Origin: Chromatiales bacterium
GTDB lineage: Bacteria > Pseudomonadota > Gammaproteobacteria > UBA6429
Length of the DNA: 64,000 nt
Direction of reading: 5' to 3'
Assembly (NCBI GenBank): GCA_027076405.1
Contig: JALTJN010000362.1
Span: forward strand, 434,001 to 498,000
The notes below the pieces were generated by a model. The model was not told where the DNA came from and searched no databases. It saw nothing but the letters and a program-made list of their open reading frames with translations. Within the stretch, counting starts at the first letter, position 1. The number at the start of each line of letters is the position of its first letter. Positions 1 through 64,000 of this stretch are shown one piece after another. The position numbers were made by a program, and so were the translations under genes.

Positions 1-140
1 AAATGCGCCAAAGTAAACTGATATTATTAAATAATAAACCACTGGGGACACCGGGAAGTCAATTTTACTGTTTGTGGTTATAGATCTTCCCTGTGGTTAA
101 TGGAATTTACTTTTTCGCAATAATATAGAGAAAAATAGCA

Positions 141-758
141 ATGCCCGAAATGGTAACTAAAGAACATGCTTTATCTGGCAGAGAGCAAGCGATCGCGCTG
201 CCTGAAAAACATTTTGTTAATCAAAATTTATTAGCTCAACCTTATCCTGCAAACATGCAACAAGCGATGTTTGGTTTAGGTTGTTTTTGGGGAGCAGAAA
301 GAAAGTTTTGGCAAACAGAAGGCGTGTATATTACATTAGTCGGCTATGCCGCCGGTTATACTCCTAACCCGACTTATCACGAAGTTTGTTCAGGAATGAC
401 AGGGCATAATGAAGTAGTTTATGTTGTTTATGATCCGGCTAAAGTCAGTTATGAATCATTACTAAAAGTCTTCTGGGAATCGCATGATCCAACTCAAGGT
501 ATGCGGCAGGGAAATGATCGTGGTACTCAATATCGTTCAGGAATCTATACCTACTCTAAAGAACAACATGAAGCGGCATTAAAAACCAAAGCCCTGTACC
601 AAAGCCAATTATCTGCCGCAGGGCTTAATACTATTACAACAGAAATTCTGGAAGCGCCAGTTTTTTATCCGGCAGAAGAATATCATCAGCAATATTTAGC
701 GAAAGAGCCGAATGGATATTGCGGTTTGGGTGGATTAGATATTCCGCTAGCAGAGTAA
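141..758 (+). CDS. msrA: peptide-methionine (S)-S-oxide reductase MsrA
   Basis: The 205-residue protein reduces the S-epimer of methionine sulfoxide in free or protein-bound form, a cytosolic oxidative-damage repair step. The catalytic GCFWGAE motif is at residues 47-53 with the nucleophile Cys48. The conserved [14 protein letters not shown] block lies in the middle, and Cys194 in a GYCGLGG tail is the likely recycling cysteine. Length and the N-terminal extension of about 40 residues match the enterobacterial MsrA type. No strong ribosome binding site precedes the ATG, only an AGAGAAAA stretch. It converges on the next gene with 7 bases between the stops. Assignment is by clear family resemblance. 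Confidence 0.96.
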
Positions 759-765
759 GTTAAAC

Positions 766-1176
766 TTAATCATTTAGTGTAATAATCAACTTGCGTACAT
801 GTCCGCGGCTGCGATGCTCCCATAAATAAACTCCTTGCCATGTCCCTAATGCACACCGTCCATTAAAGACCGGAAGTGTCAGGCTGTTTTGCGTCAAAAT
901 AGTGCGAATATGAGCAGGCATGTCATCCGGCCCTTCCATGTCATGCAGGTAAACAGGATCACCATCGGGTGCGAGGCGCGCCATAAAATTTTCCAAATCA
1001 ATTCTTACCGTACTATCTGCATTTTCGCAAAGGATAAGAGAAGCGCTCGTGTGTTGTAAAAATAAATGGCACAGTCCGGTGTTTATCCCGCTTTGTTTTA
1101 TCGCAGATTGAATCTCTTCCGAAATATCATAAGTGCCGCGACCATTTGTTTCTATATTTAACATTTGTTGTTTCAT
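766..1176 (-). CDS. YjbQ family protein (secondary thiamine-phosphate synthase-like, UPF0047)
   Basis: A 136-residue protein of the YjbQ/UPF0047 family, small beta-rich cytosolic proteins. Some members show weak thiamine-phosphate synthase activity when overproduced, but the physiological role is unsettled. Family signatures are the HLFLQHTSASLILCENAD segment in the first half, DDMPAHIRTILT in the middle, and the C-terminal GTWQGVYLWEHR block with conserved His and Arg residues. A longer reading from 1212 is possible. The internal ATG at 1176 is preferred because it gives the usual family N-terminus starting MKQQMLNI. Convergent with msrA. Confidence 0.88.
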   Translation of the reverse strand: MKQQMLNIETNGRGTYDISEEIQSAIKQSGINTGLCHLFLQHTSASLILCENADSTVRIDLENFMARLAPDGDPVYLHDMEGPDDMPAHIRTILTQNSLTLPVFNGRCALGTWQGVYLWEHRSRGHVRKLIITLND

Positions 1177-1420
1177 AGACTGCATTTTACAGTAAAAAAC
1201 CGGCAGTAACATTTGTTAACAAATAAAATGTCGTTTACAGATTAAATTATTTTATTCTTTTTCTATTTATGTGCTCAAGCTAACATTTATTCATATAAAA
1301 CAAGCTACATTAAGTTAAGTAGTCAAATAGAGAGTAAATAACCTGTAACAATATTTTGCAAACGTGAGTTATGAATACAGATACACTCATAACGGTATAA
1401 TGGAATAAAACTTATAAAAA

Positions 1421-2752
1421 ATGAAAAGCCAGCTGCTCAAAACAATTTTTCAGAAAAATAATATTGAGTTTCGTAGTCTTGATATTGCTGCTTTAGAAAA
1501 AAAACCGGTTTTAGAATTATTCAAGCAATCACAAATTAATTGCTCTGTATTGTCATGTGATAATGATTATTTTATTGCACTAAATCCGGCGACACATGAG
1601 TTTGATCTCGCTAGACTTAATAAGGCAACAGGAAAAAAATTATTAAAGATAAAGACAGAAGAAGAAAATAATTTAAACACCAATTTACTGGTTAATCAAA
1701 CAAATTCAACCAGTGATATTCATGTCTTTATTGATGAGGCATTAGAATATCATGATGAATTGTATTTGGTTGATCAATCAGACAAGCATATTTATGCTAT
1801 TGATATAAAACAATTACATAAACTTTCCAGTGATAAACTTATTGGAATCTCTTTCTCGGAAAAAATAAATAATAATATGGATATCAAAGAAAAATTAAGT
1901 TTTAAAGAACGTGTTAAAGCACTACATTCTCTGCCCCCGATGCCTGAAACGGCGACTCATATTTTAAATTTACGAGCGATACCGGATGTTAAAGTAGAAC
2001 AGATTGTCGAAGTGATTGAAAAAGATCCGGTACTGGTTGCGCAGATCGTCAGTTATGCTAATTCTGCTTTTTTTGGTCAGGCCGGTTCTGTAAAGTCATT
2101 AAAAGATGCCATATTCCGGGTTTTAGGGGTTGATGCAGTCATGAACATGGCGCTGGCTTTATCGGTCGGCTCTACCTTTAAAATTCCTCAGATGGGCCCT
2201 GTCGGTGCAAAATCAATTTGGAAGTCATCAATTTATGCTGCCTCTTTAATGCAACGTTTAAGCATGCTAATGCCATGGGGGGAACGTCCTAATCCGGGCA
2301 CCGCATATCTGGTTGGTTTATTACATGATATTGGCCTGCTTGTTCTCGGTCATCTCTTTACCGATGAATATATTGAACTCAACAACTATTTAGAGAGCAA
2401 TAGTGATGTAAATATTTTTACCGCAGAACAGCAGCTTTTGGGCATTAGCCATATTGAAGTGGGTAAAATGGTGATGCGTATGTGGAATATGCCTGAAGAA
2501 CTTATCACTGTTGCAACATATTTCAACGACAAAAGTTATGCCGATGAGTATGATAAATATATTCATTTATTAATCGTGGTAAAAACGTTACTTGTGCCTC
2601 ATGGATTAGCATTTGGTGATAGTTTGGAAGAGCTGCCACAAGATTTACTTGAAAAACTTAGTCTGGATGAAGAGGAGGTTATTATTGCCGCAGATGAGGT
2701 GATTTCAGAAGGTGATATTATTAAAAATTTAGTTAAACAAATGTGCGCATAA
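1421..2752 (+). CDS. HDOD domain protein with N-terminal YbaK-like domain
   Basis: 443 residues in two parts. Residues 1 to about 140 resemble a degenerate YbaK/EbsC-type aminoacyl-tRNA editing fold (for example FDLARLNKATGKKL, then a FIDEALEYHDELYLVD stretch). Residues 160 to about 360 are an HDOD domain, beginning LHSLPPMPETA and containing DPVLVAQIVSYANSAFFG and the LLHDIGLLVLGHLF segment with an HD pair. HDOD proteins are non-enzymatic or cryptic relatives of HD phosphohydrolases, often tied to c-di-GMP or chemotaxis signalling. This domain pair recurs in gammaproteobacteria. The tail is acidic. The start is a plain ATG without a strong Shine-Dalgarno. Specific function unknown. Confidence 0.85.
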   Translation: MKSQLLKTIFQKNNIEFRSLDIAALEKKPVLELFKQSQINCSVLSCDNDYFIALNPATHEFDLARLNKATGKKLLKIKTEEENNLNTNLLVNQTNSTSDIHVFIDEALEYHDELYLVDQSDKHIYAIDIKQLHKLSSDKLIGISFSEKINNNMDIKEKLSFKERVKALHSLPPMPETATHILNLRAIPDVKVEQIVEVIEKDPVLVAQIVSYANSAFFGQAGSVKSLKDAIFRVLGVDAVMNMALALSVGSTFKIPQMGPVGAKSIWKSSIYAASLMQRLSMLMPWGERPNPGTAYLVGLLHDIGLLVLGHLFTDEYIELNNYLESNSDVNIFTAEQQLLGISHIEVGKMVMRMWNMPEELITVATYFNDKSYADEYDKYIHLLIVVKTLLVPHGLAFGDSLEELPQDLLEKLSLDEEEVIIAADEVISEGDIIKNLVKQMCA

Positions 2753-2790
2753 CCTTTTATTCCGTTAAATATTTGCCTATAGTTTAAGTT

Positions 2791-3216
2791 ATGTCGCATG
2801 ATCAAGTTGAAAATTTAATCGTACACGGCTCGGAATCATTTTCACAAAATACAGAGCAACGATTCCCAAAAGCTGAAGCGTCTTCCTCAGTGCAACCTTC
2901 AATGGTTCAGTCTTCAGAACCTTTATGGAAGAGAGCACCAACCCGCAGTCTTTCTGGAAAGCCTTATGCCGACTTTATGATGCTGATTCCCGGTTTGCGG
3001 GATTTTGATACTTCTCGAATAAAAGAAATTGTAAGTAAAATGGAATCTGTTTTAAAGCATTATGAGAAAGACATTATTCTTGCAGATTTAAATCTTAAAA
3101 TAAATGTTTTATGGGTCACTCTAGAACCGCATTTGGGCTTAACTACCGAGATTGCAGCATTAATTCATCATGTTATTCCAGAAGCCAAACTGGTTTCACA
3201 GCATACAGCGTCATAA
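2791..3216 (+). CDS. conserved hypothetical protein, 141 aa
   Basis: The product is not recognised. The first 60 residues are low in predicted structure and rich in Ser, Gln and Glu. The remaining 80 residues look like a compact alpha/beta domain (DFMMLIPGLRDF ... VLWVTLEPHLGLTTEIAALIHHVIPEAKLV), with no membrane segment or cysteine. It follows the HDOD gene by 38 bases on the same strand and probably shares its transcript. The upstream TATAGTTTAAGTT gives no good ribosome binding site. It ends one base before the stop of the convergent patatin gene. Confidence 0.6.
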   Translation: MSHDQVENLIVHGSESFSQNTEQRFPKAEASSSVQPSMVQSSEPLWKRAPTRSLSGKPYADFMMLIPGLRDFDTSRIKEIVSKMESVLKHYEKDIILADLNLKINVLWVTLEPHLGLTTEIAALIHHVIPEAKLVSQHTAS

Positions 3217-3217
3217 A

Positions 3218-4372
3218 TTAATCTCTTAAAAAATATTGTATATTTTCCTTTTCTTTTAAGGTGTCCTCATAGCCGAGTTTAATGAGCGCGTTACAATAAC
3301 CTTTCTCAAATAAAAGATAACTCATAAAACTGCTATCTGTTTTAGAATATGCACCAATACTTCTTAACAGCATTTTGATTGAGCCGGGCAGTTCATGTGC
3401 ATGTTCGGCTGCCATTTTGCCTATATCATCACTGGGAGATATAACCTGAACTTCAACCTGACGAAGTGCAATGCCATGTTTTTCCCGTTTTGAGTCACCA
3501 ATCAAATTAATGGTTTTATTGATTCGTTGTAAGCGTTCAATATCTGCATCAAGACTGTCTAGAAAAACACTATTTAATGTGTGCCCGGCTATTTCACCTA
3601 AAGTGGGGGGCTTTTGGCTAGAGACACGCTCCAGTTTAGGCTCTGTTTGATGGTTACCAATAACGAGTACACGATCTGCTCCCAAATGTAAGGCTGGGCT
3701 AATCGGCGCTGTTTGGCGTATGGAGCCATCACTAAAATATTCCCTATTGAGTTTCACCGGTGAAAATAAAAAGGGAATAGCAGATGAAGCCATTAAATGA
3801 TCAATGGTAATACGTGCTGAAATACCAAGACGTTGCGCACGTCTCCAGTTTTTAATTGAAGAGTGGCCATGATAAAAAGCAACAGATTGATGGCTGGAAT
3901 AGCCTGTGGCATTGATGCTTAGAGCATGCAGTATATTTTTGTCGATGGCATTTTGAAACATGCTGCTATCAATATATTTTTCCAGTAATTTTCTTAATGG
4001 CGTTCTGTCGAGTAAATAGATTGGACTGTGTTTACCTAGTCCGCCAAGCATCATGGAAAGTAACCAGTGAGCACCGGTTTTAATAATCCCCAGTGTATCG
4101 GTTCTAAAAATCTGGTCAGAGGTAAAATTGGACCAGACAAAATGCATTCTGCGTACGGAATTTCTAAAATGATTGCTTTTAGCCGCAAGAGAAGCGGCAT
4201 TGATGGCACCGGCAGAAGTACCACAGATTATGGTAAATGGGCTGGGGGCGCCTGCAGGCAAAAGTTCGGCAATCGCTTTTAATACACCTATTTGATAGGC
4301 TGCACGAGCTCCACCACCGGTCATAACAATGGCCAGTTTTGGCTTCTTTTTATCTTTACTCAAAAAGTACAT
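3218..4372 (-). CDS. patatin-like phospholipase family protein
   Basis: 384-residue patatin-family serine hydrolase. The Ser-Asp dyad is visible: oxyanion-hole glycines in TGGGARAAYQIGVL (about residues 18-31), nucleophile in GTSAGAIN (about 51-58) and the catalytic Asp in DGSIRQTAP. There is no signal peptide, so it is probably cytoplasmic or membrane-peripheral like RssA/YchK-type patatins. The C-terminal 150 residues are the longer extension seen in bacterial patatins of about 380 residues. The substrate is unknown; acyl-ester hydrolysis of phospholipids is the family expectation. An AAGG lies just ahead of the ATG. Confidence 0.88.
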   Translation of the reverse strand: MYFLSKDKKKPKLAIVMTGGGARAAYQIGVLKAIAELLPAGAPSPFTIICGTSAGAINAASLAAKSNHFRNSVRRMHFVWSNFTSDQIFRTDTLGIIKTGAHWLLSMMLGGLGKHSPIYLLDRTPLRKLLEKYIDSSMFQNAIDKNILHALSINATGYSSHQSVAFYHGHSSIKNWRRAQRLGISARITIDHLMASSAIPFLFSPVKLNREYFSDGSIRQTAPISPALHLGADRVLVIGNHQTEPKLERVSSQKPPTLGEIAGHTLNSVFLDSLDADIERLQRINKTINLIGDSKREKHGIALRQVEVQVISPSDDIGKMAAEHAHELPGSIKMLLRSIGAYSKTDSSFMSYLLFEKGYCNALIKLGYEDTLKEKENIQYFLRD

Positions 4373-4478
4373 CCTTATATTTGGTAAATATTCATTGTTA
4401 CTTTGTTTTTCAGTATAGTGTACTGTCTATGATAGTTTAAGTATAAATCAGATATTAATTTAATAAGGGGCTTTTCTC

Positions 4479-4940
4479 TTGTCAAATACAGATAAAGTAA
4501 AAAGTGACAAACCGGTTTATTCGGGTAACTCCATTATGGTGCGTCCGGATGGACCATTAATATGTAAAAGCGATACTGATATTTTACTACTGGATGCAGA
4601 CGGCGAGGTGATTTTAGAAGAGAAGGAATTTGCTTTATGTCGATGCGGTTTATCGGCCAATAAACCTTTCTGTGATGGTACTCATAAAAAAGAGGCCGTT
4701 CAGTCAACGCAAAGCTTTAATGATGAGCGCACGGAAGATATTACGGGACTGGAGGACAAATTCAGTATTACCGTTAAAACTGATGCGATGTACAGTGTTA
4801 AAGGTGCCATGACTATCTTTAGTCGTGACGGATTATCTAAAACGACCCGAACTAAGGCGGCATTGTGTCGCTGTGGCCAGTCTTTAAACAAACCATTTTG
4901 TGATATGAGTCACAAGAAATGTGGTTTTACTGCCAAGTAA
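4479..4940 (+). CDS. double CDGSH iron-sulfur domain protein
   Basis: 153 residues with two CDGSH-type [2Fe-2S] motifs. The first is CRCGLSANKPFCDGTH, a perfect CxCx2Sx3PxCDGxH. The second is CRCGQSLNKPFCDMSH, with Gly replaced by Met. Each coordinates a cluster by three Cys and one His, so the protein is a redox or cluster-transfer protein. The start is TTG at 4479, preceded at 8 bases by AAGGGG; no ATG in the right frame lies near. The stop is 3 bases before zapE, suggesting co-transcription. Confidence 0.88.
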   Translation: MSNTDKVKSDKPVYSGNSIMVRPDGPLICKSDTDILLLDADGEVILEEKEFALCRCGLSANKPFCDGTHKKEAVQSTQSFNDERTEDITGLEDKFSITVKTDAMYSVKGAMTIFSRDGLSKTTRTKAALCRCGQSLNKPFCDMSHKKCGFTAK

Positions 4941-4943
4941 ATA

Positions 4944-6068
4944 ATGATGACACCATTACAACGCTATCAGTTAGATATTCAAACAAGAAAAATAAAAACA
5001 GATGAGCAACAGTGGCAGGCTGTTCAGCTTACCCAGCGTTTGTACTCGGAATTAAATATAACTGAACATGAGCAGGATAATTTTATTTTTTCCTTATTTA
5101 GGAAAAAAACTTTTGTTCGCGGAATCTATCTTTGGGGAGGCACAGGCAGGGGGAAAACATATTTAGTCGATAGTTTTTATGAATGCATCCCCGGCAATAA
5201 AAAACACCGTGTTCACTTTCATCGATTTATGCTTGATGTTCATCAACAGTTAGCAGATTTACCCAAGTCACCAAACCCGCTTAAAATTATTGTAAGCCAG
5301 TTAGCAAAAAAAATAAAAGTTTTATGTTTAGACGAGTTTCATGTCCATGATATTGCCGATGCCATGCTGTTGTCCGGTTTGCTAGATGCTATGTTTGAAG
5401 AAGGGATTATACTGGTCGCCACTTCAAATATTGCGATACATGACTTATATAGAAATGGTTTGCAGAGAGAACGTTTTTTACATGCAATAGACTTGTTGGC
5501 CAAATACACCGAGGAATTTAATTTAGGTGATGGTACAGATTATCGTTTTGATATATTAGATGAGAGTGAGCATTTATATATAATAGATAAAAATAAAACA
5601 AAGGGAGAAGATTTTCTCAGTTATAAATTTACAGAGCTGGCACCATGTCAACCAAAAACAAATCGAAGCATTGTTATCAATCATCGTGAAATAACATATA
5701 TTTCCTGTGCCGATGATGTTATCTGGTTTGACTTTAGCAAGCTATGTCAAACAAACCGTTCTGCTCTTGACTACATTGAAATTGCAGAACATTTTCACAC
5801 CGTGTTATTAAGTAATATTCCTGTTATGAATGAACAGGATGATGCCGCAGTAAAGCGTTTCGTTCATTTGATTGATGCTATCTATGATCATAATGTAAAA
5901 TTTTTAGCCACGGCGACAGCTGAACCGGAAAAACTTTATCGTGGTAAGCGAATGAAGTTTGCTTTCGACAGAACGATTAGTCGATTAACGGAAATGGGGA
6001 CAGAGCAATATCTCAGGTTATCGCATAACCCGACCGGCACAGTAAGAACAGCATCTTCTACAGATTAA
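4944..6068 (+). CDS. zapE: cell division protein ZapE (AFG1-like ATPase)
   Basis: 374-residue AAA-type P-loop ATPase of the AFG1/LACE1 family (ZapE in E. coli, which associates with the Z ring). The Walker A region is YLWGGTGRGKTYLVDSF (around residue 60-75) and Walker B is CLDEFHVHDIADAML. The hallmark NIAIHDLYRNGLQRERFLHAI and the later CADDVIWFDF segment are also present. Length matches the family. An alternative start at the adjacent second ATG (4947) is equally possible. Same strand and 3 bases from the CDGSH gene. Confidence 0.93.
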   Translation: MMTPLQRYQLDIQTRKIKTDEQQWQAVQLTQRLYSELNITEHEQDNFIFSLFRKKTFVRGIYLWGGTGRGKTYLVDSFYECIPGNKKHRVHFHRFMLDVHQQLADLPKSPNPLKIIVSQLAKKIKVLCLDEFHVHDIADAMLLSGLLDAMFEEGIILVATSNIAIHDLYRNGLQRERFLHAIDLLAKYTEEFNLGDGTDYRFDILDESEHLYIIDKNKTKGEDFLSYKFTELAPCQPKTNRSIVINHREITYISCADDVIWFDFSKLCQTNRSALDYIEIAEHFHTVLLSNIPVMNEQDDAAVKRFVHLIDAIYDHNVKFLATATAEPEKLYRGKRMKFAFDRTISRLTEMGTEQYLRLSHNPTGTVRTASSTD

Positions 6069-6099
6069 TTTTCTACATCCTCTTTTATTCTTAATTTAT

Positions 6100-6804
6100 A
6101 TGAATCAATTTAAATTCAACTCCATTGGCATTATTCATTCCTGTTATAAGGAAAAGTTTGGAATCCCGCGTCAACCTGCACTTGTTGATTGTCCTGCCAG
6201 TATAGAAATAAATGAGGCGTATTCAGTTGAGGATGCTTTTCGTGAACTTGAAACTTTTTCTCATATCTGGGTTGTTTTTGTTTTTCATGCTATTGAAAAT
6301 AAAAACTGGAAAGCAACGGTTAGACCACCCCGATTAGGCGGCAACCAGCGCCTGGGGGTCTTTGCCAGTCGTTCCATGTTTCGTCCTAACCCTGTCGGTT
6401 TATCTGTTGTGGAATTAAAAAGCATTGAGAAAAAAGCGAATAAAATGATATTAAATATAAGCGGAGGAGATTTTCTGGATAAAACACCTGTGCTGGATAT
6501 TAAACCGTACATTCCCTATGCTGACTCGATTACTTCTGCAACGGGGGGCTATGCCGCACAAGTGCCGGAGAAAAAATTAACGGTTATTTTTATGGCTGAT
6601 GCGGAAAAAGTTATTTCTGAAAATGAAATAAAGTATCCTCAGTTAAAAGAAATTATTATTGCTATGTTGCAACTTGATCCCCGTCCGGCTTACAAGAAAA
6701 AAAATGAAGACAGAAATGATTTTGCCATTAAACTTTATGACTTTGATGTGAAATGGAGTGTGGAAAATAATCAGGTGATTGTTACACAGCTGGATTTACT
6801 GTAA
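6100..6804 (+). CDS. trmO: tRNA (adenine(37)-N6)-methyltransferase TrmO
   Basis: 234-residue member of the TsaA/YaeB (UPF0066) family. It uses SAM to methylate N6 of the threonylcarbamoyl-adenosine at position 37 in tRNA-Thr. The family N-terminus IGIIHSCYKEKFGIPRQPALV is present. So is the beta-barrel core with FSHIWVVFVFHA, RPPRLGGNQRLGVFASRS and RPNPVGLSVVEL, and the LDIKPYIPYAD motif. The C-terminal part with LDPRPAYKK is the enterobacterial-type extension. It lies 31 bases after zapE on the same strand. Confidence 0.94.
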   Translation: MNQFKFNSIGIIHSCYKEKFGIPRQPALVDCPASIEINEAYSVEDAFRELETFSHIWVVFVFHAIENKNWKATVRPPRLGGNQRLGVFASRSMFRPNPVGLSVVELKSIEKKANKMILNISGGDFLDKTPVLDIKPYIPYADSITSATGGYAAQVPEKKLTVIFMADAEKVISENEIKYPQLKEIIIAMLQLDPRPAYKKKNEDRNDFAIKLYDFDVKWSVENNQVIVTQLDLL

Positions 6805-6927
6805 CCGTAGGCAAGGCATCAGGCAGTTAACTTGTTTAGCCTGGTTTTATCTGTCATTCAGACCGATAAAAGGAAAATGAGATTAGCGGTTTAGCATTCT
6901 AGACCTTATAATCAATATATCGAATAA

Positions 6928-8532
6928 ATGGGAAAGAGCAGTTTGTATCAATTAGCAGAACAATATCTTAAAGCATTTTCAGATATTGAAGATAAATCAA
7001 TATTCTCGCAAAGCCTGATCGGTCTTGAAAAAGAAACCCTGCGAGTTAATCACGAAGGTGGTCTGGCTCAAACAGAACACCCGCCAGCGCTGGGCTCAGC
7101 TTTAACTCATCCTTATATCACAACGGATTACTCCGAAGCTTTGCTGGAAATTGTTACGCCTCCTTCTCATGATATTCCTTCGGTTTTACATTTTTTAAGT
7201 GATACGCAAAACTTTATTTATAACAAGCTGGACGATGAAATACTTTGGGCAACCAGTATGCCTTGTGTTGTTGCGGGAGAAACCAGTATCCCTATTGCCA
7301 AATATGGCTCTTCCAATTCAGGTTTAATGAAAACAGTATACCGCCGTGGTTTAGGCCATCGTTATGGCCGGGTGATGCAAGTCATTGCCGGAGTACATTT
7401 TAATTTTTCATTTGCTGAAAAATTCTGGCCGGTATTTTTTGAAATCAGCAAGCAAAATAATCAGGCTGCGCAGCAGGATTTGATTTCAGAAAATTATTTT
7501 TCTCTGTTGCGTAATTTACAACGTTTTGGCTGGTTAATACCTTATTTGTTTGGTGCCTCCCCCGCTGTTTGTAAATCTTTTTTACATGGTAAGGAAACAA
7601 CATTAATTCCGTTTAATAAAACAACATTTTATGAACCTTTTGCAACCTCATTAAGAATGGGGGACATTGGTTATCAAAATAATAAAGAAAGTGAAGTAGG
7701 GGTTGTTGCTGATTACAATTCTTTAACAAAATATATTAGCAGTCTGCAAAAAGCGGTTGAAACGCCATGTCCAGAATATGAAAAATTTGGTCTCGAAGTC
7801 AATGGTCAGTATCAGCAGCTGAGTACGAATATATTACAAATTGAAAATGAATATTATAGTACGGTCAGGCCAAAGCAAATAACAAGTAAATTTGAAATGC
7901 CGATGGAGGCATTAAGAGCTCGCGGTGTTCAGTATGTTGAGCTGCGATCTCTTGATGTAAATGCATCACACCCATTAGGTATTAATGAAGAGCAATTATA
8001 TTTTCTGGAAACCTTTATGTTATTTTGTCTCTCGCACGAAAGTCCCCCGATTGATGCGAATGAACAAAAAGAAATTGATAGAAATGAAATGTTAACCGCT
8101 CATCAGGGGCGAGATCCTGAATTACGTTTAACTCGTAATAATAAAAATATCTCAATTAAAGAATGGGGCGGGGAGCTGCTCAATGAAATGCAGGGCTATG
8201 CTGCTCTTCTTGATGAGGTGAATCACTCCAGCGGACATACGGATAGCCTGAAGAAGCAAAAACAGGCGATTGATGATCCGGAGTGTACTCCCTCGGCAAA
8301 AATGCTGAGAGAAATGAAGGACAATAATGAAGGCTTTTATCAGTACGCAATGCGTATGTCACAAAAGCACCATGAAAGTTTTATTAAAGAAAAACTTGCC
8401 GTCGAGCAAATACAGTTTTTCGAGAACCTTTCGCACACTTCAATAGAGCAGCAAAAACAGATGGAAAAGGACAATTCATTGCCTTTTGCAGCCTTTCTAC
8501 AGCAGTATTTTGCAAAAACACTCCAGGGATAA
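6928..8532 (+). CDS. gshA: glutamate-cysteine ligase GshA
   Basis: 534-residue proteobacterial type 1 glutamate-cysteine ligase, the first and rate-limiting step of glutathione synthesis. Recognisable blocks are GLEKETLRVNHEGGLAQTEHP at the N-terminus, ITTDYSEALLEIVTPP, DDEILWATSMPC, KYGSSNSGLMKTVYRRGL with the nucleotide/metal site, and RGVQYVELRSLDVN. Length is close to the 518 residues of the E. coli enzyme. The ATG lacks a clear Shine-Dalgarno. Fits a cell that also encodes gloA, a glutathione-dependent enzyme, elsewhere in the window. Confidence 0.96.
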   Translation: MGKSSLYQLAEQYLKAFSDIEDKSIFSQSLIGLEKETLRVNHEGGLAQTEHPPALGSALTHPYITTDYSEALLEIVTPPSHDIPSVLHFLSDTQNFIYNKLDDEILWATSMPCVVAGETSIPIAKYGSSNSGLMKTVYRRGLGHRYGRVMQVIAGVHFNFSFAEKFWPVFFEISKQNNQAAQQDLISENYFSLLRNLQRFGWLIPYLFGASPAVCKSFLHGKETTLIPFNKTTFYEPFATSLRMGDIGYQNNKESEVGVVADYNSLTKYISSLQKAVETPCPEYEKFGLEVNGQYQQLSTNILQIENEYYSTVRPKQITSKFEMPMEALRARGVQYVELRSLDVNASHPLGINEEQLYFLETFMLFCLSHESPPIDANEQKEIDRNEMLTAHQGRDPELRLTRNNKNISIKEWGGELLNEMQGYAALLDEVNHSSGHTDSLKKQKQAIDDPECTPSAKMLREMKDNNEGFYQYAMRMSQKHHESFIKEKLAVEQIQFFENLSHTSIEQQKQMEKDNSLPFAAFLQQYFAKTLQG

Positions 8533-8608
8533 TTAGTTTGAACTCCTTTTCACCGCTCTTGTCATAGAGCTAACGGAAAAAACTGACTTAAATATAGCAG
8601 GGTATATT

Positions 8609-9166
8609 ATGACTAACATACGGTTTTTAAACACTTTATTCTCAAAAAAACTCGCTCTGGTGAGTTTTCTGGTATTAACTTTAGTCTTGCAGTTTTTGCT
8701 GGTACAGCCCGTATCAGCAGAAATAAAAGGCTTTGAAGACTTTAATGGTAAGCCACAAATATTTGATAGTTATCTTGGCAAAGGAAAATGGTTAGTCGTT
8801 ATGTTATGGCGTTCGGATTGTCATATTTGTAACCGTGAAGCCCATGAGTATGTCGATTTTCATATGATTCATTCTGATACAGATGCTACCGTTCTGGGTA
8901 TTTCAAATGACGGTGAAAGCCGTATCAAGGAAGCAAAAGCATTTATTAAACGACATAATATTGATTTTCCTAACCTGATTGCAGAGCCTGAATTTGTTTC
9001 GAATTTCTTTTTGAAATTAAGTGGACAATATTTTTCAGGTACACCGAGCTTCCTTATTTTTTCACCGCAGGGTGAACTAAAAGCGGCTCAGGTGGGGGCA
9101 GTGCCAACGCCGCTAATAGAAGAATTTATTCAAAAGAACTCGATTAAAAAAGTGGTAGGGGAATAG
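8609..9166 (+). CDS. secreted/periplasmic thioredoxin-fold (TlpA-like) protein
   Basis: 185 residues. The first 38 form a signal peptide with a long hydrophobic core (LVSFLVLTLVLQFLLV) and a plausible cleavage after PVSA. The mature part is a redoxin/TlpA fold with the CxxC motif as CHIC in WRSDCHICNREAH and a cis-Pro region GTPSFLIFSP near the C-terminus. It is expected to work as a periplasmic thiol-disulfide oxidoreductase. The partner is unknown. It follows gshA by 76 bases on the same strand. Confidence 0.82.
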   Translation: MTNIRFLNTLFSKKLALVSFLVLTLVLQFLLVQPVSAEIKGFEDFNGKPQIFDSYLGKGKWLVVMLWRSDCHICNREAHEYVDFHMIHSDTDATVLGISNDGESRIKEAKAFIKRHNIDFPNLIAEPEFVSNFFLKLSGQYFSGTPSFLIFSPQGELKAAQVGAVPTPLIEEFIQKNSIKKVVGE

Positions 9167-9217
9167 CTTAAAAGGTAGAATCCGGCTTTTAGGTTATAGA
9201 TGTTGCTGGAGAATAGT

Positions 9218-9595
9218 ATGTCGGAGAGTATGGTTGTTTTGCTTAATGGTGAAGCTTTAATTGAATATAATCGGACTAAACCGCTTGTTGAAAAGCAACG
9301 ACAATATCTGGATCGAATGGATTCTCAAATGGATGAGGGAATAACTTTGGGCAATGAAGCCATTACGAATCCCGATAAACAGCAACGTGCTCAATTTGTT
9401 GCTTTCACTTTAGTGACAGCACTACAGAATGATAATGAAGCTGTGATTGCTGCAATGAGTTCATATCTTGCTCAACGTTATCCTGACTTAAAACAGGTTA
9501 AAGCCGACACAGATCAAAATAGTAAAAAAGTCATGTTTGATTTAATTTTTGATCAGGAACATAAAAATCAGGTAAAAGTTTCATTTAACGCCTGA
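9218..9595 (+). CDS. conserved hypothetical protein, 125 aa
   Basis: The product is not recognised. It is an acidic, mostly helical soluble protein of 125 residues with no Cys and no membrane segment. The start at 9218 (MSESMVVLLNGEALIEYNR) is chosen because GGAG lies 7 bases upstream; a start at 9200 has no such site. It may be co-transcribed with the redoxin gene upstream. Its 3' end overlaps the convergent HDOD gene by 15 bases. Confidence 0.6.
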   Translation: MSESMVVLLNGEALIEYNRTKPLVEKQRQYLDRMDSQMDEGITLGNEAITNPDKQQRAQFVAFTLVTALQNDNEAVIAAMSSYLAQRYPDLKQVKADTDQNSKKVMFDLIFDQEHKNQVKVSFNA

Positions 9596-10435
9596 TGGAA
9601 TTCCAAGCATTGCTCGAGCATTATTAATATCAGATTCAAGCTCATCTAATTTATTCAGATCTTCTGCTGATTTAATGCCTATTTTCTGAAAAGCAGGATA
9701 CTGTGACCAGTCTGGTAAGGTGCAGGGATGATCCGTTCCCCGAAAAGTATTCAGTCCTGCAATAATGACAATATCGGTAAGATCTACCTGTTCTGCTCCT
9801 TTTCTAAACTGATCAACATAGTTTACTGAAGCATCAATAATATGCTGGGGGAATGACCATGACTTTAAAATCATTTCACCGACTTGAGTATGTACTTTTC
9901 CCATGACTTCAATTAATAAGCCTGGTTCGTTTTCTACCTCAGGAAATGTTTCGATACACTTTGCCATTGGCAAGTAACCTATATTATGTACCAGACCTGC
10001 GAGCAATGCTTCGTCGGGATTGAGTTTGGTGTAGCGGACGGCTATTGCATAAGCGTGAGCAGAAACTTCGGTACTGTGTTTATTGAGCTCATTAAAAAAG
10101 GGTTTTAGTAAACCTTTTGGCTGATTAAACATTTGAGTAATGGCATGACTGGTGACTAATGTTTTTACCAACTGTAATCCCATTCGAGAGACTGCAAGTT
10201 GCAGACTGCTAATTTCCTGATTACCTCTGTAAAGCGCATTGTTGGCAACTTTTAATACGCGCGCTGCGAGAGAAGGATCTCGTGTCATCACTTTAGCGAT
10301 GTTACTTATATTTGAGTCAGGATCATCAACAACCTTTTTTACCTGTAAAAATACATCAGGCATTGATGGTAAAACCAGTTGGTTGGTTTTTATTTTTGTT
10401 TCAAGCATTCCAAGAATTTTTTGCTCTAATTCCAT
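9581..10435 (-). CDS. HDOD domain signalling protein
   Basis: 284-residue protein that is nearly all HDOD domain. Features are LVLPSMPDVFLQVKKVVDDPDSNISNIAKVM, MTRDPSLAARVLKVANNALYRG, the helix with VSRMGLQLVKTLVTSHAI, and GLVHNIGYLPMAKCIETFP, where an HN replaces the HD of active phosphohydrolases. That substitution argues for a regulatory rather than enzymatic protein. It is monocistronic and convergent with the preceding gene. It is the second HDOD protein within 8 kb. Confidence 0.88.
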   Translation of the reverse strand: MELEQKILGMLETKIKTNQLVLPSMPDVFLQVKKVVDDPDSNISNIAKVMTRDPSLAARVLKVANNALYRGNQEISSLQLAVSRMGLQLVKTLVTSHAITQMFNQPKGLLKPFFNELNKHSTEVSAHAYAIAVRYTKLNPDEALLAGLVHNIGYLPMAKCIETFPEVENEPGLLIEVMGKVHTQVGEMILKSWSFPQHIIDASVNYVDQFRKGAEQVDLTDIVIIAGLNTFRGTDHPCTLPDWSQYPAFQKIGIKSAEDLNKLDELESDINNARAMLGIPSGVK

Positions 10436-10540
10436 ACAACCCTATGATATTTGTATACAAATAATCGTGAGATAACTATACCTCTATATCTGTATTTGTA
10501 CCATAATATAGGGGGTATTGAATAATCTATGGGAGTTCGA

Positions 10541-10861
10541 ATGAAGTCATTTTTACATGATTTGAGGCCAATGCGCATTTTATTATTAATTGCGGTTTTG
10601 ATTTCAATGATATTTAAACCGGCACCGGGTACAGAACTGGTCTATGAAGGTTGGGGCGTTTTTTCAACATTATTATTACCGGTTTTTTCACCAATATTAC
10701 TGATGCTTTTGTGGCTCGATAGTTTGATAGCGAAGTTGTGGTCAACACAAACCGAGGGAGAAGAACAAAAACGTTACAAAATGATTTTGCGCATTAATTT
10801 AAGTTTAAGCATTATCTTTATTTTAGTTTGGTATTCGTATTTTCAGGCTTTGGCAGGATAA
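10541..10861 (+). CDS. small integral membrane protein, 106 aa
   Basis: The product is not recognised. Three hydrophobic segments are visible: RILLLIAVLISMIF near residue 12, a central LLLPVFSPILLMLLWL, and LSLSIIFILVWYSY at the C-terminus. The start at 10541 is favoured over the ATG at 10529 because GGGAG sits 6 bases before it. It stops 1 base before the FHA gene, so the two are surely co-transcribed, and the membrane protein may be the partner of the FHA protein. Confidence 0.65.
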   Translation: MKSFLHDLRPMRILLLIAVLISMIFKPAPGTELVYEGWGVFSTLLLPVFSPILLMLLWLDSLIAKLWSTQTEGEEQKRYKMILRINLSLSIIFILVWYSYFQALAG

Positions 10862-10862
10862 A

Positions 10863-11246
10863 ATGGCTTTACTGATACAATTTACAGAAAATGGTGCGGG
10901 AATAAAATTATCTCTGGAAAAGCAACGCACAACAATAGGTCGTGATGCCATTAATGATATAAGTTTGGATGATGAACTTGCCAGTAAAAATCATGCTGTG
11001 CTGGAAATAATTCAAACTGAAGAGAAAATAGAATTTTTTATTCAGGACTTAAATAGTACCAATCATACTTTTGTGAATGATGAGCCGGTTGATCTGCATA
11101 AACTGAAAGACGGTGATTTAATCCGTATTGGAATGAGTGATTTCCGGTTTATTTCGCAAGATCCGGGCTCGCTGGACGAGACAGCAGAATTATATAAAAC
11201 ATGGATTCCGGGGGTATTTTATACCGGTAAGAAAAAGAAAAAATAA
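10863..11246 (+). CDS. FHA domain protein
   Basis: 127 residues consisting of one forkhead-associated domain, a phosphothreonine-peptide binding fold. Conserved points are TIGRDAINDISL (Gly-Arg), the SKNHAVLE block (Ser-x2-His) and LNSTNHTFVND (the Asn-rich loop). The last residues are a run of lysines (TGKKKKK). No kinase or phosphatase gene is adjacent, so the phospho-partner is unknown. It starts 1 base after the stop of the membrane protein gene and has CAGGA just upstream. Confidence 0.87.
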   Translation: MALLIQFTENGAGIKLSLEKQRTTIGRDAINDISLDDELASKNHAVLEIIQTEEKIEFFIQDLNSTNHTFVNDEPVDLHKLKDGDLIRIGMSDFRFISQDPGSLDETAELYKTWIPGVFYTGKKKKK

Positions 11247-11261
11247 AAAGAGTTATTTTTT

Positions 11262-11600
11262 CTACTCGCAATGCTGATCAATAAAATTTTCAATAAATGA
11301 AGCTGATTGCGCACCGCTAAAACGCGCTTTTTCTTCACCATTTTGAATCAGTAAAATCGTAGGGAAGCCGCGAACCTGATACTGACCGGCAATTTTCATA
11401 TTCTTACCTTCATCAACCTCCAGCTTTGCCAGTGCAATGTCAAAATCAAGGTTTTCAACAACCTGCTTAAGAATGGGGGCAATGACAACGCAGGGCGGAC
11501 ACCAGTCAGCCCATAAATCTACCAGTACGGGTTTATGCATCGATGCGTTTATGACATCTTCTTCAAAAGATTCAACCGAGGTATCAAAAATGGCGTTCAT
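11262..11600 (-). CDS. thioredoxin
   Basis: 112-residue cytosolic thioredoxin. The active site is WADWCPPC, so the usual WCGPC has Pro in place of the first Gly, a variant that may shift redox potential. The cis-Pro motif is VRGFPTILLIQNGEE. The start at 11600 (MNAIFDTS) is chosen over a longer reading from 11639 because it gives the normal thioredoxin N-terminus and has an AGAAGAAAAG purine tract upstream. It converges on the FHA gene. Confidence 0.9.
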   Translation of the reverse strand: MNAIFDTSVESFEEDVINASMHKPVLVDLWADWCPPCVVIAPILKQVVENLDFDIALAKLEVDEGKNMKIAGQYQVRGFPTILLIQNGEEKARFSGAQSASFIENFIDQHCE

Positions 11601-11908
11601 CGTTACTTTTCTTCTTTCAATTAAATAATTCAGGTTCAAAATAAGAACATTTTTTATTTGCTCTCTTGAGCAAAAACAAAACCGTCATTCCAGCAAGCTT
11701 TAAGCCGGAAGAAGGTGAGACTAGCACAGTCGAGAAGCTGGCCTGGGCCATCTGGCGCTTAAGCAACTTTAGATTAATCAGATATAGCGTTGCAAAACTC
11801 AATACTTGCAGCAACTTTGCCCTGGCCGTCTAAAATTTAGCGCAGCTATGATACTCTTTTCTTTGTTATTTCTACATACTCTTTAAGACTGAAAAGTGGT
11901 TGGTTTTT
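11601..11908. other. divergent intergenic region with a GTCATTCC-type repeat relic
   Basis: About 308 bases between the divergent thioredoxin and TlpA-like genes; it must hold both promoters. Positions about 11682-11710 read GTCATTCCAGCAAGCTTTAA followed by GCCGGAA. This resembles a decayed form of the widespread GTCATTCC-x-GC...GCxGGAAT intergenic repeat. The short open frame on the minus strand here (11617-11814) starts with TTG and has no ribosome binding site. No other gene is supported. Confidence 0.4.
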
Positions 11909-12385
11909 ATGAAAACTCGTTATGGCATTATTTTTATTTTAAGTTTCTTTGTTTTTCAAGCTCAGGCAACCGTTGGATACAAGGTTGGTAACACCGCACC
12001 GGAATTTAAATTAAAGTCTCTTGATGGAAATAGGCATTCATTAACCTCATTACGTGATAAAGGTGATGTTTTGCTGGTTTTCTGGGCGGTTGACTGCGTG
12101 TATTGCTATGCACATATTAAACACTTTAATCGGGCGTATGAGCAGTTTAAAGACAAACTAACGATAGCAGCAATTAATGTTGGTGGTGAATATAAAAAAG
12201 AAGTTGAGGAATATGTAAAAGACAATAAACTGAAGTATTTGATATTGAGTGAGCGATTAAATAATTTAGATGTCGCTCAAAGCTACCATGTTTTAGGTAC
12301 TCCAACGGTTGTGCTTGTTTCTAAAAAAGGCAAGGTACTTTTTTATGGACATAGCGTGCCTGATTTAAAACGCTGGATTAAGTAA
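11909..12385 (+). CDS. periplasmic TlpA-like thiol-disulfide protein
   Basis: 158-residue exported thioredoxin-fold protein. The N-terminus is a signal peptide (hydrophobic GIIFILSFFVFQ, cleavage expected after QAQA). The mature domain begins KVGNTAPEFKLKSLDG, typical of AhpC/TSA-TlpA proteins. It has WAVDCVYC as the CxxC active site and LGTPTVVLVS as the cis-Pro motif. The ATG at 11909 is chosen; the upstream TTG at 11900 is less likely. It converges directly on cheV with no spacer. It is the third thioredoxin-fold protein in 4 kb, after 8609 and 11262. Confidence 0.82.
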   Translation: MKTRYGIIFILSFFVFQAQATVGYKVGNTAPEFKLKSLDGNRHSLTSLRDKGDVLLVFWAVDCVYCYAHIKHFNRAYEQFKDKLTIAAINVGGEYKKEVEEYVKDNKLKYLILSERLNNLDVAQSYHVLGTPTVVLVSKKGKVLFYGHSVPDLKRWIK

Positions 12386-13351
12386 CTAGCTTTCTAAATT
12401 TTTAGTGCTCGGTGTTATATAGTTCAGCACGGCTTTTGAAAGTTCAACCGGATCAAATTTTGGTAAGTAATGATCTGCCCCGACCTGTTTACCCAGTGCC
12501 ATATTGGTGTCAGCGGATAAAGACGAGTGCATCAAAACCGGAATACCTTTAAAACGAGAATCAGATTTGATTTTTTTCGTTAAAACATAACCATCCATCC
12601 CCGGCATTTCGACATCGGTCAGAATGAGTTTTAAATAATCTTTAACCGGGACCCCCATTGATTCGGCGCGGGTGGCTAACTCCTGTAGTTTTTCCCAGGC
12701 ATCGTCCCCATTTTTTGCACTGACATAATTGATGTCCATTTTCTGTAAGGTTTTTTCTATTTGTTTACGAGCCACTACAGAGTCATCTGCAAACAGCATA
12801 AACGATTCAAAATCTGTTTTTTCGATGGTTTCAAATGCACTTTCATCTTCATCAATGCCGGCAGTTTCACTGAGTACTTTCTCGACATCAATAATCATGG
12901 CTATTCGATCATCTTTAAGTTCGGTCACCGCAGTGACTAGTCCGCCCATTTTATTTGCCATCATCGCGGGGGGCACTCGAATATCATTCCATTCCATACG
13001 AATAATCTGTTCGACTGATTTGACCAGCATGCCCTGAGTGGTTTTATTAAATTCGGTAATAATTAACTTATCTGCGGGCTCTTCAACATCCATTCCGCAA
13101 AATTGAGCGAGATTAATAACCGGTAGCATCGTTCCGCGCAGGCTTACCATTCCCATAACGCCTGGTGGCATGTCCGGTGCGTGGGTAATCTCAGGAACCT
13201 GAATGACTTCACGAATTTTAAATACATTTAGCCCAAAAACCTCTTCCCGCCCGGTATTTCTGTCTAATCCAAGGCTGAACAGGAGAATTTCTAAACGGTT
13301 AGCGCCTGCGAGTTGAGTGCGCTCATCGACGGATTGTATAAAATTGCTCAT
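12386..13351 (-). CDS. cheV: chemotaxis coupling/response protein CheV
   Basis: 321 residues with a CheW-like coupling domain (about 15-165; FGLNVFKIREVIQVPEITHAP and GMVSLRGTMLPVINLAQF) followed by a response-regulator receiver domain (about 178-310). The receiver phosphoacceptor Asp lies in LILTDVEMPGMDGYVL, with the Thr/Ser and Lys switch residues in PVLMHSSL and HYLPKF. CheV couples chemoreceptors to CheA and buffers phosphorylation. No other che genes are in the window, so this is a stand-alone copy. Confidence 0.94.
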   Translation of the reverse strand: MSNFIQSVDERTQLAGANRLEILLFSLGLDRNTGREEVFGLNVFKIREVIQVPEITHAPDMPPGVMGMVSLRGTMLPVINLAQFCGMDVEEPADKLIITEFNKTTQGMLVKSVEQIIRMEWNDIRVPPAMMANKMGGLVTAVTELKDDRIAMIIDVEKVLSETAGIDEDESAFETIEKTDFESFMLFADDSVVARKQIEKTLQKMDINYVSAKNGDDAWEKLQELATRAESMGVPVKDYLKLILTDVEMPGMDGYVLTKKIKSDSRFKGIPVLMHSSLSADTNMALGKQVGADHYLPKFDPVELSKAVLNYITPSTKNLES

Positions 13352-13558
13352 AATATTTTCTACTAAGGTTAGTTGCCGTTCAATTATTAAATTTATCTAA
13401 AGATATATGCTAATTAGCGACATAAGAGGAAAAAACTTTAGTAAAATTGTTTTTTACCGTTTTATTGACCTATGAATAATAGGGGAACCTGGTTGCCCGC
13501 TTGTCATATGTTCAAAAACGACTTTAGTTATCACGATAAGCGTGAATCAGGAGAAATT

Positions 13559-13912
13559 ATGTCGAACGAATTTGAAAAGATTGACCATGTAGAAGGTCAG
13601 GGAAAAGAAGCAACAGCAGGCAGTCCCATTGTTGTACATTACACCGGCTGGTTATTTGATGCCGATAAAGACGATAACAAAGGGGATAAGTTTGATAGCT
13701 CTTTAGATAGAAATGATCCTTTTTCTTTTAATCTCGGTGCAGGTCAGGTTATTAAAGGTTGGGATCAGGGCTTTGAGGGAATGAAAGAAGGTGGCAAACG
13801 CACTTTAATCATTCCGGCGGATATGGGCTATGGTGCAGCGGGTGCCGGGGGCGTTATTCCACCAAATGCAACGTTAGTTTTTGATATTGAGTTAATCGAA
13901 GTTCAGGGTTAA
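13559..13912 (+). CDS. FKBP-type peptidyl-prolyl cis-trans isomerase
   Basis: 117-residue single-domain FKBP. The conserved active-site residues are in [31 protein letters not shown] and [15 protein letters not shown], and the domain closes with [17 protein letters not shown]. There is no signal peptide, so it acts in the cytosol. The start at 13559 (MSNEFEKID) is set by a strong CAGGAGAAATT ribosome binding site. The frame stays open back to 13472 but has no such site there. A rho-independent terminator follows at 13926. Confidence 0.93.
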
Positions 13913-13925
13913 AACGAGATATAAA

Positions 13926-13951
13926 AAAAGGGCTGAATAATCAGCCCTTTT
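13926..13951. terminator. bidirectional rho-independent terminator
   Basis: Stem AAAAGGGCTGA / TCAGCCCTTTT with a 4-base ATAA loop, A-tract on the left and T-tract on the right. It lies between the convergent FKBP and RRM genes and can serve both. Confidence 0.88.
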
Positions 13952-13970
13952 TATTTTAAGCGAGTAAATC

Positions 13971-14432
13971 TTACGCGGTACGCTTACGGCGAGTTGCATA
14001 GTTAACTTTAATGTCACGGCCAAAGAATTCTGAGCCGTCTAAATCCGCAATGGCTGCTTTCGCTGCTTTTTTGTCCATTTCAACAAAAGCAAAGCCTTTA
14101 GGACGACGTGTTGCACGATCTGTCATGACGCGTACTCCCAGGACTTCACCATATTCTTCAAAAAGTTCGCGTAAATCACCGGCACTTGCTTTAAAAGCAA
14201 GGTTACCAATAAAAATAGAAACCTGCTTTGAACCGACTAAGTTAAACTCCATTGGCATAACCGCAAGAATACCGGCAATAAAAGCACCGGCTAATACAGC
14301 ATAAGCAACTAAACGAGCAGACTCGGGATTAATATTAATAAACGGGACAAGAAAATAACTGATAACAGATAGAATAAGCGCAATAATGAGAGAACGAATA
14401 ATATTTTTAAAAGTAGGTAAGGAAATTTTCAT
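13971..14432 (-). CDS. membrane-anchored RRM RNA-binding protein
   Basis: 153 residues. The N-terminal 65 contain two hydrophobic segments (IIRSLIIALILSVISYFLV and LVAYAVLAGAFIAGILAVM). The rest is one RNA recognition motif with RNP2 as IFIGNL, RNP1 as KGFAFVEM and a basic RRKRTA tail. Stand-alone bacterial RRM proteins are typically about 90 residues and soluble. Here the domain is tethered to the membrane with the RRM predicted on the cytosolic side. RNA targets are unknown. Transcribed alone and ending at the shared terminator. Confidence 0.88.
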   Translation of the reverse strand: MKISLPTFKNIIRSLIIALILSVISYFLVPFININPESARLVAYAVLAGAFIAGILAVMPMEFNLVGSKQVSIFIGNLAFKASAGDLRELFEEYGEVLGVRVMTDRATRRPKGFAFVEMDKKAAKAAIADLDGSEFFGRDIKVNYATRRKRTA

Positions 14433-14624
14433 TTTAAATTCACTTGATTTGGTAAGGTTAAAAAATGTACATCAGGAGCAATTCTCCTTGCATGTACGAT
14501 AAGGGGGGTATTATACCAGACTCATTTAGTTGATGGCGAATTATGCTAATACAAATAATACTGCCGAGTTCCGGTTAAAAATAATACCGCTTTAACAAAA
14601 AATAAAATGGTATGAGAAAAGGTA

Positions 14625-14843
14625 ATGACAGAATATGATTTTATATTGCATTTATCTGCAGATGAATATTTACATTATTATAAAGGTGTTGCCAAAGCTA
14701 TTCAGGTAGAAAGTACTACGGGAAAAAGTATCCGCTTCCCTGCTCATAAAATGCGCGAGTTTGTTTTGGCTGAGGGTATTCACGGTTTATTTCGAATGAC
14801 GATAGGTAATAATAAAATTATCTCGATTAGACGATTGAGATAA
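14625..14843 (+). CDS. DUF2835 family protein
   Basis: 72 residues resembling the DUF2835 family of small gammaproteobacterial proteins: a LSADEYLHYYKGVAKAIQV opening, central SIRFPAHKMREFVL, then EGIHGLFRM and a SIRRLR ending. AAAGG lies 4 bases before the ATG. No function is known for the family. It lies 62 bases upstream of the glycerophosphodiesterase gene on the same strand. Confidence 0.8.
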   Translation: MTEYDFILHLSADEYLHYYKGVAKAIQVESTTGKSIRFPAHKMREFVLAEGIHGLFRMTIGNNKIISIRRLR

Positions 14844-14905
14844 TGTTTTTTTAAGTAAATTAAGCTACGCTTTTAATAGTGGACAAATGAAAGGGAGGTG
14901 ATATT

Positions 14906-15640
14906 TTGCAACCGGTTTTTATTGCACACAGAGGCTACGCCTCGGCGTATCCTGAAAATACTCTAATCGCACTCGATGCTGCATTTCAGGCTGGTGCAGA
15001 GTATGTTGAAGTTGATATTCAATTTACTTCAGATCATATTCCCGTTTTATTTCATGACCGTGATTTACAACGACTTTGTCAGCAAAGCGGTGCCATACAT
15101 GATTATACCTTTTCCGAGCTGGAGCAGTTTAATGTTAGCGACAGTGAAAAGTTTTCCACAAAATACAGTGATAATAAAATAACATCACTACAGGTTTTTA
15201 TAGATTATTTAAAACAACATCCGCAACTAAGAGCATTTATTGAATTAAAGCGTTTGATGATCGATACCTTTGCTGAGGAGCAAGTTTTAAAAATCCTTCT
15301 GCCCATGTTTGAAGGTATGAATGAGCAGATAAGTTTTATTTCCTATAACCAGTTTATCCTGAAAAAAATTCATGACAGTACAGATTTTGCAACAGGGATT
15401 GTCGTCGATAAGTGGGGCGATATTAATACTAAAGCCAACTGGCAATCTCAATGGCTATTTTGTTCTGCTGAAGGTTTACCGGAAAATAATGAAGCCTTAA
15501 ATATAAAGTCTAAAATTGCTGTTTTTGAAGTAGGTAATGTGGGGCTAGCTAAACATTTATTGGCAAAAGGGATTACCTATTTAGAAACCTTTCGAATAAA
15601 AGAGATGCTTACCGCCTTTGCAAAAGAGGGTAGTTCGTGA
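14906..15640 (+). CDS. glycerophosphodiester phosphodiesterase
   Basis: 244-residue cytosolic GDPD (UgpQ/GlpQ superfamily), which hydrolyses deacylated phospholipids such as glycerophosphocholine to sn-glycerol-3-phosphate and an alcohol. Catalytic residues are in FIAHRGYASAYPENTL (His-Arg and Glu), VEVDIQFT (Glu/Asp metal ligands) and PVLFHDRDLQRL (second His). There is no signal peptide, so the substrate must be imported or internal. The start is TTG at 14906, supported by GGGAGGTG 6 bases before. The end overlaps the next gene by 4 bases (GTGA). Confidence 0.92.
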   Translation: MQPVFIAHRGYASAYPENTLIALDAAFQAGAEYVEVDIQFTSDHIPVLFHDRDLQRLCQQSGAIHDYTFSELEQFNVSDSEKFSTKYSDNKITSLQVFIDYLKQHPQLRAFIELKRLMIDTFAEEQVLKILLPMFEGMNEQISFISYNQFILKKIHDSTDFATGIVVDKWGDINTKANWQSQWLFCSAEGLPENNEALNIKSKIAVFEVGNVGLAKHLLAKGITYLETFRIKEMLTAFAKEGSS

Positions 15641-16809
15641 GCGACTTTGATGTCGTTGTCATTGGCGCGGGTATTCATGGAGCCGGTGTCGCTCAAGCTG
15701 CGGCGGCAGCAGGTTACCGGGTATTAGTTTTAGAAAAAGAAGACATTGCTTCGGGAACATCAAGTAAATCCAGCAAACTCATTCATGGCGGTTTGCGCTA
15801 TATTGAAAGTTATCAATTTTCTCTGGTCAGAAAATCGCTTAAAGAACGCGCCATTTTATGCCGCTTAGCACCGGATTTAGTCAAGTTACAACCTTTCTAT
15901 ATTCCTGTTTATAAAAGCACTATCCGTCGTCCGTGGATGATTAGAATTGGCTTAAGTTTATATGCTGTTCTGGGAGGCTTGAAAAAAGAAAATTTATTTA
16001 AATCTATATCGCGTAGAAATATTAAACAGCTTGATCAGTTAGAGCAAAAAGATTTGCAAAAAGTATATCGCTATTATGATGGACAAACTAACGATATCGA
16101 GCTGACAAAAGCGGTAATGGCCAGTGCAAAGCAACTGGGCGCAGAGCTGTTTCTACGAGTGAATATTATTTCTATACATAAAAACAGCTGTGGTTTTAAT
16201 ATAAGAATAACTAAGGACAAGATAGAACAAAACATTCAGGCAAAAGTCATTGTTAATGCTGCTGGCCCGTGGGTTAATGAATTACATAAGTTAATCCGGC
16301 CTGTAGTGAAATCTCTGAATATTGATTTAGTACAGGGGACACATATTATTCTTGATGCTCCTGCTCCTTCCGGCATTTATTATCTCGAAGCTGCTGACAA
16401 GCGAGCCGTCTTTGTTATGCCCTATAAGCACAACGGCGAATTGAAAACGATGGTCGGAACAACAGAAAAACTTTTTCAAGGTAAAGCTGATGAGGTTAAA
16501 CCAACCACAGAAGAAATAGATTACTTGTTTAATATCTATAAAACTTATTTTCCTCAACAAAATAATATTCAGGTGCTCCATCAGTTTGCAGGGTTACGAG
16601 TTTTACCAAAAGATGATGGTAGTATGTTCTCCCGCCCCAGAGATACCATTTTACACTGGGCAACCCCCGGATTATTAACATTGTATGGCGGTAAGCTCAC
16701 AGCTTACCGTTCAACCTCTGAATTAGTAATCAAAAAAATACAGCCTTTGTTAAAAAAGCATAAAAGAGTCGCGTATACAAAGCAATTATGTTTATTATTG
16801 ACGCGCTAA
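15637..16809 (+). CDS. glpD: FAD-dependent glycerol-3-phosphate dehydrogenase
   Basis: 390-residue flavoprotein of the GlpD/DAO family, oxidising sn-glycerol-3-phosphate to dihydroxyacetone phosphate and passing electrons to quinone. The dinucleotide-binding motif is VVIGAGIHGAGVAQAAAAAG at the N-terminus, followed by the GlpD signature SGTSSKSSKLIHGGLRYIE. HQFAGLRVLPKDDG and the GGKLTAYRST motif lie near the end. It is about 110 residues shorter than E. coli GlpD because the C-terminal helical cap domain is absent. The GTG start overlaps the GDPD stop, so the phosphodiesterase product is passed to this enzyme within one operon. Confidence 0.88.
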   Translation: MSDFDVVVIGAGIHGAGVAQAAAAAGYRVLVLEKEDIASGTSSKSSKLIHGGLRYIESYQFSLVRKSLKERAILCRLAPDLVKLQPFYIPVYKSTIRRPWMIRIGLSLYAVLGGLKKENLFKSISRRNIKQLDQLEQKDLQKVYRYYDGQTNDIELTKAVMASAKQLGAELFLRVNIISIHKNSCGFNIRITKDKIEQNIQAKVIVNAAGPWVNELHKLIRPVVKSLNIDLVQGTHIILDAPAPSGIYYLEAADKRAVFVMPYKHNGELKTMVGTTEKLFQGKADEVKPTTEEIDYLFNIYKTYFPQQNNIQVLHQFAGLRVLPKDDGSMFSRPRDTILHWATPGLLTLYGGKLTAYRSTSELVIKKIQPLLKKHKRVAYTKQLCLLLTR

Positions 16810-16860
16810 TTAATAAGAAGAATTATAGTTTTATTTTTAATAACAGAGAATTGCAAGGAT

Positions 16861-17994
16861 ATGCTAACACTCATATATCGCCAATTAGTTCACGAGCCTT
16901 ATCGTACGTTACTTACCAGTATTGCGATAGGGAGTGCCTTAGCGGTTATCCTGTTATTAGAGGGGTTTCAAACCGGTTTATTAGTTCAACTTAAGAATGT
17001 TGCTTTATCTCGTGGAGCTGATCTTATCGTTACTCAAAGTGGTGTGACGAATTTTATTGCCAGTCGCTCCTTGCTCCCGCAAATCAGTCGAGAAGTTGTT
17101 GAGTCGGTTAAAGGGGTTAAGGAGGCTAATCCTATTACGAGTTTACCGATTATTTATGACAAACCGGGGTACCGCAAGAGCCCGGTATTCTTTATGGTTT
17201 ATGATACCGCGGGTGGTCCTGCCGTTATTAAAGAAGGTCATAAAGCCTCCAAACCAAGAGATATCGTAATCGATGAATCTCTTGCTGTACTCTATGATTT
17301 AAAAATTAATGATCCTTTTATTGTTGCAGATTTTAAGTTTAATGTTTCAGGTATAACCGAGAAATCATCTGCATTATTTACTGCTTTTGCATACATTAGT
17401 TATGATGACATGATTGATTTCTTTTTTGACTCTGATCTTGTTGGCGATATTAGTAACCTGCCATTACTCAGTTTTCTTTTAGTCGATCTTGAACCCAATG
17501 CAGATAAAAAAACGGTTGCCGCCGCAATAGAGGCAGCAGAGAAAGATGCTGATGTTTATTTGCCGGAAGAGCTTTCAATAAATGATGTTGCTCTAGGTAA
17601 AACATTGTTCGGTCCGGTGATGGGCGTGTTAATAGCAGCCGGGTATATTATTGCATTATTAGTTGTGGGGATGATTATGTTTGCTGCTGTTCATGCTCGC
17701 TTGCGAAATTATGGGGTAATGAAAGCGCTTGGTTTCTCTGATCCTTTACTGGTTAAAGGTATGGTTTTTGAATCGCTGCTGATGATTATCTTGTCATTTC
17801 CTGTTGGCATGTTACTGGCGGAGTTAGCTTCTTTATTTATTGAACATACAGTTCCTCTTTATCTGGTGCCTGTTCTGGAACCGGTGGTGCTGGTACGCAC
17901 ATTTTTTGCTGCATTAATATTAGGCGTGATTGGTGCTTATCTTCCTTACCGTTCCATTGCAAAGCTTGATGCTGCAATCGTGTTCAGGAGTTAG
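16861..17994 (+). CDS. ABC transporter permease, FtsX/MacB type (first)
   Basis: 377 residues with the MacB/FtsX-like architecture: an N-terminal membrane helix (about 17-37), a large extracytoplasmic domain of about 200 residues, and three C-terminal helices (ALLVVGMIMFAAV and LMIILSFPVGMLLAE among them). The conserved ALGFSDPLLVKGMVFE coupling loop lies between helices. It is the first of a permease pair encoded with an ATPase. Such exporters move lipids, antibiotics or peptides or transduce force; the substrate here is not known. It starts 51 bases after glpD and probably belongs to the same transcript. Confidence 0.85.
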   Translation: MLTLIYRQLVHEPYRTLLTSIAIGSALAVILLLEGFQTGLLVQLKNVALSRGADLIVTQSGVTNFIASRSLLPQISREVVESVKGVKEANPITSLPIIYDKPGYRKSPVFFMVYDTAGGPAVIKEGHKASKPRDIVIDESLAVLYDLKINDPFIVADFKFNVSGITEKSSALFTAFAYISYDDMIDFFFDSDLVGDISNLPLLSFLLVDLEPNADKKTVAAAIEAAEKDADVYLPEELSINDVALGKTLFGPVMGVLIAAGYIIALLVVGMIMFAAVHARLRNYGVMKALGFSDPLLVKGMVFESLLMIILSFPVGMLLAELASLFIEHTVPLYLVPVLEPVVLVRTFFAALILGVIGAYLPYRSIAKLDAAIVFRS

Positions 17995-17998
17995 AAAA

Positions 17999-19108
17999 AT
18001 GATTTGCTGGAGTATTAAAACATTATTTGCTGAGCCGATGCGTTTAATGGTTAGCGCGCTGGCGGTTGCGGTGTCTTTTATTCTGGTGATATTTTTTAGT
18101 GCCGTATTTGAAGGTGAGTCTGATCAAATTGTTGCTTACCTGAAAAAAATGAATACGGATGTATGGGTTATGCAAAAAGGCGTATCTAATATGCATATGT
18201 CCAGCTCCATGTTGTGGGACTGGAAGGTCGATAAGATTGCAAAACTCCCTGAAGTTGATGAGGTGTCGGCAATTTTATTTTTAAATGGTCCGGTAAAAAT
18301 TGGTGGTAAGGACTGGTTTGCTTATCTTATTGGCTTATCACCAAAATACCCGCGTGGTGGACCATGGGATATGGTTAAAGGAAAAGCCATTCCGGATAAA
18401 GGAGAAGCGGTAATACCGGAAGTGATTAGCCGGCTTACAGGAATTACCATTGATGATGATATTGTGATGGTTGATCGAAGTTTAAAAGTTGTTGGTTTAA
18501 CTCGCGGCACCTTTTCAATGGCAAGTTCAGTTGTTTTTGTATCGTACGATGATTTATCCGGTTTGGTTGATGCTCAAAATCAGTTTAGTTACATCATGGT
18601 TAATGCAAAGCCGGGAGTTAAAACGCAAAGCTTAATTAAAAGTATTAAAAATGAAATAGATAAAGTAAATGTATTAAGTAATAAAGATTTTATTGATAGT
18701 GACTGGACACTGGCAGTTCAAATGGGAGCAGAGATTCTTCGAATGATGACAGCCATCGGTACCTTGCTGGCAACACTTATTGTTGCCTTTACTGCTTACT
18801 CACTTATTGCTCGAAAAAAACAGGAGCTTGCCGTTGCTAAAGCATTAGGTTTTAGTAACGGGAGTATTTATTTGGCCGCACTGTGTCAGAGTGTTGTTAT
18901 AACCGGGCTTGGGTTACTTGTGACCTTGTTGCTTTCATATACTTTACTTATCTGGTTGCCTGTCTTTATTCCGCAACTGAATTTAACGATACATTTAAAT
19001 CAGTTTGTTCCTCTTGCCATCATCGCAATACCGGTTGCCGTTGTGGCTTCACTAATAGCCGCACATATAGTAGCCAAGGTTGATCCTATGACTGTCTTTA
19101 AAGGATAA
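17999..19108 (+). CDS. ABC transporter permease, FtsX/MacB type (second)
   Basis: 369-residue second permease with the same layout as its neighbour: helix near the N-terminus (MVSALAVAVSFILVIFF), periplasmic domain, three C-terminal helices and the coupling-loop signature AKALGFSNGSIY. The start at 17999 is used because CAGGAG lies 9 bases upstream; the frame is open further back but inside the first permease gene. The two permeases most likely form a heterodimer. It is followed after 10 bases by the ATPase gene. Confidence 0.85.
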   Translation: MICWSIKTLFAEPMRLMVSALAVAVSFILVIFFSAVFEGESDQIVAYLKKMNTDVWVMQKGVSNMHMSSSMLWDWKVDKIAKLPEVDEVSAILFLNGPVKIGGKDWFAYLIGLSPKYPRGGPWDMVKGKAIPDKGEAVIPEVISRLTGITIDDDIVMVDRSLKVVGLTRGTFSMASSVVFVSYDDLSGLVDAQNQFSYIMVNAKPGVKTQSLIKSIKNEIDKVNVLSNKDFIDSDWTLAVQMGAEILRMMTAIGTLLATLIVAFTAYSLIARKKQELAVAKALGFSNGSIYLAALCQSVVITGLGLLVTLLLSYTLLIWLPVFIPQLNLTIHLNQFVPLAIIAIPVAVVASLIAAHIVAKVDPMTVFKG

Positions 19109-19118
19109 GGTTTAGTTC

Positions 19119-19970
19119 ATGACAGCAAAAACAATTTTAGAAGCAAATAATTTAAGTAAAATATTCGGGCACGATACATCTGAAGTACGGGCAGTTGATA
19201 ATGTTAGTTTAAATATTAAACGTGGCGAGTTAGTACTTATTATGGGGCCATCGGGCTCAGGTAAAACAACATTGCTGTCAATGCTTGGTGCATTGTTAGG
19301 TCCAACATCAGGTAAAGTGATTATTGATGGTATGGACATTAGTGTTATGACGAATACAGAACTTGCTGCCTTGAGAGCAAGGAAAATTGGTTTTGTTTTT
19401 CAGGCATTTAATTTGCTGGAAGCCTTAACGGTCGAAGAAAATATTCTTTTCCCTGCACAATTAAATACAGGCGGTATAGCTGCGGCAAAGTTACGTCTTG
19501 ATAAATTGCTAGACAGGCTGGATTTGACTAAACGCCGATATGCTTTACCAAATACATTATCCGGTGGAGAAAAACAACGTGTTGCAATTGCCCGCGCTTT
19601 AATAAATCAACCGCCTATTATTCTGGCAGATGAACCGACAGGTAACCTTGATTCACACAAAGGTCAGGAAGTCATGATGATTCTGCATGATATTGCGCGT
19701 GATGATGGTTGTGCTGTACTTATGGTGACGCATGACCCTCGGGTTGAAGAGATTGCTGATCGTGTTTTGTGGCTGGAAGATGGTGCTATTCGGGACAGAA
19801 AATCAGAAAAACATTTCTGGGTTCATGATCCTGTTTGTGGCATGAGAGTCGATGAATGGACAGCAACCATTACTACTGAATTTAACAATAAAAAATATAT
19901 TTTCTGTTCACAACGCTGTCTTGAAAGGTTTGATGCTGATACAGAAAAATATATCGGTATAGCTAAATAG
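19119..19970 (+). CDS. ABC transporter ATP-binding protein fused to a YHS domain
   Basis: 283 residues. Residues 1-230 form a MacB/LolD-type ATPase: Walker A GPSGSGKT (43-50), signature LSGGEKQR (147-154), Walker B ILADEPTGNLD (168-178) and the switch His in MVTHDP. Residues 235-280 form a YHS domain (HDPVCGMRVDEW, then Cys263 and Cys267), a small metal-binding fold usually found on copper ATPases and metal-handling proteins. A YHS tail on a MacB-type ATPase is uncommon and suggests metal-responsive or metal-linked export. It overlaps the convergent kinase gene by 8 bases. Confidence 0.9.
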   Translation: MTAKTILEANNLSKIFGHDTSEVRAVDNVSLNIKRGELVLIMGPSGSGKTTLLSMLGALLGPTSGKVIIDGMDISVMTNTELAALRARKIGFVFQAFNLLEALTVEENILFPAQLNTGGIAAAKLRLDKLLDRLDLTKRRYALPNTLSGGEKQRVAIARALINQPPIILADEPTGNLDSHKGQEVMMILHDIARDDGCAVLMVTHDPRVEEIADRVLWLEDGAIRDRKSEKHFWVHDPVCGMRVDEWTATITTEFNNKKYIFCSQRCLERFDADTEKYIGIAK

Positions 19971-21423
19971 CTCTCATATTATCTAGCATCAGTTTCATCC
20001 ATTCCTGATAGCGCTGTTGTAAGGCATCGTTATTTTCTGGTTTAAACCATTTTCCTGCATCATCTTCCGGCCAGTGAGAAGGTTGGCCGGCTAATAAATA
20101 AGCTGTGCCCCTTGCCGTTGCTTCACACTCGGTTGGACAGTAAACCGGTAAGCCGGATAAATCTGCAAGTCGCTGATTCATTCCATCTAATGATGCCAGT
20201 CCACCTGTAATTTGAATTTGTTCGGGGGGAGACGAGAGTTTACTCATTTCATCCAGACAGGCTTGCAGTAAAAATATAATACTTTCTATTACCGCCACTG
20301 CCTTTTCATTCAGATCCGCCTGACGGTTAAATTTGCTAACAAAGTCAGGTCGCCAGAAAGGAGAGGCTAAACCGGAAACGCCATTTAAAAACAGAGGCGG
20401 TTTTTCTATTTCGTCTAACCATTGTGATAAACTGGTAAAAATAGAGCTATCCGGATATTGTTTTCCCAGCCATTCTAATGCGCTACCTGCTCCGTTTACG
20501 GTGCCCTCAAGTACAAAGTGATTTTGACTATCGGCATGAAGCTCGCTGTCGCGAAAGATAAGACTGGTGAGTAAGCGTCGACTATATAAAGCTAAAGGCC
20601 CGGATGAGCGTGAAAGAAAAGCACCTGTGCCGGTATTAATATATGCAGTATCGGCTTGCAGATGTCCATAAGCATACATGGCTGCGGATTGATCGCCGGT
20701 TACAAGCCGTAACGGAATATTAAAACCATCCAGTTCAATTGTTCCGTAATGATGTATTGAAGGAACACAATAGGGTAGGGCGGACATAGGGATATCAAAT
20801 AGTTTGAGTAACTCCTTATCCCATGTATGATTTTTCAAATTCCATAATTGGGTGCGAGAAGCGTTAACCGGATCAACCAGAAGAAACTTTTCTTTTACCA
20901 GACGAAAAGAGATAAAACTTGCCATCGGTCCAAAAGCAAGTTTATTGTCATCGAGTGCTGCTTTTATTTCAGGAATATTCTCAAGACACCAGCGAAGTTT
21001 ACTGGCTCCATAATGAGGTGATAAAAATAAACCGGTGATCTTGTGAATGGCTTCATTTTTATCATTAAATTGTTCAAGCCAGTCAGTGTTGCGTCGGTCT
21101 TGCCAGCTGATGACAGGTGATAAAGCTTCACCTGTTACTTTATTCCAGCAGACAATGTTTGAGCGTTGGGTTGCAAGTCCGGCAGAAATAATAAGACTTT
21201 TTTTCTCACCGATATTTTCTAAAACTTGCTGAATTGATGACTTTATTGATTCAATCACCTCTTCGGCATCCATTTCTACATAATGCTTGGCGGGGTGTTC
21301 GGTTTTAATATCATGGTAGGCACTGGCAACCATTTCACCTTGTTGATTAAAAATAATAGCACGGCTGGCGTGACCACCTTGATCAATACAAAGATAAAGC
21401 GAGTTGGGAGTAATAAAGTTCAT
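19963..21423 (-). CDS. FGGY-family carbohydrate kinase (glycerol-kinase-like)
   Basis: 486-residue FGGY kinase closest in layout to glycerol kinase. The phosphate-binding loop is LCIDQGGHASRAIIF, the catalytic loop is VTGDQSAAMYAYGHL with its Asp, the adenosine motif is GTGAFLSRSSGP, and the C-terminal domain has QITGGLASLDGMNQRLADL. Where E. coli GlpK has an Arg-Glu pair contacting glycerol (NQRETT), this protein has TQRSNI (Arg87-Ser88), so the substrate may not be glycerol. Context with GDPD and GlpD still points to glycerol or a related polyol. It is convergent with the ABC operon, and a hexanucleotide tandem repeat lies about 90 bases upstream of its start. Confidence 0.82.
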   Translation of the reverse strand: MNFITPNSLYLCIDQGGHASRAIIFNQQGEMVASAYHDIKTEHPAKHYVEMDAEEVIESIKSSIQQVLENIGEKKSLIISAGLATQRSNIVCWNKVTGEALSPVISWQDRRNTDWLEQFNDKNEAIHKITGLFLSPHYGASKLRWCLENIPEIKAALDDNKLAFGPMASFISFRLVKEKFLLVDPVNASRTQLWNLKNHTWDKELLKLFDIPMSALPYCVPSIHHYGTIELDGFNIPLRLVTGDQSAAMYAYGHLQADTAYINTGTGAFLSRSSGPLALYSRRLLTSLIFRDSELHADSQNHFVLEGTVNGAGSALEWLGKQYPDSSIFTSLSQWLDEIEKPPLFLNGVSGLASPFWRPDFVSKFNRQADLNEKAVAVIESIIFLLQACLDEMSKLSSPPEQIQITGGLASLDGMNQRLADLSGLPVYCPTECEATARGTAYLLAGQPSHWPEDDAGKWFKPENNDALQQRYQEWMKLMLDNMRAI

Positions 21424-21514
21424 ATTACATAGTATAGCGGCAAACCAGAGAAATTCTTTACTTGTTATCTCATGGTCATTTATTACTTAAGAAAATTAGA
21501 GAATAATAAAATAT

Positions 21515-21544
21515 GTTTATGTTTATGTTTATGTTTATGTTTAT
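21515..21544. repeat. tandem repeat (GTTTAT)x5
   Basis: Five perfect head-to-tail copies of GTTTAT, flanked by AT and GG, between the FGGY kinase start and the end of trhP. On the minus strand the array is about 90 bases upstream of the kinase ATG, where copy-number changes could alter promoter spacing. Confidence 0.9.
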
Positions 21545-21611
21545 GGTATGACGGTATTCCATAAAATATAGGCTTAATAATATTCATGTGAAAGCACTAT
21601 GAATTACAAAC

Positions 21612-22970
21612 TTATAGATTAACTGCGATTAATGCCTGCTCATAATTTGCTTGCGGGAGAGGAATACGAATTTCATAACCACCTCCGGGAGCTTCTTGCA
21701 TCTCGACGCCTTTTAAATTTTCCATATGACTTAGCGTGATTGTCTGGTTTCCACTTGGAGAAATGACTTCAATAGAATCACCGACAGCAAACTTGTTTTT
21801 CACCAATACTTCGGCCAAGCCTTTTTCTGCATCATAACTCTTAATTTCACCAACAAATTTTTGCTGGTTACTGTTTGAGTGACCGGTTAAATAATTCTGG
21901 TAATCCTGTTTTGGATGGCGATCATAAAAACCTTCGGTATAGCCGCGGTTGGCAAGTCCTTCTAGTTTCCCAAAAAGGTTGGCATCAAATTCTTTACCGG
22001 CAATTGCATCTTCTATAGCCTGACGATAGAGTTGTGCAGTACGCGCAACGTAATAATACGATTTTGTACGACCTTCAATTTTAAAAGAGTCCACACCAAT
22101 TTTCGTTAAGCGATCTATGTATTGAATTGCCCGTAAATCTTTTGAGTTCATGATATAGGTACCATGCTCATCTTCCATAATCGGCATATGCTGACCGGGT
22201 CGGTTAGTTTCTTCGATTAAATATGTTTTATCCGCTAAAGGATGACGCTGAACTTTAACTTCCGGAAATGCTTCAGGTGTATTGATGGCTGCCATGGCAT
22301 CAAATTCTATTTTTTGTGCATCACCCATTTCGTTTTCATCGGCTTCATGTACTTTGTATTCCCATCTGCAGGCATTGGTACAGGTACCCTGATTAGGATC
22401 TCGATGATTAAAATAGCCGGATAATAAACAACGACCCGAGTAGGCAATACATAAAGCACCGTGGACGAAGACTTCAATCTCCATGTCCGGGCACTGTTGG
22501 CGGATTTCTTCAATTTCTTCTAAAGACAATTCACGAGACAAGATAATTCGACTAACCCCCATGGATTGCCAAAATTTTACTGCCGCATAGTTAACCGTGT
22601 TTGCCTGAACTGAAAGATGAACCGGTACCTCTGGCCATTTTTCTCTGACCATCATAATTAAACCGGGGTCAGCCATAATTAAAGCATCGGGTTTCATTGC
22701 AATAACCGGTGCCATATCTGCCATGTAGGTTTTAATTTTACTGTTATGCGGCATTAAGTTACTGGCAACAAAAAACTTTTTACCTTGCTGGTGTGCTTCG
22801 TTAATTCCGGTCTCTAGATTTTCCAAGGTAAAGTCATTATTTCTTACGCGCAAGCTGTAACGTGGCTGGCCGGCATAAACAGCATCAGCTCCATAGGCAA
22901 AGGCATAGCGCATATTTCTAATGGTGCCGGCAGGCAAAAGTAATTCGGGAGTGTGGGGCTTATTAACCAT
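21612..22970 (-). CDS. trhP: tRNA hydroxylation protein TrhP (U32 peptidase family, YegQ)
   Basis: 452-residue U32-family protein matching E. coli YegQ/TrhP almost end to end. It is needed for prephenate-dependent 5-hydroxyuridine formation at tRNA position 34. Clear blocks are NMRYAFAYGADAVYAGQPRY, HLSVQANTVNY, SRELSLEEIEEIR, FVHGALCIAYSGRCLLSGY, the Cys-rich GTCTNACRWEY and DSFKIEGRTKSYYYVARTAQ. The four conserved Cys probably bind an iron-sulfur cluster. Transcribed alone. Confidence 0.95.
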   Translation of the reverse strand: MVNKPHTPELLLPAGTIRNMRYAFAYGADAVYAGQPRYSLRVRNNDFTLENLETGINEAHQQGKKFFVASNLMPHNSKIKTYMADMAPVIAMKPDALIMADPGLIMMVREKWPEVPVHLSVQANTVNYAAVKFWQSMGVSRIILSRELSLEEIEEIRQQCPDMEIEVFVHGALCIAYSGRCLLSGYFNHRDPNQGTCTNACRWEYKVHEADENEMGDAQKIEFDAMAAINTPEAFPEVKVQRHPLADKTYLIEETNRPGQHMPIMEDEHGTYIMNSKDLRAIQYIDRLTKIGVDSFKIEGRTKSYYYVARTAQLYRQAIEDAIAGKEFDANLFGKLEGLANRGYTEGFYDRHPKQDYQNYLTGHSNSNQQKFVGEIKSYDAEKGLAEVLVKNKFAVGDSIEVISPSGNQTITLSHMENLKGVEMQEAPGGGYEIRIPLPQANYEQALIAVNL

Positions 22971-23247
22971 GCTTTGAAACCTGCTTGAGCATTAAAATAG
23001 GATAAATTTGAACGCTACGTTGATATTATAAAATAGAGTTCACTATTATAGCGTAGTTAAGCTCGACGGCGAAAATTTGATGTTGAATTTTAACCATACA
23101 GTTTATAGGAAATAAGGCGGCCCAAATCTTGCAATACTTTGTTACATTTTAACTATTGCAATAATGTGGCTGTCGTAAGATAGTTGACCCACTATAAGAA
23201 CATTGCAAAACTAACGAATAAAAGCAAAGCAAGAATCGGAGAATAAT

Positions 23248-23676
23248 ATGAGTACGACAAATAAAGTCCGTGCTGAGTCACGTCAAAAAATGGATTCATT
23301 ATTAGGTGCACGTAAAGAGACATTATCACTCTATAGTGAACTTGCAGGATTACGACCATTCAAAGAAGAAGATGTAACTGTAGTTTTACAAGAGTTCTGT
23401 GAAACATTAATGGACTACACTGCAAGTGCACACTTCCAGTTATATCGTTTTATTGAAGATGGTAGCGAGCGCAGAACAAGTGTTCGCGAAGTGGCTGAAA
23501 AAATCTACCCAAATATTTCTGTTACGACAGAACAATTTCTTGATTTTAATGACAAATATGAAGCAGAGCAAAAAGGTAAGAACCTGTCATCATTAGATCA
23601 GGATTTATCGAGTCTGGGTGAAATTCTTGCAGATCGTATTTTATACGAAGATCAGGTTATTTCAGCGTTTAGTTAA
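23248..23676 (+). CDS. rsd: Rsd/AlgQ anti-RNA polymerase sigma-70 factor
   Basis: 142-residue Rsd/AlgQ family protein that binds sigma-70 region 4 and helps sigma exchange in stationary phase; in pseudomonads it is AlgQ, a regulator of alginate and other factors. The family core is visible as LQEFCETLMDYTASAHFQLYRF, then a NISVTTEQFLDFNDKYE helix and a C-terminal LGEILADRILYEDQVI helix. GGAG lies 7 bases before the ATG. The upstream 270 bases are non-coding and hold the promoter. A hairpin follows the stop. Confidence 0.9.
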   Translation: MSTTNKVRAESRQKMDSLLGARKETLSLYSELAGLRPFKEEDVTVVLQEFCETLMDYTASAHFQLYRFIEDGSERRTSVREVAEKIYPNISVTTEQFLDFNDKYEAEQKGKNLSSLDQDLSSLGEILADRILYEDQVISAFS

Positions 23677-23687
23677 GAATGCCATGT

Positions 23688-23713
23688 AAAGAGTAAATTT
23701 TAGTTTGCTCTTT
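23688..23713 (+). terminator. probable terminator after rsd
   Basis: Stem AAAGAGTAAA / TTTGCTCTTT (one G-T pair) with loop TTTTAG, 11 bases after the rsd stop. GC content of the stem is low and only a short T tract follows, so it may be leaky. Confidence 0.5.
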
Positions 23714-23741
23714 TAAATTTACCGGAGAAAAAATTAAGGGT

Positions 23742-23776
23742 GGCTGATCCAGATGCCGTCGCACCTAGGATCAGCC
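23742..23776 (-). terminator. probable terminator of the 47-aa gene
   Basis: Perfect 9-bp inverted repeat GGCTGATCC / GGATCAGCC around a 17-base loop. Read on the minus strand it lies 28 bases after the stop of the small gene and is followed by a TTAATTTTTT tract. Confidence 0.55.
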
Positions 23777-23804
23777 GGGGGTGAACTTGATTTAAAATTG
23801 TCCG

Positions 23805-23948
23805 TTACGCACAAAGCTGGAGCATTCGCTCCGCTGATTCCTTATAAATTGTTTGTTCTTTTTCCTGCTCAGAGGCGATGAGTAAAATTGCCTGCTCTAG
23901 GCTAACTTCTTTTACTTCGTAAACCGGAATATTGAGTTGTTCTGTCAT
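23805..23948 (-). CDS. small protein, 47 aa
   Basis: A 47-residue open frame (MTEQLNIPVYEVKEVSLEQ..., ending MLQLCA) preceded at 7 bases by GAGGAGG, the strongest ribosome binding site in the window. It is followed by a hairpin plus T tract on the same strand. The peptide is acidic and predicted helical (SLEQAILLIASEQEKEQ), with no membrane segment. The product is not recognised. The good translation signals and own terminator argue that it is real. Confidence 0.68.
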   Translation of the reverse strand: MTEQLNIPVYEVKEVSLEQAILLIASEQEKEQTIYKESAERMLQLCA

Positions 23949-24362
23949 TGCTATATCCTCCTCATTTCTGAAGCTAATATAACCAAGTTAAAGTGATTTG
24001 TAAAGTATGTATTGTAAGCTGTTGATTTATATGGTGCATGGTGACGTCTAAATTGTGTATTTAATGTATTTTTGTTTAAAATTTTGCCAGTTATTTCGTA
24101 AAACTTACGTATTTATACAATACTTCTAGAATGTTAATCAAGTGTTATCTTTAACATGCTGATTATTATATAAATATTGACGATTAAATGTGGTTTTTGG
24201 CTTCAGTACAGCAGAAAGCTTTGCTAAAAAAATTAATCGTATTGATAGGATATTTAGATTGCAAAGTTATTAAACTGGCAATTATTCCCTATTGCATGGA
24301 CGGGGATATAATAAGGTAACTAAATAAAGCATTTAATCTTTATTTCAGAAAAGAGTGAAAAA
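23949..24362. other. non-coding AT-rich stretch
   Basis: About 414 bases with no supported gene on either strand. A TATAAT box at 24307-24312 upstream of the PhzF gene is a plausible -10 element, but no matching -35 is seen. On the other side the region must hold the promoter of the 47-aa gene. Nothing else stands out. Confidence 0.5.
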
Positions 24363-25148
24363 ATGGAAATTACACTTTATCAAGTCGATGCATTTGCCAA
24401 TAAAGCTTTTGAAGGAAACCCCGCTGCAATCTGCCCATTAAAAAAATGGTTACCTGATGAGCTAATGCAAAAAATAGCAGCGGAAAATAATTTGTCTGAA
24501 ACAGCCTACTTTGTTCCCGCTGAAACGGGTTATGAAATAAGGTGGTTCACACCAGTTCATGAAGTAAATTTGTGTGGTCATGCCACATTAGCAGCAGCTT
24601 ATATCTTATTTAATTTCTTAAACTATAAAGAAAATAAAATTTTATTTTTATCAAAAAGTGGAATTTTAACGGTTGAAAGAAATGACTCCTGGTTGGAAAT
24701 GAATTTTCCATCTCAAGAACCTGTTATATGTTCAGTACCGGAGAAAATATTAAAGGCCTTTGAAATAGCACCTGTTGAGTGCCTGAAGTCAGAAGATTAT
24801 ATTATTGTTTTTAAAAATGAAGAAGAAGTATTAAAAGCAAAACCTAATCTATTGATGCTTTCTGAATTAGATTTGAGAGGTGTGATAATTACAGCTGAAG
24901 GAAGTCGGTATGATTTTGTGACAAGGTTTTTTGCTCCTAAATATGGAATTAATGAAGACCCTGTAACCGGTTCTGCATTCACACAACTTATACCCTACTG
25001 GTCTAAAAAACTGGGTAAAAAAGGGATGTTTGCAAAGCAGGTATCTACTCGAGGCGGAGAAGTGAGTTGTTTTGATTTAAATGATAGAGTTTGCATATCG
25101 GGTAAAGCCATTATGTATATGATTGGGAAAATAGAAATATCATGTTAG
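24363..25148 (+). CDS. PhzF family isomerase/epimerase-like protein
   Basis: 261-residue protein of the PhzF fold. Conserved features are QVDAFANKAFEGNPAAICPL at the start, the catalytic Glu in ENNLSETAYF, HEVNLCGHATLAAAYIL and the NEDPVTGSAFTQL segment. Family members isomerise small cyclic or amino-acid-like compounds; without other phenazine genes the substrate is open. It overlaps the next gene by 7 bases, indicating one transcript. Confidence 0.92.
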   Translation: MEITLYQVDAFANKAFEGNPAAICPLKKWLPDELMQKIAAENNLSETAYFVPAETGYEIRWFTPVHEVNLCGHATLAAAYILFNFLNYKENKILFLSKSGILTVERNDSWLEMNFPSQEPVICSVPEKILKAFEIAPVECLKSEDYIIVFKNEEEVLKAKPNLLMLSELDLRGVIITAEGSRYDFVTRFFAPKYGINEDPVTGSAFTQLIPYWSKKLGKKGMFAKQVSTRGGEVSCFDLNDRVCISGKAIMYMIGKIEISC

Positions 25149-25471
25149 GGAAAATAGCGATAGGTCTTGCGATATTTACGGTGCTTGTATTTCCTGTTGT
25201 TTTTATTGGGGGCTCATTACTGGATCGACTTATACACTTACCAGGAATGTTGTCACGATTTTTAGAATTACTGGTTTATTTTATTCCCTTATATTCACTT
25301 ATTATTGTGATTCTTGGGCATAAATCTAAAAACGCTAATGAAGGTTATGGTTTGTGGCTCAATATTAGCATGGGGATAGGGTATTTAGTTATTAGTTGCG
25401 TTGTCCTTTTTGCGACTTTTATTCTTTATAAATTATTGACCGAAGGTTTGAATCTGGGAGGGATTCGATAG
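25142..25471 (+). CDS. small integral membrane protein, 109 aa
   Basis: The product is not recognised. Three strong hydrophobic segments: IAIGLAIFTVLVFPVVFIGG, LLVYFIPLYSLIIVIL and YLVISCVVLFATFILY, joined by a polar KSKNANEGYG loop. It overlaps the PhzF gene by 7 bases and is translationally coupled to it. Confidence 0.68.
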   Translation: MLGKIAIGLAIFTVLVFPVVFIGGSLLDRLIHLPGMLSRFLELLVYFIPLYSLIIVILGHKSKNANEGYGLWLNISMGIGYLVISCVVLFATFILYKLLTEGLNLGGIR

Positions 25472-25502
25472 AAGAAAACCGGACAAGCCCCATAAATTTA
25501 AT

Positions 25503-27395
25503 TTAAAGGATGGTTTCTTCTCCTTCGGTTTTCGGTAAATAAATATGAAAACAGGTACCTACGCCAACTTCCGAGTCATATTTTATGTAACCTTTGGAGC
25601 GATGAACAAAGGCGTAAACCATGGCAAGTCCAAGTCCGGTTCCTTTACCGAGATCTTTTGTTGTAAAGAAGGGCTCAAAGATGCGGTCTTTAATTTTGTC
25701 CGGTATTCCTTGCCCTGTGTCGCATATCGTTAAGTGGATATATTCTCCTGGCACCAATCCGGGGGTTTGTTTAGAAAATTCTTCATCAACCTCAATGTTC
25801 TCTGTTTTAATCGTTAGAGCGCCATGACTTGCCATGCTGTCTCGCGCGTTATTGCAGAGATTGAGCAGAGCATCGCTAAAGTCGCCTTTATCAATTTCAC
25901 TTAACCATAAATCCTGTGACAGATTATAATTAACTTCAATTTCAGGAGTGACAGAACGTTTAATGATTTCAGTCATCTCACTAATTGATTGATTAATATT
26001 ATGTATTGTAATTTGCGTTGCTTCGCCACGAGAAAAATTCAGTAATTGTCGTGTGAGTGTTGAGGCTCGTAACCCTGCTTTTTCAATATCATTAATATGT
26101 TGCAGCGCATCCTGATTATTACCGACAATATCTTGAAGTAATTCTGTATTTCCGAGAATAATGGTAAGAAGATTATTAAAATCGTGAGAAATACCGCCGG
26201 TTAGCTTACCAACAGCATCCATTTTTTGAGAGCGGCGTTGAGCCTCTTCCGCTTTCTCGCGCCTTGCCATTTCATCGGCTATGGCAGAAGACATTTCATT
26301 GAAAGCATCTGCCAGCTGGCCTATTTCATCTTTAGACGATATGTCTATTTTTGCTTCATACTTGCCATTACTAATATCAAGGGCATGTTCTTTTAGTTTA
26401 CCTAAAGGAGAAGAAATAGAACGGGCAATGAATGCACCAATAATAATTCCCAAGCTGATAGTAAATACGCTAATTAAAAGTAATGTTAGAGCAATATTAT
26501 TACTCTTATCTGCCATTTGTTTAACAGACTGATTAGCTGAATGGATGGCATTTGAAATAACCGTCTTTCCCAGCTCTTTCATTTTAGGTAAAATGTCGTT
26601 GACTAATTGCCTATTCAGCTCAACCCACCTTAACATCGCTGTTTTATATTTTTGCGAGGCAATATTAAATTCCTTGAGCTTTTCAAACTCAAATTTTTGA
26701 TCTGACATTTTTTTGAGGCGATGCCATTCGCTAGTCATAAAGGCATAGTCATGTTTAAAAGCTTTCAATACCGAATCATCCGGGCTTAGGCGATACTTTT
26801 TTTCATGTAACCGGGTGACATAAGTGTATTGCCAGATATTTGAACCGTTATTGATTTTTTCTATTGTTTTTTGTGATAGTTTTTTCTTAACTTCTACACG
26901 TTTTGCTTCAACATACGCCTGAATATTTAATGTAATGACTTCACCTTCTCTTTCCAGAATGGTGGCCTGATTGTTCAGTTCCGTTAAAATAGAAACTGCT
27001 TCTAAATATAATTTTTTATAACGGTCCGTGGCTACGCGAGTGTTTTTTGCATGTTCAACAACAAGGCTTTTATCATTTAAAGAATTTGCTTTATCCAGTG
27101 TTTTATATATTTTATCAACATAATTAAGTGCATTTTCATAAGCCTGATTTGCGGCAGTTAAGTTGTAGACTGAACCGTTTGTGTTTAGGCGATATTGTTG
27201 CTCTTCATGAATTAAATTGTTTGTATAGCGTTCAATATTGGATAAAAAGTCTAAATGCGTTTGTTCTGAACGAATTGCGTTAAGCCCGTTATTGGATACA
27301 AAGAGTAAAATGAGGGCGACAGCCGCACTTAATAAAACCAATAAATAGGTTTTATTTTTTATGGATAATTTATTAATGATATTTATTTTAGACAT
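25503..27395 (-). CDS. membrane sensor histidine kinase (HAMP, HisKA, HATPase)
   Basis: 630 residues. Transmembrane helix near 18-36, a helical extracytoplasmic sensor region of about 265 residues, a second helix around 300-322, then a HAMP domain (ISSPLGKLKEHALDISNGKY). The dimerisation/phosphoacceptor helix has GGISHDFNNLLTIILGN (His in the HDFNN form). The ATPase domain has the N box LLNLCNNARDSM, G1 DTGQGIP and G2 GKGTGLGLAMVYAF. No receiver domain and no response regulator gene are adjacent, so the partner is unknown. Confidence 0.9.
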   Translation of the reverse strand: MSKINIINKLSIKNKTYLLVLLSAAVALILLFVSNNGLNAIRSEQTHLDFLSNIERYTNNLIHEEQQYRLNTNGSVYNLTAANQAYENALNYVDKIYKTLDKANSLNDKSLVVEHAKNTRVATDRYKKLYLEAVSILTELNNQATILEREGEVITLNIQAYVEAKRVEVKKKLSQKTIEKINNGSNIWQYTYVTRLHEKKYRLSPDDSVLKAFKHDYAFMTSEWHRLKKMSDQKFEFEKLKEFNIASQKYKTAMLRWVELNRQLVNDILPKMKELGKTVISNAIHSANQSVKQMADKSNNIALTLLLISVFTISLGIIIGAFIARSISSPLGKLKEHALDISNGKYEAKIDISSKDEIGQLADAFNEMSSAIADEMARREKAEEAQRRSQKMDAVGKLTGGISHDFNNLLTIILGNTELLQDIVGNNQDALQHINDIEKAGLRASTLTRQLLNFSRGEATQITIHNINQSISEMTEIIKRSVTPEIEVNYNLSQDLWLSEIDKGDFSDALLNLCNNARDSMASHGALTIKTENIEVDEEFSKQTPGLVPGEYIHLTICDTGQGIPDKIKDRIFEPFFTTKDLGKGTGLGLAMVYAFVHRSKGYIKYDSEVGVGTCFHIYLPKTEGEETIL

Positions 27396-27549
27396 TTGAC
27401 TTCATTTGTGATTATTCAGGTTTTCAGTTGCTGTAATAGACTGCCTGTCTAAAACTAACATATCAAAAAATTGTTTTCTAACTTCTTTATTTCGACAGGA
27501 GCTTTGTATGAAGACTATAAAGTAAAAGGTCTATTAGACTGAAAAGCCG

Positions 27550-27684
27550 TTAGTGCTGTTTATTTGACCTTACTTTTTCGAGTTGTTTACGAATATGTCG
27601 AGTGCTACCAACTTGATTACCTAAATAGAAACCCATTGTAAAAAGAACTAAGCCTGAAAGTGTGGTGAGGAAAATAGTCAGCAT
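27550..27684 (-). CDS. small single-pass membrane protein, 44 aa
   Basis: A 44-residue frame (MLTIFLTTLSGLVLFTMGFY then LGNQVGSTRHIRKQLEKV) with GGAG 7 bases before the ATG. The first 20 residues form a single hydrophobic helix with a GxxxG-like GFYLG end, and the rest is a basic cytosolic tail. The product is not recognised; size and shape match the class of small bacterial membrane proteins that act as accessory subunits. It lies in the gap between slt and the sensor kinase, all on the minus strand. Confidence 0.65.
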   Translation of the reverse strand: MLTIFLTTLSGLVLFTMGFYLGNQVGSTRHIRKQLEKVRSNKQH

Positions 27685-27761
27685 TTTTTACTCCGGATTT
27701 TAAGTGGTAACAGTAGTTATATCGGCAAGAAAAAACTCTCTTTAAAAATATTGATGGATTG

Positions 27762-29792
27762 TCAGAGTTTCTTGCCGCTACTGGAAATAGGCAGCATACG
27801 CTCTAATAATGGCTTACCTTCTAACCCTAACCTTTGCTCATAGATGATGGTGTAAGTGAGTACTCGCTTAAGGTACTTACGGGTTTCAGTAAAGGGTACG
27901 TTTTCAATCCATAAGTCGGCACTCTGGGCTTCTTCTTTGGGCAACCAGCCTTTTACACGCCATCCGCCAGCATTGTAGGCCGCGGTTGCGAGCACAGAAC
28001 TTCCGTTAAACCGTTCCTTAAGTTTGCGAAGATAACGAACCCCAAGTTTGATATTGATATTACTTTTTAATAAATCACGTCGCTTGGGGCGTTTGATTCG
28101 GAGGGAGCGGGCAACCTGACGAGCGGTACGTGGCATGAGCTGCATCAGTCCCAGTGCGCCGGCGGAAGAGCGTGCGTCAGTCGTAAAGGCGCTTTCCTGC
28201 CGGATAACGGCAAAAGCCCAGGCAGGGTTAATGTTTTCTCGTTTGGCCTGTTTTTCAATATAATTTTTATGCGCCAGCGGGAAGCGGAGTTCAAGATCAT
28301 CCCAGTGCTGGGCAAGAGCGAGTGTGATAATACTGCGATCATGCCAACCCCATTTATTGGCGAGTTGAGCCGCCATAAGTAACTGTTTTTTATCCATTTG
28401 CTGGATGGCAAAATGCCATTCCCGGCGTGCATCAACAATTCGTTTTAAATGATATAGCTCACCGGCGCGAGCAACGGCTGGAATGTGTTGAAGTTTGGTG
28501 AGCTCGGCTGCGGGGCTATTGAGCGGCCGGTGGGTGAGCTGATACCGATCACCAATTCGGTCAGCGGCTAAAAAACTGTAATAAGAGCGGTTATCGGTAA
28601 TTTGTAAATACAGTGAACGAGCTTCTTCCAGACGCCCCATTTCTTCAAGTGCGCGTGCACGCCAGTAGAGCCAGCGTTCACTGTTACGTTCTTTGGATTT
28701 TAAATTATTTAGCCAGGCTAAAGCACCTTCCCAGTCTTTATCACCAATGGCTGAAAGAATATGCGGCGTAATGACCTGAACATCATGGCTCTCAAGTTTG
28801 AGTTCCTTGAGTGTTTCCCGACTTAATGGTGTAGCGGCCCGGGCTAATGAAAGAGACAGACGGCGCTTAATTCTTTCTTTTTCTTCTTCGTTAAAGTTAT
28901 ATTTTTCACGAATATCCTGCCAGTATTTAGCTGCCATTAATGGCTTTTTGCGGGCTAAACGAGTCATGCCATCAACGAGTATCCAGTGCATGATAGGAGA
29001 GTGCCGGTCGTTAAAGTGTTGATCGGCTTTGAGCACATATTCCGGTTGCCGTTGTACTTTTTTCCACAATGACAGCCAGAAACGTTCCTTTTTCGGCAAA
29101 GATTTACCAATGTAACTAGCAAGACGGCGTTTACCTTTGTTCATTACCAGATGGATACGTCGCCATAATCTTGAGCTTGTCATATATCCGGCTTTTTTCC
29201 ATTTTTTTAATATTGGATCACAGCTTTTGGGGAGAGAACTTCCTGTTTGCCATAATTCGCCCATTAGAGAAAAGGCACTGCCTTTATTGCCTGTTTTATG
29301 TAATGCATTGGCATAGTGACAGAGCAGTCGGGTGTTCTGTGTCGGGCGGAAATATTGTACCAGTGCTTGTGAGCGTCCCTGACGAGCTAAAGAATTTATC
29401 CAGCGAAAATAGAGCTTATTGGCTAAAGGGGTGTTGTGATAGATTTGTAAAAACTGCTGAATTTTTTGGGTTGAGGTTTTTTTAATGTTTCGTTGCAGTT
29501 CGATAAAACGTAAATAAGGATAAAGAGGATAATTATTTAAGCGATGCTCAATTTTTCGATACTTGTTGTAACGGCCAAGTTTGAGAGCGGTTTCTGCCTG
29601 AAGAAAAAGTTTGCGCTGAACTTCTAAAGGAACTGTATTTGTTGTTACTGTTGCTGCAGGATTAGATGCAGGCAATTTGGATAAAGTAAATGAAGCAGAC
29701 ACAGATGCGCTACAGAGTGATAAAATACAACTCGTAATAAAATAATTTTTTCTGTATTTAGCGAATAAAAGCAAAAATGCACCTAATGCCAC
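27762..29792 (-). CDS. slt: soluble lytic murein transglycosylase Slt
   Basis: 676-residue periplasmic lytic transglycosylase of the Slt70 type, cleaving the MurNAc-GlcNAc bond to 1,6-anhydro-muropeptides. After an N-terminal hydrophobic segment with cleavage expected near SVSA, about 430 residues form the helical superhelix (ARALEEMGRLEEARSLY is a typical repeat). The C-terminal catalytic domain has the Glu in AFAVIRQESAF, then GALGLMQLMPRTARQVA and AAYNAGGWRVKGWL. The GTG start at 29792 has only a weak TAAG ahead; a slightly later start is possible. Confidence 0.93.
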   Translation of the reverse strand: MALGAFLLLFAKYRKNYFITSCILSLCSASVSASFTLSKLPASNPAATVTTNTVPLEVQRKLFLQAETALKLGRYNKYRKIEHRLNNYPLYPYLRFIELQRNIKKTSTQKIQQFLQIYHNTPLANKLYFRWINSLARQGRSQALVQYFRPTQNTRLLCHYANALHKTGNKGSAFSLMGELWQTGSSLPKSCDPILKKWKKAGYMTSSRLWRRIHLVMNKGKRRLASYIGKSLPKKERFWLSLWKKVQRQPEYVLKADQHFNDRHSPIMHWILVDGMTRLARKKPLMAAKYWQDIREKYNFNEEEKERIKRRLSLSLARAATPLSRETLKELKLESHDVQVITPHILSAIGDKDWEGALAWLNNLKSKERNSERWLYWRARALEEMGRLEEARSLYLQITDNRSYYSFLAADRIGDRYQLTHRPLNSPAAELTKLQHIPAVARAGELYHLKRIVDARREWHFAIQQMDKKQLLMAAQLANKWGWHDRSIITLALAQHWDDLELRFPLAHKNYIEKQAKRENINPAWAFAVIRQESAFTTDARSSAGALGLMQLMPRTARQVARSLRIKRPKRRDLLKSNINIKLGVRYLRKLKERFNGSSVLATAAYNAGGWRVKGWLPKEEAQSADLWIENVPFTETRKYLKRVLTYTIIYEQRLGLEGKPLLERMLPISSSGKKL

Positions 29793-29944
29793 AAAACTTA
29801 ATATAATTATCGGTCAATATGTCGAAAATTTAATGTTTGATTCAGTTATTTGCCAACTTTGTCTTATAATACCTGACTTTATTTTTTAGAGCTTATATTT
29901 TCAGAAATTAATGTATTGCCAGAACGAGTAACGGAGAGTTTCAC

Positions 29945-31633
29945 ATGAGCAGCAAGAAGGGTGAGTTAAATAAATTCAGTAAACGTATTACTGAGCCTAA
30001 ATCGCAAGGTGCATCACAAGCGATGCTTTTTGGCACAGGTATGACCGATGCTGATATGAAGAAACCTGAAGTGGGTATTTCCAGTGTCTGGTGGGAAGGG
30101 AACACCTGCAATATGCATTTGAATGATTTAGCTGCCAAAGTCAAAGAAGGTGTGGAAGCCGCCGGTATGGTAGGCATGCGTTTTAATACAATTGGTGTGA
30201 GTGATGGTATTTCGATGGGCACCGATGGTATGAGCTACTCGTTACAGTCCCGTGAAATTATTGCCGATTCGGTTGAAACCGTTATGGGGGCTCAGTGGTA
30301 TGACGCCAATATTTCGATTCCCGGTTGTGATAAAAATATGCCCGGTGTGATGATAGCAATGGGACGTTTAAACCGACCTTCGTTAATGGTTTATGGCGGT
30401 ACGATTCGTGCTGGTCATTCACATGGCAAAAGTTTAGATATTGTTTCGGCCTTCCAGAGTTATGGTGAGTTTATTGCCGGAAAAATTGATGAAGAAGAGC
30501 GTAGTGATATTGTAAAACACTCATGTCCGGGAGCAGGTGCATGTGGCGGTATGTACACAGCAAATACCATGGCATCTGCCATTGAAGCCATGGGTATGAC
30601 GCTGCCATACAGTTCTTGTACACCGGCAGTTGATCCTGAAAAAATGGATGAATGTGTTCGTGCCGGTGCTGCGGTAATGAACTTACTTGAAAAAGATATT
30701 AAGCCTCGTGACATTATGACGCGTGAAGCCTTTGAAAACGCCATGGTGATGGTGATGGCATTAGGTGGTTCAACCAATGCTGTATTACATTTATTAGCGA
30801 TGGCGCGCGCAGTGGATGTTGATTTAAAAATAGAAGATTTCCAGAGTGTGAGTGATCGTATTCCGTTTATTGCGGATCTCAAACCCAGTGGTAAATATGT
30901 GATGGAAGACCTGCATGATGTAGGGGGTATTCCCGCGGTAATGAAGTATCTGCTTGAAGCCGGTTTAATCAATGGCGACTGCATGACCGTAACCGGTAAA
31001 ACCATTGCAGAAAATTTAGCAGACTTGCCGGGTTTAAAAGAAGGGCAGGACATTATTACGCCGCTGGATAAACCGATTAAAGACTCCGGACATATTCGTA
31101 TCTTAAAAGGTAACTTTGCTCCTGGCGGTTCAGTTGCAAAAATAACCGGTAAAGAAGGTTTAACCTTTACCGGCCCCGCACGTGTTTATGATTGCGAAGA
31201 AGATATGATGAAAGGGCTGGAAAACAATGAAATCCAGAAAGGCGATGTCATTGTTATTCGTTATGAAGGCCCCAAAGGCGGCCCCGGCATGCCTGAAATG
31301 CTAACACCTACCTCGGCTATTATGGGGGCAGGTTTAGGTTCTGATGTGGCAATGATTACCGATGGCCGTTTCTCAGGTGGCTCTCACGGTTTTATCATTG
31401 GGCATGTTGTGCCGGAAGCGCAAGAAGGTGGGCCAATCGGCCTGGTGAAAAACGGGGATGTCATTACCGTTGATGCAAACACCAATAGTTTAACAGTAGA
31501 TTTAACGGATGATGAGCTAGCAAAGCGTAAGGAAGCGTGGGTGATGCCACCTTATAAGGCGACCAGAGGGACGCTTTATAAGTTCATTAAGTCAGTGAAA
31601 GATGCTTCTCACGGTTGCGTCACCGACGAATAG
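29945..31633 (+). CDS. ilvD: dihydroxy-acid dehydratase IlvD
   Basis: 562-residue enzyme of branched-chain amino acid and pantothenate synthesis, dehydrating 2,3-dihydroxy-3-methylbutanoate/valerate to the 2-keto acids. The iron-sulfur ligands are in [22 protein letters not shown] and the [17 protein letters not shown] block. The C-terminal half has the [12 protein letters not shown] and [16 protein letters not shown] motifs. GGAG lies 8 bases before the ATG, and a TATAAT box is at 29865-29870. No other ilv genes adjoin; the acetolactate-synthase-like gene at 37940 is separate. Confidence 0.96.
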
Positions 31634-31634
31634 C

Positions 31635-31838
31635 TTGAACAACGAGAAGCTAGATTACGGCGTTAAAAATCAGCTCAAAATGCTCATGTATTTGAACATG
31701 GATGTTCTTATGCTATGAAGCACACGAATGCTCATGTACTCATCGTACACTCCGCTTTTTCATTAGCTTTTGCCTTGTTCTCTAGTCCCTCCGTGCCCGT
31801 GGAAAGATTTTCGAGGCTTTGAACAACGAGAGGCTAGA
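31635..31838. repeat. direct-repeat-bounded intergenic element
   Basis: The 20-mer TTGAACAACGAGAAGCTAGA at 31635-31654 recurs with one change (AG to GG) at 31819-31838, bounding about 164 bases. Inside, ATGCTCATGTA occurs twice (near 31679 and 31729). The layout looks like a dispersed intergenic repeat rather than a gene; no frame is credible in the roughly 354 bases between ilvD and the next CDS. Confidence 0.65.
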
Positions 31839-31987
31839 GCAGCTGTTCTACTATCCCTGTGAATTTCAACACTTTCACGGCTTCTATATCAATTTTAATG
31901 TCAAGACACATTTTGTGACATTTTGCGCTTATTTACATAGTAAATTTGCTAGAATTATGGAAAGAGAATGAAATTTTAAGGAATAAA

Positions 31988-32209
31988 ATGATGTTTCATG
32001 TTCAAGATCCAACCGTCGGGTCATGGTTTGTTAATCTGACCGGGCAGCTTATTAAAGTTAAGCTAGTTATGTTTGATGAGGAAAAATTACATCGGGTTTT
32101 AATTCAATACCTTGATGGAACGACAAAACTCATCAACAAGGACGACTGGTATTGTTTGAAACTTAATAAACATATTCATGAAGCGGGTATGACCATGCGG
32201 TTACATTGA
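31988..32209 (+). CDS. conserved hypothetical protein, 73 aa
   Basis: The product is not recognised. A small soluble protein (MMFHVQDPTVGSWFVNLTG...) that looks like a beta barrel of about 70 residues: a strand-rich first half and LIQYLDGTTKLINKDDWYCLKL. The start at 31988 is set by AAGGA 6 bases before it; the frame extends to 31946 without a site. A strong terminator follows directly. Confidence 0.65.
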   Translation: MMFHVQDPTVGSWFVNLTGQLIKVKLVMFDEEKLHRVLIQYLDGTTKLINKDDWYCLKLNKHIHEAGMTMRLH

Positions 32210-32226
32210 GCTTATATCCTTTAAAA

Positions 32227-32255
32227 TAAAAACCCGGGTTTGCCCGGGTTTTTTT
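32227..32255 (+). terminator. rho-independent terminator
   Basis: Stem AAAACCCGGG / CCCGGGTTTT with loop TTTG, followed by a run of T. It lies 18 bases after the 73-aa gene stop. Confidence 0.93.
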
Positions 32256-32349
32256 ATGCCTAACATTTATTGTAGATATGCCTTTATACCGATAACATGT
32301 GATAACTTTTACTAATTTAGTCGAATAACTTATTTAAAGGGGGGGGCTC

Positions 32350-32703
32350 ATGTCGAATGAATACTTTGAAACGTTATCAAAAAGACTGGCTAAATTTGCT
32401 ATGGATAGGGACTGGGATCAATTTCACGCACCAAAAAATCTGGTGATGGCATTAAGTGTTGAAGCGGCCGAGTTAACAGAACATTTCCAGTGGTTAACAG
32501 AAGAGCAAAGCCATCATTTAAGTAAAGAAAAACTTGATGAGGTCGCTTTTGAAATGGCAGACATCTATATCTATTTAACCCGGCTGGCAACGAAACTTGA
32601 TGTTGACCTGCCAAAGTATGTTGAAGATAAAATTGCTATTAATGAAAAACGCTATCCGGCAGATAAAGTACAAGGCAGTGCTAAAAAATATAATGAATAT
32701 TAA
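32350..32703 (+). CDS. MazG-type nucleotide pyrophosphohydrolase
   Basis: 117-residue all-alpha NTP pyrophosphohydrolase of the dCTPP1/RS21-C6 and MazG superfamily, converting (non-canonical) dNTPs to monophosphates. The metal-binding Glu/Asp set is visible in ALSVEAAELTEHFQWL (ExxE) and DEVAFEMADIYIYL (ExxxD). A WDQFHAPKNL segment precedes it, and the tail has KRYPADKVQGSAKKY. An AAAGGGGGGGG tract precedes the ATG. Confidence 0.9.
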   Translation: MSNEYFETLSKRLAKFAMDRDWDQFHAPKNLVMALSVEAAELTEHFQWLTEEQSHHLSKEKLDEVAFEMADIYIYLTRLATKLDVDLPKYVEDKIAINEKRYPADKVQGSAKKYNEY

Positions 32704-32727
32704 ACCCTGTTCTTAATAAAATAATTT

Positions 32728-34176
32728 ATGTTGAAAATTAAAAATAATAATACAAAATCTATACTTTACTTTGGTTTTGCTGTTGTTGTTATCTTAATGG
32801 TTATTTTAGTCAGTATTAGTCTCGCCATCCATAAAATAAATCTTCAGCGTTTTGATAACATTGTTCATACTAATAATTTAAAACATGATCTGATATTACA
32901 AATGCGTACTGCGGCAAGAGAGCGCACAGGTCATTTAACAAAAATGAGTATAATTGATGACGTTCTTAAGCTGGATGAAGAATGGATGTTGTTCAATGAT
33001 AATGGCTCTAAATTCATGGCGGGTTATGAAGCATTAAAACAAATGTCATTTGATAAAGAAGAGCGGGTTCTTTTCAATAAAGAAGAGAAAGCCATGCGAC
33101 TGATCGGCCCGCTTCAGCGTCGTGTAGCAGAATTGATTTTTAATGATAAGTTAAAAGATGCGCAGAACTTATTGTTGACGACTGCAATTCCTGAACAGTA
33201 CAGAGCTTATAACGGTTTGACTAAGATGATGTTGCTACAGCAAAAAAATGCCAGGAAATCCGTTGAAAAGGCAAGGCAGGATTTTTATAAAACAGAAATT
33301 ATTATTGTTGTTTTAGCCGTTTGTATTATTGTTATAAGTTTATTAATTGCATATTTTATTACTCGTCGGGTGACAAGCTCCGAAGAAAAGCTTAAGCAGG
33401 CACGTGATGAACTCGAACTACGAGTGCTTGAACGTACAGAACAACTCTTGCAGGCAACTGAAAATGCGAATAATGCAAATAAAGCCAAGTCCGACTTCCT
33501 TTCACGTATGAGTCATGAATTACGTACACCACTAAATGCTATCCTTGGATTCTCAGAATTAATGACTCATGATAAAGATGAGCCGGTAACGGATAATCAG
33601 AATGACATGCTAGGAGAGATTAACGTAGCAGGAAAACATTTACTTCGATTAGTAAATGAAGTTCTTGATCTTGCATCTATTGAAGCGGGAAAACTTCAGC
33701 TTGATTTACAGGATGTTTTACTTGCCGATGTTTTTTCTTCATGCATAACCTTAATTCAACCTCTGGCAAACGAGAAAAATATAACAATAATCGATAAGGT
33801 TGGGGCTAATAATAAGTATATTGTTTCAGCCGATAATACTCGTATAAATCAGGTGATGATTAATTTGGTATCTAATGCAATAAAATACAATGTTGAGGGA
33901 GGAACAGTTACATTACAGGCTGAAAAAAAGAATGGCAAAGTACTTTGCATCAAGGTTATCGATACCGGCTTGGGTATTAGCGATGATAAAATAGCGCTTT
34001 TATTCAATCCTTATGAGAGAATTATAGATACTGATTCTAATAGTGAGGGAACAGGGCTGGGCCTGAATATTACAAAACAGTTAATCGAGTTAATGGGGGG
34101 TGAAATTGGCGTTGAAAGCTCTGCAAAACTGGGCACAACATTCTGGTTTACCATTAAGTTGGCAAATGATACTTGA
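32728..34176 (+). CDS. membrane sensor histidine kinase
   Basis: 482 residues with a transmembrane helix near 14-34, a four-helix-bundle-like sensor region up to about 190 (the MRTAARERTGHLTKMS type seen in chemoreceptors), a second helix (IIIVVLAVCIIVISLLIAYF), a coiled coil, then the kinase core. The phosphoacceptor His is in SRMSHELRTPLNAILGF, the N box is QVMINLVSNAIKYN, and the G boxes are DTGLGISDDK and GTGLGLNITKQL. No receiver domain or regulator gene is next to it. Confidence 0.9.
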   Translation: MLKIKNNNTKSILYFGFAVVVILMVILVSISLAIHKINLQRFDNIVHTNNLKHDLILQMRTAARERTGHLTKMSIIDDVLKLDEEWMLFNDNGSKFMAGYEALKQMSFDKEERVLFNKEEKAMRLIGPLQRRVAELIFNDKLKDAQNLLLTTAIPEQYRAYNGLTKMMLLQQKNARKSVEKARQDFYKTEIIIVVLAVCIIVISLLIAYFITRRVTSSEEKLKQARDELELRVLERTEQLLQATENANNANKAKSDFLSRMSHELRTPLNAILGFSELMTHDKDEPVTDNQNDMLGEINVAGKHLLRLVNEVLDLASIEAGKLQLDLQDVLLADVFSSCITLIQPLANEKNITIIDKVGANNKYIVSADNTRINQVMINLVSNAIKYNVEGGTVTLQAEKKNGKVLCIKVIDTGLGISDDKIALLFNPYERIIDTDSNSEGTGLGLNITKQLIELMGGEIGVESSAKLGTTFWFTIKLANDT

Positions 34177-34200
34177 TTAACTTCTCGCTAATTAAACTTT

Positions 34201-35046
34201 TTAATTCTCTGGTAGTAAATAGTTAATGTTTTCGGAATAATAAATAATAGAATGATCGTAAATGGCACTGGTACTTCCATCATGATCTCTTATGCTTATC
34301 TTATCTCCATGATGTTGATAATAAGAAAAGAACTTTGGCGGTAATTTTGTTACAGGGTCATTTCCATTTACATAACGAACATGATTTTTTGCCTGAAAAG
34401 CCAGGTTGATTTTTCGTCCGACACGGGGCTCACCAAAGGTTGTGACTGCTTCAAACTTATATTTCATACCGGCCAGAGTTGCCATAGCTCCGCCAAGACT
34501 GTGACCTGTTACCCAGACAGGAATAGTTGAAGCATACTGTTTAATATCTGCTGAAATACTATTCCATAGTTTATTTATTTCTTCTAAAAAGCCGCTGTGT
34601 ACGCTGACGTTTGTTTTTTTATCAAAAGAGCTGTGAAAAAATTTTAAATCGGCAATCACATCGTTACTAAGAAAGAGTAAAGAAAAAGGATTAATCGGAA
34701 GTTTGATAAATAACTTGATCAGTATTTTTCGATATAAACTTAATTTTTTATGTTTCTTTTTTTTATATTCAGCAGATTGCGTTCCACGAAAAGATAATAC
34801 CGCTTTATCCTTCCATAAGGAAAGAAAAGCCTGAGCACCTTTGATGTCATAACAAATAGTTTTTGTTGCCCCCAGTTTATCCATGTAAGTTTGAATCTGA
34901 GCATGTTGAAAGTAGGCAATATGAGACAAGTTGGAAAATACCCATGACTTATTGTTTTGCCAAACTCCTTCAAAATCAATTTCTTCTTCAATGATTTTTG
35001 GGGTGAATTTTTGAGGCGAGATAACTTTTTCAAATTGCTTGTTCAT
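34201..35046 (-). CDS. class 3 lipase family protein
   Basis: 281-residue alpha/beta-hydrolase of the Lipase_3 family. The nucleophile elbow is WVTGHSLGGAMATLAG, followed by TTFGEPRVGRK. The acid/His part follows in VRYVNGNDPVTKLPP and the C-terminal DHSIIYY. There is no export signal, so an intracellular substrate or non-classical export is implied. It is flanked by two sensor kinase genes and ends 18 bases from the start of the upstream one, so it may share its transcript. Confidence 0.88.
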   Translation of the reverse strand: MNKQFEKVISPQKFTPKIIEEEIDFEGVWQNNKSWVFSNLSHIAYFQHAQIQTYMDKLGATKTICYDIKGAQAFLSLWKDKAVLSFRGTQSAEYKKKKHKKLSLYRKILIKLFIKLPINPFSLLFLSNDVIADLKFFHSSFDKKTNVSVHSGFLEEINKLWNSISADIKQYASTIPVWVTGHSLGGAMATLAGMKYKFEAVTTFGEPRVGRKINLAFQAKNHVRYVNGNDPVTKLPPKFFSYYQHHGDKISIRDHDGSTSAIYDHSIIYYSENINYLLPEN

Positions 35047-35064
35047 ATAATATCCATATTTATA

Positions 35065-36372
35065 TTAGTTTTGACAATTTTTTTGATCAGTAGGTATTTT
35101 CACTAAAAAAGAAGAACCTTTATCGAGTTCGCTCTCGACTTTTATTGTTCCCTGCATAAGTGTGATGAAATGTTTCGTGATGGTTAAGCCCAGACCTGTC
35201 CCGCCATACAGACGTGTTGTAGAAATTTCAGCCTGCATAAAGGGCTGAAATAGAACATCAATTTTATCTTCTGGAATGCCTATTCCTGTGTCGACTATTC
35301 TAAAACAGAACCATTCCTTATTATTGGTTTTTTCTTTATATACATTGAGATTAATTTCACCATTTTTTGTAAATTTACAGGCATTGCTTAACAGGTTAAA
35401 AAATATTTGTTTAACTTTGATGGAATCGATACAGGCATATCCATAATCATCATCACAATTTATAATAAGAGTGTTGTTTTCTTTTTCTACCATTGGTCTT
35501 ATAGTCGAGATAACTTCATTAATTAATGGTGATATATCAACAGGCTGATATTCAATAGGCATTTTCCCCGACTCGATTTTGGTTAAATCAAGTACACTGT
35601 CTATTAATGATACCAAGTGGTTACCTGCGCGGGTTATTTTGGCTAAATCTTTTGAGTTTTGTTCAAGCCCTTGTTCGTCTGCATCATCTTTTAGCATTTC
35701 ACTGTAGCCGATGATAGCATTTAAAGGTGTGCGTAATTCATGACTCATGTTTGCGAGAAAGATACTTTTTGCCTCGTTTTCAGTATTGGCTTTTTGTCTT
35801 TCTTTACCTATTTTATCTTCTGTTATTTTTGAACCAAGTCCCGAGTAGTGTACTAATGCAGCAATACTGATAATCATGAAAAAGCTATTTGCGTAATATA
35901 TTGTATGTAATAAATTTTCATCTAGTTGGACTAGCGGGATGTGAGTGTTTGAAAAATATTTTAGAGAAACAAAGAAAACTGAAACAAGTAACGTCAATAT
36001 GATTTTTTGCACGTTAGAAATAGTTGGTACTGAAAAAACCATAGGGATAATGGCTAAGGTATAATAAAAGAAACCACTTTCCCAACCGATAAAATAAACG
36101 GTGAGAATAGCATGAGTCATAACTTCGATAGTTGCGGGCAGGGTACTAAGGGCATGATATCCTTTGCGATTAAGAACAAAGGATAAGGTAAAGGCAAGCA
36201 CACTAAAAAAATTGTATACCATTAAAACCATAAGGTTTAACTGGTAAAAAATGGGTATAAACAGAAGGTGTGCGATACCTCCTATTAAGTAGGCATATTT
36301 GTTAGCAAAATAATAACGATAGTTTGCTTCGTCAATATCTTCATTTTGAAATATGTCGGTCAATGTGTCCAT
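35065..36372 (-). CDS. multi-pass membrane sensor histidine kinase
   Basis: 435 residues. The first 185 contain about six hydrophobic helices with short loops, so sensing is probably within or at the membrane. The kinase core follows: phosphoacceptor His in LANMSHELRTPLNAIIGY, N box IFFNLLSNACKFT, and G boxes DTGIGIPEDKI and GTGLGLTITKHF. No receiver domain or regulator gene is adjacent. It shares its strand with the downstream lipase gene. Confidence 0.9.
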   Translation of the reverse strand: MDTLTDIFQNEDIDEANYRYYFANKYAYLIGGIAHLLFIPIFYQLNLMVLMVYNFFSVLAFTLSFVLNRKGYHALSTLPATIEVMTHAILTVYFIGWESGFFYYTLAIIPMVFSVPTISNVQKIILTLLVSVFFVSLKYFSNTHIPLVQLDENLLHTIYYANSFFMIISIAALVHYSGLGSKITEDKIGKERQKANTENEAKSIFLANMSHELRTPLNAIIGYSEMLKDDADEQGLEQNSKDLAKITRAGNHLVSLIDSVLDLTKIESGKMPIEYQPVDISPLINEVISTIRPMVEKENNTLIINCDDDYGYACIDSIKVKQIFFNLLSNACKFTKNGEINLNVYKEKTNNKEWFCFRIVDTGIGIPEDKIDVLFQPFMQAEISTTRLYGGTGLGLTITKHFITLMQGTIKVESELDKGSSFLVKIPTDQKNCQN

Positions 36373-36436
36373 GCAATAGATATGCTAGCTGATAGTCAGC
36401 TAAATATAGCATGTTTTACCTAAGATAATAGATTAA

Positions 36437-37876
36437 CTAAATCTTATTAGACTTTAACACCATCATTTTTTTGATTTGCATATCATGATATGTATGCGGA
36501 ATACCACCAACTCCCAAACCTGAGCGTCGTAAACCAGCAAATGGCATCCAATCAACCCGAAATGCAGTATGATCATTGATCATCACCGCACTGGCATTAA
36601 GTTGCTTGTAAGCATGCAGGGCATTATCAATATTTTTAGTAAAAATACTAGCCTGAAAAGCAAAAGGAAGTGAATTGGCTTTATTTATAGCATCATCTAT
36701 ATTGTCATAAGTATAGATGCAGATAACGGGACCAAAAATTTCTTTAGTTGATACCGTTGATGTTTCGGATGGATTTAATAAAACGGTTGGCAGGTAGCAA
36801 TTTCCTTCTATCTTTCCGCCCGCCAATAATTCTGCACCTTCTTTAACCGCATCGTTAACCCATTTACTAATGCGTTCAATTTCTGCTTTGCGTATTAAGG
36901 GGCCAACTTCGGTTTTTTCTTCTGTTGGATCACCCACAATTAATTTATTTGCCATCTTGGCGAGGTTTGATGCAACAACTTTCACCACACTTTTTTGACA
37001 ATAAACACGTTGTACAGATACACAAACCTGGCCCGCATGGTAAAAACCGCCTTTTGCAATCAAAGGTAATGTTTCTACCAGATCAGCATCCGCTTCTATA
37101 ATTGCAGGTGCCACTCCACCATGTTCCAGTGCACATCTTGCTCCCGGTGCAAGTTTGCTGCGTAACATCCAGCCTACATTTGCACTACCAATAAAACTAA
37201 AGAAGCCGACGCGAGAGTCTGTAACAAGTTGTGTAGCAACATCCAGATCAGATACAACCAGCGCCTGACACCATTCATCTGGCAGGCCTGCCTGACGAAG
37301 AATAGAAATAAACTGATAGCAGGACAATGGCGTATCTTCAGCCGGCTTAATAATAACCGGGGAGCCTGTTGCAATAGCAGGGCCAACCTGATGAATAATT
37401 AAATTTAATGGATGATTGAAGGCGCTAATCGCAACAACGACTCCAATGGGTTCACTGCGGGTAAAAGCCATTCGTTTTTCAGATGCAGGATTAATTCCCA
37501 TTGGAATTTCGCTACCGTGATCGGTGCGAATACATTCAATACAGTTGAGTACGCCATCAATCGCGCGTTCAACTTCTACGCGTGTATCCATTAATGGTTT
37601 GCCGCCTTCACCTGCAGCAACAATAACAAGCTCATCAAATTGTTCTCGCATTAATACGGCTGTTTTATTGAGTATTTCGATACGCCGAGAAGCGGATAAC
37701 CACTTTGATTTATCATTAAATAGTGCATGCGCGGTACTTAAGGCTTTTTCTGCGTCGGTAGAGTTTGCAGCATCAAGTGTGGCTATTTCAGAATCATCAA
37801 AGGGCGCTGTAACAGTAATTTTATCTCGTTCTGTTTTTTCAATATCAGCAATGAGTAGCGGGTGGTGGTTGCTCAA
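36437..37876 (-). CDS. aldehyde dehydrogenase family protein
   Basis: 479-residue NAD(P)-dependent aldehyde dehydrogenase. The catalytic Cys is in HAGQVCVSVQRVY, the general base Glu is in CALEHGGVAPAI, the cofactor region contains FNHPLNLIIHQVGPAIATG and the C-terminal MPFAGLRRSGLG is present. This last motif with DHTAFRVDWMPF resembles the lactaldehyde / glyceraldehyde-3-phosphate type. The start is placed at the TTG at 37876 because TGAGGAAAAAACA precedes it; an upstream TTG at 37900 lacks a site. It lies 64 bases downstream of the acetolactate-synthase-like gene on the same strand. Confidence 0.88.
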   Translation of the reverse strand: MSNHHPLLIADIEKTERDKITVTAPFDDSEIATLDAANSTDAEKALSTAHALFNDKSKWLSASRRIEILNKTAVLMREQFDELVIVAAGEGGKPLMDTRVEVERAIDGVLNCIECIRTDHGSEIPMGINPASEKRMAFTRSEPIGVVVAISAFNHPLNLIIHQVGPAIATGSPVIIKPAEDTPLSCYQFISILRQAGLPDEWCQALVVSDLDVATQLVTDSRVGFFSFIGSANVGWMLRSKLAPGARCALEHGGVAPAIIEADADLVETLPLIAKGGFYHAGQVCVSVQRVYCQKSVVKVVASNLAKMANKLIVGDPTEEKTEVGPLIRKAEIERISKWVNDAVKEGAELLAGGKIEGNCYLPTVLLNPSETSTVSTKEIFGPVICIYTYDNIDDAINKANSLPFAFQASIFTKNIDNALHAYKQLNASAVMINDHTAFRVDWMPFAGLRRSGLGVGGIPHTYHDMQIKKMMVLKSNKI

Positions 37877-37939
37877 TGTTTTTTCCTCAGGTTGTACCAA
37901 GTCGTTCTATAGCCGGTGGTGATCGTAATAATTATAAAG

Positions 37940-39592
37940 CTAAATCGGGCAGGCAATATCACCGAGCCGTTTAGTTAGCATCATATTTTCACGATAATCG
38001 ATAGGTACAATAACCAGACTGGGTCCATCTTCATTGAAGGCTTCAGTTAGTTCAGAAACTAAATCACGACTATTATTGACTTTATGTCCATGCCAGCCAA
38101 ATGCGCTGGCAAGTTCCAGCCAGTTAGGATTTCCAAATGATAAATCAGTGTGGTGGCCGAATTCATTTTCCTGTTTCCATGCAATGAGACCATATTGATG
38201 ATCTTCCCAAATCATTACGACAATATTTGAGTTTAAGCGTTTTGCTGTTTCCATTTCCTGTACATTCATTAAAAAACCGGCATCACCGCAAATAGAAAGT
38301 ATGTTGCGATCAGGGTGAACAATACTGGCAGCTATTGCACCGGGCAAGGCAAAGCCCATTGAACAAAAACCATTTGGAATTAAACAGGTATTCGGTTCAT
38401 GGCATTGATAATGACGCGCAATCCACATCTTGTGGGCACCAACATCAGATAACAAAATATCTTTAGCCCCCATAACCTGGCGAACATCCCATAAAACTTT
38501 CTGCGGGCGAATAAGATCTTCGGTATCGTCATCAGCATGCGTACCGAGATCTTTTTGCATTGTTTCACGAGTGGCAAGTTGTTGAGAAAAATCAAAAGTA
38601 AATTCTTTGACTTCATTGAAACGCTCATTCATCATCCACAGTGTGTGGGCAAGATCACCAATGACTTCAGTTTCAGGATGATAGTGTTCATCAATTTCAG
38701 TAGGTAAAAAATCGATATGGATTATATTTTTATCTTTATTCTGATTCCATAAAGTTGGGTGGTACTCAACCATATCGTAACCGAGAGTAATAATTAAATC
38801 AGCATGATCAAGTGCGCAGGCAATCACATCTTTTGCTTGTAAACCGATAGTATAAAGACAATAGTCTTCATCCATATCAACACAGCCTTTCGCCATGAAG
38901 GTACTAATTACACCAATACCTGTTTTCTCACATAAAAGACGCAGCTGTTTGCTGGCTCGTTTACGAATACAGCCATTACCGGCAATAATAATAGGACGTT
39001 TTGCAGCTAAAATTTGTTCTATTGCCTGATTTAAAATTTTGTCATCAGCAACAGGTCGACGGAAGCGTAAAGGGTTAAGTGGTTTTGAATCCGTTTCAAT
39101 TTTTGCAATGTCTTCGGGGAGTTCAATATGACAGGCACCGGGTTTTTCTGTGCGCGCCAGTCGCACCGCTTTACGAATAATTTCCGGAATACTATTAGGG
39201 TGAAGGATAGTTTGTGCCCATTTGGTAACCGGCTCAAACATCTTAACCACATCCATAATTTGATGTGATTCTTTATGTAAACGGGTTGATGCGCCCTGAC
39301 CTGTTAGAACCAGCATGGGGGAGCGATCCATATTTGAATCTGCAACACCGGTAATTAAGTTTGTTGCACCGGGTCCTAGTGTTCCTAAACAACCGGCTGG
39401 ATTACCTGTTAAGCGACCATAAACTTCAGCCATAAAAGCTGCACCTTGTTCATGTCGTGTTAAAATAAATTTAATTTTTTTTGATTTCTCGAGTGAGATC
39501 ATGAAGTCGGCATTTTCTTCGCCCGGGATGCCAAATATATATTCAATTCCTTCTTCTTCCAGACACTTAACAAATAAATCTGATGCTTTCAT
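37940..39592 (-). CDS. acetolactate synthase large-subunit-like ThDP enzyme
   Basis: 550-residue thiamine-diphosphate enzyme with the three-domain layout of acetolactate synthase. The Glu for cofactor activation is in LTRHEQGAAFMAEVYGRLTG. The GDAGFLMNVQEMETAKRLN motif (GDG...N type) binds the cofactor-Mg pair, and GFCSMGFALPGAIAAS precedes it. No small regulatory subunit gene follows, so it may be a catabolic AlsS-type enzyme or another alpha-keto acid lyase rather than biosynthetic IlvB. Pairing with the aldehyde dehydrogenase suggests a two-step pathway. Confidence 0.85.
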   Translation of the reverse strand: MKASDLFVKCLEEEGIEYIFGIPGEENADFMISLEKSKKIKFILTRHEQGAAFMAEVYGRLTGNPAGCLGTLGPGATNLITGVADSNMDRSPMLVLTGQGASTRLHKESHQIMDVVKMFEPVTKWAQTILHPNSIPEIIRKAVRLARTEKPGACHIELPEDIAKIETDSKPLNPLRFRRPVADDKILNQAIEQILAAKRPIIIAGNGCIRKRASKQLRLLCEKTGIGVISTFMAKGCVDMDEDYCLYTIGLQAKDVIACALDHADLIITLGYDMVEYHPTLWNQNKDKNIIHIDFLPTEIDEHYHPETEVIGDLAHTLWMMNERFNEVKEFTFDFSQQLATRETMQKDLGTHADDDTEDLIRPQKVLWDVRQVMGAKDILLSDVGAHKMWIARHYQCHEPNTCLIPNGFCSMGFALPGAIAASIVHPDRNILSICGDAGFLMNVQEMETAKRLNSNIVVMIWEDHQYGLIAWKQENEFGHHTDLSFGNPNWLELASAFGWHGHKVNNSRDLVSELTEAFNEDGPSLVIVPIDYRENMMLTKRLGDIACPI

Positions 39593-39734
39593 TGATTACG
39601 CACTCCCTTTTCTTCAGGTGGTATTTTACGGGCGAGGAATTATTCTCTGTTTATATTTATAGTTACAGGTTTGAGAGCGAGATAATCCTTTTAAGTTCCA
39701 TTTATAACCTTTATTTATTAAGTATGTCCTGTTT

Positions 39735-40340
39735 TTATAGCCATCTCCGGACTTTTTTACAATAATTTACATAGTCATCACCATGTGATTCCAGTAAATG
39801 CTGTTCCTCAAGTGCGACCTGAAGCTCTACGACAATATAGGTTAATAGCATAATAGCTAAAGTGGCTGCGTTAGGAATGACAAGTAAGAAACCAATAACA
39901 TTGACTTTCATCCCGAGAAAGATGGGGTTTCGGGAAATTCGAAACAAGCCATCTGCAACTAAGTGTGTTTTGTTTTCATTATCGATTCCTATACGCCAGG
40001 CATTGCCCATCTGGGTTTGTGACAGCCATATCCAGATGAGAGAAATCATGAGTAAAAATATACCGGTTAGTTTTACGAATAGTAGATTATCTAGCCATTG
40101 TATTGGTGACAGGTAAGGATAAATATCAGGGAAGCCCGAGGCAATAACAACAACGAATATACTGGCTAAGGGAATAATCTTGAAATATCTGCTGATGATA
40201 CCTTCAGCACCTTCTTTTTTTAATACGACATAGGCATTAACGCCTGTTTTTTTCCAAACAATAAATGTTCGTAATAGAAATATTGCAAAGAAAAATACAG
40301 CAAGGTAAGTAGGTAAAAATATCCTTATAAATTCATTCAT
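39735..40340 (-). CDS. ICMT/PEMT-like membrane methyltransferase
   Basis: 201 residues with about five hydrophobic helices and the C-terminal isoprenylcysteine carboxyl methyltransferase-like signature: GLFRISRNPIFLGMKVNVIG, then a helix and EEQHLLESHGDDYVNYCKKVRRWL. These bacterial homologues bind SAM at the membrane; substrates are mostly unknown. AGAGAAAAG precedes the ATG. Transcribed alone. Confidence 0.85.
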   Translation of the reverse strand: MNEFIRIFLPTYLAVFFFAIFLLRTFIVWKKTGVNAYVVLKKEGAEGIISRYFKIIPLASIFVVVIASGFPDIYPYLSPIQWLDNLLFVKLTGIFLLMISLIWIWLSQTQMGNAWRIGIDNENKTHLVADGLFRISRNPIFLGMKVNVIGFLLVIPNAATLAIMLLTYIVVELQVALEEQHLLESHGDDYVNYCKKVRRWL

Positions 40341-40419
40341 AGCTTTTCTCTAATATCCTTATTGATCGAAAGTCAGCTTATTGATATTAGTAGAGTATAT
40401 AGTGCAAGTTAATGAAGGT

Positions 40420-40806
40420 CTAAAACTTTTTACCGATTAATTCTATCTGGTAGCCATCTGGATCTTCGATAAAGGCAATAATAGTTGTGCCTGCATTCAT
40501 AGGTCCCGCATCACGTATTATTTTACCACCGCTTTTTTTCATTGCTTCGCAGGCTTTGTAAACATCATCAACTTCAATGGCGATATGACCAAAGGCATCG
40601 CCCAAAGAATAAGATTTCGTTTCCCAGTTATGTGTCAGTTCAATGACAGCTTGGTCAGACTCTTGGCCATAACCAACAAAGGCTAATGTGAATTTTCCTT
40701 CCGGATATTCTTTTTGCCGCAATAACTTCATGCCGAGAACAGTCGTGTAAAATTGTATTGATTTTTCAAGATCAATAACTCGAATCATAGTGTGTAAAAT
40801 ACGCAT
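40420..40806 (-). CDS. gloA: lactoylglutathione lyase (glyoxalase I)
   Basis: 128-residue glyoxalase I, isomerising the methylglyoxal-glutathione hemithioacetal to S-lactoylglutathione. The metal ligands are His near the start (LHTMIRV), Glu in AVIELTHN, His in [10 protein letters not shown] and Glu in GYQIELI. Bacterial length and the short form suggest a nickel enzyme. AAGGA lies 7 bases before the ATG. It partners functionally with gshA; the partial hydrolase at the right edge of the window is a possible but unproven glyoxalase II-like enzyme. Confidence 0.95.
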
Positions 40807-40891
40807 GAATAAATCCTTATGTGAAAGTCTGTTTTCCGGTATAATTGTAATGAGTAAATAATATTAAACAAATAGTTCAGGAGCAATTTTT

Positions 40892-41185
40892 ATGTCATCC
40901 GAGATTGATGAGCTTACAGTAAATTATGAAGATGGTGGTGAGTTAGTATCTAAAGAGTTGGATAAAGTCATTTTAACTCGCGGTGCCTGGTCTACCATTA
41001 TATTCAAATATCAGGATTTAAACAGAACAAAAGGTGAGTTTGGTCCGGATAAATATAGTATTCGTCGTTATCAAAAACGTAATGGACAGTATCAGTTTAA
41101 ATCCAAATTTAATATTTCAAGCAAAGATCAGGCTAGAAAAATTATGGCTGCTCTCGAAGGCTGGATAGACGAAGACGAAGAGTAA
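40892..41185 (+). CDS. conserved hypothetical protein, 97 aa
   Basis: The product is not recognised. A soluble acidic protein of 97 residues with AGGAG 8 bases before the ATG. A central strand-rich part (VILTRGAWSTIIFKYQDLN, YSIRRYQKRNGQYQFKSKF) is followed by a helix and the acidic tail WIDEDEE. The Arg/Lys/Tyr-rich middle could contact nucleic acid, but that is a guess. Convergent with the ferredoxin-reductase fusion gene. Confidence 0.65.
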   Translation: MSSEIDELTVNYEDGGELVSKELDKVILTRGAWSTIIFKYQDLNRTKGEFGPDKYSIRRYQKRNGQYQFKSKFNISSKDQARKIMAALEGWIDEDEE

Positions 41186-41191
41186 TCGCTG

Positions 41192-42670
41192 TTAAAATGT
41201 CTGCGTTTTAATTTGTTCCTCAATAGCATGATGGTCAAGTAAAACCTGTTGTGTTTGCCTGACCATTTTTTCTTCACCGCAGATATATATGTTTTTATTA
41301 GATAAATCATCGTATTGGTTTATTAAAGTATCCAGTTCTTTGTTTTCTAATCCTTTTTCCGAGAAATTAACTTGTTGATGCTGATAACTGAAGTTATCTA
41401 ATGCGTCTTCCCATGCACGACATTGATTATGCATATAGGGTTGTTCTGCGGTATGGAACCAATGAAGATAAATATATTCTGCATGTTCCAGTGTAACGGC
41501 ATGTTCAATTAAACTTTTAATGGGGGCAAAGCCGGTATCATAGGCAATAAAAATAACTGTATTATTTGAGTCTTCATCGAGTATAAAAGAACCATTTGGA
41601 CCTTGCACGACAATGGAATCGGAAGTGCTTAATTCATTTGAAATATACTGAGTCAGTTTTTCGGGTGAGCTTTTTGATATATGAAATTGAATATTCATAT
41701 CATCACAAGGGCAACTTGCGATAGCCAGTTCAAGAGGAGGTAGATCTGGATGAGTTAAAGTGACATTTTGTCCTGCAAGAAAACGTAAACGCTTTGTTCT
41801 TGGTGTTTTTAAATTTAATGCCAGTACATCAGCAGATAGCTGACTGATTTTTTTTACTTTAGCCGTGATTTTTTGTTGTGGTATATCTTTTTCATTTCCT
41901 GCTTCATCGGCTTCTATTTCTATTTCAGTAATAGCCGTGTTTGAGCAACATAAAAAATAATTTTGATTTTTTTCACTTTCAGTAAAAGTATAATCATGAG
42001 GTTTTATTTTTTTAATTTCTCCGGAAAGTAGTTTTGCCTTGCATTTTCCACAGTTACCATTACTGCAACCATAATTTAAGGCTAAACCGGCACTTAAGCC
42101 ACCTTCAAGAATCGAGTTGTTGCCTTCAATAAAAAATTCATGACCGGTATTTTTAACATGAACCTGTGCGGCTATAACACGAAGCACGGTATCTTTTTCT
42201 AATATTGGGGCTTCTACTGGAGCAGGAGATTTTATTTTTTCAACAGACTCTTTAAGCCAGTCAGTTAAAGTGTGAATTTGTTGCGCTTGTTCGGATGTTT
42301 GCGCCAAATCATTCATTTTGTTTTCAAGTTGAGAGTAAAGCTGAATGAGATCATTTGCGATTTTCTTGGAGCGGGCATGTTCTTTGGTAATATTTTGTAA
42401 TCTGGCTGCAAGAGTTTGCGTGTCAGGAGCTAGCAGTTTCGCTAATTTCTCTCCTCTGGCTCTTTGCATTGCCTGTTCAATAATTTTTTCTAAATCTTCA
42501 ATAATATGGTTGTCTTCAATATCCACATCTGGAAACAGTTTTTCAATATCATCTAAACTCACTTGCCCTTCAAAACTTTTTAACTCTCTGTCATGTATTC
42601 GTTTTTGTAATGCGCCTCGAGAGAGACCAACTAATTTTGCTGCACGGGAAAGAGAAACAAGTCTGGGCAT
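41192..42670 (-). CDS. HTH-coiled coil-[2Fe-2S] ferredoxin-reductase fusion protein
   Basis: 492 residues in an unusual order. Residues 4-45 look like a helix-turn-helix of excisionase/MerR type (LSRAAKLVGLSRGALQKRI). About 55-150 is coiled coil. 165-255 is a plant-type ferredoxin with Cys202, Cys207, Cys210 and Cys241 or 242 (YGCSNGNCGKC). 268-360 is a flavin-binding barrel, and 370-490 a ferredoxin-reductase NAD domain with YDTGFAPIKSLIEHA and YICGEEKMV. The RxYS flavin motif is replaced by LELAIAS, so FAD binding may be weakened. It may be a redox-sensing regulator rather than a plain electron carrier. AAGGA lies 8 bases before the ATG. Confidence 0.82.
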   Translation of the reverse strand: MPRLVSLSRAAKLVGLSRGALQKRIHDRELKSFEGQVSLDDIEKLFPDVDIEDNHIIEDLEKIIEQAMQRARGEKLAKLLAPDTQTLAARLQNITKEHARSKKIANDLIQLYSQLENKMNDLAQTSEQAQQIHTLTDWLKESVEKIKSPAPVEAPILEKDTVLRVIAAQVHVKNTGHEFFIEGNNSILEGGLSAGLALNYGCSNGNCGKCKAKLLSGEIKKIKPHDYTFTESEKNQNYFLCCSNTAITEIEIEADEAGNEKDIPQQKITAKVKKISQLSADVLALNLKTPRTKRLRFLAGQNVTLTHPDLPPLELAIASCPCDDMNIQFHISKSSPEKLTQYISNELSTSDSIVVQGPNGSFILDEDSNNTVIFIAYDTGFAPIKSLIEHAVTLEHAEYIYLHWFHTAEQPYMHNQCRAWEDALDNFSYQHQQVNFSEKGLENKELDTLINQYDDLSNKNIYICGEEKMVRQTQQVLLDHHAIEEQIKTQTF

Positions 42671-42701
42671 AATTCTTAATCCTTATATTAGTTAGTGAAT
42701 A

Positions 42702-43007
42702 TCAACCATATTCGTGACGACCAATAGAGAGATTTTTATATTGTTGTATCATGATCATCATTTTTTGAATATTGGGTCTGCTGATTTCCGGAATATTTAA
42801 TACCACGGTTAAATCTAATATATTATTCTGTGTTGGCTTAATCTCGATAAATTGGCTTGTCACAGACTCAGCTTTATTACGGTGTGAACGATATCCGTCA
42901 AACGTAAAAAAATGGGTATTCCAGGTGACAGTGTCGCCCTGAAATGGGCCGTCAAAGTGTAGGTGTGCATGTTGGGAGTTAAATTGTTGAATAATTGAAT
43001 ATGACAT
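42702..43007 (-). CDS. conserved hypothetical protein, 101 aa
   Basis: The product is not recognised. It is a strand-rich protein (HAHLHFDGPFQGDTVTWNTHFFTF ... ILDLTVVLNIPEISRPNIQKMM) without Cys or membrane segments. It lies 31 bases upstream of the HTH-ferredoxin fusion gene on the same strand, so it is probably co-transcribed with it. Confidence 0.62.
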   Translation of the reverse strand: MSYSIIQQFNSQHAHLHFDGPFQGDTVTWNTHFFTFDGYRSHRNKAESVTSQFIEIKPTQNNILDLTVVLNIPEISRPNIQKMMIMIQQYKNLSIGRHEYG

Positions 43008-43167
43008 TTTTCGATATCTGGTTTACTGGCCTTATCTGTGAGATAGTTATTAAAAGTATAATTTAAGTGTAATACGTATATAAGTAAATGCACCTGTTTA
43101 CTGGAATATATTTTAATAAGGTTTAATATTACCCTTTAACTTGTGCGGGTTTTGTCGGAAATATCTT

Positions 43168-44082
43168 ATGAGTATGAATAAGAATCGTAGAAAAATTTTG
43201 CAGGCAGGTACAGCCTTTATCATGACTGGCTCGCTTACTGCAATGCTATTGAATAAAGATGAAAGTAAAAGTAACACTGAACACAAATTAGTTCCAATTC
43301 AATCTGAACAAGCTGTTGTAACTAAACTGGATATAACGAATCATCAGTTAGAGCATGAAACGGCAGTAAAAGACAATTTGGACAAGGTTAAAAATTTCAA
43401 CAAAGTTTTTGATAAGGATACTTATTTATCTACAGAAAAACTGATTGTTTTTCATAACACACTAAAACGAATCCTTCGGGTAAAAAAGGTTATTGGTTAT
43501 GCAAATTTTAACCTGATTAGTTTTGATGATATGCTGGTTTATGCTCATCGCTTTCCTGTAATAGGACGTTTTACAAAAGCTGAGTTAGCCTTGATTGATG
43601 AAATATTCTTTTATGATGCGAATAAATACGGTTTTCATGGTAATAAAGTCATAAAAGAGTTAACCGCAAAAATAAATAAAAAAGAGACGATAAAAATCGC
43701 CGGTAGCGGGCATTATTTATTTCAGGGTGATGCGCTGAAAAAGTTCGAGCAGTTGAAAAAAGATGTTGGTCCTGAACTAATATTAACTTCAGGTGTACGA
43801 AGTATTGTTAAACAATTACAGCTGTTTTTATCGAAAGTCTCCAGTAGCAATGGTAATTTATCTCTGGCATCACGTTCATTAGCGCCTCCAGGGCATTCGT
43901 ATCATGGGATAGGTGATTTTGATGTTGGAAAAAAAGGTTTTGGAAAACTGAATTTTACTTCAGAATTTTCCAGCACGAAAGAATATAAAAAATTAATAGA
44001 ACTTAAATATGTTGATTTACGCTATACCAAAGATAATCAGGTGGGTGTTCGATATGAACCCTGGCATATAAAGGTTGTATAA
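43168..44082 (+). CDS. VanY-type D-alanyl-D-alanine carboxypeptidase (M15B)
   Basis: 304 residues. The N-terminus has a signal-like stretch (NRRKILQAG, then hydrophobic TAFIMTGSLTAMLL) with a twin-Arg look. After an about 120-residue linker comes the zinc peptidase domain: LTSGVRSIVKQLQLF, then SYHGIGDFDVG (the SxHxxGxxxD pattern with His and Asp ligands) and EPWHIKVV at the C-terminus (catalytic Glu and third ligand). The enzyme should remove terminal D-Ala from peptidoglycan stem peptides in the periplasm. The start at 43168 is chosen; the frame upstream starts with TTG. It stops 1 base before the next gene. Confidence 0.87.
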   Translation: MSMNKNRRKILQAGTAFIMTGSLTAMLLNKDESKSNTEHKLVPIQSEQAVVTKLDITNHQLEHETAVKDNLDKVKNFNKVFDKDTYLSTEKLIVFHNTLKRILRVKKVIGYANFNLISFDDMLVYAHRFPVIGRFTKAELALIDEIFFYDANKYGFHGNKVIKELTAKINKKETIKIAGSGHYLFQGDALKKFEQLKKDVGPELILTSGVRSIVKQLQLFLSKVSSSNGNLSLASRSLAPPGHSYHGIGDFDVGKKGFGKLNFTSEFSSTKEYKKLIELKYVDLRYTKDNQVGVRYEPWHIKVV

Positions 44083-44083
44083 A

Positions 44084-45469
44084 ATGACGCTTTATTTTTA
44101 TCCATTTCGTTTGTTTCTTCTTGTCTTGTTATTTATGTTTAGCCAATTAGTTATATCTGAACCACTACGTTTTTCACTACACAAAATGGACTCCGGTGTT
44201 GCCGGTCCTACACTTTTGGTCATTGGCGGTATTCAGGGAGATGAACCCGGTGGATTTACAGCGGCTTCGATGCTGGTAACTAATTACAGGGTTCATAAAG
44301 GCCGGATTTGGGTGGTACCAAACCTTAATTTTGAAAGTATTATTAAACGTAGCCGGGGGATACATGGAGACATGAACCGCAAATTTAATGTTCTTTCTGA
44401 AAAAGACCCTGAGTTTGCTGAAGTACAAAAAATTAAAAAAATTATATTAAATAAGAATGTTGATGTGGTTTTAAATTTGCACGACGGAAGCGGCTTTTAC
44501 AAAAAAAAATATATCAATAAAATGCACAACCCTGGTCGTTGGGGGCAAAGTATTATTATTGATCAGGATAACCTGAACGCAGAAAAGTTTGGTGAATTAG
44601 CTACGATAGCGAAAGGTGTTAAGGATTACATCAATAATAAGTTAAAAGACAAGCATAAATTCTTCTATGTAAAAAATACAGAAACTAAAAAAGGTGACGT
44701 AGAGATGGAAAAATCTCTGACTTATTTTTCCATTAAAAATAAACGTCCTGCATTTGCAGTTGAAGCGAGTAAAAGCTTTTTGACACACGAACGAACTTTT
44801 TATCATTTGTTGGCGGTAGAAGGGTTTATGAAAGAGCTGGGTATAGAATATGAACGTAACTTTAATTTAACCAGGCAAAGTATTGCAAAAGAAATCGGCT
44901 CAAATTTAAAGATATCTTTATATGATAATCGGATAAATCTGGATATAGAAAAAGCACGGCATTTTTTAAATTATATGCCGCTTCAAAAAGGGGCTTCACT
45001 ATCATATAAAAAGAATAATCCGTTAATTGCAGTCATAAAAAATAAAAAAACATTGCGTGTGCGTTATGGTAATCGTTATGTAACTTCGCTCAAACCACAA
45101 TATTTTGATTTTGATTATGAGCTGAGTGCCATTAATATGCAGGTTGACGGTGAACATAGAAAAATTAATATTGGCGAAAATGTAAGAGTAAAAAATAATT
45201 TTCGCGTTTTATGTGATAAAGGTTATCGTGTTAATATTATCGGTTACACCAAGCGAGGTGTTGCCAATGAAAATGGATTGCTGGTCAAACGAAAGCACAT
45301 AAAATCACGTTTTTCTATTGATAAAAATGAAAATATCTTTCGCGTTGAGATTTATAAGGGCAAAAAATTTAGTGGTATGATATTGGTAAATTTTAGCGGT
45401 ACCGATAATAAACAGCCTGTCAGTATGAATAACAGTTCTTTTAATAAATTCAGGTCTTCACGACTATAA
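44084..45469 (+). CDS. Csd4/Pgp1-like DL-carboxypeptidase (M99 family)
   Basis: 461 residues with a signal peptide (cleavage near LVISEP). The zinc peptidase core has GGIQGDEPGG with Gln51 and Glu54, a third ligand His133 in LNLHDGSGFY, the GDMNRKF substrate motif and the catalytic Glu227 in AVEAS. A Gln zinc ligand instead of His is the mark of Helicobacter Csd4 and Campylobacter Pgp1. These trim tripeptide stems to dipeptides and set helical cell shape. The C-terminal 180 residues are beta-rich, also as in Csd4. It follows the VanY gene by 1 base and overlaps fliB by 1 base. Confidence 0.84.
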   Translation: MTLYFYPFRLFLLVLLFMFSQLVISEPLRFSLHKMDSGVAGPTLLVIGGIQGDEPGGFTAASMLVTNYRVHKGRIWVVPNLNFESIIKRSRGIHGDMNRKFNVLSEKDPEFAEVQKIKKIILNKNVDVVLNLHDGSGFYKKKYINKMHNPGRWGQSIIIDQDNLNAEKFGELATIAKGVKDYINNKLKDKHKFFYVKNTETKKGDVEMEKSLTYFSIKNKRPAFAVEASKSFLTHERTFYHLLAVEGFMKELGIEYERNFNLTRQSIAKEIGSNLKISLYDNRINLDIEKARHFLNYMPLQKGASLSYKKNNPLIAVIKNKKTLRVRYGNRYVTSLKPQYFDFDYELSAINMQVDGEHRKINIGENVRVKNNFRVLCDKGYRVNIIGYTKRGVANENGLLVKRKHIKSRFSIDKNENIFRVEIYKGKKFSGMILVNFSGTDNKQPVSMNNSSFNKFRSSRL

Positions 45470-46731
45470 TGTCGATAACATATAAAACACCATCTGCTTT
45501 TTCTGATTTTTCCTGCCTTGGTGCAGATTGTGAAGACACCTGCTGTCGTAACTGGGATATAAAACTGGATCGTCAGCATTTTGATTTGTTAAAAGATGTT
45601 ATGTCAAAAGACCCGGTAGAGAAAAGTTTATTTGAACAATATATCCGTTTAAATGAAAACCCTATAACAAGTGATCATGATTTTGCCCATATTCGCATGG
45701 GGGTAAATGGTTACTGCGCTATGCTGGATGATAAAGGATTATGCTCTATTCATGCTCGTCACGGTGTTTCGATATTAGGTAATGTTTGCACCATGTTTCC
45801 CCGTGTTATTTCCCGTTGTGGAGACACTGTAGAATTAAGTGGTGCGTTATCTTGCCCCGAGGTTGTTAGGAAGACGATTGATGATAAAACGCCATTAAAA
45901 TTAAAACGCTTTAAAACCTCAGAACTTCCAAGAAGTAAAAACTATCCGATTCAGCGTGAGTTATCGGATTTAGATGATGATTTTTATTCCTCCAACTTTA
46001 ATCTTGTTCGTGACTATATGCTGAAAGTAACAGCAAATGAAGATAAGCCGCTTAACACAAGATTATATGTGCTGGCTAATATGACAGATAAGATATCCGG
46101 TTTTTATCATCGTGGATGCAAAGATCCAGTTACGGATAAACTTAAAAGCATTCTAACTGGACTGACTGATGATGAGTTAATTTTAAAAATGGACGCTTTT
46201 ATTGCTGATTATGATGTTGAGTCTCCAATTAGTATGATCGTTGCGCATTCAATATTATTAATTAAATTACAGCAGGCAGCCTCAGAAAATATTAGCCAGT
46301 TGTATAGTGAAATTTTAAACCAGCATCAGGCAACAAACGACAATGCAGCTGAAATTCTCAGCGGGCAATTAAGCCGGACTTTTTCTAATCTGGATGATGA
46401 GAGTCTGGATTATATTGATAAATCGATTACGCGTTATGTTATTAATTGTTTGTATCGCGAGTGGTTTATCAGTATGCCGGATCCTTTTACTTATATTCAG
46501 ATGCTACTTGTTAGAATCTCTATTTTACGAATATTAATTTATTTATCCGTTGGAGATAAAAAACTTGAACATCATCAGTTAAAGCAAAAAATTGTCTATG
46601 TTATGTATAATTTCGCACGTAATATTGATCAAAATCTTGAGTTCTTAAAAGTGGTTTACAATGCATTGTCGGAACAAACAATGCTCAACTTTGATTTTTC
46701 ACCTGCTTTTATCAAACTCTATTCCCGTTAA
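45469..46731 (+). CDS. fliB: FliB-type flagellin lysine N-methylase
   Basis: 420-residue protein of the FliB family. The N-terminal Cys cluster CLGADCEDTCCRNWDIKLD (Cys16, 21, 25, 26) and later Cys in NGYCAMLDDKGLCSIHARHG and LGNVCTMFPRV are the family marks and probably bind an iron-sulfur cluster. FliB methylates lysines of flagellin in Salmonella. No flagellin or flagellar genes are in the window. The target may therefore be elsewhere, or different. The start overlaps the preceding stop (TAATG), so the three genes form one translational unit. Confidence 0.85.
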   Translation: MSITYKTPSAFSDFSCLGADCEDTCCRNWDIKLDRQHFDLLKDVMSKDPVEKSLFEQYIRLNENPITSDHDFAHIRMGVNGYCAMLDDKGLCSIHARHGVSILGNVCTMFPRVISRCGDTVELSGALSCPEVVRKTIDDKTPLKLKRFKTSELPRSKNYPIQRELSDLDDDFYSSNFNLVRDYMLKVTANEDKPLNTRLYVLANMTDKISGFYHRGCKDPVTDKLKSILTGLTDDELILKMDAFIADYDVESPISMIVAHSILLIKLQQAASENISQLYSEILNQHQATNDNAAEILSGQLSRTFSNLDDESLDYIDKSITRYVINCLYREWFISMPDPFTYIQMLLVRISILRILIYLSVGDKKLEHHQLKQKIVYVMYNFARNIDQNLEFLKVVYNALSEQTMLNFDFSPAFIKLYSR

Positions 46732-46884
46732 CCCTCATTTATTTAACGAATGCCTGCTTTTACGGCCAAAATATCAACTATTAATGTATAATAACGGTTT
46801 TATTAATTTAGGCCGAACCGATTAAATAGTGAAATAATATTCGGGTAGTTTGTAGGTTTATTTAAAATTGGTTTGAGGCCTGAT

Positions 46885-47277
46885 ATGAAAGATCTGACAT
46901 CGGATGAACAAATTGTTTTAACTGTTCGAATTATGCAAATTCTGGATGGTTGGGGTATGTCTGCCGAAGAAATTATTTCTTCGCTTGCTTTGCCGGAAAA
47001 AACCCCGACTCGTGCTTTACGTCGTTACCGTGAAAATACGGCTTTTCCTGTCTCTCCCGAGTTAGCAGAAAGAGTCGGGCATATTATAGGTATTACCGAT
47101 GCATTAAGAACATCTTTTCCACATAACCCAAATATGGATAAAATGTGGATTAGACAACGCAGCAAAAAATTAAATAATCAAATTCCATTACAAATCATTA
47201 TTGAAAACGGCCTGGAAGGAATTATTGAAATAAGAAAGCATCTGGACTGCTCCTACGACTGGCAAAAAAATCCTTGA
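46885..47277 (+). CDS. MbcA/ParS/Xre-antitoxin-like protein, 130 aa
   Basis: 130 residues. The C-terminal part (MDKMWIRQRSKKLNNQIPLQIIIENGLEGIIEIRKHLD) resembles the DUF2384 toxin-binding domain of Xre/MbcA/ParS antitoxins. The N-terminal half (SDEQIVLTVRIMQILDGWGMSAEEI) looks like their helical DNA-binding part. No RES-domain or other toxin gene adjoins; the neighbours on both sides are unrelated. The start at 46885 has GAGG 6 bases before it; the frame begins at a TTG at 46873. Function may be solitary regulation. Confidence 0.68.
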   Translation: MKDLTSDEQIVLTVRIMQILDGWGMSAEEIISSLALPEKTPTRALRRYRENTAFPVSPELAERVGHIIGITDALRTSFPHNPNMDKMWIRQRSKKLNNQIPLQIIIENGLEGIIEIRKHLDCSYDWQKNP

Positions 47278-47278
47278 T

Positions 47279-47298
47279 CAGACTTCTTGTGAAGTCTG
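47279..47298 (+). terminator. hairpin after the Xre-like gene
   Basis: Perfect 8-bp stem CAGACTTC / GAAGTCTG with loop TTGT, 2 bases after the stop. The T tract behind it is interrupted, so termination strength is uncertain. Confidence 0.55.
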
Positions 47299-47331
47299 AG
47301 CAGAAATTTTAGTTTTGAAATAAATTTTACT

Positions 47332-47784
47332 TTACTTTTTTTTATCTTTTCTTGTTGCTCTTGCTTTGAAATGTACAATCGATGGCATTAGCTGATCGAG
47401 CGGTAAATTTTCAAACTTTTGATATTCTGTTAATGCTCGCTCTAATAAAAGATAAATATCAGGCCGTGTTGATTCATCGTGATTAAATAATTTATGCAGT
47501 CCAATGATACTTCCATTTTGAACCTTTATTTCTTTGCCATGCGGAAGAGGGCCTTCAATCTCTGTGAGCTTCAGTGCAAATAATGCATTTTTTCTGAGAA
47601 GCTCAAGAAAGTCACGACAATTTTGCCATGCCTGTTTATCGATACAGCCGACACATTCCCTATCAGCCAGATGAATTTTTTCCATTTTTAAACACTGGCA
47701 ACGGCGGGAATTTAGTGTTTTTTCGAAAGGGCATTGCAAGGGGTTAACTGAGCGATAGGTTTCTCTGTATTTATCTTCATCCAT
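47332..47784 (-). CDS. Cys-rich conserved hypothetical protein, 150 aa
   Basis: The product is not recognised. The N-terminal 60 residues hold five or six Cys in a spaced set (PLQCPFEKTLNSRRCQCLKM and ECVGCIDK), likely a zinc or iron-sulfur site. The rest is helical and ends in a basic RKDKKK tail. It sits downstream of the 79-aa gene on the same strand with a gap of 18 bases. Confidence 0.62.
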   Translation of the reverse strand: MDEDKYRETYRSVNPLQCPFEKTLNSRRCQCLKMEKIHLADRECVGCIDKQAWQNCRDFLELLRKNALFALKLTEIEGPLPHGKEIKVQNGSIIGLHKLFNHDESTRPDIYLLLERALTEYQKFENLPLDQLMPSIVHFKARATRKDKKK

Positions 47785-47802
47785 AGTATTTACTGAAAAT
47801 AA

Positions 47803-48042
47803 TTATTTTTCCCATTCGCGAACAATTGTTTCTTCACGCTGTTCCTGAAGCTTTTCTTCTGCTTCTATATTATTTTCGGCAAATATGACTTTATAGATAT
47901 TTCCGGATTCTGCTGTTTCTTGCTGACGTTTTTCTTTAGCAAAGTTTTTAGCATCTTTAAATTTTTCAAAATCTTCAAGTTGTTCAATATTTTTGACGAT
48001 TTTACTAATACCCGGGGCTATTTTGTAAACGAAATAAGGCAT
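47803..48042 (-). CDS. conserved hypothetical protein, 79 aa
   Basis: The product is not recognised. 79 residues (MPYFVYKIAPGISKIVKNIE...), mostly helical and highly charged, ending EETIVREWEK. The start at 48042 is set by CAGGAG 7 bases before; the longer frame from 48069 lacks a site. Co-oriented with the next gene downstream. Confidence 0.65.
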   Translation of the reverse strand: MPYFVYKIAPGISKIVKNIEQLEDFEKFKDAKNFAKEKRQQETAESGNIYKVIFAENNIEAEEKLQEQREETIVREWEK

Positions 48043-48319
48043 ATTGGGCTCCTGTAAGGAAATAAACATGTAGTGAGGCTTTCTGTAAGGCCGCTAGGAT
48101 ATATAGTCTGGTGGCGTGTTACAATATTTTCAAGTGCTATTTTCCTGATTACTTTTAACTCGAAATATGAGGTGCTTGCCATTCCCGCATACATTAGGTA
48201 GAAATCCTGTTATTTGTACTAGATTCCGGCTAATCGTATGCAATAGAAATGGTGCAGGGAGGTAATATTTATATATCAGTATGGTTATTTTCTTAGATTA
48301 ATAAAATAGAGTGAAAAAG

Positions 48320-48685
48320 ATGTCATCTTTGTTAGCGATTACCGAACTGGGTGGTTACCCGGATTTTACAGCACTGTATAGCGAGAGTGGTTTTCAGGTT
48401 GATGCTGCGAACAGTATGCGTAAAGCATTACGAAGCCTTAAACAAAAAAATTATAAAGTGATTGTTGCAGAATTTAACTTTCAGTCAGATTTTCGTGATA
48501 GAACCAGTAGTCTGGAAACATTAATGGCTGTCGTTCAGCAAAAGGGTGATGTGAAGGTTATTATCTTCTACGAAAAAGAATATGAGCATCAGTTTGAAAA
48601 GTTAAGAGCGCGTTTTTCTTTTTTTGCCGAATTTTCATACCCGATTGAATCTGAACAATTGAAAACTGCATTGAATAAAATTTAA
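48320..48685 (+). CDS. conserved hypothetical protein, 121 aa (receiver-like)
   Basis: The product is not identified. The secondary-structure order (LLAITELGGYPDF, VIVAEFNFQSDF, VKVIIFYEKEYE, FFAEFSYPIESEQL) resembles a degenerate CheY-like receiver, but no phosphoacceptor Asp is obvious. The ATG at 48320 follows an AGAG site; a GTG at 48311 is an alternative. It overlaps the convergent thioredoxin-HEAT gene by 4 bases. Confidence 0.58.
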   Translation: MSSLLAITELGGYPDFTALYSESGFQVDAANSMRKALRSLKQKNYKVIVAEFNFQSDFRDRTSSLETLMAVVQQKGDVKVIIFYEKEYEHQFEKLRARFSFFAEFSYPIESEQLKTALNKI

Positions 48686-49344
48686 CTAATCAGATCATCC
48701 AGTGTTTCCAATGCTTCAATCGCTGCTTCGCTAATCTGCGGGTTCTTATCTTTTGTTTTTTCGAGCAGGAATTCTTTATTTTCAGTGTCAGCAGTTAAGG
48801 CAAGGTAATGTAAGGCATCAATTTGCAAGCGCACATTATCATTCGATGCTATTTTCTTAAAATCATCAGCAAAGCGTTGCAAAATCTGCGTTGCAGATAA
48901 GCTTTCTGTTAATGCATCCAAACCAATACGAATATCCATACTTGTTTCTTCATCTTCAAGCATGTTTATGACGTGAGAATAGATTTCCGGTTTGATTTGT
49001 ATTGCATTTGCTACCGTTAATAGCTGACCGCTACTAAGTAATTCTTCTATATAGGTTTGCATGCCGGTATCAGTTTGTATGTGGCTAATCCATTGTTTTA
49101 TTTCTTTGGGTGAATGTTCACCTGAAAATATCATAAATGAATTATCTCTTGATAATGAAAACCAGGGAACACTACGAATGTTTAGCTCATCAGCTTTTTT
49201 ATTATCTACAGCAATATTAGTGACATTAAGGCTGGATATTTCACCTTTTTTAATGTTTTCACTTAATTCATTTAAAACAACAGGGCAATGGACGCATCCT
49301 GTCGCTATATAAAGTTCAACAGAAGGTTTAGTGTTATTATTCAT
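48682..49344 (-). CDS. thioredoxin-like protein with HEAT-like repeats
   Basis: 220 residues. The N-terminal 85 have a thioredoxin/glutaredoxin-like fold with a CVHC motif (IATGCVHCPVV) and VPWF at the cis-Pro position. The remaining 135 residues are helical repeats of the HEAT/PBS type (RLQIDALHYLALTADTENKEFLL, ISEAAIEALETL), a protein-interaction scaffold. It ends a four-gene cluster of small gaps: 12 bases to PilZ, 17 to DUF465, 3 to GGDEF-EAL. A role with c-di-GMP signalling is suggested by position only. Confidence 0.78.
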   Translation of the reverse strand: MNNNTKPSVELYIATGCVHCPVVLNELSENIKKGEISSLNVTNIAVDNKKADELNIRSVPWFSLSRDNSFMIFSGEHSPKEIKQWISHIQTDTGMQTYIEELLSSGQLLTVANAIQIKPEIYSHVINMLEDEETSMDIRIGLDALTESLSATQILQRFADDFKKIASNDNVRLQIDALHYLALTADTENKEFLLEKTKDKNPQISEAAIEALETLDDLIS

Positions 49345-49355
49345 TTAAATCGTCT

Positions 49356-49628
49356 TTATAGTAAAAATTGTAGGCCAATGCCTTCTTTGGTAATGCGAGC
49401 TACTTCCGATTTTACAGGAGGAGGATCACCATCGCCAAGTTGAGAGCAAACCTGTAAAACCACTTGTGAACCAATAGATAAGTCGAGTGGTTTATCATCG
49501 TACTCAAGAAAGACACCGGTATCGCTAATGTTCTGGGATTTAAGAATGAATTCAGAACCATCATCGCAGATGAGTTTTATATCTATAACTATTCCAACAC
49601 GACTTGAATCTCTTTTATTTGTACTCAT
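49356..49628 (-). CDS. PilZ domain protein
   Basis: 90-residue single PilZ domain, a c-di-GMP receptor. The ligand motifs are RxxxR (KRDSSRV, Arg6 and Arg10) and NxSxxG (NISDTG), both intact. It should bind c-di-GMP and act through a partner. It lies downstream of a GGDEF-EAL gene in the same transcript, linking second-messenger turnover and readout. Confidence 0.87.
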   Translation of the reverse strand: MSTNKRDSSRVGIVIDIKLICDDGSEFILKSQNISDTGVFLEYDDKPLDLSIGSQVVLQVCSQLGDGDPPPVKSEVARITKEGIGLQFLL

Positions 49629-49644
49629 AATGCTGTCTCAATGG

Positions 49645-49842
49645 TTAGGCTTCGATATCTGGTATTAATTTACTTTCTAATAATAAAATTTCATCTTTTA
49701 GTTGTAGTTTTCGTTTTTTAATACGACGTATTTGTAATTCATCAACAAAGGGTTGCTCTTTCATCAGTTCCAGAGCATCACTTAAATCTTTATGCTCCAG
49801 AGTTAGTGTAGTGATGATACTTTTTATTTGGTAATTATCCAT
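49645..49842 (-). CDS. DUF465 (YdcH) family protein
   Basis: 65 residues resembling the DUF465 family: LTLEHKDLSDALELMKEQPFVDELQIRRIKKRKLQLKDEI, two charged helices forming a probable coiled coil. Function of the family is unknown. It starts 3 bases after the GGDEF-EAL stop and is translationally coupled. Confidence 0.82.
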   Translation of the reverse strand: MDNYQIKSIITTLTLEHKDLSDALELMKEQPFVDELQIRRIKKRKLQLKDEILLLESKLIPDIEA

Positions 49843-49845
49843 AAT

Positions 49846-52350
49846 TTAAGCTGTACTTTTTTGTTGAATAATCCATTGTTCAAAATTAGATGTGGATATT
49901 GGGCGGCTGATATAATAGCCCTGCCCAAAATCACAACGTAAAATACCGAGTAAGTTGAGCGCCTCTTCCTCTTCTATGCCTTCAGCCACAACCTGCATTC
50001 CCAGATTATGAGCAAGATCAATAGTTGAGCGTACGATCATAGCATCACTATCATCTGTAATCATATCCATTATAAAAGATTTATCAATCTTTAGTTTAGA
50101 GAGAGGCAATTTTTTCAGATAAGCTAATGAGGAATAACCTGTTCCAAAATCATCAACTGCAATTTCAATATCTAAATCATCGAGTTGCTTTAATACATTA
50201 ATGGATTTTTTAGGGTTAGTCATCATGACACTTTCTGTAATCTCCATGATGAATTTTGATGGTGAAACCTGATTTTTATTAAATATTTCAATAATGTTTT
50301 CAACAAAATTATCATCCTGTAAGTTATAAACAGACAGGTTTATAGCGATTTTAATATTTATGCCCATACCTAGCAGCTTCTTATTATATTTAGCTGTCGT
50401 ATCTATTATCCAATATGTAATCGGGTTTATTAATCCTGTTTGTTCTGCTGCTGGAATAATATCATCAGGAAAGACTTTTCCTCGTTCAGGGTGGTTCCAC
50501 CTTAGTAATGCTTCAGCACTAATCACATCCCCTGTTTTTATATTAATAACCGGCTGGTATTCCATCACTAACTGGTCATTATCCAGTGCTTTTCGAAGAT
50601 CAGAAATAAGCGATAACTTGCCTATACTGTATTCATCATATTTTTGATTATAAACTTCAAATCCTGTTTTATTTCTTTTTGCAACATACATTGCAACGTC
50701 GGCTCTTTGTTGCAGAACTTGAGAGGTTGTACCATGCTGTGGAAATACTGAAACACCTATACTAACCCCAATATAGAGTGGGGTCTGATTAACCGTAAAA
50801 ACTTTGTTAAATTCATTGATGATTTTTTTTGCAATAAGAGAGGCTTGTTTTTCATTGGCTGTCGTTAATAAAACAGCAAATTCATCACCACCTAAACGAA
50901 CAATGACATCAACCTCTCGTAGTAAATATATAAGACGATTTGCAACTTGTTGTAGCAGTTTGTCACCAAAGCTATGGCCTAACGTATCATTAACATCTTT
51001 AAACTGGTCAAGATCCATAATTAAAATAGAAAAGGAACTTTGTTCCTGAAAGGCATTATGTAATGTTTGTTCCAGACGTTCGTTGAGTAATTCTCTATTT
51101 GCAAGACCGGTCAGGCTATCATGCAAGGCATGATATTCAAGTTCCTGCTGACGGGATAGGATTTGATGTCGCATTTCTTTAAATGCTGATATTAAATTTT
51201 TGGTTTCTAAAATTGAGATGTCGGAACTAATATTGGCACTAATGCCTTTTGACTCATCTCTAAGTGCTTTAGTCACAATTGTTATCGGGTTAAGAATAAG
51301 TTTTACCAGAAAAATGAAGCCCAGCAACAGAACCAGTAAACTAACTGCTGAAGCTGCCCAGATAGAATTAACCTGTAATTGAGATACTTTTGTTAGCGTG
51401 ATTAAATCTTTCTTGCTGAATTTTTCTATACTGGTATCGAGTGAGCGTAAGCGTTTATTAATTTCATTTAGCTTAGGCTCTAGTTCAGATTGATAAATGA
51501 TTGTATCGGCGCGCCAGTTTTTATTGTTGTTTGATTTTGATACAGTCTCAAATGCTTTTAGCCATTTTAGCGAGGCAGAATTGATTTTCTTTAAAATGGC
51601 AGATGTGGTAAAACTTAATATTCCCTTTTTGTCCGCAATATTAATTTTTTTAAGATCATTTTTAATAACTTGCTGTAATTCAATCATGGAGTTTAATTGA
51701 TTAACACTTGACTCCTCTCTAAAAGCATTTAGTTTGTTTAATAAATACATTCTGAAACTAGAGGCCATGGTTACCCAGTAAAACCGTAATTTAACAAGTT
51801 GCTTGTATTCTTTAATGGTTTCTATTGTAAAGTCATCTTCAATTTCTGTTATTGCCAGTTGGAGATTTTCAATAATTTTCTTATGTAAAGGTAACATGAC
51901 AAGATTTGCAACTCTAAAAACCGGGAACAGACGTTGCGGGTTTAGTCGTATTGCAATAATTTTTTTAGACGTTTTATCAAGTTCTTTAAGGGTAGTAATT
52001 AACCCTGAAACGGTATCTTTATAATTTTTATTTATCCATGGATGTAAAGAAAGTTCCGTAGCATGCTTAATGGCTTTTGCTATGGAGTTGGATATTAATT
52101 TTTCGTGAACTTTACTTTTGGGATCAATCAGAAATTTGAAAAGATGATCGCGTGTTTCTAAAACAACATTTTGTGTTTCACGATTTAACCGTAGTAATTC
52201 ATTTCGAGACTTAATGTTATTTTGTATTTCTTTTTTGACTAAGCTGATTTCTTTCTGTTCATAGCTACTGAATGTAAGCATGATGAGGCTAAGCAATATG
52301 GTCAATACTGCATAACGTTTTCGCAGACTGTCAAACCTTAACCATTTCAT
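49846..52350 (-). CDS. GGDEF-EAL bifunctional c-di-GMP protein with membrane sensor
   Basis: 834 residues. A transmembrane helix near 13-30, a long helical periplasmic sensor to about 335, a second helix around 340-360, then GGDEF (about 410-570) and EAL (about 585-830). GGDEF is intact (VRLGGDEFAVLL), and the inhibitory RxxD site (REVD) sits exactly 5 residues upstream. EAL is intact too (SAEALLRWNHP), with AVDDFGTGYSSLAYLKKLP and EGIEEEEALNLL. Both synthesis and hydrolysis of c-di-GMP are therefore possible. First gene of a cluster that includes PilZ. Confidence 0.93.
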   Translation of the reverse strand: MKWLRFDSLRKRYAVLTILLSLIMLTFSSYEQKEISLVKKEIQNNIKSRNELLRLNRETQNVVLETRDHLFKFLIDPKSKVHEKLISNSIAKAIKHATELSLHPWINKNYKDTVSGLITTLKELDKTSKKIIAIRLNPQRLFPVFRVANLVMLPLHKKIIENLQLAITEIEDDFTIETIKEYKQLVKLRFYWVTMASSFRMYLLNKLNAFREESSVNQLNSMIELQQVIKNDLKKINIADKKGILSFTTSAILKKINSASLKWLKAFETVSKSNNNKNWRADTIIYQSELEPKLNEINKRLRSLDTSIEKFSKKDLITLTKVSQLQVNSIWAASAVSLLVLLLGFIFLVKLILNPITIVTKALRDESKGISANISSDISILETKNLISAFKEMRHQILSRQQELEYHALHDSLTGLANRELLNERLEQTLHNAFQEQSSFSILIMDLDQFKDVNDTLGHSFGDKLLQQVANRLIYLLREVDVIVRLGGDEFAVLLTTANEKQASLIAKKIINEFNKVFTVNQTPLYIGVSIGVSVFPQHGTTSQVLQQRADVAMYVAKRNKTGFEVYNQKYDEYSIGKLSLISDLRKALDNDQLVMEYQPVINIKTGDVISAEALLRWNHPERGKVFPDDIIPAAEQTGLINPITYWIIDTTAKYNKKLLGMGINIKIAINLSVYNLQDDNFVENIIEIFNKNQVSPSKFIMEITESVMMTNPKKSINVLKQLDDLDIEIAVDDFGTGYSSLAYLKKLPLSKLKIDKSFIMDMITDDSDAMIVRSTIDLAHNLGMQVVAEGIEEEEALNLLGILRCDFGQGYYISRPISTSNFEQWIIQQKSTA

Positions 52351-52527
52351 TAATGCGTTAAATCCTTACTTACATATTGGATCAGAAGGGAGAAAGCTAT
52401 CCTTATGTATATCTATAATTTATCGGCACTTTTAGTTGTTTCTTTACGAAATAGCTGGATTTTTTGGGTGAATATTGGACTTTTCAATAAAAATACTGAA
52501 CAGAAGGTAAAATAATGGGCTTTTGTA

Positions 52528-52552
52528 AAAATAGCGGACAATGTCCGCTATT
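52528..52552 (-). terminator. rho-independent terminator
   Basis: Stem AATAGCGGAC / GTCCGCTATT with a 3-base loop, followed on the minus strand by TTTTTAC. It lies 12 bases after the stop of the 95-aa gene at 52564. Confidence 0.82.
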
Positions 52553-52563
52553 GCAGGGGGAGA

Positions 52564-52851
52564 TTAGTCTTTTTTAGGTGTGAAGTTATTAGGATCAAGC
52601 TTCACAACAACAGAACTTGATGGCTCATCGACGTAACGCGGACGCATTTTACTTTCTCTTCCTGCCTCTTTGGCAAGTTCGGCTTCACGGCTGGAAATTA
52701 AGGCCAGACAATCACGAATACTGTGAATGGTGTTTTCCGATAAAGGATGCTTTAACTCTGCCGGTGTATAAGTGTCTTTTGCGACATCTGTAAGAACTTT
52801 ACGCATAACCTGTAAAATTTCTTCTTCTTTTGAAAATGGAATTTTGCTCAT
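52564..52851 (-). CDS. conserved hypothetical protein, 95 aa
   Basis: The product is not recognised. A mostly helical, charged cytosolic protein (KEEEILQVMRKVLTDVAKDTYTP, then NTIHSIRDCLALISSREAELAKEAGR), with a disordered Pro/Ser tail (DEPSSSVVVKL). Own terminator downstream. No membrane segment. Confidence 0.65.
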   Translation of the reverse strand: MSKIPFSKEEEILQVMRKVLTDVAKDTYTPAELKHPLSENTIHSIRDCLALISSREAELAKEAGRESKMRPRYVDEPSSSVVVKLDPNNFTPKKD

Positions 52852-52957
52852 TTGAATTGCCTGTCTAACGATAAAAAATAATAGTTGTATTCTACCAGTT
52901 AATTTACCAAATGTTATGGATTATAATAGCCGGCCAATCTGACTGGATGATAATTTT

Positions 52958-53512
52958 ATGCCTAAACTTGTGTTTCATGCCGTAAATCCAGAATACATAC
53001 CGGATGATATTCCTAATATAGTCAATAAGTTACAAGAGTCCGGCTTTTTAGGTGAAAAATGGCAGAGTCCGGAAACGGTTTCTGGAGAAAGATATTTGAT
53101 TGGTGACGCCTTTTTAAGCTTGGTGACGTTTATGGGCTGTGCGCCGGCCATTGAGCTTGAACCCATTGCCGAACAACCAGGGTCAACCGAATTTTGTCAT
53201 ATCGAAATCGAATCTCTTAAACCTGTGGCGGAATTTATTCGCGGCAGTGATCATCTTATTTCTCGATGTCCACATTGCCGGCATCGGCATGTTGGCTGGG
53301 AAAAGTTGCCTGATAATTTATTGTATTCATGTGATAAATGTCAGGTTGAAACGCATCTTTCTGAATATGACTGGAAAAATACAGCCGGGTGCGGGCGGTT
53401 TTTTATTTCGTTACACGGTATTTATCCGCAAGAAGCTATTCCTACTTCAACTTTATTGCAAACATTCAAAAATATGAGTGACACTGAATGGGATTATTTT
53501 TATATTCAATAA
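52958..53512 (+). CDS. zinc-ribbon conserved hypothetical protein, 184 aa
   Basis: The product is not identified. A 184-residue protein with a central zinc ribbon: CPHCRHRHVGW followed 20 residues on by CDKCQVETH. The last part has TAGCGRFFISLHGIYPQEAIP. No membrane segment. The start at 52958 is the first ATG of a plain MPKLVFHAV N-terminus. Divergent from the preceding gene. Confidence 0.65.
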   Translation: MPKLVFHAVNPEYIPDDIPNIVNKLQESGFLGEKWQSPETVSGERYLIGDAFLSLVTFMGCAPAIELEPIAEQPGSTEFCHIEIESLKPVAEFIRGSDHLISRCPHCRHRHVGWEKLPDNLLYSCDKCQVETHLSEYDWKNTAGCGRFFISLHGIYPQEAIPTSTLLQTFKNMSDTEWDYFYIQ

Positions 53513-53681
53513 ATTTTTATTCAATAGTGTTGACTCTTTTTAGAACTAGGCGCAGACTCGCGCTCATGATAATTTCAATGCACAAACCAGTAATTCGTGT
53601 GGCACGTAAACTCGCGTGGCATTGTGACTGTGTGCTTATGGAAAAAATTATCAACTAAATTTAATCGGTAAACGTTTTTCT

Positions 53682-53717
53682 AAAGGCCACAGTTTTAAAA
53701 GAACTGTGGCCTTTTTT
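53682..53717 (+). terminator. strong rho-independent terminator
   Basis: Stem AAAGGCCACAGTT / AACTGTGGCCTTT with a loop of about 8 bases, followed by a T run. It sits 170 bases after the zinc-ribbon gene, farther than usual, so it could end a separate short transcript. Confidence 0.93.
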
Positions 53718-53764
53718 GTTTAGGGCGATTAAATATTTAAATATAAGTCATCATGGAGAGAAAG

Positions 53765-54649
53765 ATGTCAGTTCCACTCGCATATATCGGCGTTATTATA
53801 ATTTGGTCTACTACACCGCTTGCCATTAAATGGAGCGGTGGTGATTCCGGATTTTTATTTGGCGTAACAGCCAGAATGTTGATCGGTTTATTATTTAGCA
53901 GTGTATTAATTATGCTGTTATCACGTCGTCGTATACCGTGGGATGCGCATGCGCGAAAGATATACTTTGTTGCCGGCATTGCCATTTATGGTGCGATGTT
54001 AAGTGTTTACTGGGGCTCACAATATATCTCATCGGGTTTTATTTCTGTTATCTTTGGTTTAAACCCGATTGTCACCGGTATTATGGCAGCATTGTGGCTT
54101 AATGAACGTAGTTTAACTGTTGCCAAAATGGTCGGTATCGTTTTCGGTGTTTGTGGTTTAGCGGTGATTTTTAGTCAGGCTATCCAGCTTGGCAGCCATG
54201 CTGTTATTGGGATAGCAGCGGTATGTCTATCAGTTTTTCTCCATTCGCTGAGTAGTGTCTGGTTTAAAAAATTCGACATTAAATTAACTGCTCTGGAAAT
54301 TACTCATGGAGGCCTGATGGTTAGCGTTCCCTTATACTTGTTAACCTGGTTTATTTTACAGGGAACATGGCCGGAAAACTTTAGTCAGCGTGGACTCGGG
54401 TCGATAGTTTATTTAGGACTTTTTGGCTCTGTATTGGGCTTTGTCATGTTTTATTATGTTTTAAAGCATGTGGATGTCAGCCGGGTTTCATTAATAACCT
54501 TGATAACACCTGTTGTTGCTTTGTTTTTAGGTTATGCTTTAAATAATGAAGTTTTAAATATTCGCGTTTGGTTAGGCACAGGGCTGATTTTATTAGGAAT
54601 GAGTTTTTATCAATGGAGTGATAAGTTCCTGCGCCGTATAAATGTATAG
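53765..54649 (+). CDS. EamA/DMT-superfamily transporter
   Basis: 294 residues with about ten hydrophobic helices in the two five-helix EamA halves (for example YIGVIIIWSTTPLAIKWSGG and LGLFGSVLGFVMFYYVLKHV). The conserved loop region is in GFISVIFGLNPIVTGIMAALWL. The drug/metabolite transporters of this family export amino acids or metabolites; the substrate is unknown. The ATG at 53765 is chosen because GGAGAGAAAG lies before it; an ATG 12 bases earlier is also open. Confidence 0.87.
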   Translation: MSVPLAYIGVIIIWSTTPLAIKWSGGDSGFLFGVTARMLIGLLFSSVLIMLLSRRRIPWDAHARKIYFVAGIAIYGAMLSVYWGSQYISSGFISVIFGLNPIVTGIMAALWLNERSLTVAKMVGIVFGVCGLAVIFSQAIQLGSHAVIGIAAVCLSVFLHSLSSVWFKKFDIKLTALEITHGGLMVSVPLYLLTWFILQGTWPENFSQRGLGSIVYLGLFGSVLGFVMFYYVLKHVDVSRVSLITLITPVVALFLGYALNNEVLNIRVWLGTGLILLGMSFYQWSDKFLRRINV

Positions 54650-54668
54650 TTAATAATGAGGAGTTTGC

Positions 54669-56021
54669 ATGTCACGTTTTCTTGTCCTTATCAGTACTGT
54701 TTTAATACTAACGTCGTGTTCAAGTGAAAGTGATCGTTTAGATAAAATTAAAGCTAAAGGAAAGTTAATTGTGGTAACCCGCAATGCGGCAACCACTTAT
54801 TATGAATCGCGTGAAGGTTTTATGGGCATTGAATATGAGCTTGCTAAAGCCTTCGCAGATTCTTTGGGGGTTGAAGTACAATTTATTCTTAAAGAAGATG
54901 TTTCCGATATCTTGAGCGCTGTTGAAAAGGGGGATGTAGATTTTGCAGCGGCAGGCTTAACTCATACAGATTTACGTGAAGAAAAATTTATATTCGGCCC
55001 AACTTATCAAATGGTAACACAACAGGTAGTATGCCGACGCGGTGGCACGCGGGCAAAAACCTTTAAAGATTTAGTCGGTATCAATATTAAAGTGCCTCTT
55101 CATAGTAGTTATGTCGAGCAGCTACATAAAATAAAAAAAATTCATCCTGAATTAAACTGGCAAGAGATTGATGGTACGGACACTGAATCTTTGTTAGAAG
55201 ATGTCTGGCGAAAAAAAATAGATTGCACGATTGCTGATTCAAATATTGTTGCGGTTAACCGCCGCTATTTTCCTGAATTATCCGTTCGTTTTGATATTAA
55301 TGATCCTGAACCGCTTGCATGGGTGCTACCCAAAGGTGCTGCTGATTTACAATCAGAATTAGAATCATGGTTTGAGCAGCAAATGGATACCGGTAAACTC
55401 GGTGAGGTGATGCATCACTACTATGGTTATATTGAGAGTTTTGATTATGTTGATACCCGAGCTTACCAACGAAAAATAAAATCACTCTTACCAAAATATC
55501 AAACGGCTTTTAAACGTGCGGCACAAAAATATAAAGTTAGCTGGACATTGTTAGCCGCACAAGCTTATCAGGAATCACATTGGCGAGCTTACGCAAAGAG
55601 CCCAACCGGTGTACGCGGTATGATGATGCTGACACGTACCACAGCAAAAGAATTAGGCATTAAAAACCGTTTGGATCCGCAAGCAAGTATTATGGGCGGC
55701 GCTTATTACTTAAATAAGCTACGTAAACGGTTGCCGGAAACAGTCACAGAACCCGATCGCACATGGACAGCGTTAGCCGCATATAATGTTGGTATGGGAC
55801 ATATTTGGGATGCGCGTAAATTAGCAAAACAGCTTGGAAAAGATCCTGACCATTGGCAGGATTTGTCAAACGTGTTACCGCTCCTCACCAAGAAAAAATA
55901 TTATAAAAAATTAAAACATGGTTATGCGCGCGGTTTTGAGCCGGTAAGTTACGTAAAAAATATTCGTAACTATCAGGACATTCTGGAAAAGCTTATGAAA
56001 GAAAATTCACTCTGGCAATAA
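54669..56021 (+). CDS. mltF: membrane-bound lytic murein transglycosylase MltF
   Basis: 450 residues. Lipoprotein signal with lipobox LTSC (Cys17). A periplasmic solute-binding-like regulatory domain spans about 30-265 (GIEYELAKAFADSLGVEVQF, DFAAAGLTHTDLREEKF). A lytic transglycosylase domain spans about 280-430, with catalytic Glu in QAYQESHWRAYAKSPTG, then GVRGMMMLTRTTAKELG and AAYNVGMGHIWDA. The order is exactly that of E. coli MltF. GAGGAG precedes the ATG. With slt it is the second lytic transglycosylase in the window. Confidence 0.95.
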   Translation: MSRFLVLISTVLILTSCSSESDRLDKIKAKGKLIVVTRNAATTYYESREGFMGIEYELAKAFADSLGVEVQFILKEDVSDILSAVEKGDVDFAAAGLTHTDLREEKFIFGPTYQMVTQQVVCRRGGTRAKTFKDLVGINIKVPLHSSYVEQLHKIKKIHPELNWQEIDGTDTESLLEDVWRKKIDCTIADSNIVAVNRRYFPELSVRFDINDPEPLAWVLPKGAADLQSELESWFEQQMDTGKLGEVMHHYYGYIESFDYVDTRAYQRKIKSLLPKYQTAFKRAAQKYKVSWTLLAAQAYQESHWRAYAKSPTGVRGMMMLTRTTAKELGIKNRLDPQASIMGGAYYLNKLRKRLPETVTEPDRTWTALAAYNVGMGHIWDARKLAKQLGKDPDHWQDLSNVLPLLTKKKYYKKLKHGYARGFEPVSYVKNIRNYQDILEKLMKENSLWQ

Positions 56022-56028
56022 TATTTCG

Positions 56029-57255
56029 TTAACTTTTATAATTTTCATCAACATAGTCAGCAACAATTTTCTGAAATTCTTCAGCAATATTGTCACCTTT
56101 TAATGTTACAGTTTTTACGCCATCAACATATACCGGTGCAACGGGTTTTTCACCTGTACCAGGTAAGCTGATACCGATATTGGCATGTTTACTTTCACCG
56201 GGGCCGTTTACAACACAACCCATTACTGCAACATTCATATCTTCAACACCCGGATGGGTTTCGTGCCATTTTGGCATTTCATTGCGCAGGTAGCTTTGAA
56301 TATCCTGAGCCAGAGTCTGGAAATAAGTACTTGAGGTACGACCACAACCGGGACAGGCAACTACTTGTGGCGTGAATGAACGTAGCCCCATGGTTTGCAA
56401 TATTTCCTGAGCCACAATCACTTCCTTACATCGGTCACCGTGTGGTTCAGGTGTCAATGAAATTCGAATTGTGTCTCCGATACCTTCTTGTAATAAAATA
56501 GCCAGTGCTGCGGTTGAGGCAACAATCCCCTTTGAACCCATTCCGGCTTCAGTGAGTCCCAAATGTAATGCATAATCACAGGCTTTTGACAGGTCACGAT
56601 ACACGCTAATGAGATCCTGAACGCTGCTCATTTTTACTGAAAGAATAATTTTATTTTTTGCTAATCCAAGTGCCTCGGCTTGTTGTGCACTTTCCAAAGC
56701 AGAGGTGACCATGGCCTTGTGCATAATTTCATTGGGCTCTAGTGGCTGCGCAAGTTGACTATTTTCATCCATAATACGGGCGAGTAATGCCTGATCCAGA
56801 CTACCCCAATTCACGCCAATCCTTACCGGTTTGTCATTTTTAATTGCCACCTCAATCATGCTGGCATACTGATCATCGCGTTTTTTACCCTTGCCAACAT
56901 TGCCCGGATTAATTCGGTATTTTGCCAGTGCCTGACCACATTCGGGATAATCATTGAGTAATTTATGGCCATTAAAATGAAAGTCACCAACCAGCGGTAC
57001 AAAACACCCTTGGCGGTCTAAATCGGAACGGATTTTAGGCACCGCTTCGGCAGCATCGGCTGAATTAACCGTAATTCGTACCAGTTCTGAGCCTGCATTT
57101 GCTAATTCCATCACTTGTTTAACCGTGCTGTAAACATCGGCTGTGTCAGTGTTGGTCATAGATTGCACAACAATGGGGGCATCGCCACCAACAATAACAG
57201 TGTGTTCAGTCGTGCCAATGTGGACAGGTATTGTCTTGCGAGAATTAATAGTCAT
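56029..57255 (-). CDS. ispG: flavodoxin-dependent HMBPP synthase IspG (GcpE)
   Basis: 408-residue enzyme converting MEcPP to HMBPP in the non-mevalonate isoprenoid pathway. The [4Fe-4S] ligands are two Cys in [10 protein letters not shown] and one in [18 protein letters not shown]. The barrel start has [13 protein letters not shown] and [10 protein letters not shown]. Length exceeds E. coli IspG (372) by a few insertions, as in several other proteobacteria. It converges on mltF with 7 bases between the stops. Confidence 0.95.
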
Positions 57256-57433
57256 CTTAAAACCGTGAAATTAACAAATTTAAGCTCGAATCATAGCATT
57301 TTTATTTGAGACAGGATTGTTTGAAGATCGAAAAATAGAAGAACTTGTAGAAATAAAATATAATGGCCGGATTCAAAATATATTTAATACATTCAACAGG
57401 ACGTCATCATTCGTCCATTTAGGGGAAGGCAAG

Positions 57434-58276
57434 ATGAGTAAGCAGTCAGGACAAAATAAACCAACCATGGCCGAACAGGCTGATCGCCATGCGTTATACC
57501 AAGAGTCCGTTCAATTCCCCGAAGCCGAAGTTGATTTCATGAGCAAAACGTTCCAGAAATTACGTGGCCGTAAAGCCATCAGCATGAAAGAAGACTTTTG
57601 TGGCACCGCATACCTTGCGACAGAATGGTGTAAAAGTGACCCGGAACGTACTGCAATCGGGGTTGATTTTGATGGCCCAACGCTAGAGTGGGGCAAAAAG
57701 CACAACCTCGAAGCAGCCGGTGAAGATGTTGCCAAGCGTATTCAATTAATCGAAGATGATGTTCGCATTAAAACAGATAAAGTGGATATAACTTGTGCCT
57801 TTAACTTTAGTTACTGCCTGTTTGAAAAACGCGATGAACTCATTAACTACTTTAAAATTGCCCGTGAAAGTTTAAATGACGACGGTATACTCGTTTTAGA
57901 TTTATTCGGCGGAACAGAATGTGCCGACGTACTCGAAGAAGAAACCGAACTCGAAGATCAAAACGCAACCTACATCTGGGAACATGTTTCGTTCAACCCG
58001 ATAGATAATCACATGGAATGCGCCATTCATTTTGAATTTGATGATGGCTCACGCATGGACGAAGCCTTTACTTATTGCTGGCGTTTATGGGCAATCCCCG
58101 AGATTTTAGAATTACTTGAAGAAGCAGGTTACAGTAAAAGCCGCGTATTCTGGGAAGAGTATGTTGAGTCAGACGACGAAGACGATGATGAACTAGAAGG
58201 CACTGGTGAATACTACGAAACCACAGAAGTTGAAAATCAGGAATCGTGGATGATCTATATCGTCGCAGAAAAATAG
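57434..58276 (+). CDS. class I SAM-dependent methyltransferase, acidic C-terminus
   Basis: 280-residue Rossmann-fold methyltransferase. The SAM-binding segment is DFCGTAYLATEWCK and the following GVDFDGPTLEWG. The next strand is DITCAFNFSYCLFE and the post-motif is DDGILVLDLFGG. A strongly acidic stretch (ESDDEDDDELEGTGEYYETTEVE) lies near the end before a final strand. Substrate unknown. The start at 57434 is set by AGGGGAAGG just before; the frame extends upstream to 57317 without a site. Confidence 0.83.
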   Translation: MSKQSGQNKPTMAEQADRHALYQESVQFPEAEVDFMSKTFQKLRGRKAISMKEDFCGTAYLATEWCKSDPERTAIGVDFDGPTLEWGKKHNLEAAGEDVAKRIQLIEDDVRIKTDKVDITCAFNFSYCLFEKRDELINYFKIARESLNDDGILVLDLFGGTECADVLEEETELEDQNATYIWEHVSFNPIDNHMECAIHFEFDDGSRMDEAFTYCWRLWAIPEILELLEEAGYSKSRVFWEEYVESDDEDDDELEGTGEYYETTEVENQESWMIYIVAEK

Positions 58277-58335
58277 GCTTGTTTGTAGGTCGGCATGAAT
58301 GCCGGCGCAGTATCAATATTTTATATGGACTTAAA

Positions 58336-58509
58336 ATGAAAATACTTTTTGCAGTTATTACCTTACTCACCATAACCGCCTGTAGCCAACAGGCGGTTTA
58401 TAATATGCTACATGAAAGAGAAAGGCAGTTATGTATTGAACAAGGGCGTACAGATTGCCCGCGTGCAGAAAGTTACGAAAAATATAAACAACAAAGAGAT
58501 GAAATGTAG
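58336..58509 (+). CDS. small lipoprotein, 57 aa
   Basis: 57 residues (MKILFAVITLLTITACSQQA...). The hydrophobic signal with the lipobox TITAC places Cys16 as the lipidated residue. The short mature part is polar with two more Cys (QLCIEQGRTDCPRAESYEKY). The upstream frame to 58246 overlaps the methyltransferase gene and is ignored. A palindrome CGGCAT-GA-ATGCCG (58291-58304) lies before the start. Function unknown. Confidence 0.68.
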   Translation: MKILFAVITLLTITACSQQAVYNMLHERERQLCIEQGRTDCPRAESYEKYKQQRDEM

Positions 58510-58579
58510 CCTGATTATCTTTTTTTTTTGCATCATCAAAGTTAGGTTTCAATGAAATAAGGAGCAATGTTGAATTTGT

Positions 58580-59254
58580 TTAGATTTTCCGGCTACTGGC
58601 TTTAAAAAATAAAACATTACCAACTTGTTTAATAGACACTTCATTAAACCCGCTATGTAACAGTTCTTCTAATTCATCTTTTTTATCTTGAATATTATTA
58701 AAAATCCCCGACCTGTTATAGGCATCCATAACAACTTTTGCCATAAAATTCTGTTTTGTATCATAAATGGCCGTAGAACCAAAAATAGAACCATCATCAG
58801 TTAGATGATTGCCCAAATTTAATAAAGCCAGTCCTTTTGATTTAAAATCACCAGGTACACAGTGCAGTACGAAATTAAGCCCTATACTTTTAAATTTTCT
58901 GTTTTGTAAAGGCAAGGGTTCTAATATATTCGCCTTATAGATAGTTGCTTCTATTGGCTTAATATTTTTCTGAGTAGATTCCAGACAGTTTTCACTTAGA
59001 TCAAGCAGAGATAAATCTTGAATCTTTCCAGCATCGCTACACTTTTTAAGCAAAAATCCGGTGCCAGCACCTACTTCTAAATGATTTTTAGATAGATTGT
59101 CTAAGTAAAAATCAATGATTAATTTTGATGGGCATCTGAAAAATAGGGGTGAAACACATTTGAATACATATAAATCATAAACCGATAATAAAATCTTGCT
59201 GTAAACTTTTACTGCCTTATGTGCTTTAGCATGAGTATCGTTAATCGTTTCCAT
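58580..59254 (-). CDS. class I SAM-dependent methyltransferase
   Basis: 224 residues. The SAM-binding motif is HLEVGAGTGFLLKKCSDAG, followed by SLLDLSENCLE (acidic ribose contact) and NILEPLPLQNRKFKSIGLNFVLHCVPG. It resembles UbiE/Menaquinone-type or small-molecule methyltransferases; the substrate is unknown. AGGA lies 9 bases before the ATG. It lies at the left end of the minus-strand accessory island, with the 91-bp palindrome just upstream of its start. Confidence 0.82.
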   Translation of the reverse strand: METINDTHAKAHKAVKVYSKILLSVYDLYVFKCVSPLFFRCPSKLIIDFYLDNLSKNHLEVGAGTGFLLKKCSDAGKIQDLSLLDLSENCLESTQKNIKPIEATIYKANILEPLPLQNRKFKSIGLNFVLHCVPGDFKSKGLALLNLGNHLTDDGSIFGSTAIYDTKQNFMAKVVMDAYNRSGIFNNIQDKKDELEELLHSGFNEVSIKQVGNVLFFKASSRKI

Positions 59255-59280
59255 GTAACTGAGTCCTTGTTTTGTTATGA

Positions 59281-59371
59281 GTTAAGAATTAATCGGGGTC
59301 AGAACACAATTATTGCTAATATTAGGAACAATTGTGATCTGACCCTGATTTTCAGCATGTTAATTCTTAAC
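59281..59371. repeat. 91-bp REP/RAYT-type palindrome
   Basis: Outer arms GTTAAGAATTA (59281-59291) and TAATTCTTAAC (59361-59371) are perfect inverted repeats. Inner arms GGGGTCAGAACACAATT (59295-59311) and AATTGTGATCTGACCC (59330-59345) match with one mismatch. The GGGGTCAGA...TCTGACCCC pattern is typical of the flanks of REP-associated tyrosine transposase elements. No transposase is present, so this is a solo or non-autonomous copy. Its right arm encodes the last codons and stop of the neighbouring 74-aa gene. Confidence 0.75.
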
Positions 59372-59584
59372 TTTTTTTGCGGCCAGATAGAATATATACG
59401 AAAGTATAATAGATGATATTATATATGCAGGCAAAGTTGTCGTTAGCATTAGAAGACTGCTATCAACTCGATGCTCTTCAGACATAAAAGGGGTAGCTTG
59501 AGTAATAAAGGAATAATTATAAATCCCAAAATTGATTATAAAGCACAGAATTGAAAGAGCAGAATATGTAAATACTGTTTTCAT
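59360..59584 (-). CDS. small membrane protein, candidate immunity to Tae4
   Basis: 74 residues with two hydrophobic helices (about 5-24 and 47-68) joined by a polar loop with EEHR and a basic KKVKN tail. Positive-inside reasoning puts the loop in the periplasm, where Tae4 acts. GGGAGG lies 11 bases before the ATG. It starts 3 bases after the Tae4 stop, the position where an immunity gene is expected. It does not look like classical Tai4, which is a soluble periplasmic protein with a signal peptide. Immunity is inferred from position and topology only. Confidence 0.62.
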   Translation of the reverse strand: MKTVFTYSALSILCFIINFGIYNYSFITQATPFMSEEHRVDSSLLMLTTTLPAYIISSIILSYIFYLAAKKVKN

Positions 59585-59587
59585 GAT

Positions 59588-60097
59588 TTATTTAACCTCC
59601 CAGAACCATATTTCTTTTGATTTATTTAAGTCACTTACACGACCTAAAAACTCTAATATACTTCGAGTAAACATAGATGAGCTTGTTATTTCGTCTTTGT
59701 TCCAAAGATCGATATGATCACCGCTACGATTTTGGAATGTTTCCTTGTCTCGTTGCCAGTAATCTTTAAAATAGATGACGCCAGTTTTATCTTTTAGTAA
59801 AGTTTGAAATGATCCTGAATTTACCTTTACTGCTTTTGTAAAACCATTTGGTGTATTTAATTTTAGAGCCTTTGCCATTTCTTCTGCTCTAATAATATGT
59901 TTCTTACCACTGTGTGACCAGCATTTATCTGCTTTTAAATGGCTTATATCTATTCCTGACCTGATAAAGCATTCACTTAGTAGAATTGCACAGTAATTTT
60001 CAAAAGATGTATCAGATGTTTTCTGTCTGTTTCTGCATTTTTTTTGGACAGGATCTTTTTGTGGGAAGTTTTTCCATAATGTATTAAAAGTTATCAT
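59588..60097 (-). CDS. tae4: Tae4-type peptidoglycan amidase effector
   Basis: 169 residues matching the Tae4 family of type VI secretion amidase effectors, which cleave the D-iGlu-mDAP bond in peptidoglycan cross-links. Marks are the F-x-x-LW-x-x-FP N-terminus (FNTLWKNFP), the nucleophile Cys36 in SFENYCAILLSECFIRSG, CWSHSGKKHIIRAEEMA, TGVIYFKDYWQRD and SGDHIDLWN with His128, and the IWFWEVK ending. No signal peptide and no other type VI genes are visible, so it is an orphan here. AAGGA lies before the ATG. It starts about 60 bases after the attC-like site. Confidence 0.85.
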   Translation of the reverse strand: MITFNTLWKNFPQKDPVQKKCRNRQKTSDTSFENYCAILLSECFIRSGIDISHLKADKCWSHSGKKHIIRAEEMAKALKLNTPNGFTKAVKVNSGSFQTLLKDKTGVIYFKDYWQRDKETFQNRSGDHIDLWNKDEITSSSMFTRSILEFLGRVSDLNKSKEIWFWEVK

Positions 60098-60153
60098 AAC
60101 TATTCCTTTGTTTAATAAATGATTTCCATATTGTGTTGAGATTATTTTTAAAT

Positions 60154-60249
60154 GCTAACGCCTTGCTAACAGGCAATTTAAAGGGTGGCGTTTTTGCGAA
60201 AGCAAAACAAGTGCGCTTTGAATTGTCCGCTGGAGCTACTTGTTAGCCC
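60154..60249 (-). mobile_element. integron attC-like site of the Hachiman cassette
   Basis: 96-bp imperfect palindrome read in the direction of hamB. R'' box GGGCTAAC (60249-60242), which includes the end of hamB, and R' box GCGTTAGC (60161-60154). Inner arms GGCAATTTAAAG (60172-60183) and CTTTGAATTGTCC (60216-60228, plus-strand reading) pair with one mismatch and one bulged base. The middle holds a small hairpin around TTTTTGCGAAAGCAAAA. The R boxes deviate in the variable positions from the GTTRRRY consensus but have the GTTAGC form common in chromosomal integrons. The hamB stop lies inside the site, as usual for cassettes. Confidence 0.85.
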
Positions 60250-62407
60250 TTTTATCAGGTATCTTTGAACCTATTCCTTTCTGAAAGTCCTCAATGACAC
60301 CTCTTTCAAATGCTCCATCAGCAAAAACATTTAATTCACGATTTCGTAAAGAATTAACCACTGATTCTAATTCATCATCTTTATTAAACAATTTATTATT
60401 TAACAGCTTTTCAGAAATCTCAGTTGGCAAACCATATTCCTCCAAAGAAGAAAATGAAGTTGGCTGAAATAAATGTTCAATAGATACGGCAAATTGAGAA
60501 TAGTTGCATCCTTTTAATCCTCTCTTGGTCAAAATGTAATTCGCAACATCACTAAGTGCCATCAGGTATTTAGGGTAGTTAAATGAAGCCCACCCCCTAA
60601 GAAAAGCAAGAACATCTTCCACTGCCTCATCAGGTTTATTATTACGCCCAATTTGACTTTGAATCATCTCTTTTCTAAACAAAGAAACATTTCTTGAACC
60701 ATATAACTTCCAAATCCAAAGCGTCATCATGCTCGCACTATGCATAGATCCTTGGCGTGCTGAAGGCGCCCCACCAAGATAGTCCCAAATAATATTTGAA
60801 GAAAATAGAACATCATCATATGTAGGTCTTGATGACCATGAGCATTTAGAAAGCTCACGTACATTCATGTTTAATAAATTCTTTGCCGTATCAAGTAAAA
60901 ATTCGGGCTCAATGGAAGATATATTCCTTAATAACTCAACAGGTAGTATGTCTTGGTTTAAGAGTTTATCTAGCTTTTCTTGGAGCTGGTCTGGAACATC
61001 ATTATCTGAAAGTTGAATCAATATACTACTAGGTGTTGTTTCTGTTGGATTTATTGCAGGCATATCTACAAACGGTAGTTCTTCCTGTGGCGGCTCATCA
61101 AATACAAAAACATGACCAATAAAATGCCTGAACATCCGCCCCGATCGTCCTCTGATGTTATTAAAAGTAAAAAATTCCAGTTTTTTTCTATTCAGGATAT
61201 TGTCATAAACAATAACATTTTTAGCCGCAGTATTTACACCTTCTATAAGTGTTGATGTACATAGAAGAACATTTAACTTACCTTCTTCAAATGCCCTTAT
61301 CATGAACCGTCCTAATGACCTAGGAAGTCTACCATGATGTATTCCAATTCCATGTTGTAGCGCAATAGATACTAACCATTGATCATGGTAATTCTCTGCT
61401 GTCCACTTTGCTGCCTCTATCAATTCCTCATCTGTAGTTTTTTCTACTTCTCTTAGCTCTAAATATGACTTTAACAATTTTCTTGTACTAGCCGGTGACT
61501 GGCAATAAATCATTGTCTGCCCATCTATTGTGTCTAATAAATTAGCTAGGGCTTCATTCTTATTTGGTTTTTTAGAGATGACATGAAGTTCTATAGCAAC
61601 TGTTTGAAAGTCCTCAATCAGAAAGTTGCAATTAAGCTTTTCTGTAACCATACTTGGAATTGCTCTAATTGATGGGCCAAGCATATAAAACTGAGCGCCT
61701 GTGTTAGCTAATTTAAGAAAGGCTTGATTAAGTTGTGTGGCGCGGCCTCCTTCTTCTGTTATAGACAATTTATAAAATTCATCAATTGCAAAGAAGTCAA
61801 CTTTTGGTATTTCATCCTCCATAGCAAGGAAACGTTCTTGAGTAAAAACAAAGATATTTTTATTACTTAATTTTTGGTTGCTTGATGTAATTATTGAATA
61901 TCTACTCACGAAGCGAGCCATACGCCGCCTTGTTTCTTCCACTAAAGCTAACGTTGGAACTATTAAAACAATATTATCAAAGTTTTTTGCGGATATTGTT
62001 ATATCGATTAGTAAACTTTTCCCAAAAGACGTGGGAGCACTGAGAATGATCGACTCGCCAGCTATAAGCCTGCGCAATACTCGCGCCTGTGAGCTATGTA
62101 GTACAAAATCTGCCATTTCTCCATCGGCTTGATGAGCCGCATGCAGGATCGCATTTCGTAAAGATAGCTCTTTTAGCCTTAAGTCAAAAACATATGGGTA
62201 CAAACCTACCTGCATTGCAAGGTCATCAACTATATCTTGATAATCACTTTCAAGTTCATCACGCACCTCCAACGCACGGATGACAAACTCTCTCCCTAAA
62301 TCCGCATTTGATATGCATATATTTGAAATGATGGACAGCAAACCAAAGGGATTGGAAGTCCATTCATTTGATTTCAGTTGATTCCTTATTTGATATGCAC
62401 TTGTCAT
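60236..62407 (-). CDS. hamB: Hachiman defence helicase HamB
   Basis: 723-residue SF2 helicase, the HamB component of Hachiman. Motif I is SAPTSFGKS (123-131), motif Ia LIVPTLALVEE (148-158), motif II AIDEFYKL (207-214, DEFY instead of DEAH), motif V TSTLIEGVN (384-392) and motif VI RGRSGR (419-424). The C-terminal 290 residues are helical and specific to this family. HamB moves along DNA and holds the HamA nuclease in check until damaged or phage DNA is met. It overlaps hamA by 4 bases (ATGA), and its stop TAG lies inside the attC site. Confidence 0.9.
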   Translation of the reverse strand: MTSAYQIRNQLKSNEWTSNPFGLLSIISNICISNADLGREFVIRALEVRDELESDYQDIVDDLAMQVGLYPYVFDLRLKELSLRNAILHAAHQADGEMADFVLHSSQARVLRRLIAGESIILSAPTSFGKSLLIDITISAKNFDNIVLIVPTLALVEETRRRMARFVSRYSIITSSNQKLSNKNIFVFTQERFLAMEDEIPKVDFFAIDEFYKLSITEEGGRATQLNQAFLKLANTGAQFYMLGPSIRAIPSMVTEKLNCNFLIEDFQTVAIELHVISKKPNKNEALANLLDTIDGQTMIYCQSPASTRKLLKSYLELREVEKTTDEELIEAAKWTAENYHDQWLVSIALQHGIGIHHGRLPRSLGRFMIRAFEEGKLNVLLCTSTLIEGVNTAAKNVIVYDNILNRKKLEFFTFNNIRGRSGRMFRHFIGHVFVFDEPPQEELPFVDMPAINPTETTPSSILIQLSDNDVPDQLQEKLDKLLNQDILPVELLRNISSIEPEFLLDTAKNLLNMNVRELSKCSWSSRPTYDDVLFSSNIIWDYLGGAPSARQGSMHSASMMTLWIWKLYGSRNVSLFRKEMIQSQIGRNNKPDEAVEDVLAFLRGWASFNYPKYLMALSDVANYILTKRGLKGCNYSQFAVSIEHLFQPTSFSSLEEYGLPTEISEKLLNNKLFNKDDELESVVNSLRNRELNVFADGAFERGVIEDFQKGIGSKIPDKRANK

Positions 62408-63273
62408 ATTTGCAATGCCTTAAGCCGAGTATCTAAAGCCTCTATTAGAGCTTTTTTTTCTTTTAAAGGAATTAGTATGATGTGAACAGTAAGTGGGAAA
62501 TCAGTACCAAAACGCTCTTTATATTGCACTGATAATTTCCCTCTTAGATTGGCGTATGCCTTGGTTACTTCATTCAGAATATTATCTTTATATTTTCGAT
62601 CTGATATTTTAGTATTTTGTACAACTGTACTGTCATAGGTAAGCAAAATAGGAATGCAAACTTGCTTAAATACTTTATCTAAGGAAGTGTTTTCATGTAA
62701 TAACTGTTTTAATGAATCAGCCTCAGGCCATTCTGGATCAATTTTGTTCTTAATTAAAATAAATTCAGACTTCAAATAATCAGTTTCTAAGTGGTCTATT
62801 ATTTCTTTAGAAACATCATAAATTGCCTTAGTAACATCATTGTAAAATTTGGTCTCTCCAATCCACAGCTCAAGTCCTTTATCTTTTCTTACCACATGAA
62901 CCGAATCAAAGCCTTTGACCGTTTCATTTACTGTGCTTTTATAATAAATCTTGCTGACAGCGGGAAGTGTTGAATAAACTTGCCGAATGGCAATATGGAG
63001 CAATATTTCCCCAAATTCACCACGCAGACCATATTTTTCTGTTTGATAGACAATCTTCGCTGCCTTTTTTGTCATCTGCAAAGCATTATGATGACCAATC
63101 TCATTCAGTTCGGAATAATTCAAGGCAAATTCAGGTAACCATTCCATAACATGGTCAGCTAATTGATTATTCCTCCATTCTCCGCGCTCAAAACCGGCAC
63201 AAAGAATTAGATCATCACCAGGAATTTGAATTTCATGGAAAATTAGATTAAGAAAATTGTCAGGATGATCCAT
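62404..63273 (-). CDS. hamA: Hachiman defence nuclease HamA (DUF1837)
   Basis: 289-residue DUF1837 protein, the nuclease effector of Hachiman. The PD-(D/E)xK-like core is visible as GEFGEILLHIAIRQ (residues 85-98), the metal Asp123 in GFDSVHVVRK and the E140-T-K142 pair in LWIGETKFY. The remaining strand/helix order fits the family. In known systems HamA degrades DNA without sequence specificity when released by HamB, giving abortive infection. It lies 23 bases inside the cassette start, with AGGAAAA as a weak ribosome binding site, and is first in the two-gene unit. Confidence 0.9.
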   Translation of the reverse strand: MDHPDNFLNLIFHEIQIPGDDLILCAGFERGEWRNNQLADHVMEWLPEFALNYSELNEIGHHNALQMTKKAAKIVYQTEKYGLRGEFGEILLHIAIRQVYSTLPAVSKIYYKSTVNETVKGFDSVHVVRKDKGLELWIGETKFYNDVTKAIYDVSKEIIDHLETDYLKSEFILIKNKIDPEWPEADSLKQLLHENTSLDKVFKQVCIPILLTYDSTVVQNTKISDRKYKDNILNEVTKAYANLRGKLSVQYKERFGTDFPLTVHIILIPLKEKKALIEALDTRLKALQI

Positions 63274-63295
63274 AAATTTTTGGTTTTCCTATTTT

Positions 63296-63303
63296 GGGCT
63301 AAC
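63296..63303 (-). mobile_element. cassette insertion boundary (GTTAGCCC)
   Basis: Minus strand GTTAGCCC at 63303-63296, identical to the inverse complement of the R'' box of the attC at 60249-60242. It marks the upstream end of the cassette. The sequence beyond (TTAATTAACTG) does not resemble an attC, so the insertion target may have been a secondary chromosomal GTT site. Confidence 0.7.
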
Positions 63304-63418
63304 AGTTAATTAAACAGAATTCTGTATTTGACCTTATTAGCTAATAATCCTATCTAATCCATCTTTTAAATATTATTTAAGTGCATAAATCCTAACAGCT
63401 TAAGTTTATATTAACGAA

Positions 63419-64000
63419 TTATTTTATTGGTCGATGCTCTGCATGGTATGGCGATTCGCGTGTTTTATCATGAGTATGCATTCTATATTCAACAAAGTCT
63501 TCAGGCTTATCAAAAAACATGAAGGGATTACCTTCACATTGTTCGTGCATGGTTGATGTAGTTTTTTCTGCGTAGTTATGGCCGGGTAAAATAAGTGTGT
63601 CGCCGGGCATTTTTCCTAATTTATTTAATGTGTCATACATAACATTGGGATCGCCACCGGCTAAGTCGCAACGGCCACAACCAAAGACAAACATCGTATC
63701 TCCGGCAATTAAATTGTCATCAATGTGGTAACACGCTGAACCGGGAGTGTGACCGGGTGTGTGTAAAATTTTAATTTCACTTTCGCCAATCTTAATATGA
63801 TCACCACCATGATGCAGTGAAGGGTGGGCGAGTGTTTCTCCCCAGAACTTTGCTTCGTCTTTTAATAAATGTAATTGGGCATCGTGGTGTTTTAAAATAT
63901 CTTCTACGCCATTGATGTGATCAAAGTGACTGTGGGTGAGTAAGATATCGGTAATGGTCACGCCTTTTTCTTTTGCCAGCTTTATAATTTCTTCTGCTTC
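63419..64000 (-). CDS. metallo-beta-lactamase-fold hydrolase (partial, 5' end outside window)
   Basis: 193 residues visible; the frame is open to the right edge (EAEEIIKLAKEKGVTITD...), so the gene starts outside the window. The metal-binding motif HxHxDH is in LTHSHFDHINGVED, with further ligands in LHTPGHTPGSACYHI, IAGDTMFVFGCGRCDLAGG and LPGHNYA. The GCGRCD motif and the layout resemble persulfide dioxygenase (ETHE1) or glyoxalase II relatives of bacteria. Which one cannot be decided without the N-terminus. A start at 63961 (GTG) is not supported because coding continues upstream. Confidence 0.85.
   Translation of the reverse strand, partial: EAEEIIKLAKEKGVTITDILLTHSHFDHINGVEDILKHHDAQLHLLKDEAKFWGETLAHPSLHHGGDHIKIGESEIKILHTPGHTPGSACYHIDDNLIAGDTMFVFGCGRCDLAGGDPNVMYDTLNKLGKMPGDTLILPGHNYAEKTTSTMHEQCEGNPFMFFDKPEDFVEYRMHTHDKTRESPYHAEHRPIK

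Follow-up and report, generated by a model that had tools for sequence, protein, structure and literature searches.

A full-size two-gene Hachiman system in a probable 3.1-kb integron cassette at an attI site lacking its integrase gene

The right-hand part of the window, by which the whole analysed stretch of 64,000 nucleotides is meant, was found to contain the genes hamA and hamB of a Hachiman anti-phage system on the minus strand, preceded by an attI-like site and followed by the presence of an attC site and of a tae4-like effector gene, the whole being enclosed by two host genes. The features were located as follows.

58336..58509, plus strand: smallL, a host gene for a small lipoprotein-like product, which delimits the insertion on its other side (locus comparison with G341 and G342)
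59363..59584, minus strand: membrane ORF of 74 aa behind tae4, with no Pfam match, assigned by position only
59588..60097, minus strand: gene for a Tae4-like T6SS amidase effector, immediately behind the hamAB attC (Pfam Tae4, E 2.1e-25)
60153..60249, minus strand: attC of the hamAB cassette, with the R'' box at 60242-60249 and the R' box at 60153-60159 (covariance model, scorer and hairpin fold)
60159..63302, minus strand: probable hamAB gene cassette of 3,144 bp, with crossover points at 63303/63302 (attI) and 60159/60158 (attC) read from the sequence
60236..62407, minus strand: hamB, 723 aa, Hachiman helicase, with its stop codon within the attC (PADLOC, Pfam and nearest structure)
62404..63273, minus strand: hamA, 289 aa, Hachiman effector nuclease and first gene of the cassette (Pfam, PADLOC and residue alignment)
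63296..63303, minus strand: GTTAGCCC, left cassette boundary, exact inverse of the cassette's own R'' box, with the crossover between 63303 and 63302
63300..63398, minus strand: attI-like site upstream of the cassette, homologous to the DNA between the first cassette and intI of related integrons (BLASTN and alignment)
63419..64000, minus strand: gloB-like gene of the metallo-beta-lactamase fold, a host gene extending past the window end (Pfam Lactamase_B, E 1.3e-18; neighbours MT1 and smallL in relatives)

The HamA protein was found to match Pfam HamA (PF08878, E 1.5e-59) and PADLOC HamA2 (E 6.5e-139), whereas HamB matched PADLOC HamB2 (E 7.1e-265) and contained the DEAD and Helicase_C domains of Pfam. 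The two genes overlapped by 4 nt and together occupied 60236-63273, so that the nuclease and the helicase were found in a single operon. The residues D123, E140 and K142 of HamA were invariant across an alignment of 30 HamA proteins, and E140 and K142 (the E-x-K motif) probably correspond to the published E138/K140, described in a part of PMC12278908 as residues important for the HamA of E. coli Hachiman. The complete hamB of ten relatives among the loci L001-L012 contained 713-722 codons including the stop, and on this comparison the HamB of the window is judged full-length and not shortened. By sequence, hamA and hamB are thus predicted to form a full-length and complete two-gene Hachiman anti-phage system. 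The nearest solved chain to HamB was AbpB (8zue_B, E 1.6e-89, 304 bits), followed by the HamB of ECOR31 with 46 bits. The system was found to resemble both the ECOR31 Hachiman HamAB, as presented in sections of PMC12278908, and AbpAB (8zue) in being a pair of a nuclease and a helicase. However, the ECOR31 HamB contains 1174 aa (8vx9_B) against the compact 723 aa of the HamB found here, which lies closer to AbpB by the bit scores above, whereas AbpA lacks the E-x-K motif in the alignment and the present HamA keeps it.

An earlier note on this DNA had placed the end of hamB inside an attC-like palindrome, and the stop codon (60236-60238, minus strand) was indeed found to fall within the palindrome at 60153-60249. 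A covariance model was built from 27 attC sites, none of which came from the window; 18 belonged to two Alcanivorax genomes and a Cycloclasticus MAG and lay next to intI, eight belonged to four close relatives of the host and a Thiohalophilus-like genome, and one belonged to Pokkaliibacter. The attC-model search proposed in that note gave a single match in the whole 64 kb, at 60153-60248 on the minus strand, with a modest score of 20.2 bits and E 0.016, while the accepted attC sites of the host relatives, being training sites, scored 18.3-31.9 bits with the same model. With its filters off, the model did not list the hamAB attC within 57000-64000, for which a hit-length limit is suspected. An independent two-half scorer gave 48.1 for the hamAB attC against 16.6 for the next best site of the window and 27.4 for the best of 30 dinucleotide-shuffled windows. 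After training without the sites of the host family the scorer gave 44.9, and in 79 other HamA loci (1.13 Mb) its highest value was 31.7, at a site of locus L026 that is itself a probable real attC, followed by 25.1.

The bottom strand of the cassette, which is the plus strand of the window, was found to fold as an attC-type hairpin with -17.0 kcal/mol against -14.4 for the other strand. This energy was unexceptional, 19 of 200 shuffles folding equally well, and the identity of the attC was taken from the covariance model and not from the fold energy. By the same folding method the bottom strand was the better folded one in 23 of 28 other attC sites, and among the remaining sites two were tied or differed by less than 0.5 in the opposite direction and the 3′ attC of locus L001 was clearly opposite. 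The R and L boxes, the extrahelical bases and the bottom-strand hairpin were all present in the hamAB site. A generic structural attC test, applied to 73 loci with a complete hamB including the window, found L026 alone and missed the window and L001, in both of which the L boxes are imperfect; with swapped controls, matches were obtained in 6 of 5,256 pairs.

The same note had stated that the unit begins with the exact inverse of the R'' box, as expected from the rule that the start of a cassette pairs with its own R'' box. The sequence GTTAGCCC was found 22 nt upstream of the ATG of hamA and is inverse to the R'' box GGGCTAAC at 8/8 bases, so that the hamAB unit starts with bases that mirror its own R'' box in inverted form. 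The rule itself held in four control arrays, in which 7/7 bases were exact in 23 of 32 neighbouring attC pairs, many of these attC sites being also in the training set of the model. The window contained exactly two copies of GTTAGCCC, at 60242-60249 on the plus strand (in the attC) and at 63296-63303 on the minus strand. This copy number is not rare, with 0.84 expected and two or more copies in 19 of 100 shuffles, and the unlikely thing about GTTAGCCC is its position and not its count. The position before hamA fixes the cassette at 3,144 bp, with the junctions CTG^TTAGCCC at the left and GGCG^TTAGCA at the right. The control attC sites were spaced by a median of 495 bp (32 intervals), which agrees with the claim of a cassette far larger than usual. 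Two control intervals exceeded 2.5 kb, one of 2,740 bp whose ORFs resemble an insertion-sequence transposase and one of 3,427 bp which contained mismatched boxes and probably hides a missed attC site.

The upstream flank at 63300-63398, compared against 184 loci (1.83 Mb), was found by BLASTN to match two related genomes, at L172 (76% over 104 columns, E 2.7e-11) and L171 (74% over 100 columns, E 1.4e-8) at their positions 96-194 and 96-193, respectively, directly upstream of intI (ORF starts 236 and 239), followed by shorter matches in L182 and L164 (E 0.001). In an alignment of seven such regions TAACAGT was invariant at the crossover and the columns close to the integrase start were again almost invariant, and the homology spanned from the crossover (TAACAG) to shortly before the intI start of the relatives. 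From this homology with attI regions, hamAB is placed in the first cassette position of an integron, next to attI.

The attI remnant was found to be followed directly by the gloB-like gene, whose stop codon stands at the place expected for intI. By tblastn with the IntI proteins of three integrons of two relatives, no intI fragment was found in the window (best E 0.25). In 4/4 related integrons checked, intI lay tail to tail with a housekeeping gene, which was ksgA-like in two, mutM-like in one and recQ-like in one. This layout, together with the attI remnant lying against the gloB stop, points to the loss of intI at the hamAB locus rather than to its prior absence. No sigma-70-like promoter towards hamA was found in the attI remnant. 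The assignment of the upstream flank to attI, the first place of the cassette in line and the missing integrase gene, as deduced from these alignments, go beyond the earlier note.

The host is probably an uncultured gammaproteobacterium related to Thiohalophilus. The flanking methyltransferase MT1 was present in eight genomes (G335-G342), with identities of 87-97%. The order MT1-smallL-gloB was found in G341 and G342 with no gene between smallL and gloB, a bare locus, whereas smallL and gloB were 4.9 kb apart in the window. The spacing between MT1 and gloB was about 305-313 bp in G132, G365 and G355, and the other five close relatives with both markers contained 1.2-2.6 kb of DNA between MT1 and gloB. 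According to the note, the occurrence of hamAB with conserved flanks and no attC in related genomes would have spoken against a cassette; HamA was absent at E <= 1e-10 in 8/8 of the close relatives (G335-G342), two of which had the bare locus, and the same query does find G001. At E <= 1e-80, HamA was found in none of the 40 genomes of the order of G132, which are the same 40 as the family sample obtained by an IspG search, and in 1 of 390 genomes of the order of G001, namely G001 itself. An intI over the curated cut-off was present in 6/8 close relatives, whose fragmented assemblies make absence weak evidence, and, within the family sample of 40, in 20 out of 26 genomes that were searched.

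Behind the hamAB attC, the tae4-like gene is possibly a second cassette. A Tae4 relative in G344 (L175) was found as an attC-bounded cassette in first position, and another, L177, contained an attC-like site (31.3) but its cassette start did not match. The 74-aa membrane ORF may, from its position, encode an immunity protein, and no attC behind this ORF was supported by the scorer or the fold. The sequence AATGCTAAC, the inverse of the first bases TTAGCATT of the next unit, was found at 59442-59450 within the small ORF. A second cassette is not claimed, since this 9-mer occurs three times in the window, and the candidate attC contained poor halves (-12.5 and -7.4) with a weak fold. A REP-like palindrome with 13-nt inverted arms was also observed at 59280-59372.

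The genes, the attC, the boundary, the attI homology, the absent intI at the site and the empty locus in relatives are the observations from which hamAB is read as a genuine integron cassette of 3,144 bp, captured at attI in the first position of a small integron, which lies between smallL and gloB and whose intI is now missing; the probability of this reading is put at about 0.9. Points that speak against it are the modest E of the covariance model and its unfiltered run, the ordinary fold energy, the lack of an intI fragment in the window and of a sigma-70-like promoter in the attI remnant, and the finding of flanking attC sites in only one (L001) of the loci L001-L012. The view of the note that the whole two-gene system is one large cassette is supported by the attC, the boundary and the attI flank together. 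The small integron would have come to lie between smallL and gloB, the observed junctions would be the product of IntI recombination between attI and the attC of the circular cassette, folded on its bottom strand, and intI would have been lost later. Left behind the former attI, the cassette would then probably have become a fixed element, and it is probably immobile now since the integrase gene is missing. If expressed, hamAB would defend the cell as an ordinary Hachiman, in which damaged or single-stranded DNA ends are sensed by HamB, which then sets the HamA nuclease free.

Among the other explanations, the most durable, though unlikely, is that a piece of an integron (attI, hamAB and perhaps tae4) was moved in as a block through homologous recombination or a transposon and that intI was never present at the locus. 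The absence of intI, the ending of the attI remnant at the gloB stop, the REP-like palindrome at 59280-59372 and the other extra DNA held by several relatives in the slot between smallL and gloB are consistent with such a transfer, but attI against the gloB stop resembles the tail-to-tail layout of the relatives with intI deleted, and no transposase was identified within 57-64 kb. It is quite improbable that IntI inserted the cassette at a non-classical genomic attG site instead of attI, so that the attC would stand alone (a SALIN), remote from any integron; a single attC was detected in the window with no integrase gene nearby, and attG insertion and SALINs are described in portions of PMC12901181 and PMC12690207, but the upstream flank is homologous over ~100 bp to related attI regions, nearly to the intI start. 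A chance palindrome or a transcription terminator ending an ordinary defence operon, with no integron involved, is barely credible, for although the shuffles reach the same fold energy and the unfiltered covariance search lists no site, the scorer value stands far above the shuffles and the real-DNA null, the exact boundary match lies 3.1 kb away with attI at that boundary, and a terminator scan did not report the site.

Besides the cassette at attI in the window, further candidates were found among the HamA loci from species genomes, which comprised the best 80 of 83. The Pokkaliibacter locus L001 (77% HamA identity) contained attC sites on both sides of hamAB, with scores of 41.4 upstream and 29.5 behind hamB, the former being in the training set and the latter not. 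The 3′ attC of this locus contained TAAA instead of TAAC, was missed by the covariance model and folded with -13.0 for the bottom strand against -15.4 for the top strand, and no intI over the cut-off was found in L001 (best 84.8 bits against 265). The sites make it likely, short of proof, that hamAB of Pokkaliibacter is an integron cassette. The locus L026, on a Verrucomicrobia MAG contig whose shortness (5,953 bp) means that the host label may be wrong, has 46% HamA identity and contained attC-like sites upstream and behind hamB with an 8-nt boundary match, from which its hamAB is likely to be an integron cassette as well. Among the 12 HamA loci with at least 63% identity (L001-L012), flanking attC sites were found in L001 only. 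In the HamA tree the window was grouped with seven metagenome proteins and L001 was placed in another supported group with Alcanivorax, so that the two either arose in separate cassette events or represent one old cassette that has diverged. In the Alcanivorax hamAB loci (L003 and L004) the DNA behind hamB resembled a decayed attC by eye, but no attC is claimed there, the half-site being unremarkable in the scorer. An intI over the cut-off was present in 7/8 HamA-bearing genomes that were picked by hand, a biased choice. No relatives of HamB were found in viral contigs, and plasmids gave 11 records, all below 60% identity. Of the 120 HamA relatives listed on metagenome contigs, 14 were on contigs of 3.0-3.35 kb, which is an excess. 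A relative at 98%, P0002, was located on a metagenome contig of 8,135 bp.

With the odds somewhat against it, compact Hachiman may recur as an integron cassette of ~3.1 kb among unrelated bacteria (the Thiohalophilus relative, Pokkaliibacter and the Verrucomicrobia MAG), so that integrons would disperse full-size suicide systems triggered by DNA damage and the deletion of intI could fix a first-position defence cassette as an immune locus. If so, the contigs of 3.0-3.35 kb would be whole cassettes cut at attC repeats by assemblers.

Defence cassettes in integrons are established, according to passages of PMC12409362, and twelve defence systems including Kiwa and Shedu are named for Xanthomonas integron cassettes in part of PMC12444791. 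The defence systems of integrons are described in a section of the former review as streamlined to small size, with larger ones of more than two genes absent (PMC12409362). The hamAB cassette is atypical in size for an integron defence cassette. It was found to resemble the anti-phage cassettes of sedentary chromosomal integrons (Darracq et al. 2025; Getz et al. 2025; as related in portions of PMC12409362) in being an attC-bounded defence cassette of a chromosomal integron in a marine gammaproteobacterium, and it differs from those size-reduced cassettes in its full-length proteins (289 + 723 aa), its 3.1-kb size and its place at position one. The likeness to CALIN and SALIN elements, as outlined in part of PMC12690207, lies in an attC with the integrase absent at the site, whereas the hamAB locus retains attI and is thus an integron without intI and not a platform-less cluster. 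Hachiman is presented in an excerpt of PMC8649781 as cargo of Tn7-like elements, separate from the integron cassettes of that study. No Hachiman integron cassette was found by a full-text literature search whose reach did not include key papers (Darracq, Kieffer, Getz and Loot), and the cassette is not claimed as unreported. Bacteriophage-resistance cassettes of mobile integrons were reportedly described by Kieffer et al. in 2025. The hamAB genes would share with these a movement of defence genes by IntI, but differ in being chromosomal, with no mobile integron seen and the integrase gene absent at the site. The size, the first position, the attI kept without intI and the likely recurrence are the notable properties of the hamAB cassette.

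A consistent drop of excision is given in part of PMC5371416 only for cassettes of at least 1,500 bp when at least one site folds poorly, and the hamAB cassette is a natural case for probing how large an exchanged cassette can be. The range of what integrons can spread is widened by a 3.1-kb cassette that holds both genes of a full-size Hachiman, together with the two other likely cases, and the attI kept with intI missing suggests a route by which a defence cassette that was once mobile may turn into a stable immune locus of the chromosome.

In the genome G344, the integron locus L175 was found to contain an attC-bounded cassette (1473-2364) with a gene for a Tae4-like T6SS amidase followed by a small membrane ORF; the cassette begins with GTTAGGTATT, its R'' box is AATACCTAAC, and intI was present 0.7 kb away on the same contig. 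The same gene order, tae4 followed by a membrane ORF, was found behind the Hachiman cassette hamAB at 59363-60158 of the window, where, unlike in L175, no supported attC was found for the unit. The stretch 59280-59372 contains a GGGGTCAGA-type palindrome of 34 nt that has inverted 13-nt outer arms (AGTTAAGAATTAA); it is REP-like, and the covariance model built from 27 attC sites did not identify it as an attC.

Integrons of the host family (L162, L165, L170 and L172) were found at several different genomic sites, each with a housekeeping gene (mutM-, recQ- or ksgA-like) tail to tail with intI. The IntI ORFs of L162, L164-L166, L171 and L172 were 468-474 aa long against the 315 positions of the family model, and carried additional N-terminal sequence.

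Among the 120 listed metagenome relatives of HamA (P0001-P0120), the longest contig was 3.00-3.35 kb in 14, against 5 in the 2.65-3.00 kb bin and 8 in the 3.35-3.70 kb bin. The 3.00-3.35 kb bin approximates the size of the hamAB cassette.

One further gene was present between smallL and the tae4 unit:

58580-59254, class I methyltransferase-like gene

It had no match at E <= 1e-15 in the 40 family genomes. The slot between the host genes MT1/smallL and gloB (58509-63419 in the window; loci L144, L146, L147, L150 and L151) contained extra DNA that differs among several close relatives, and may therefore be an insertion hot spot.
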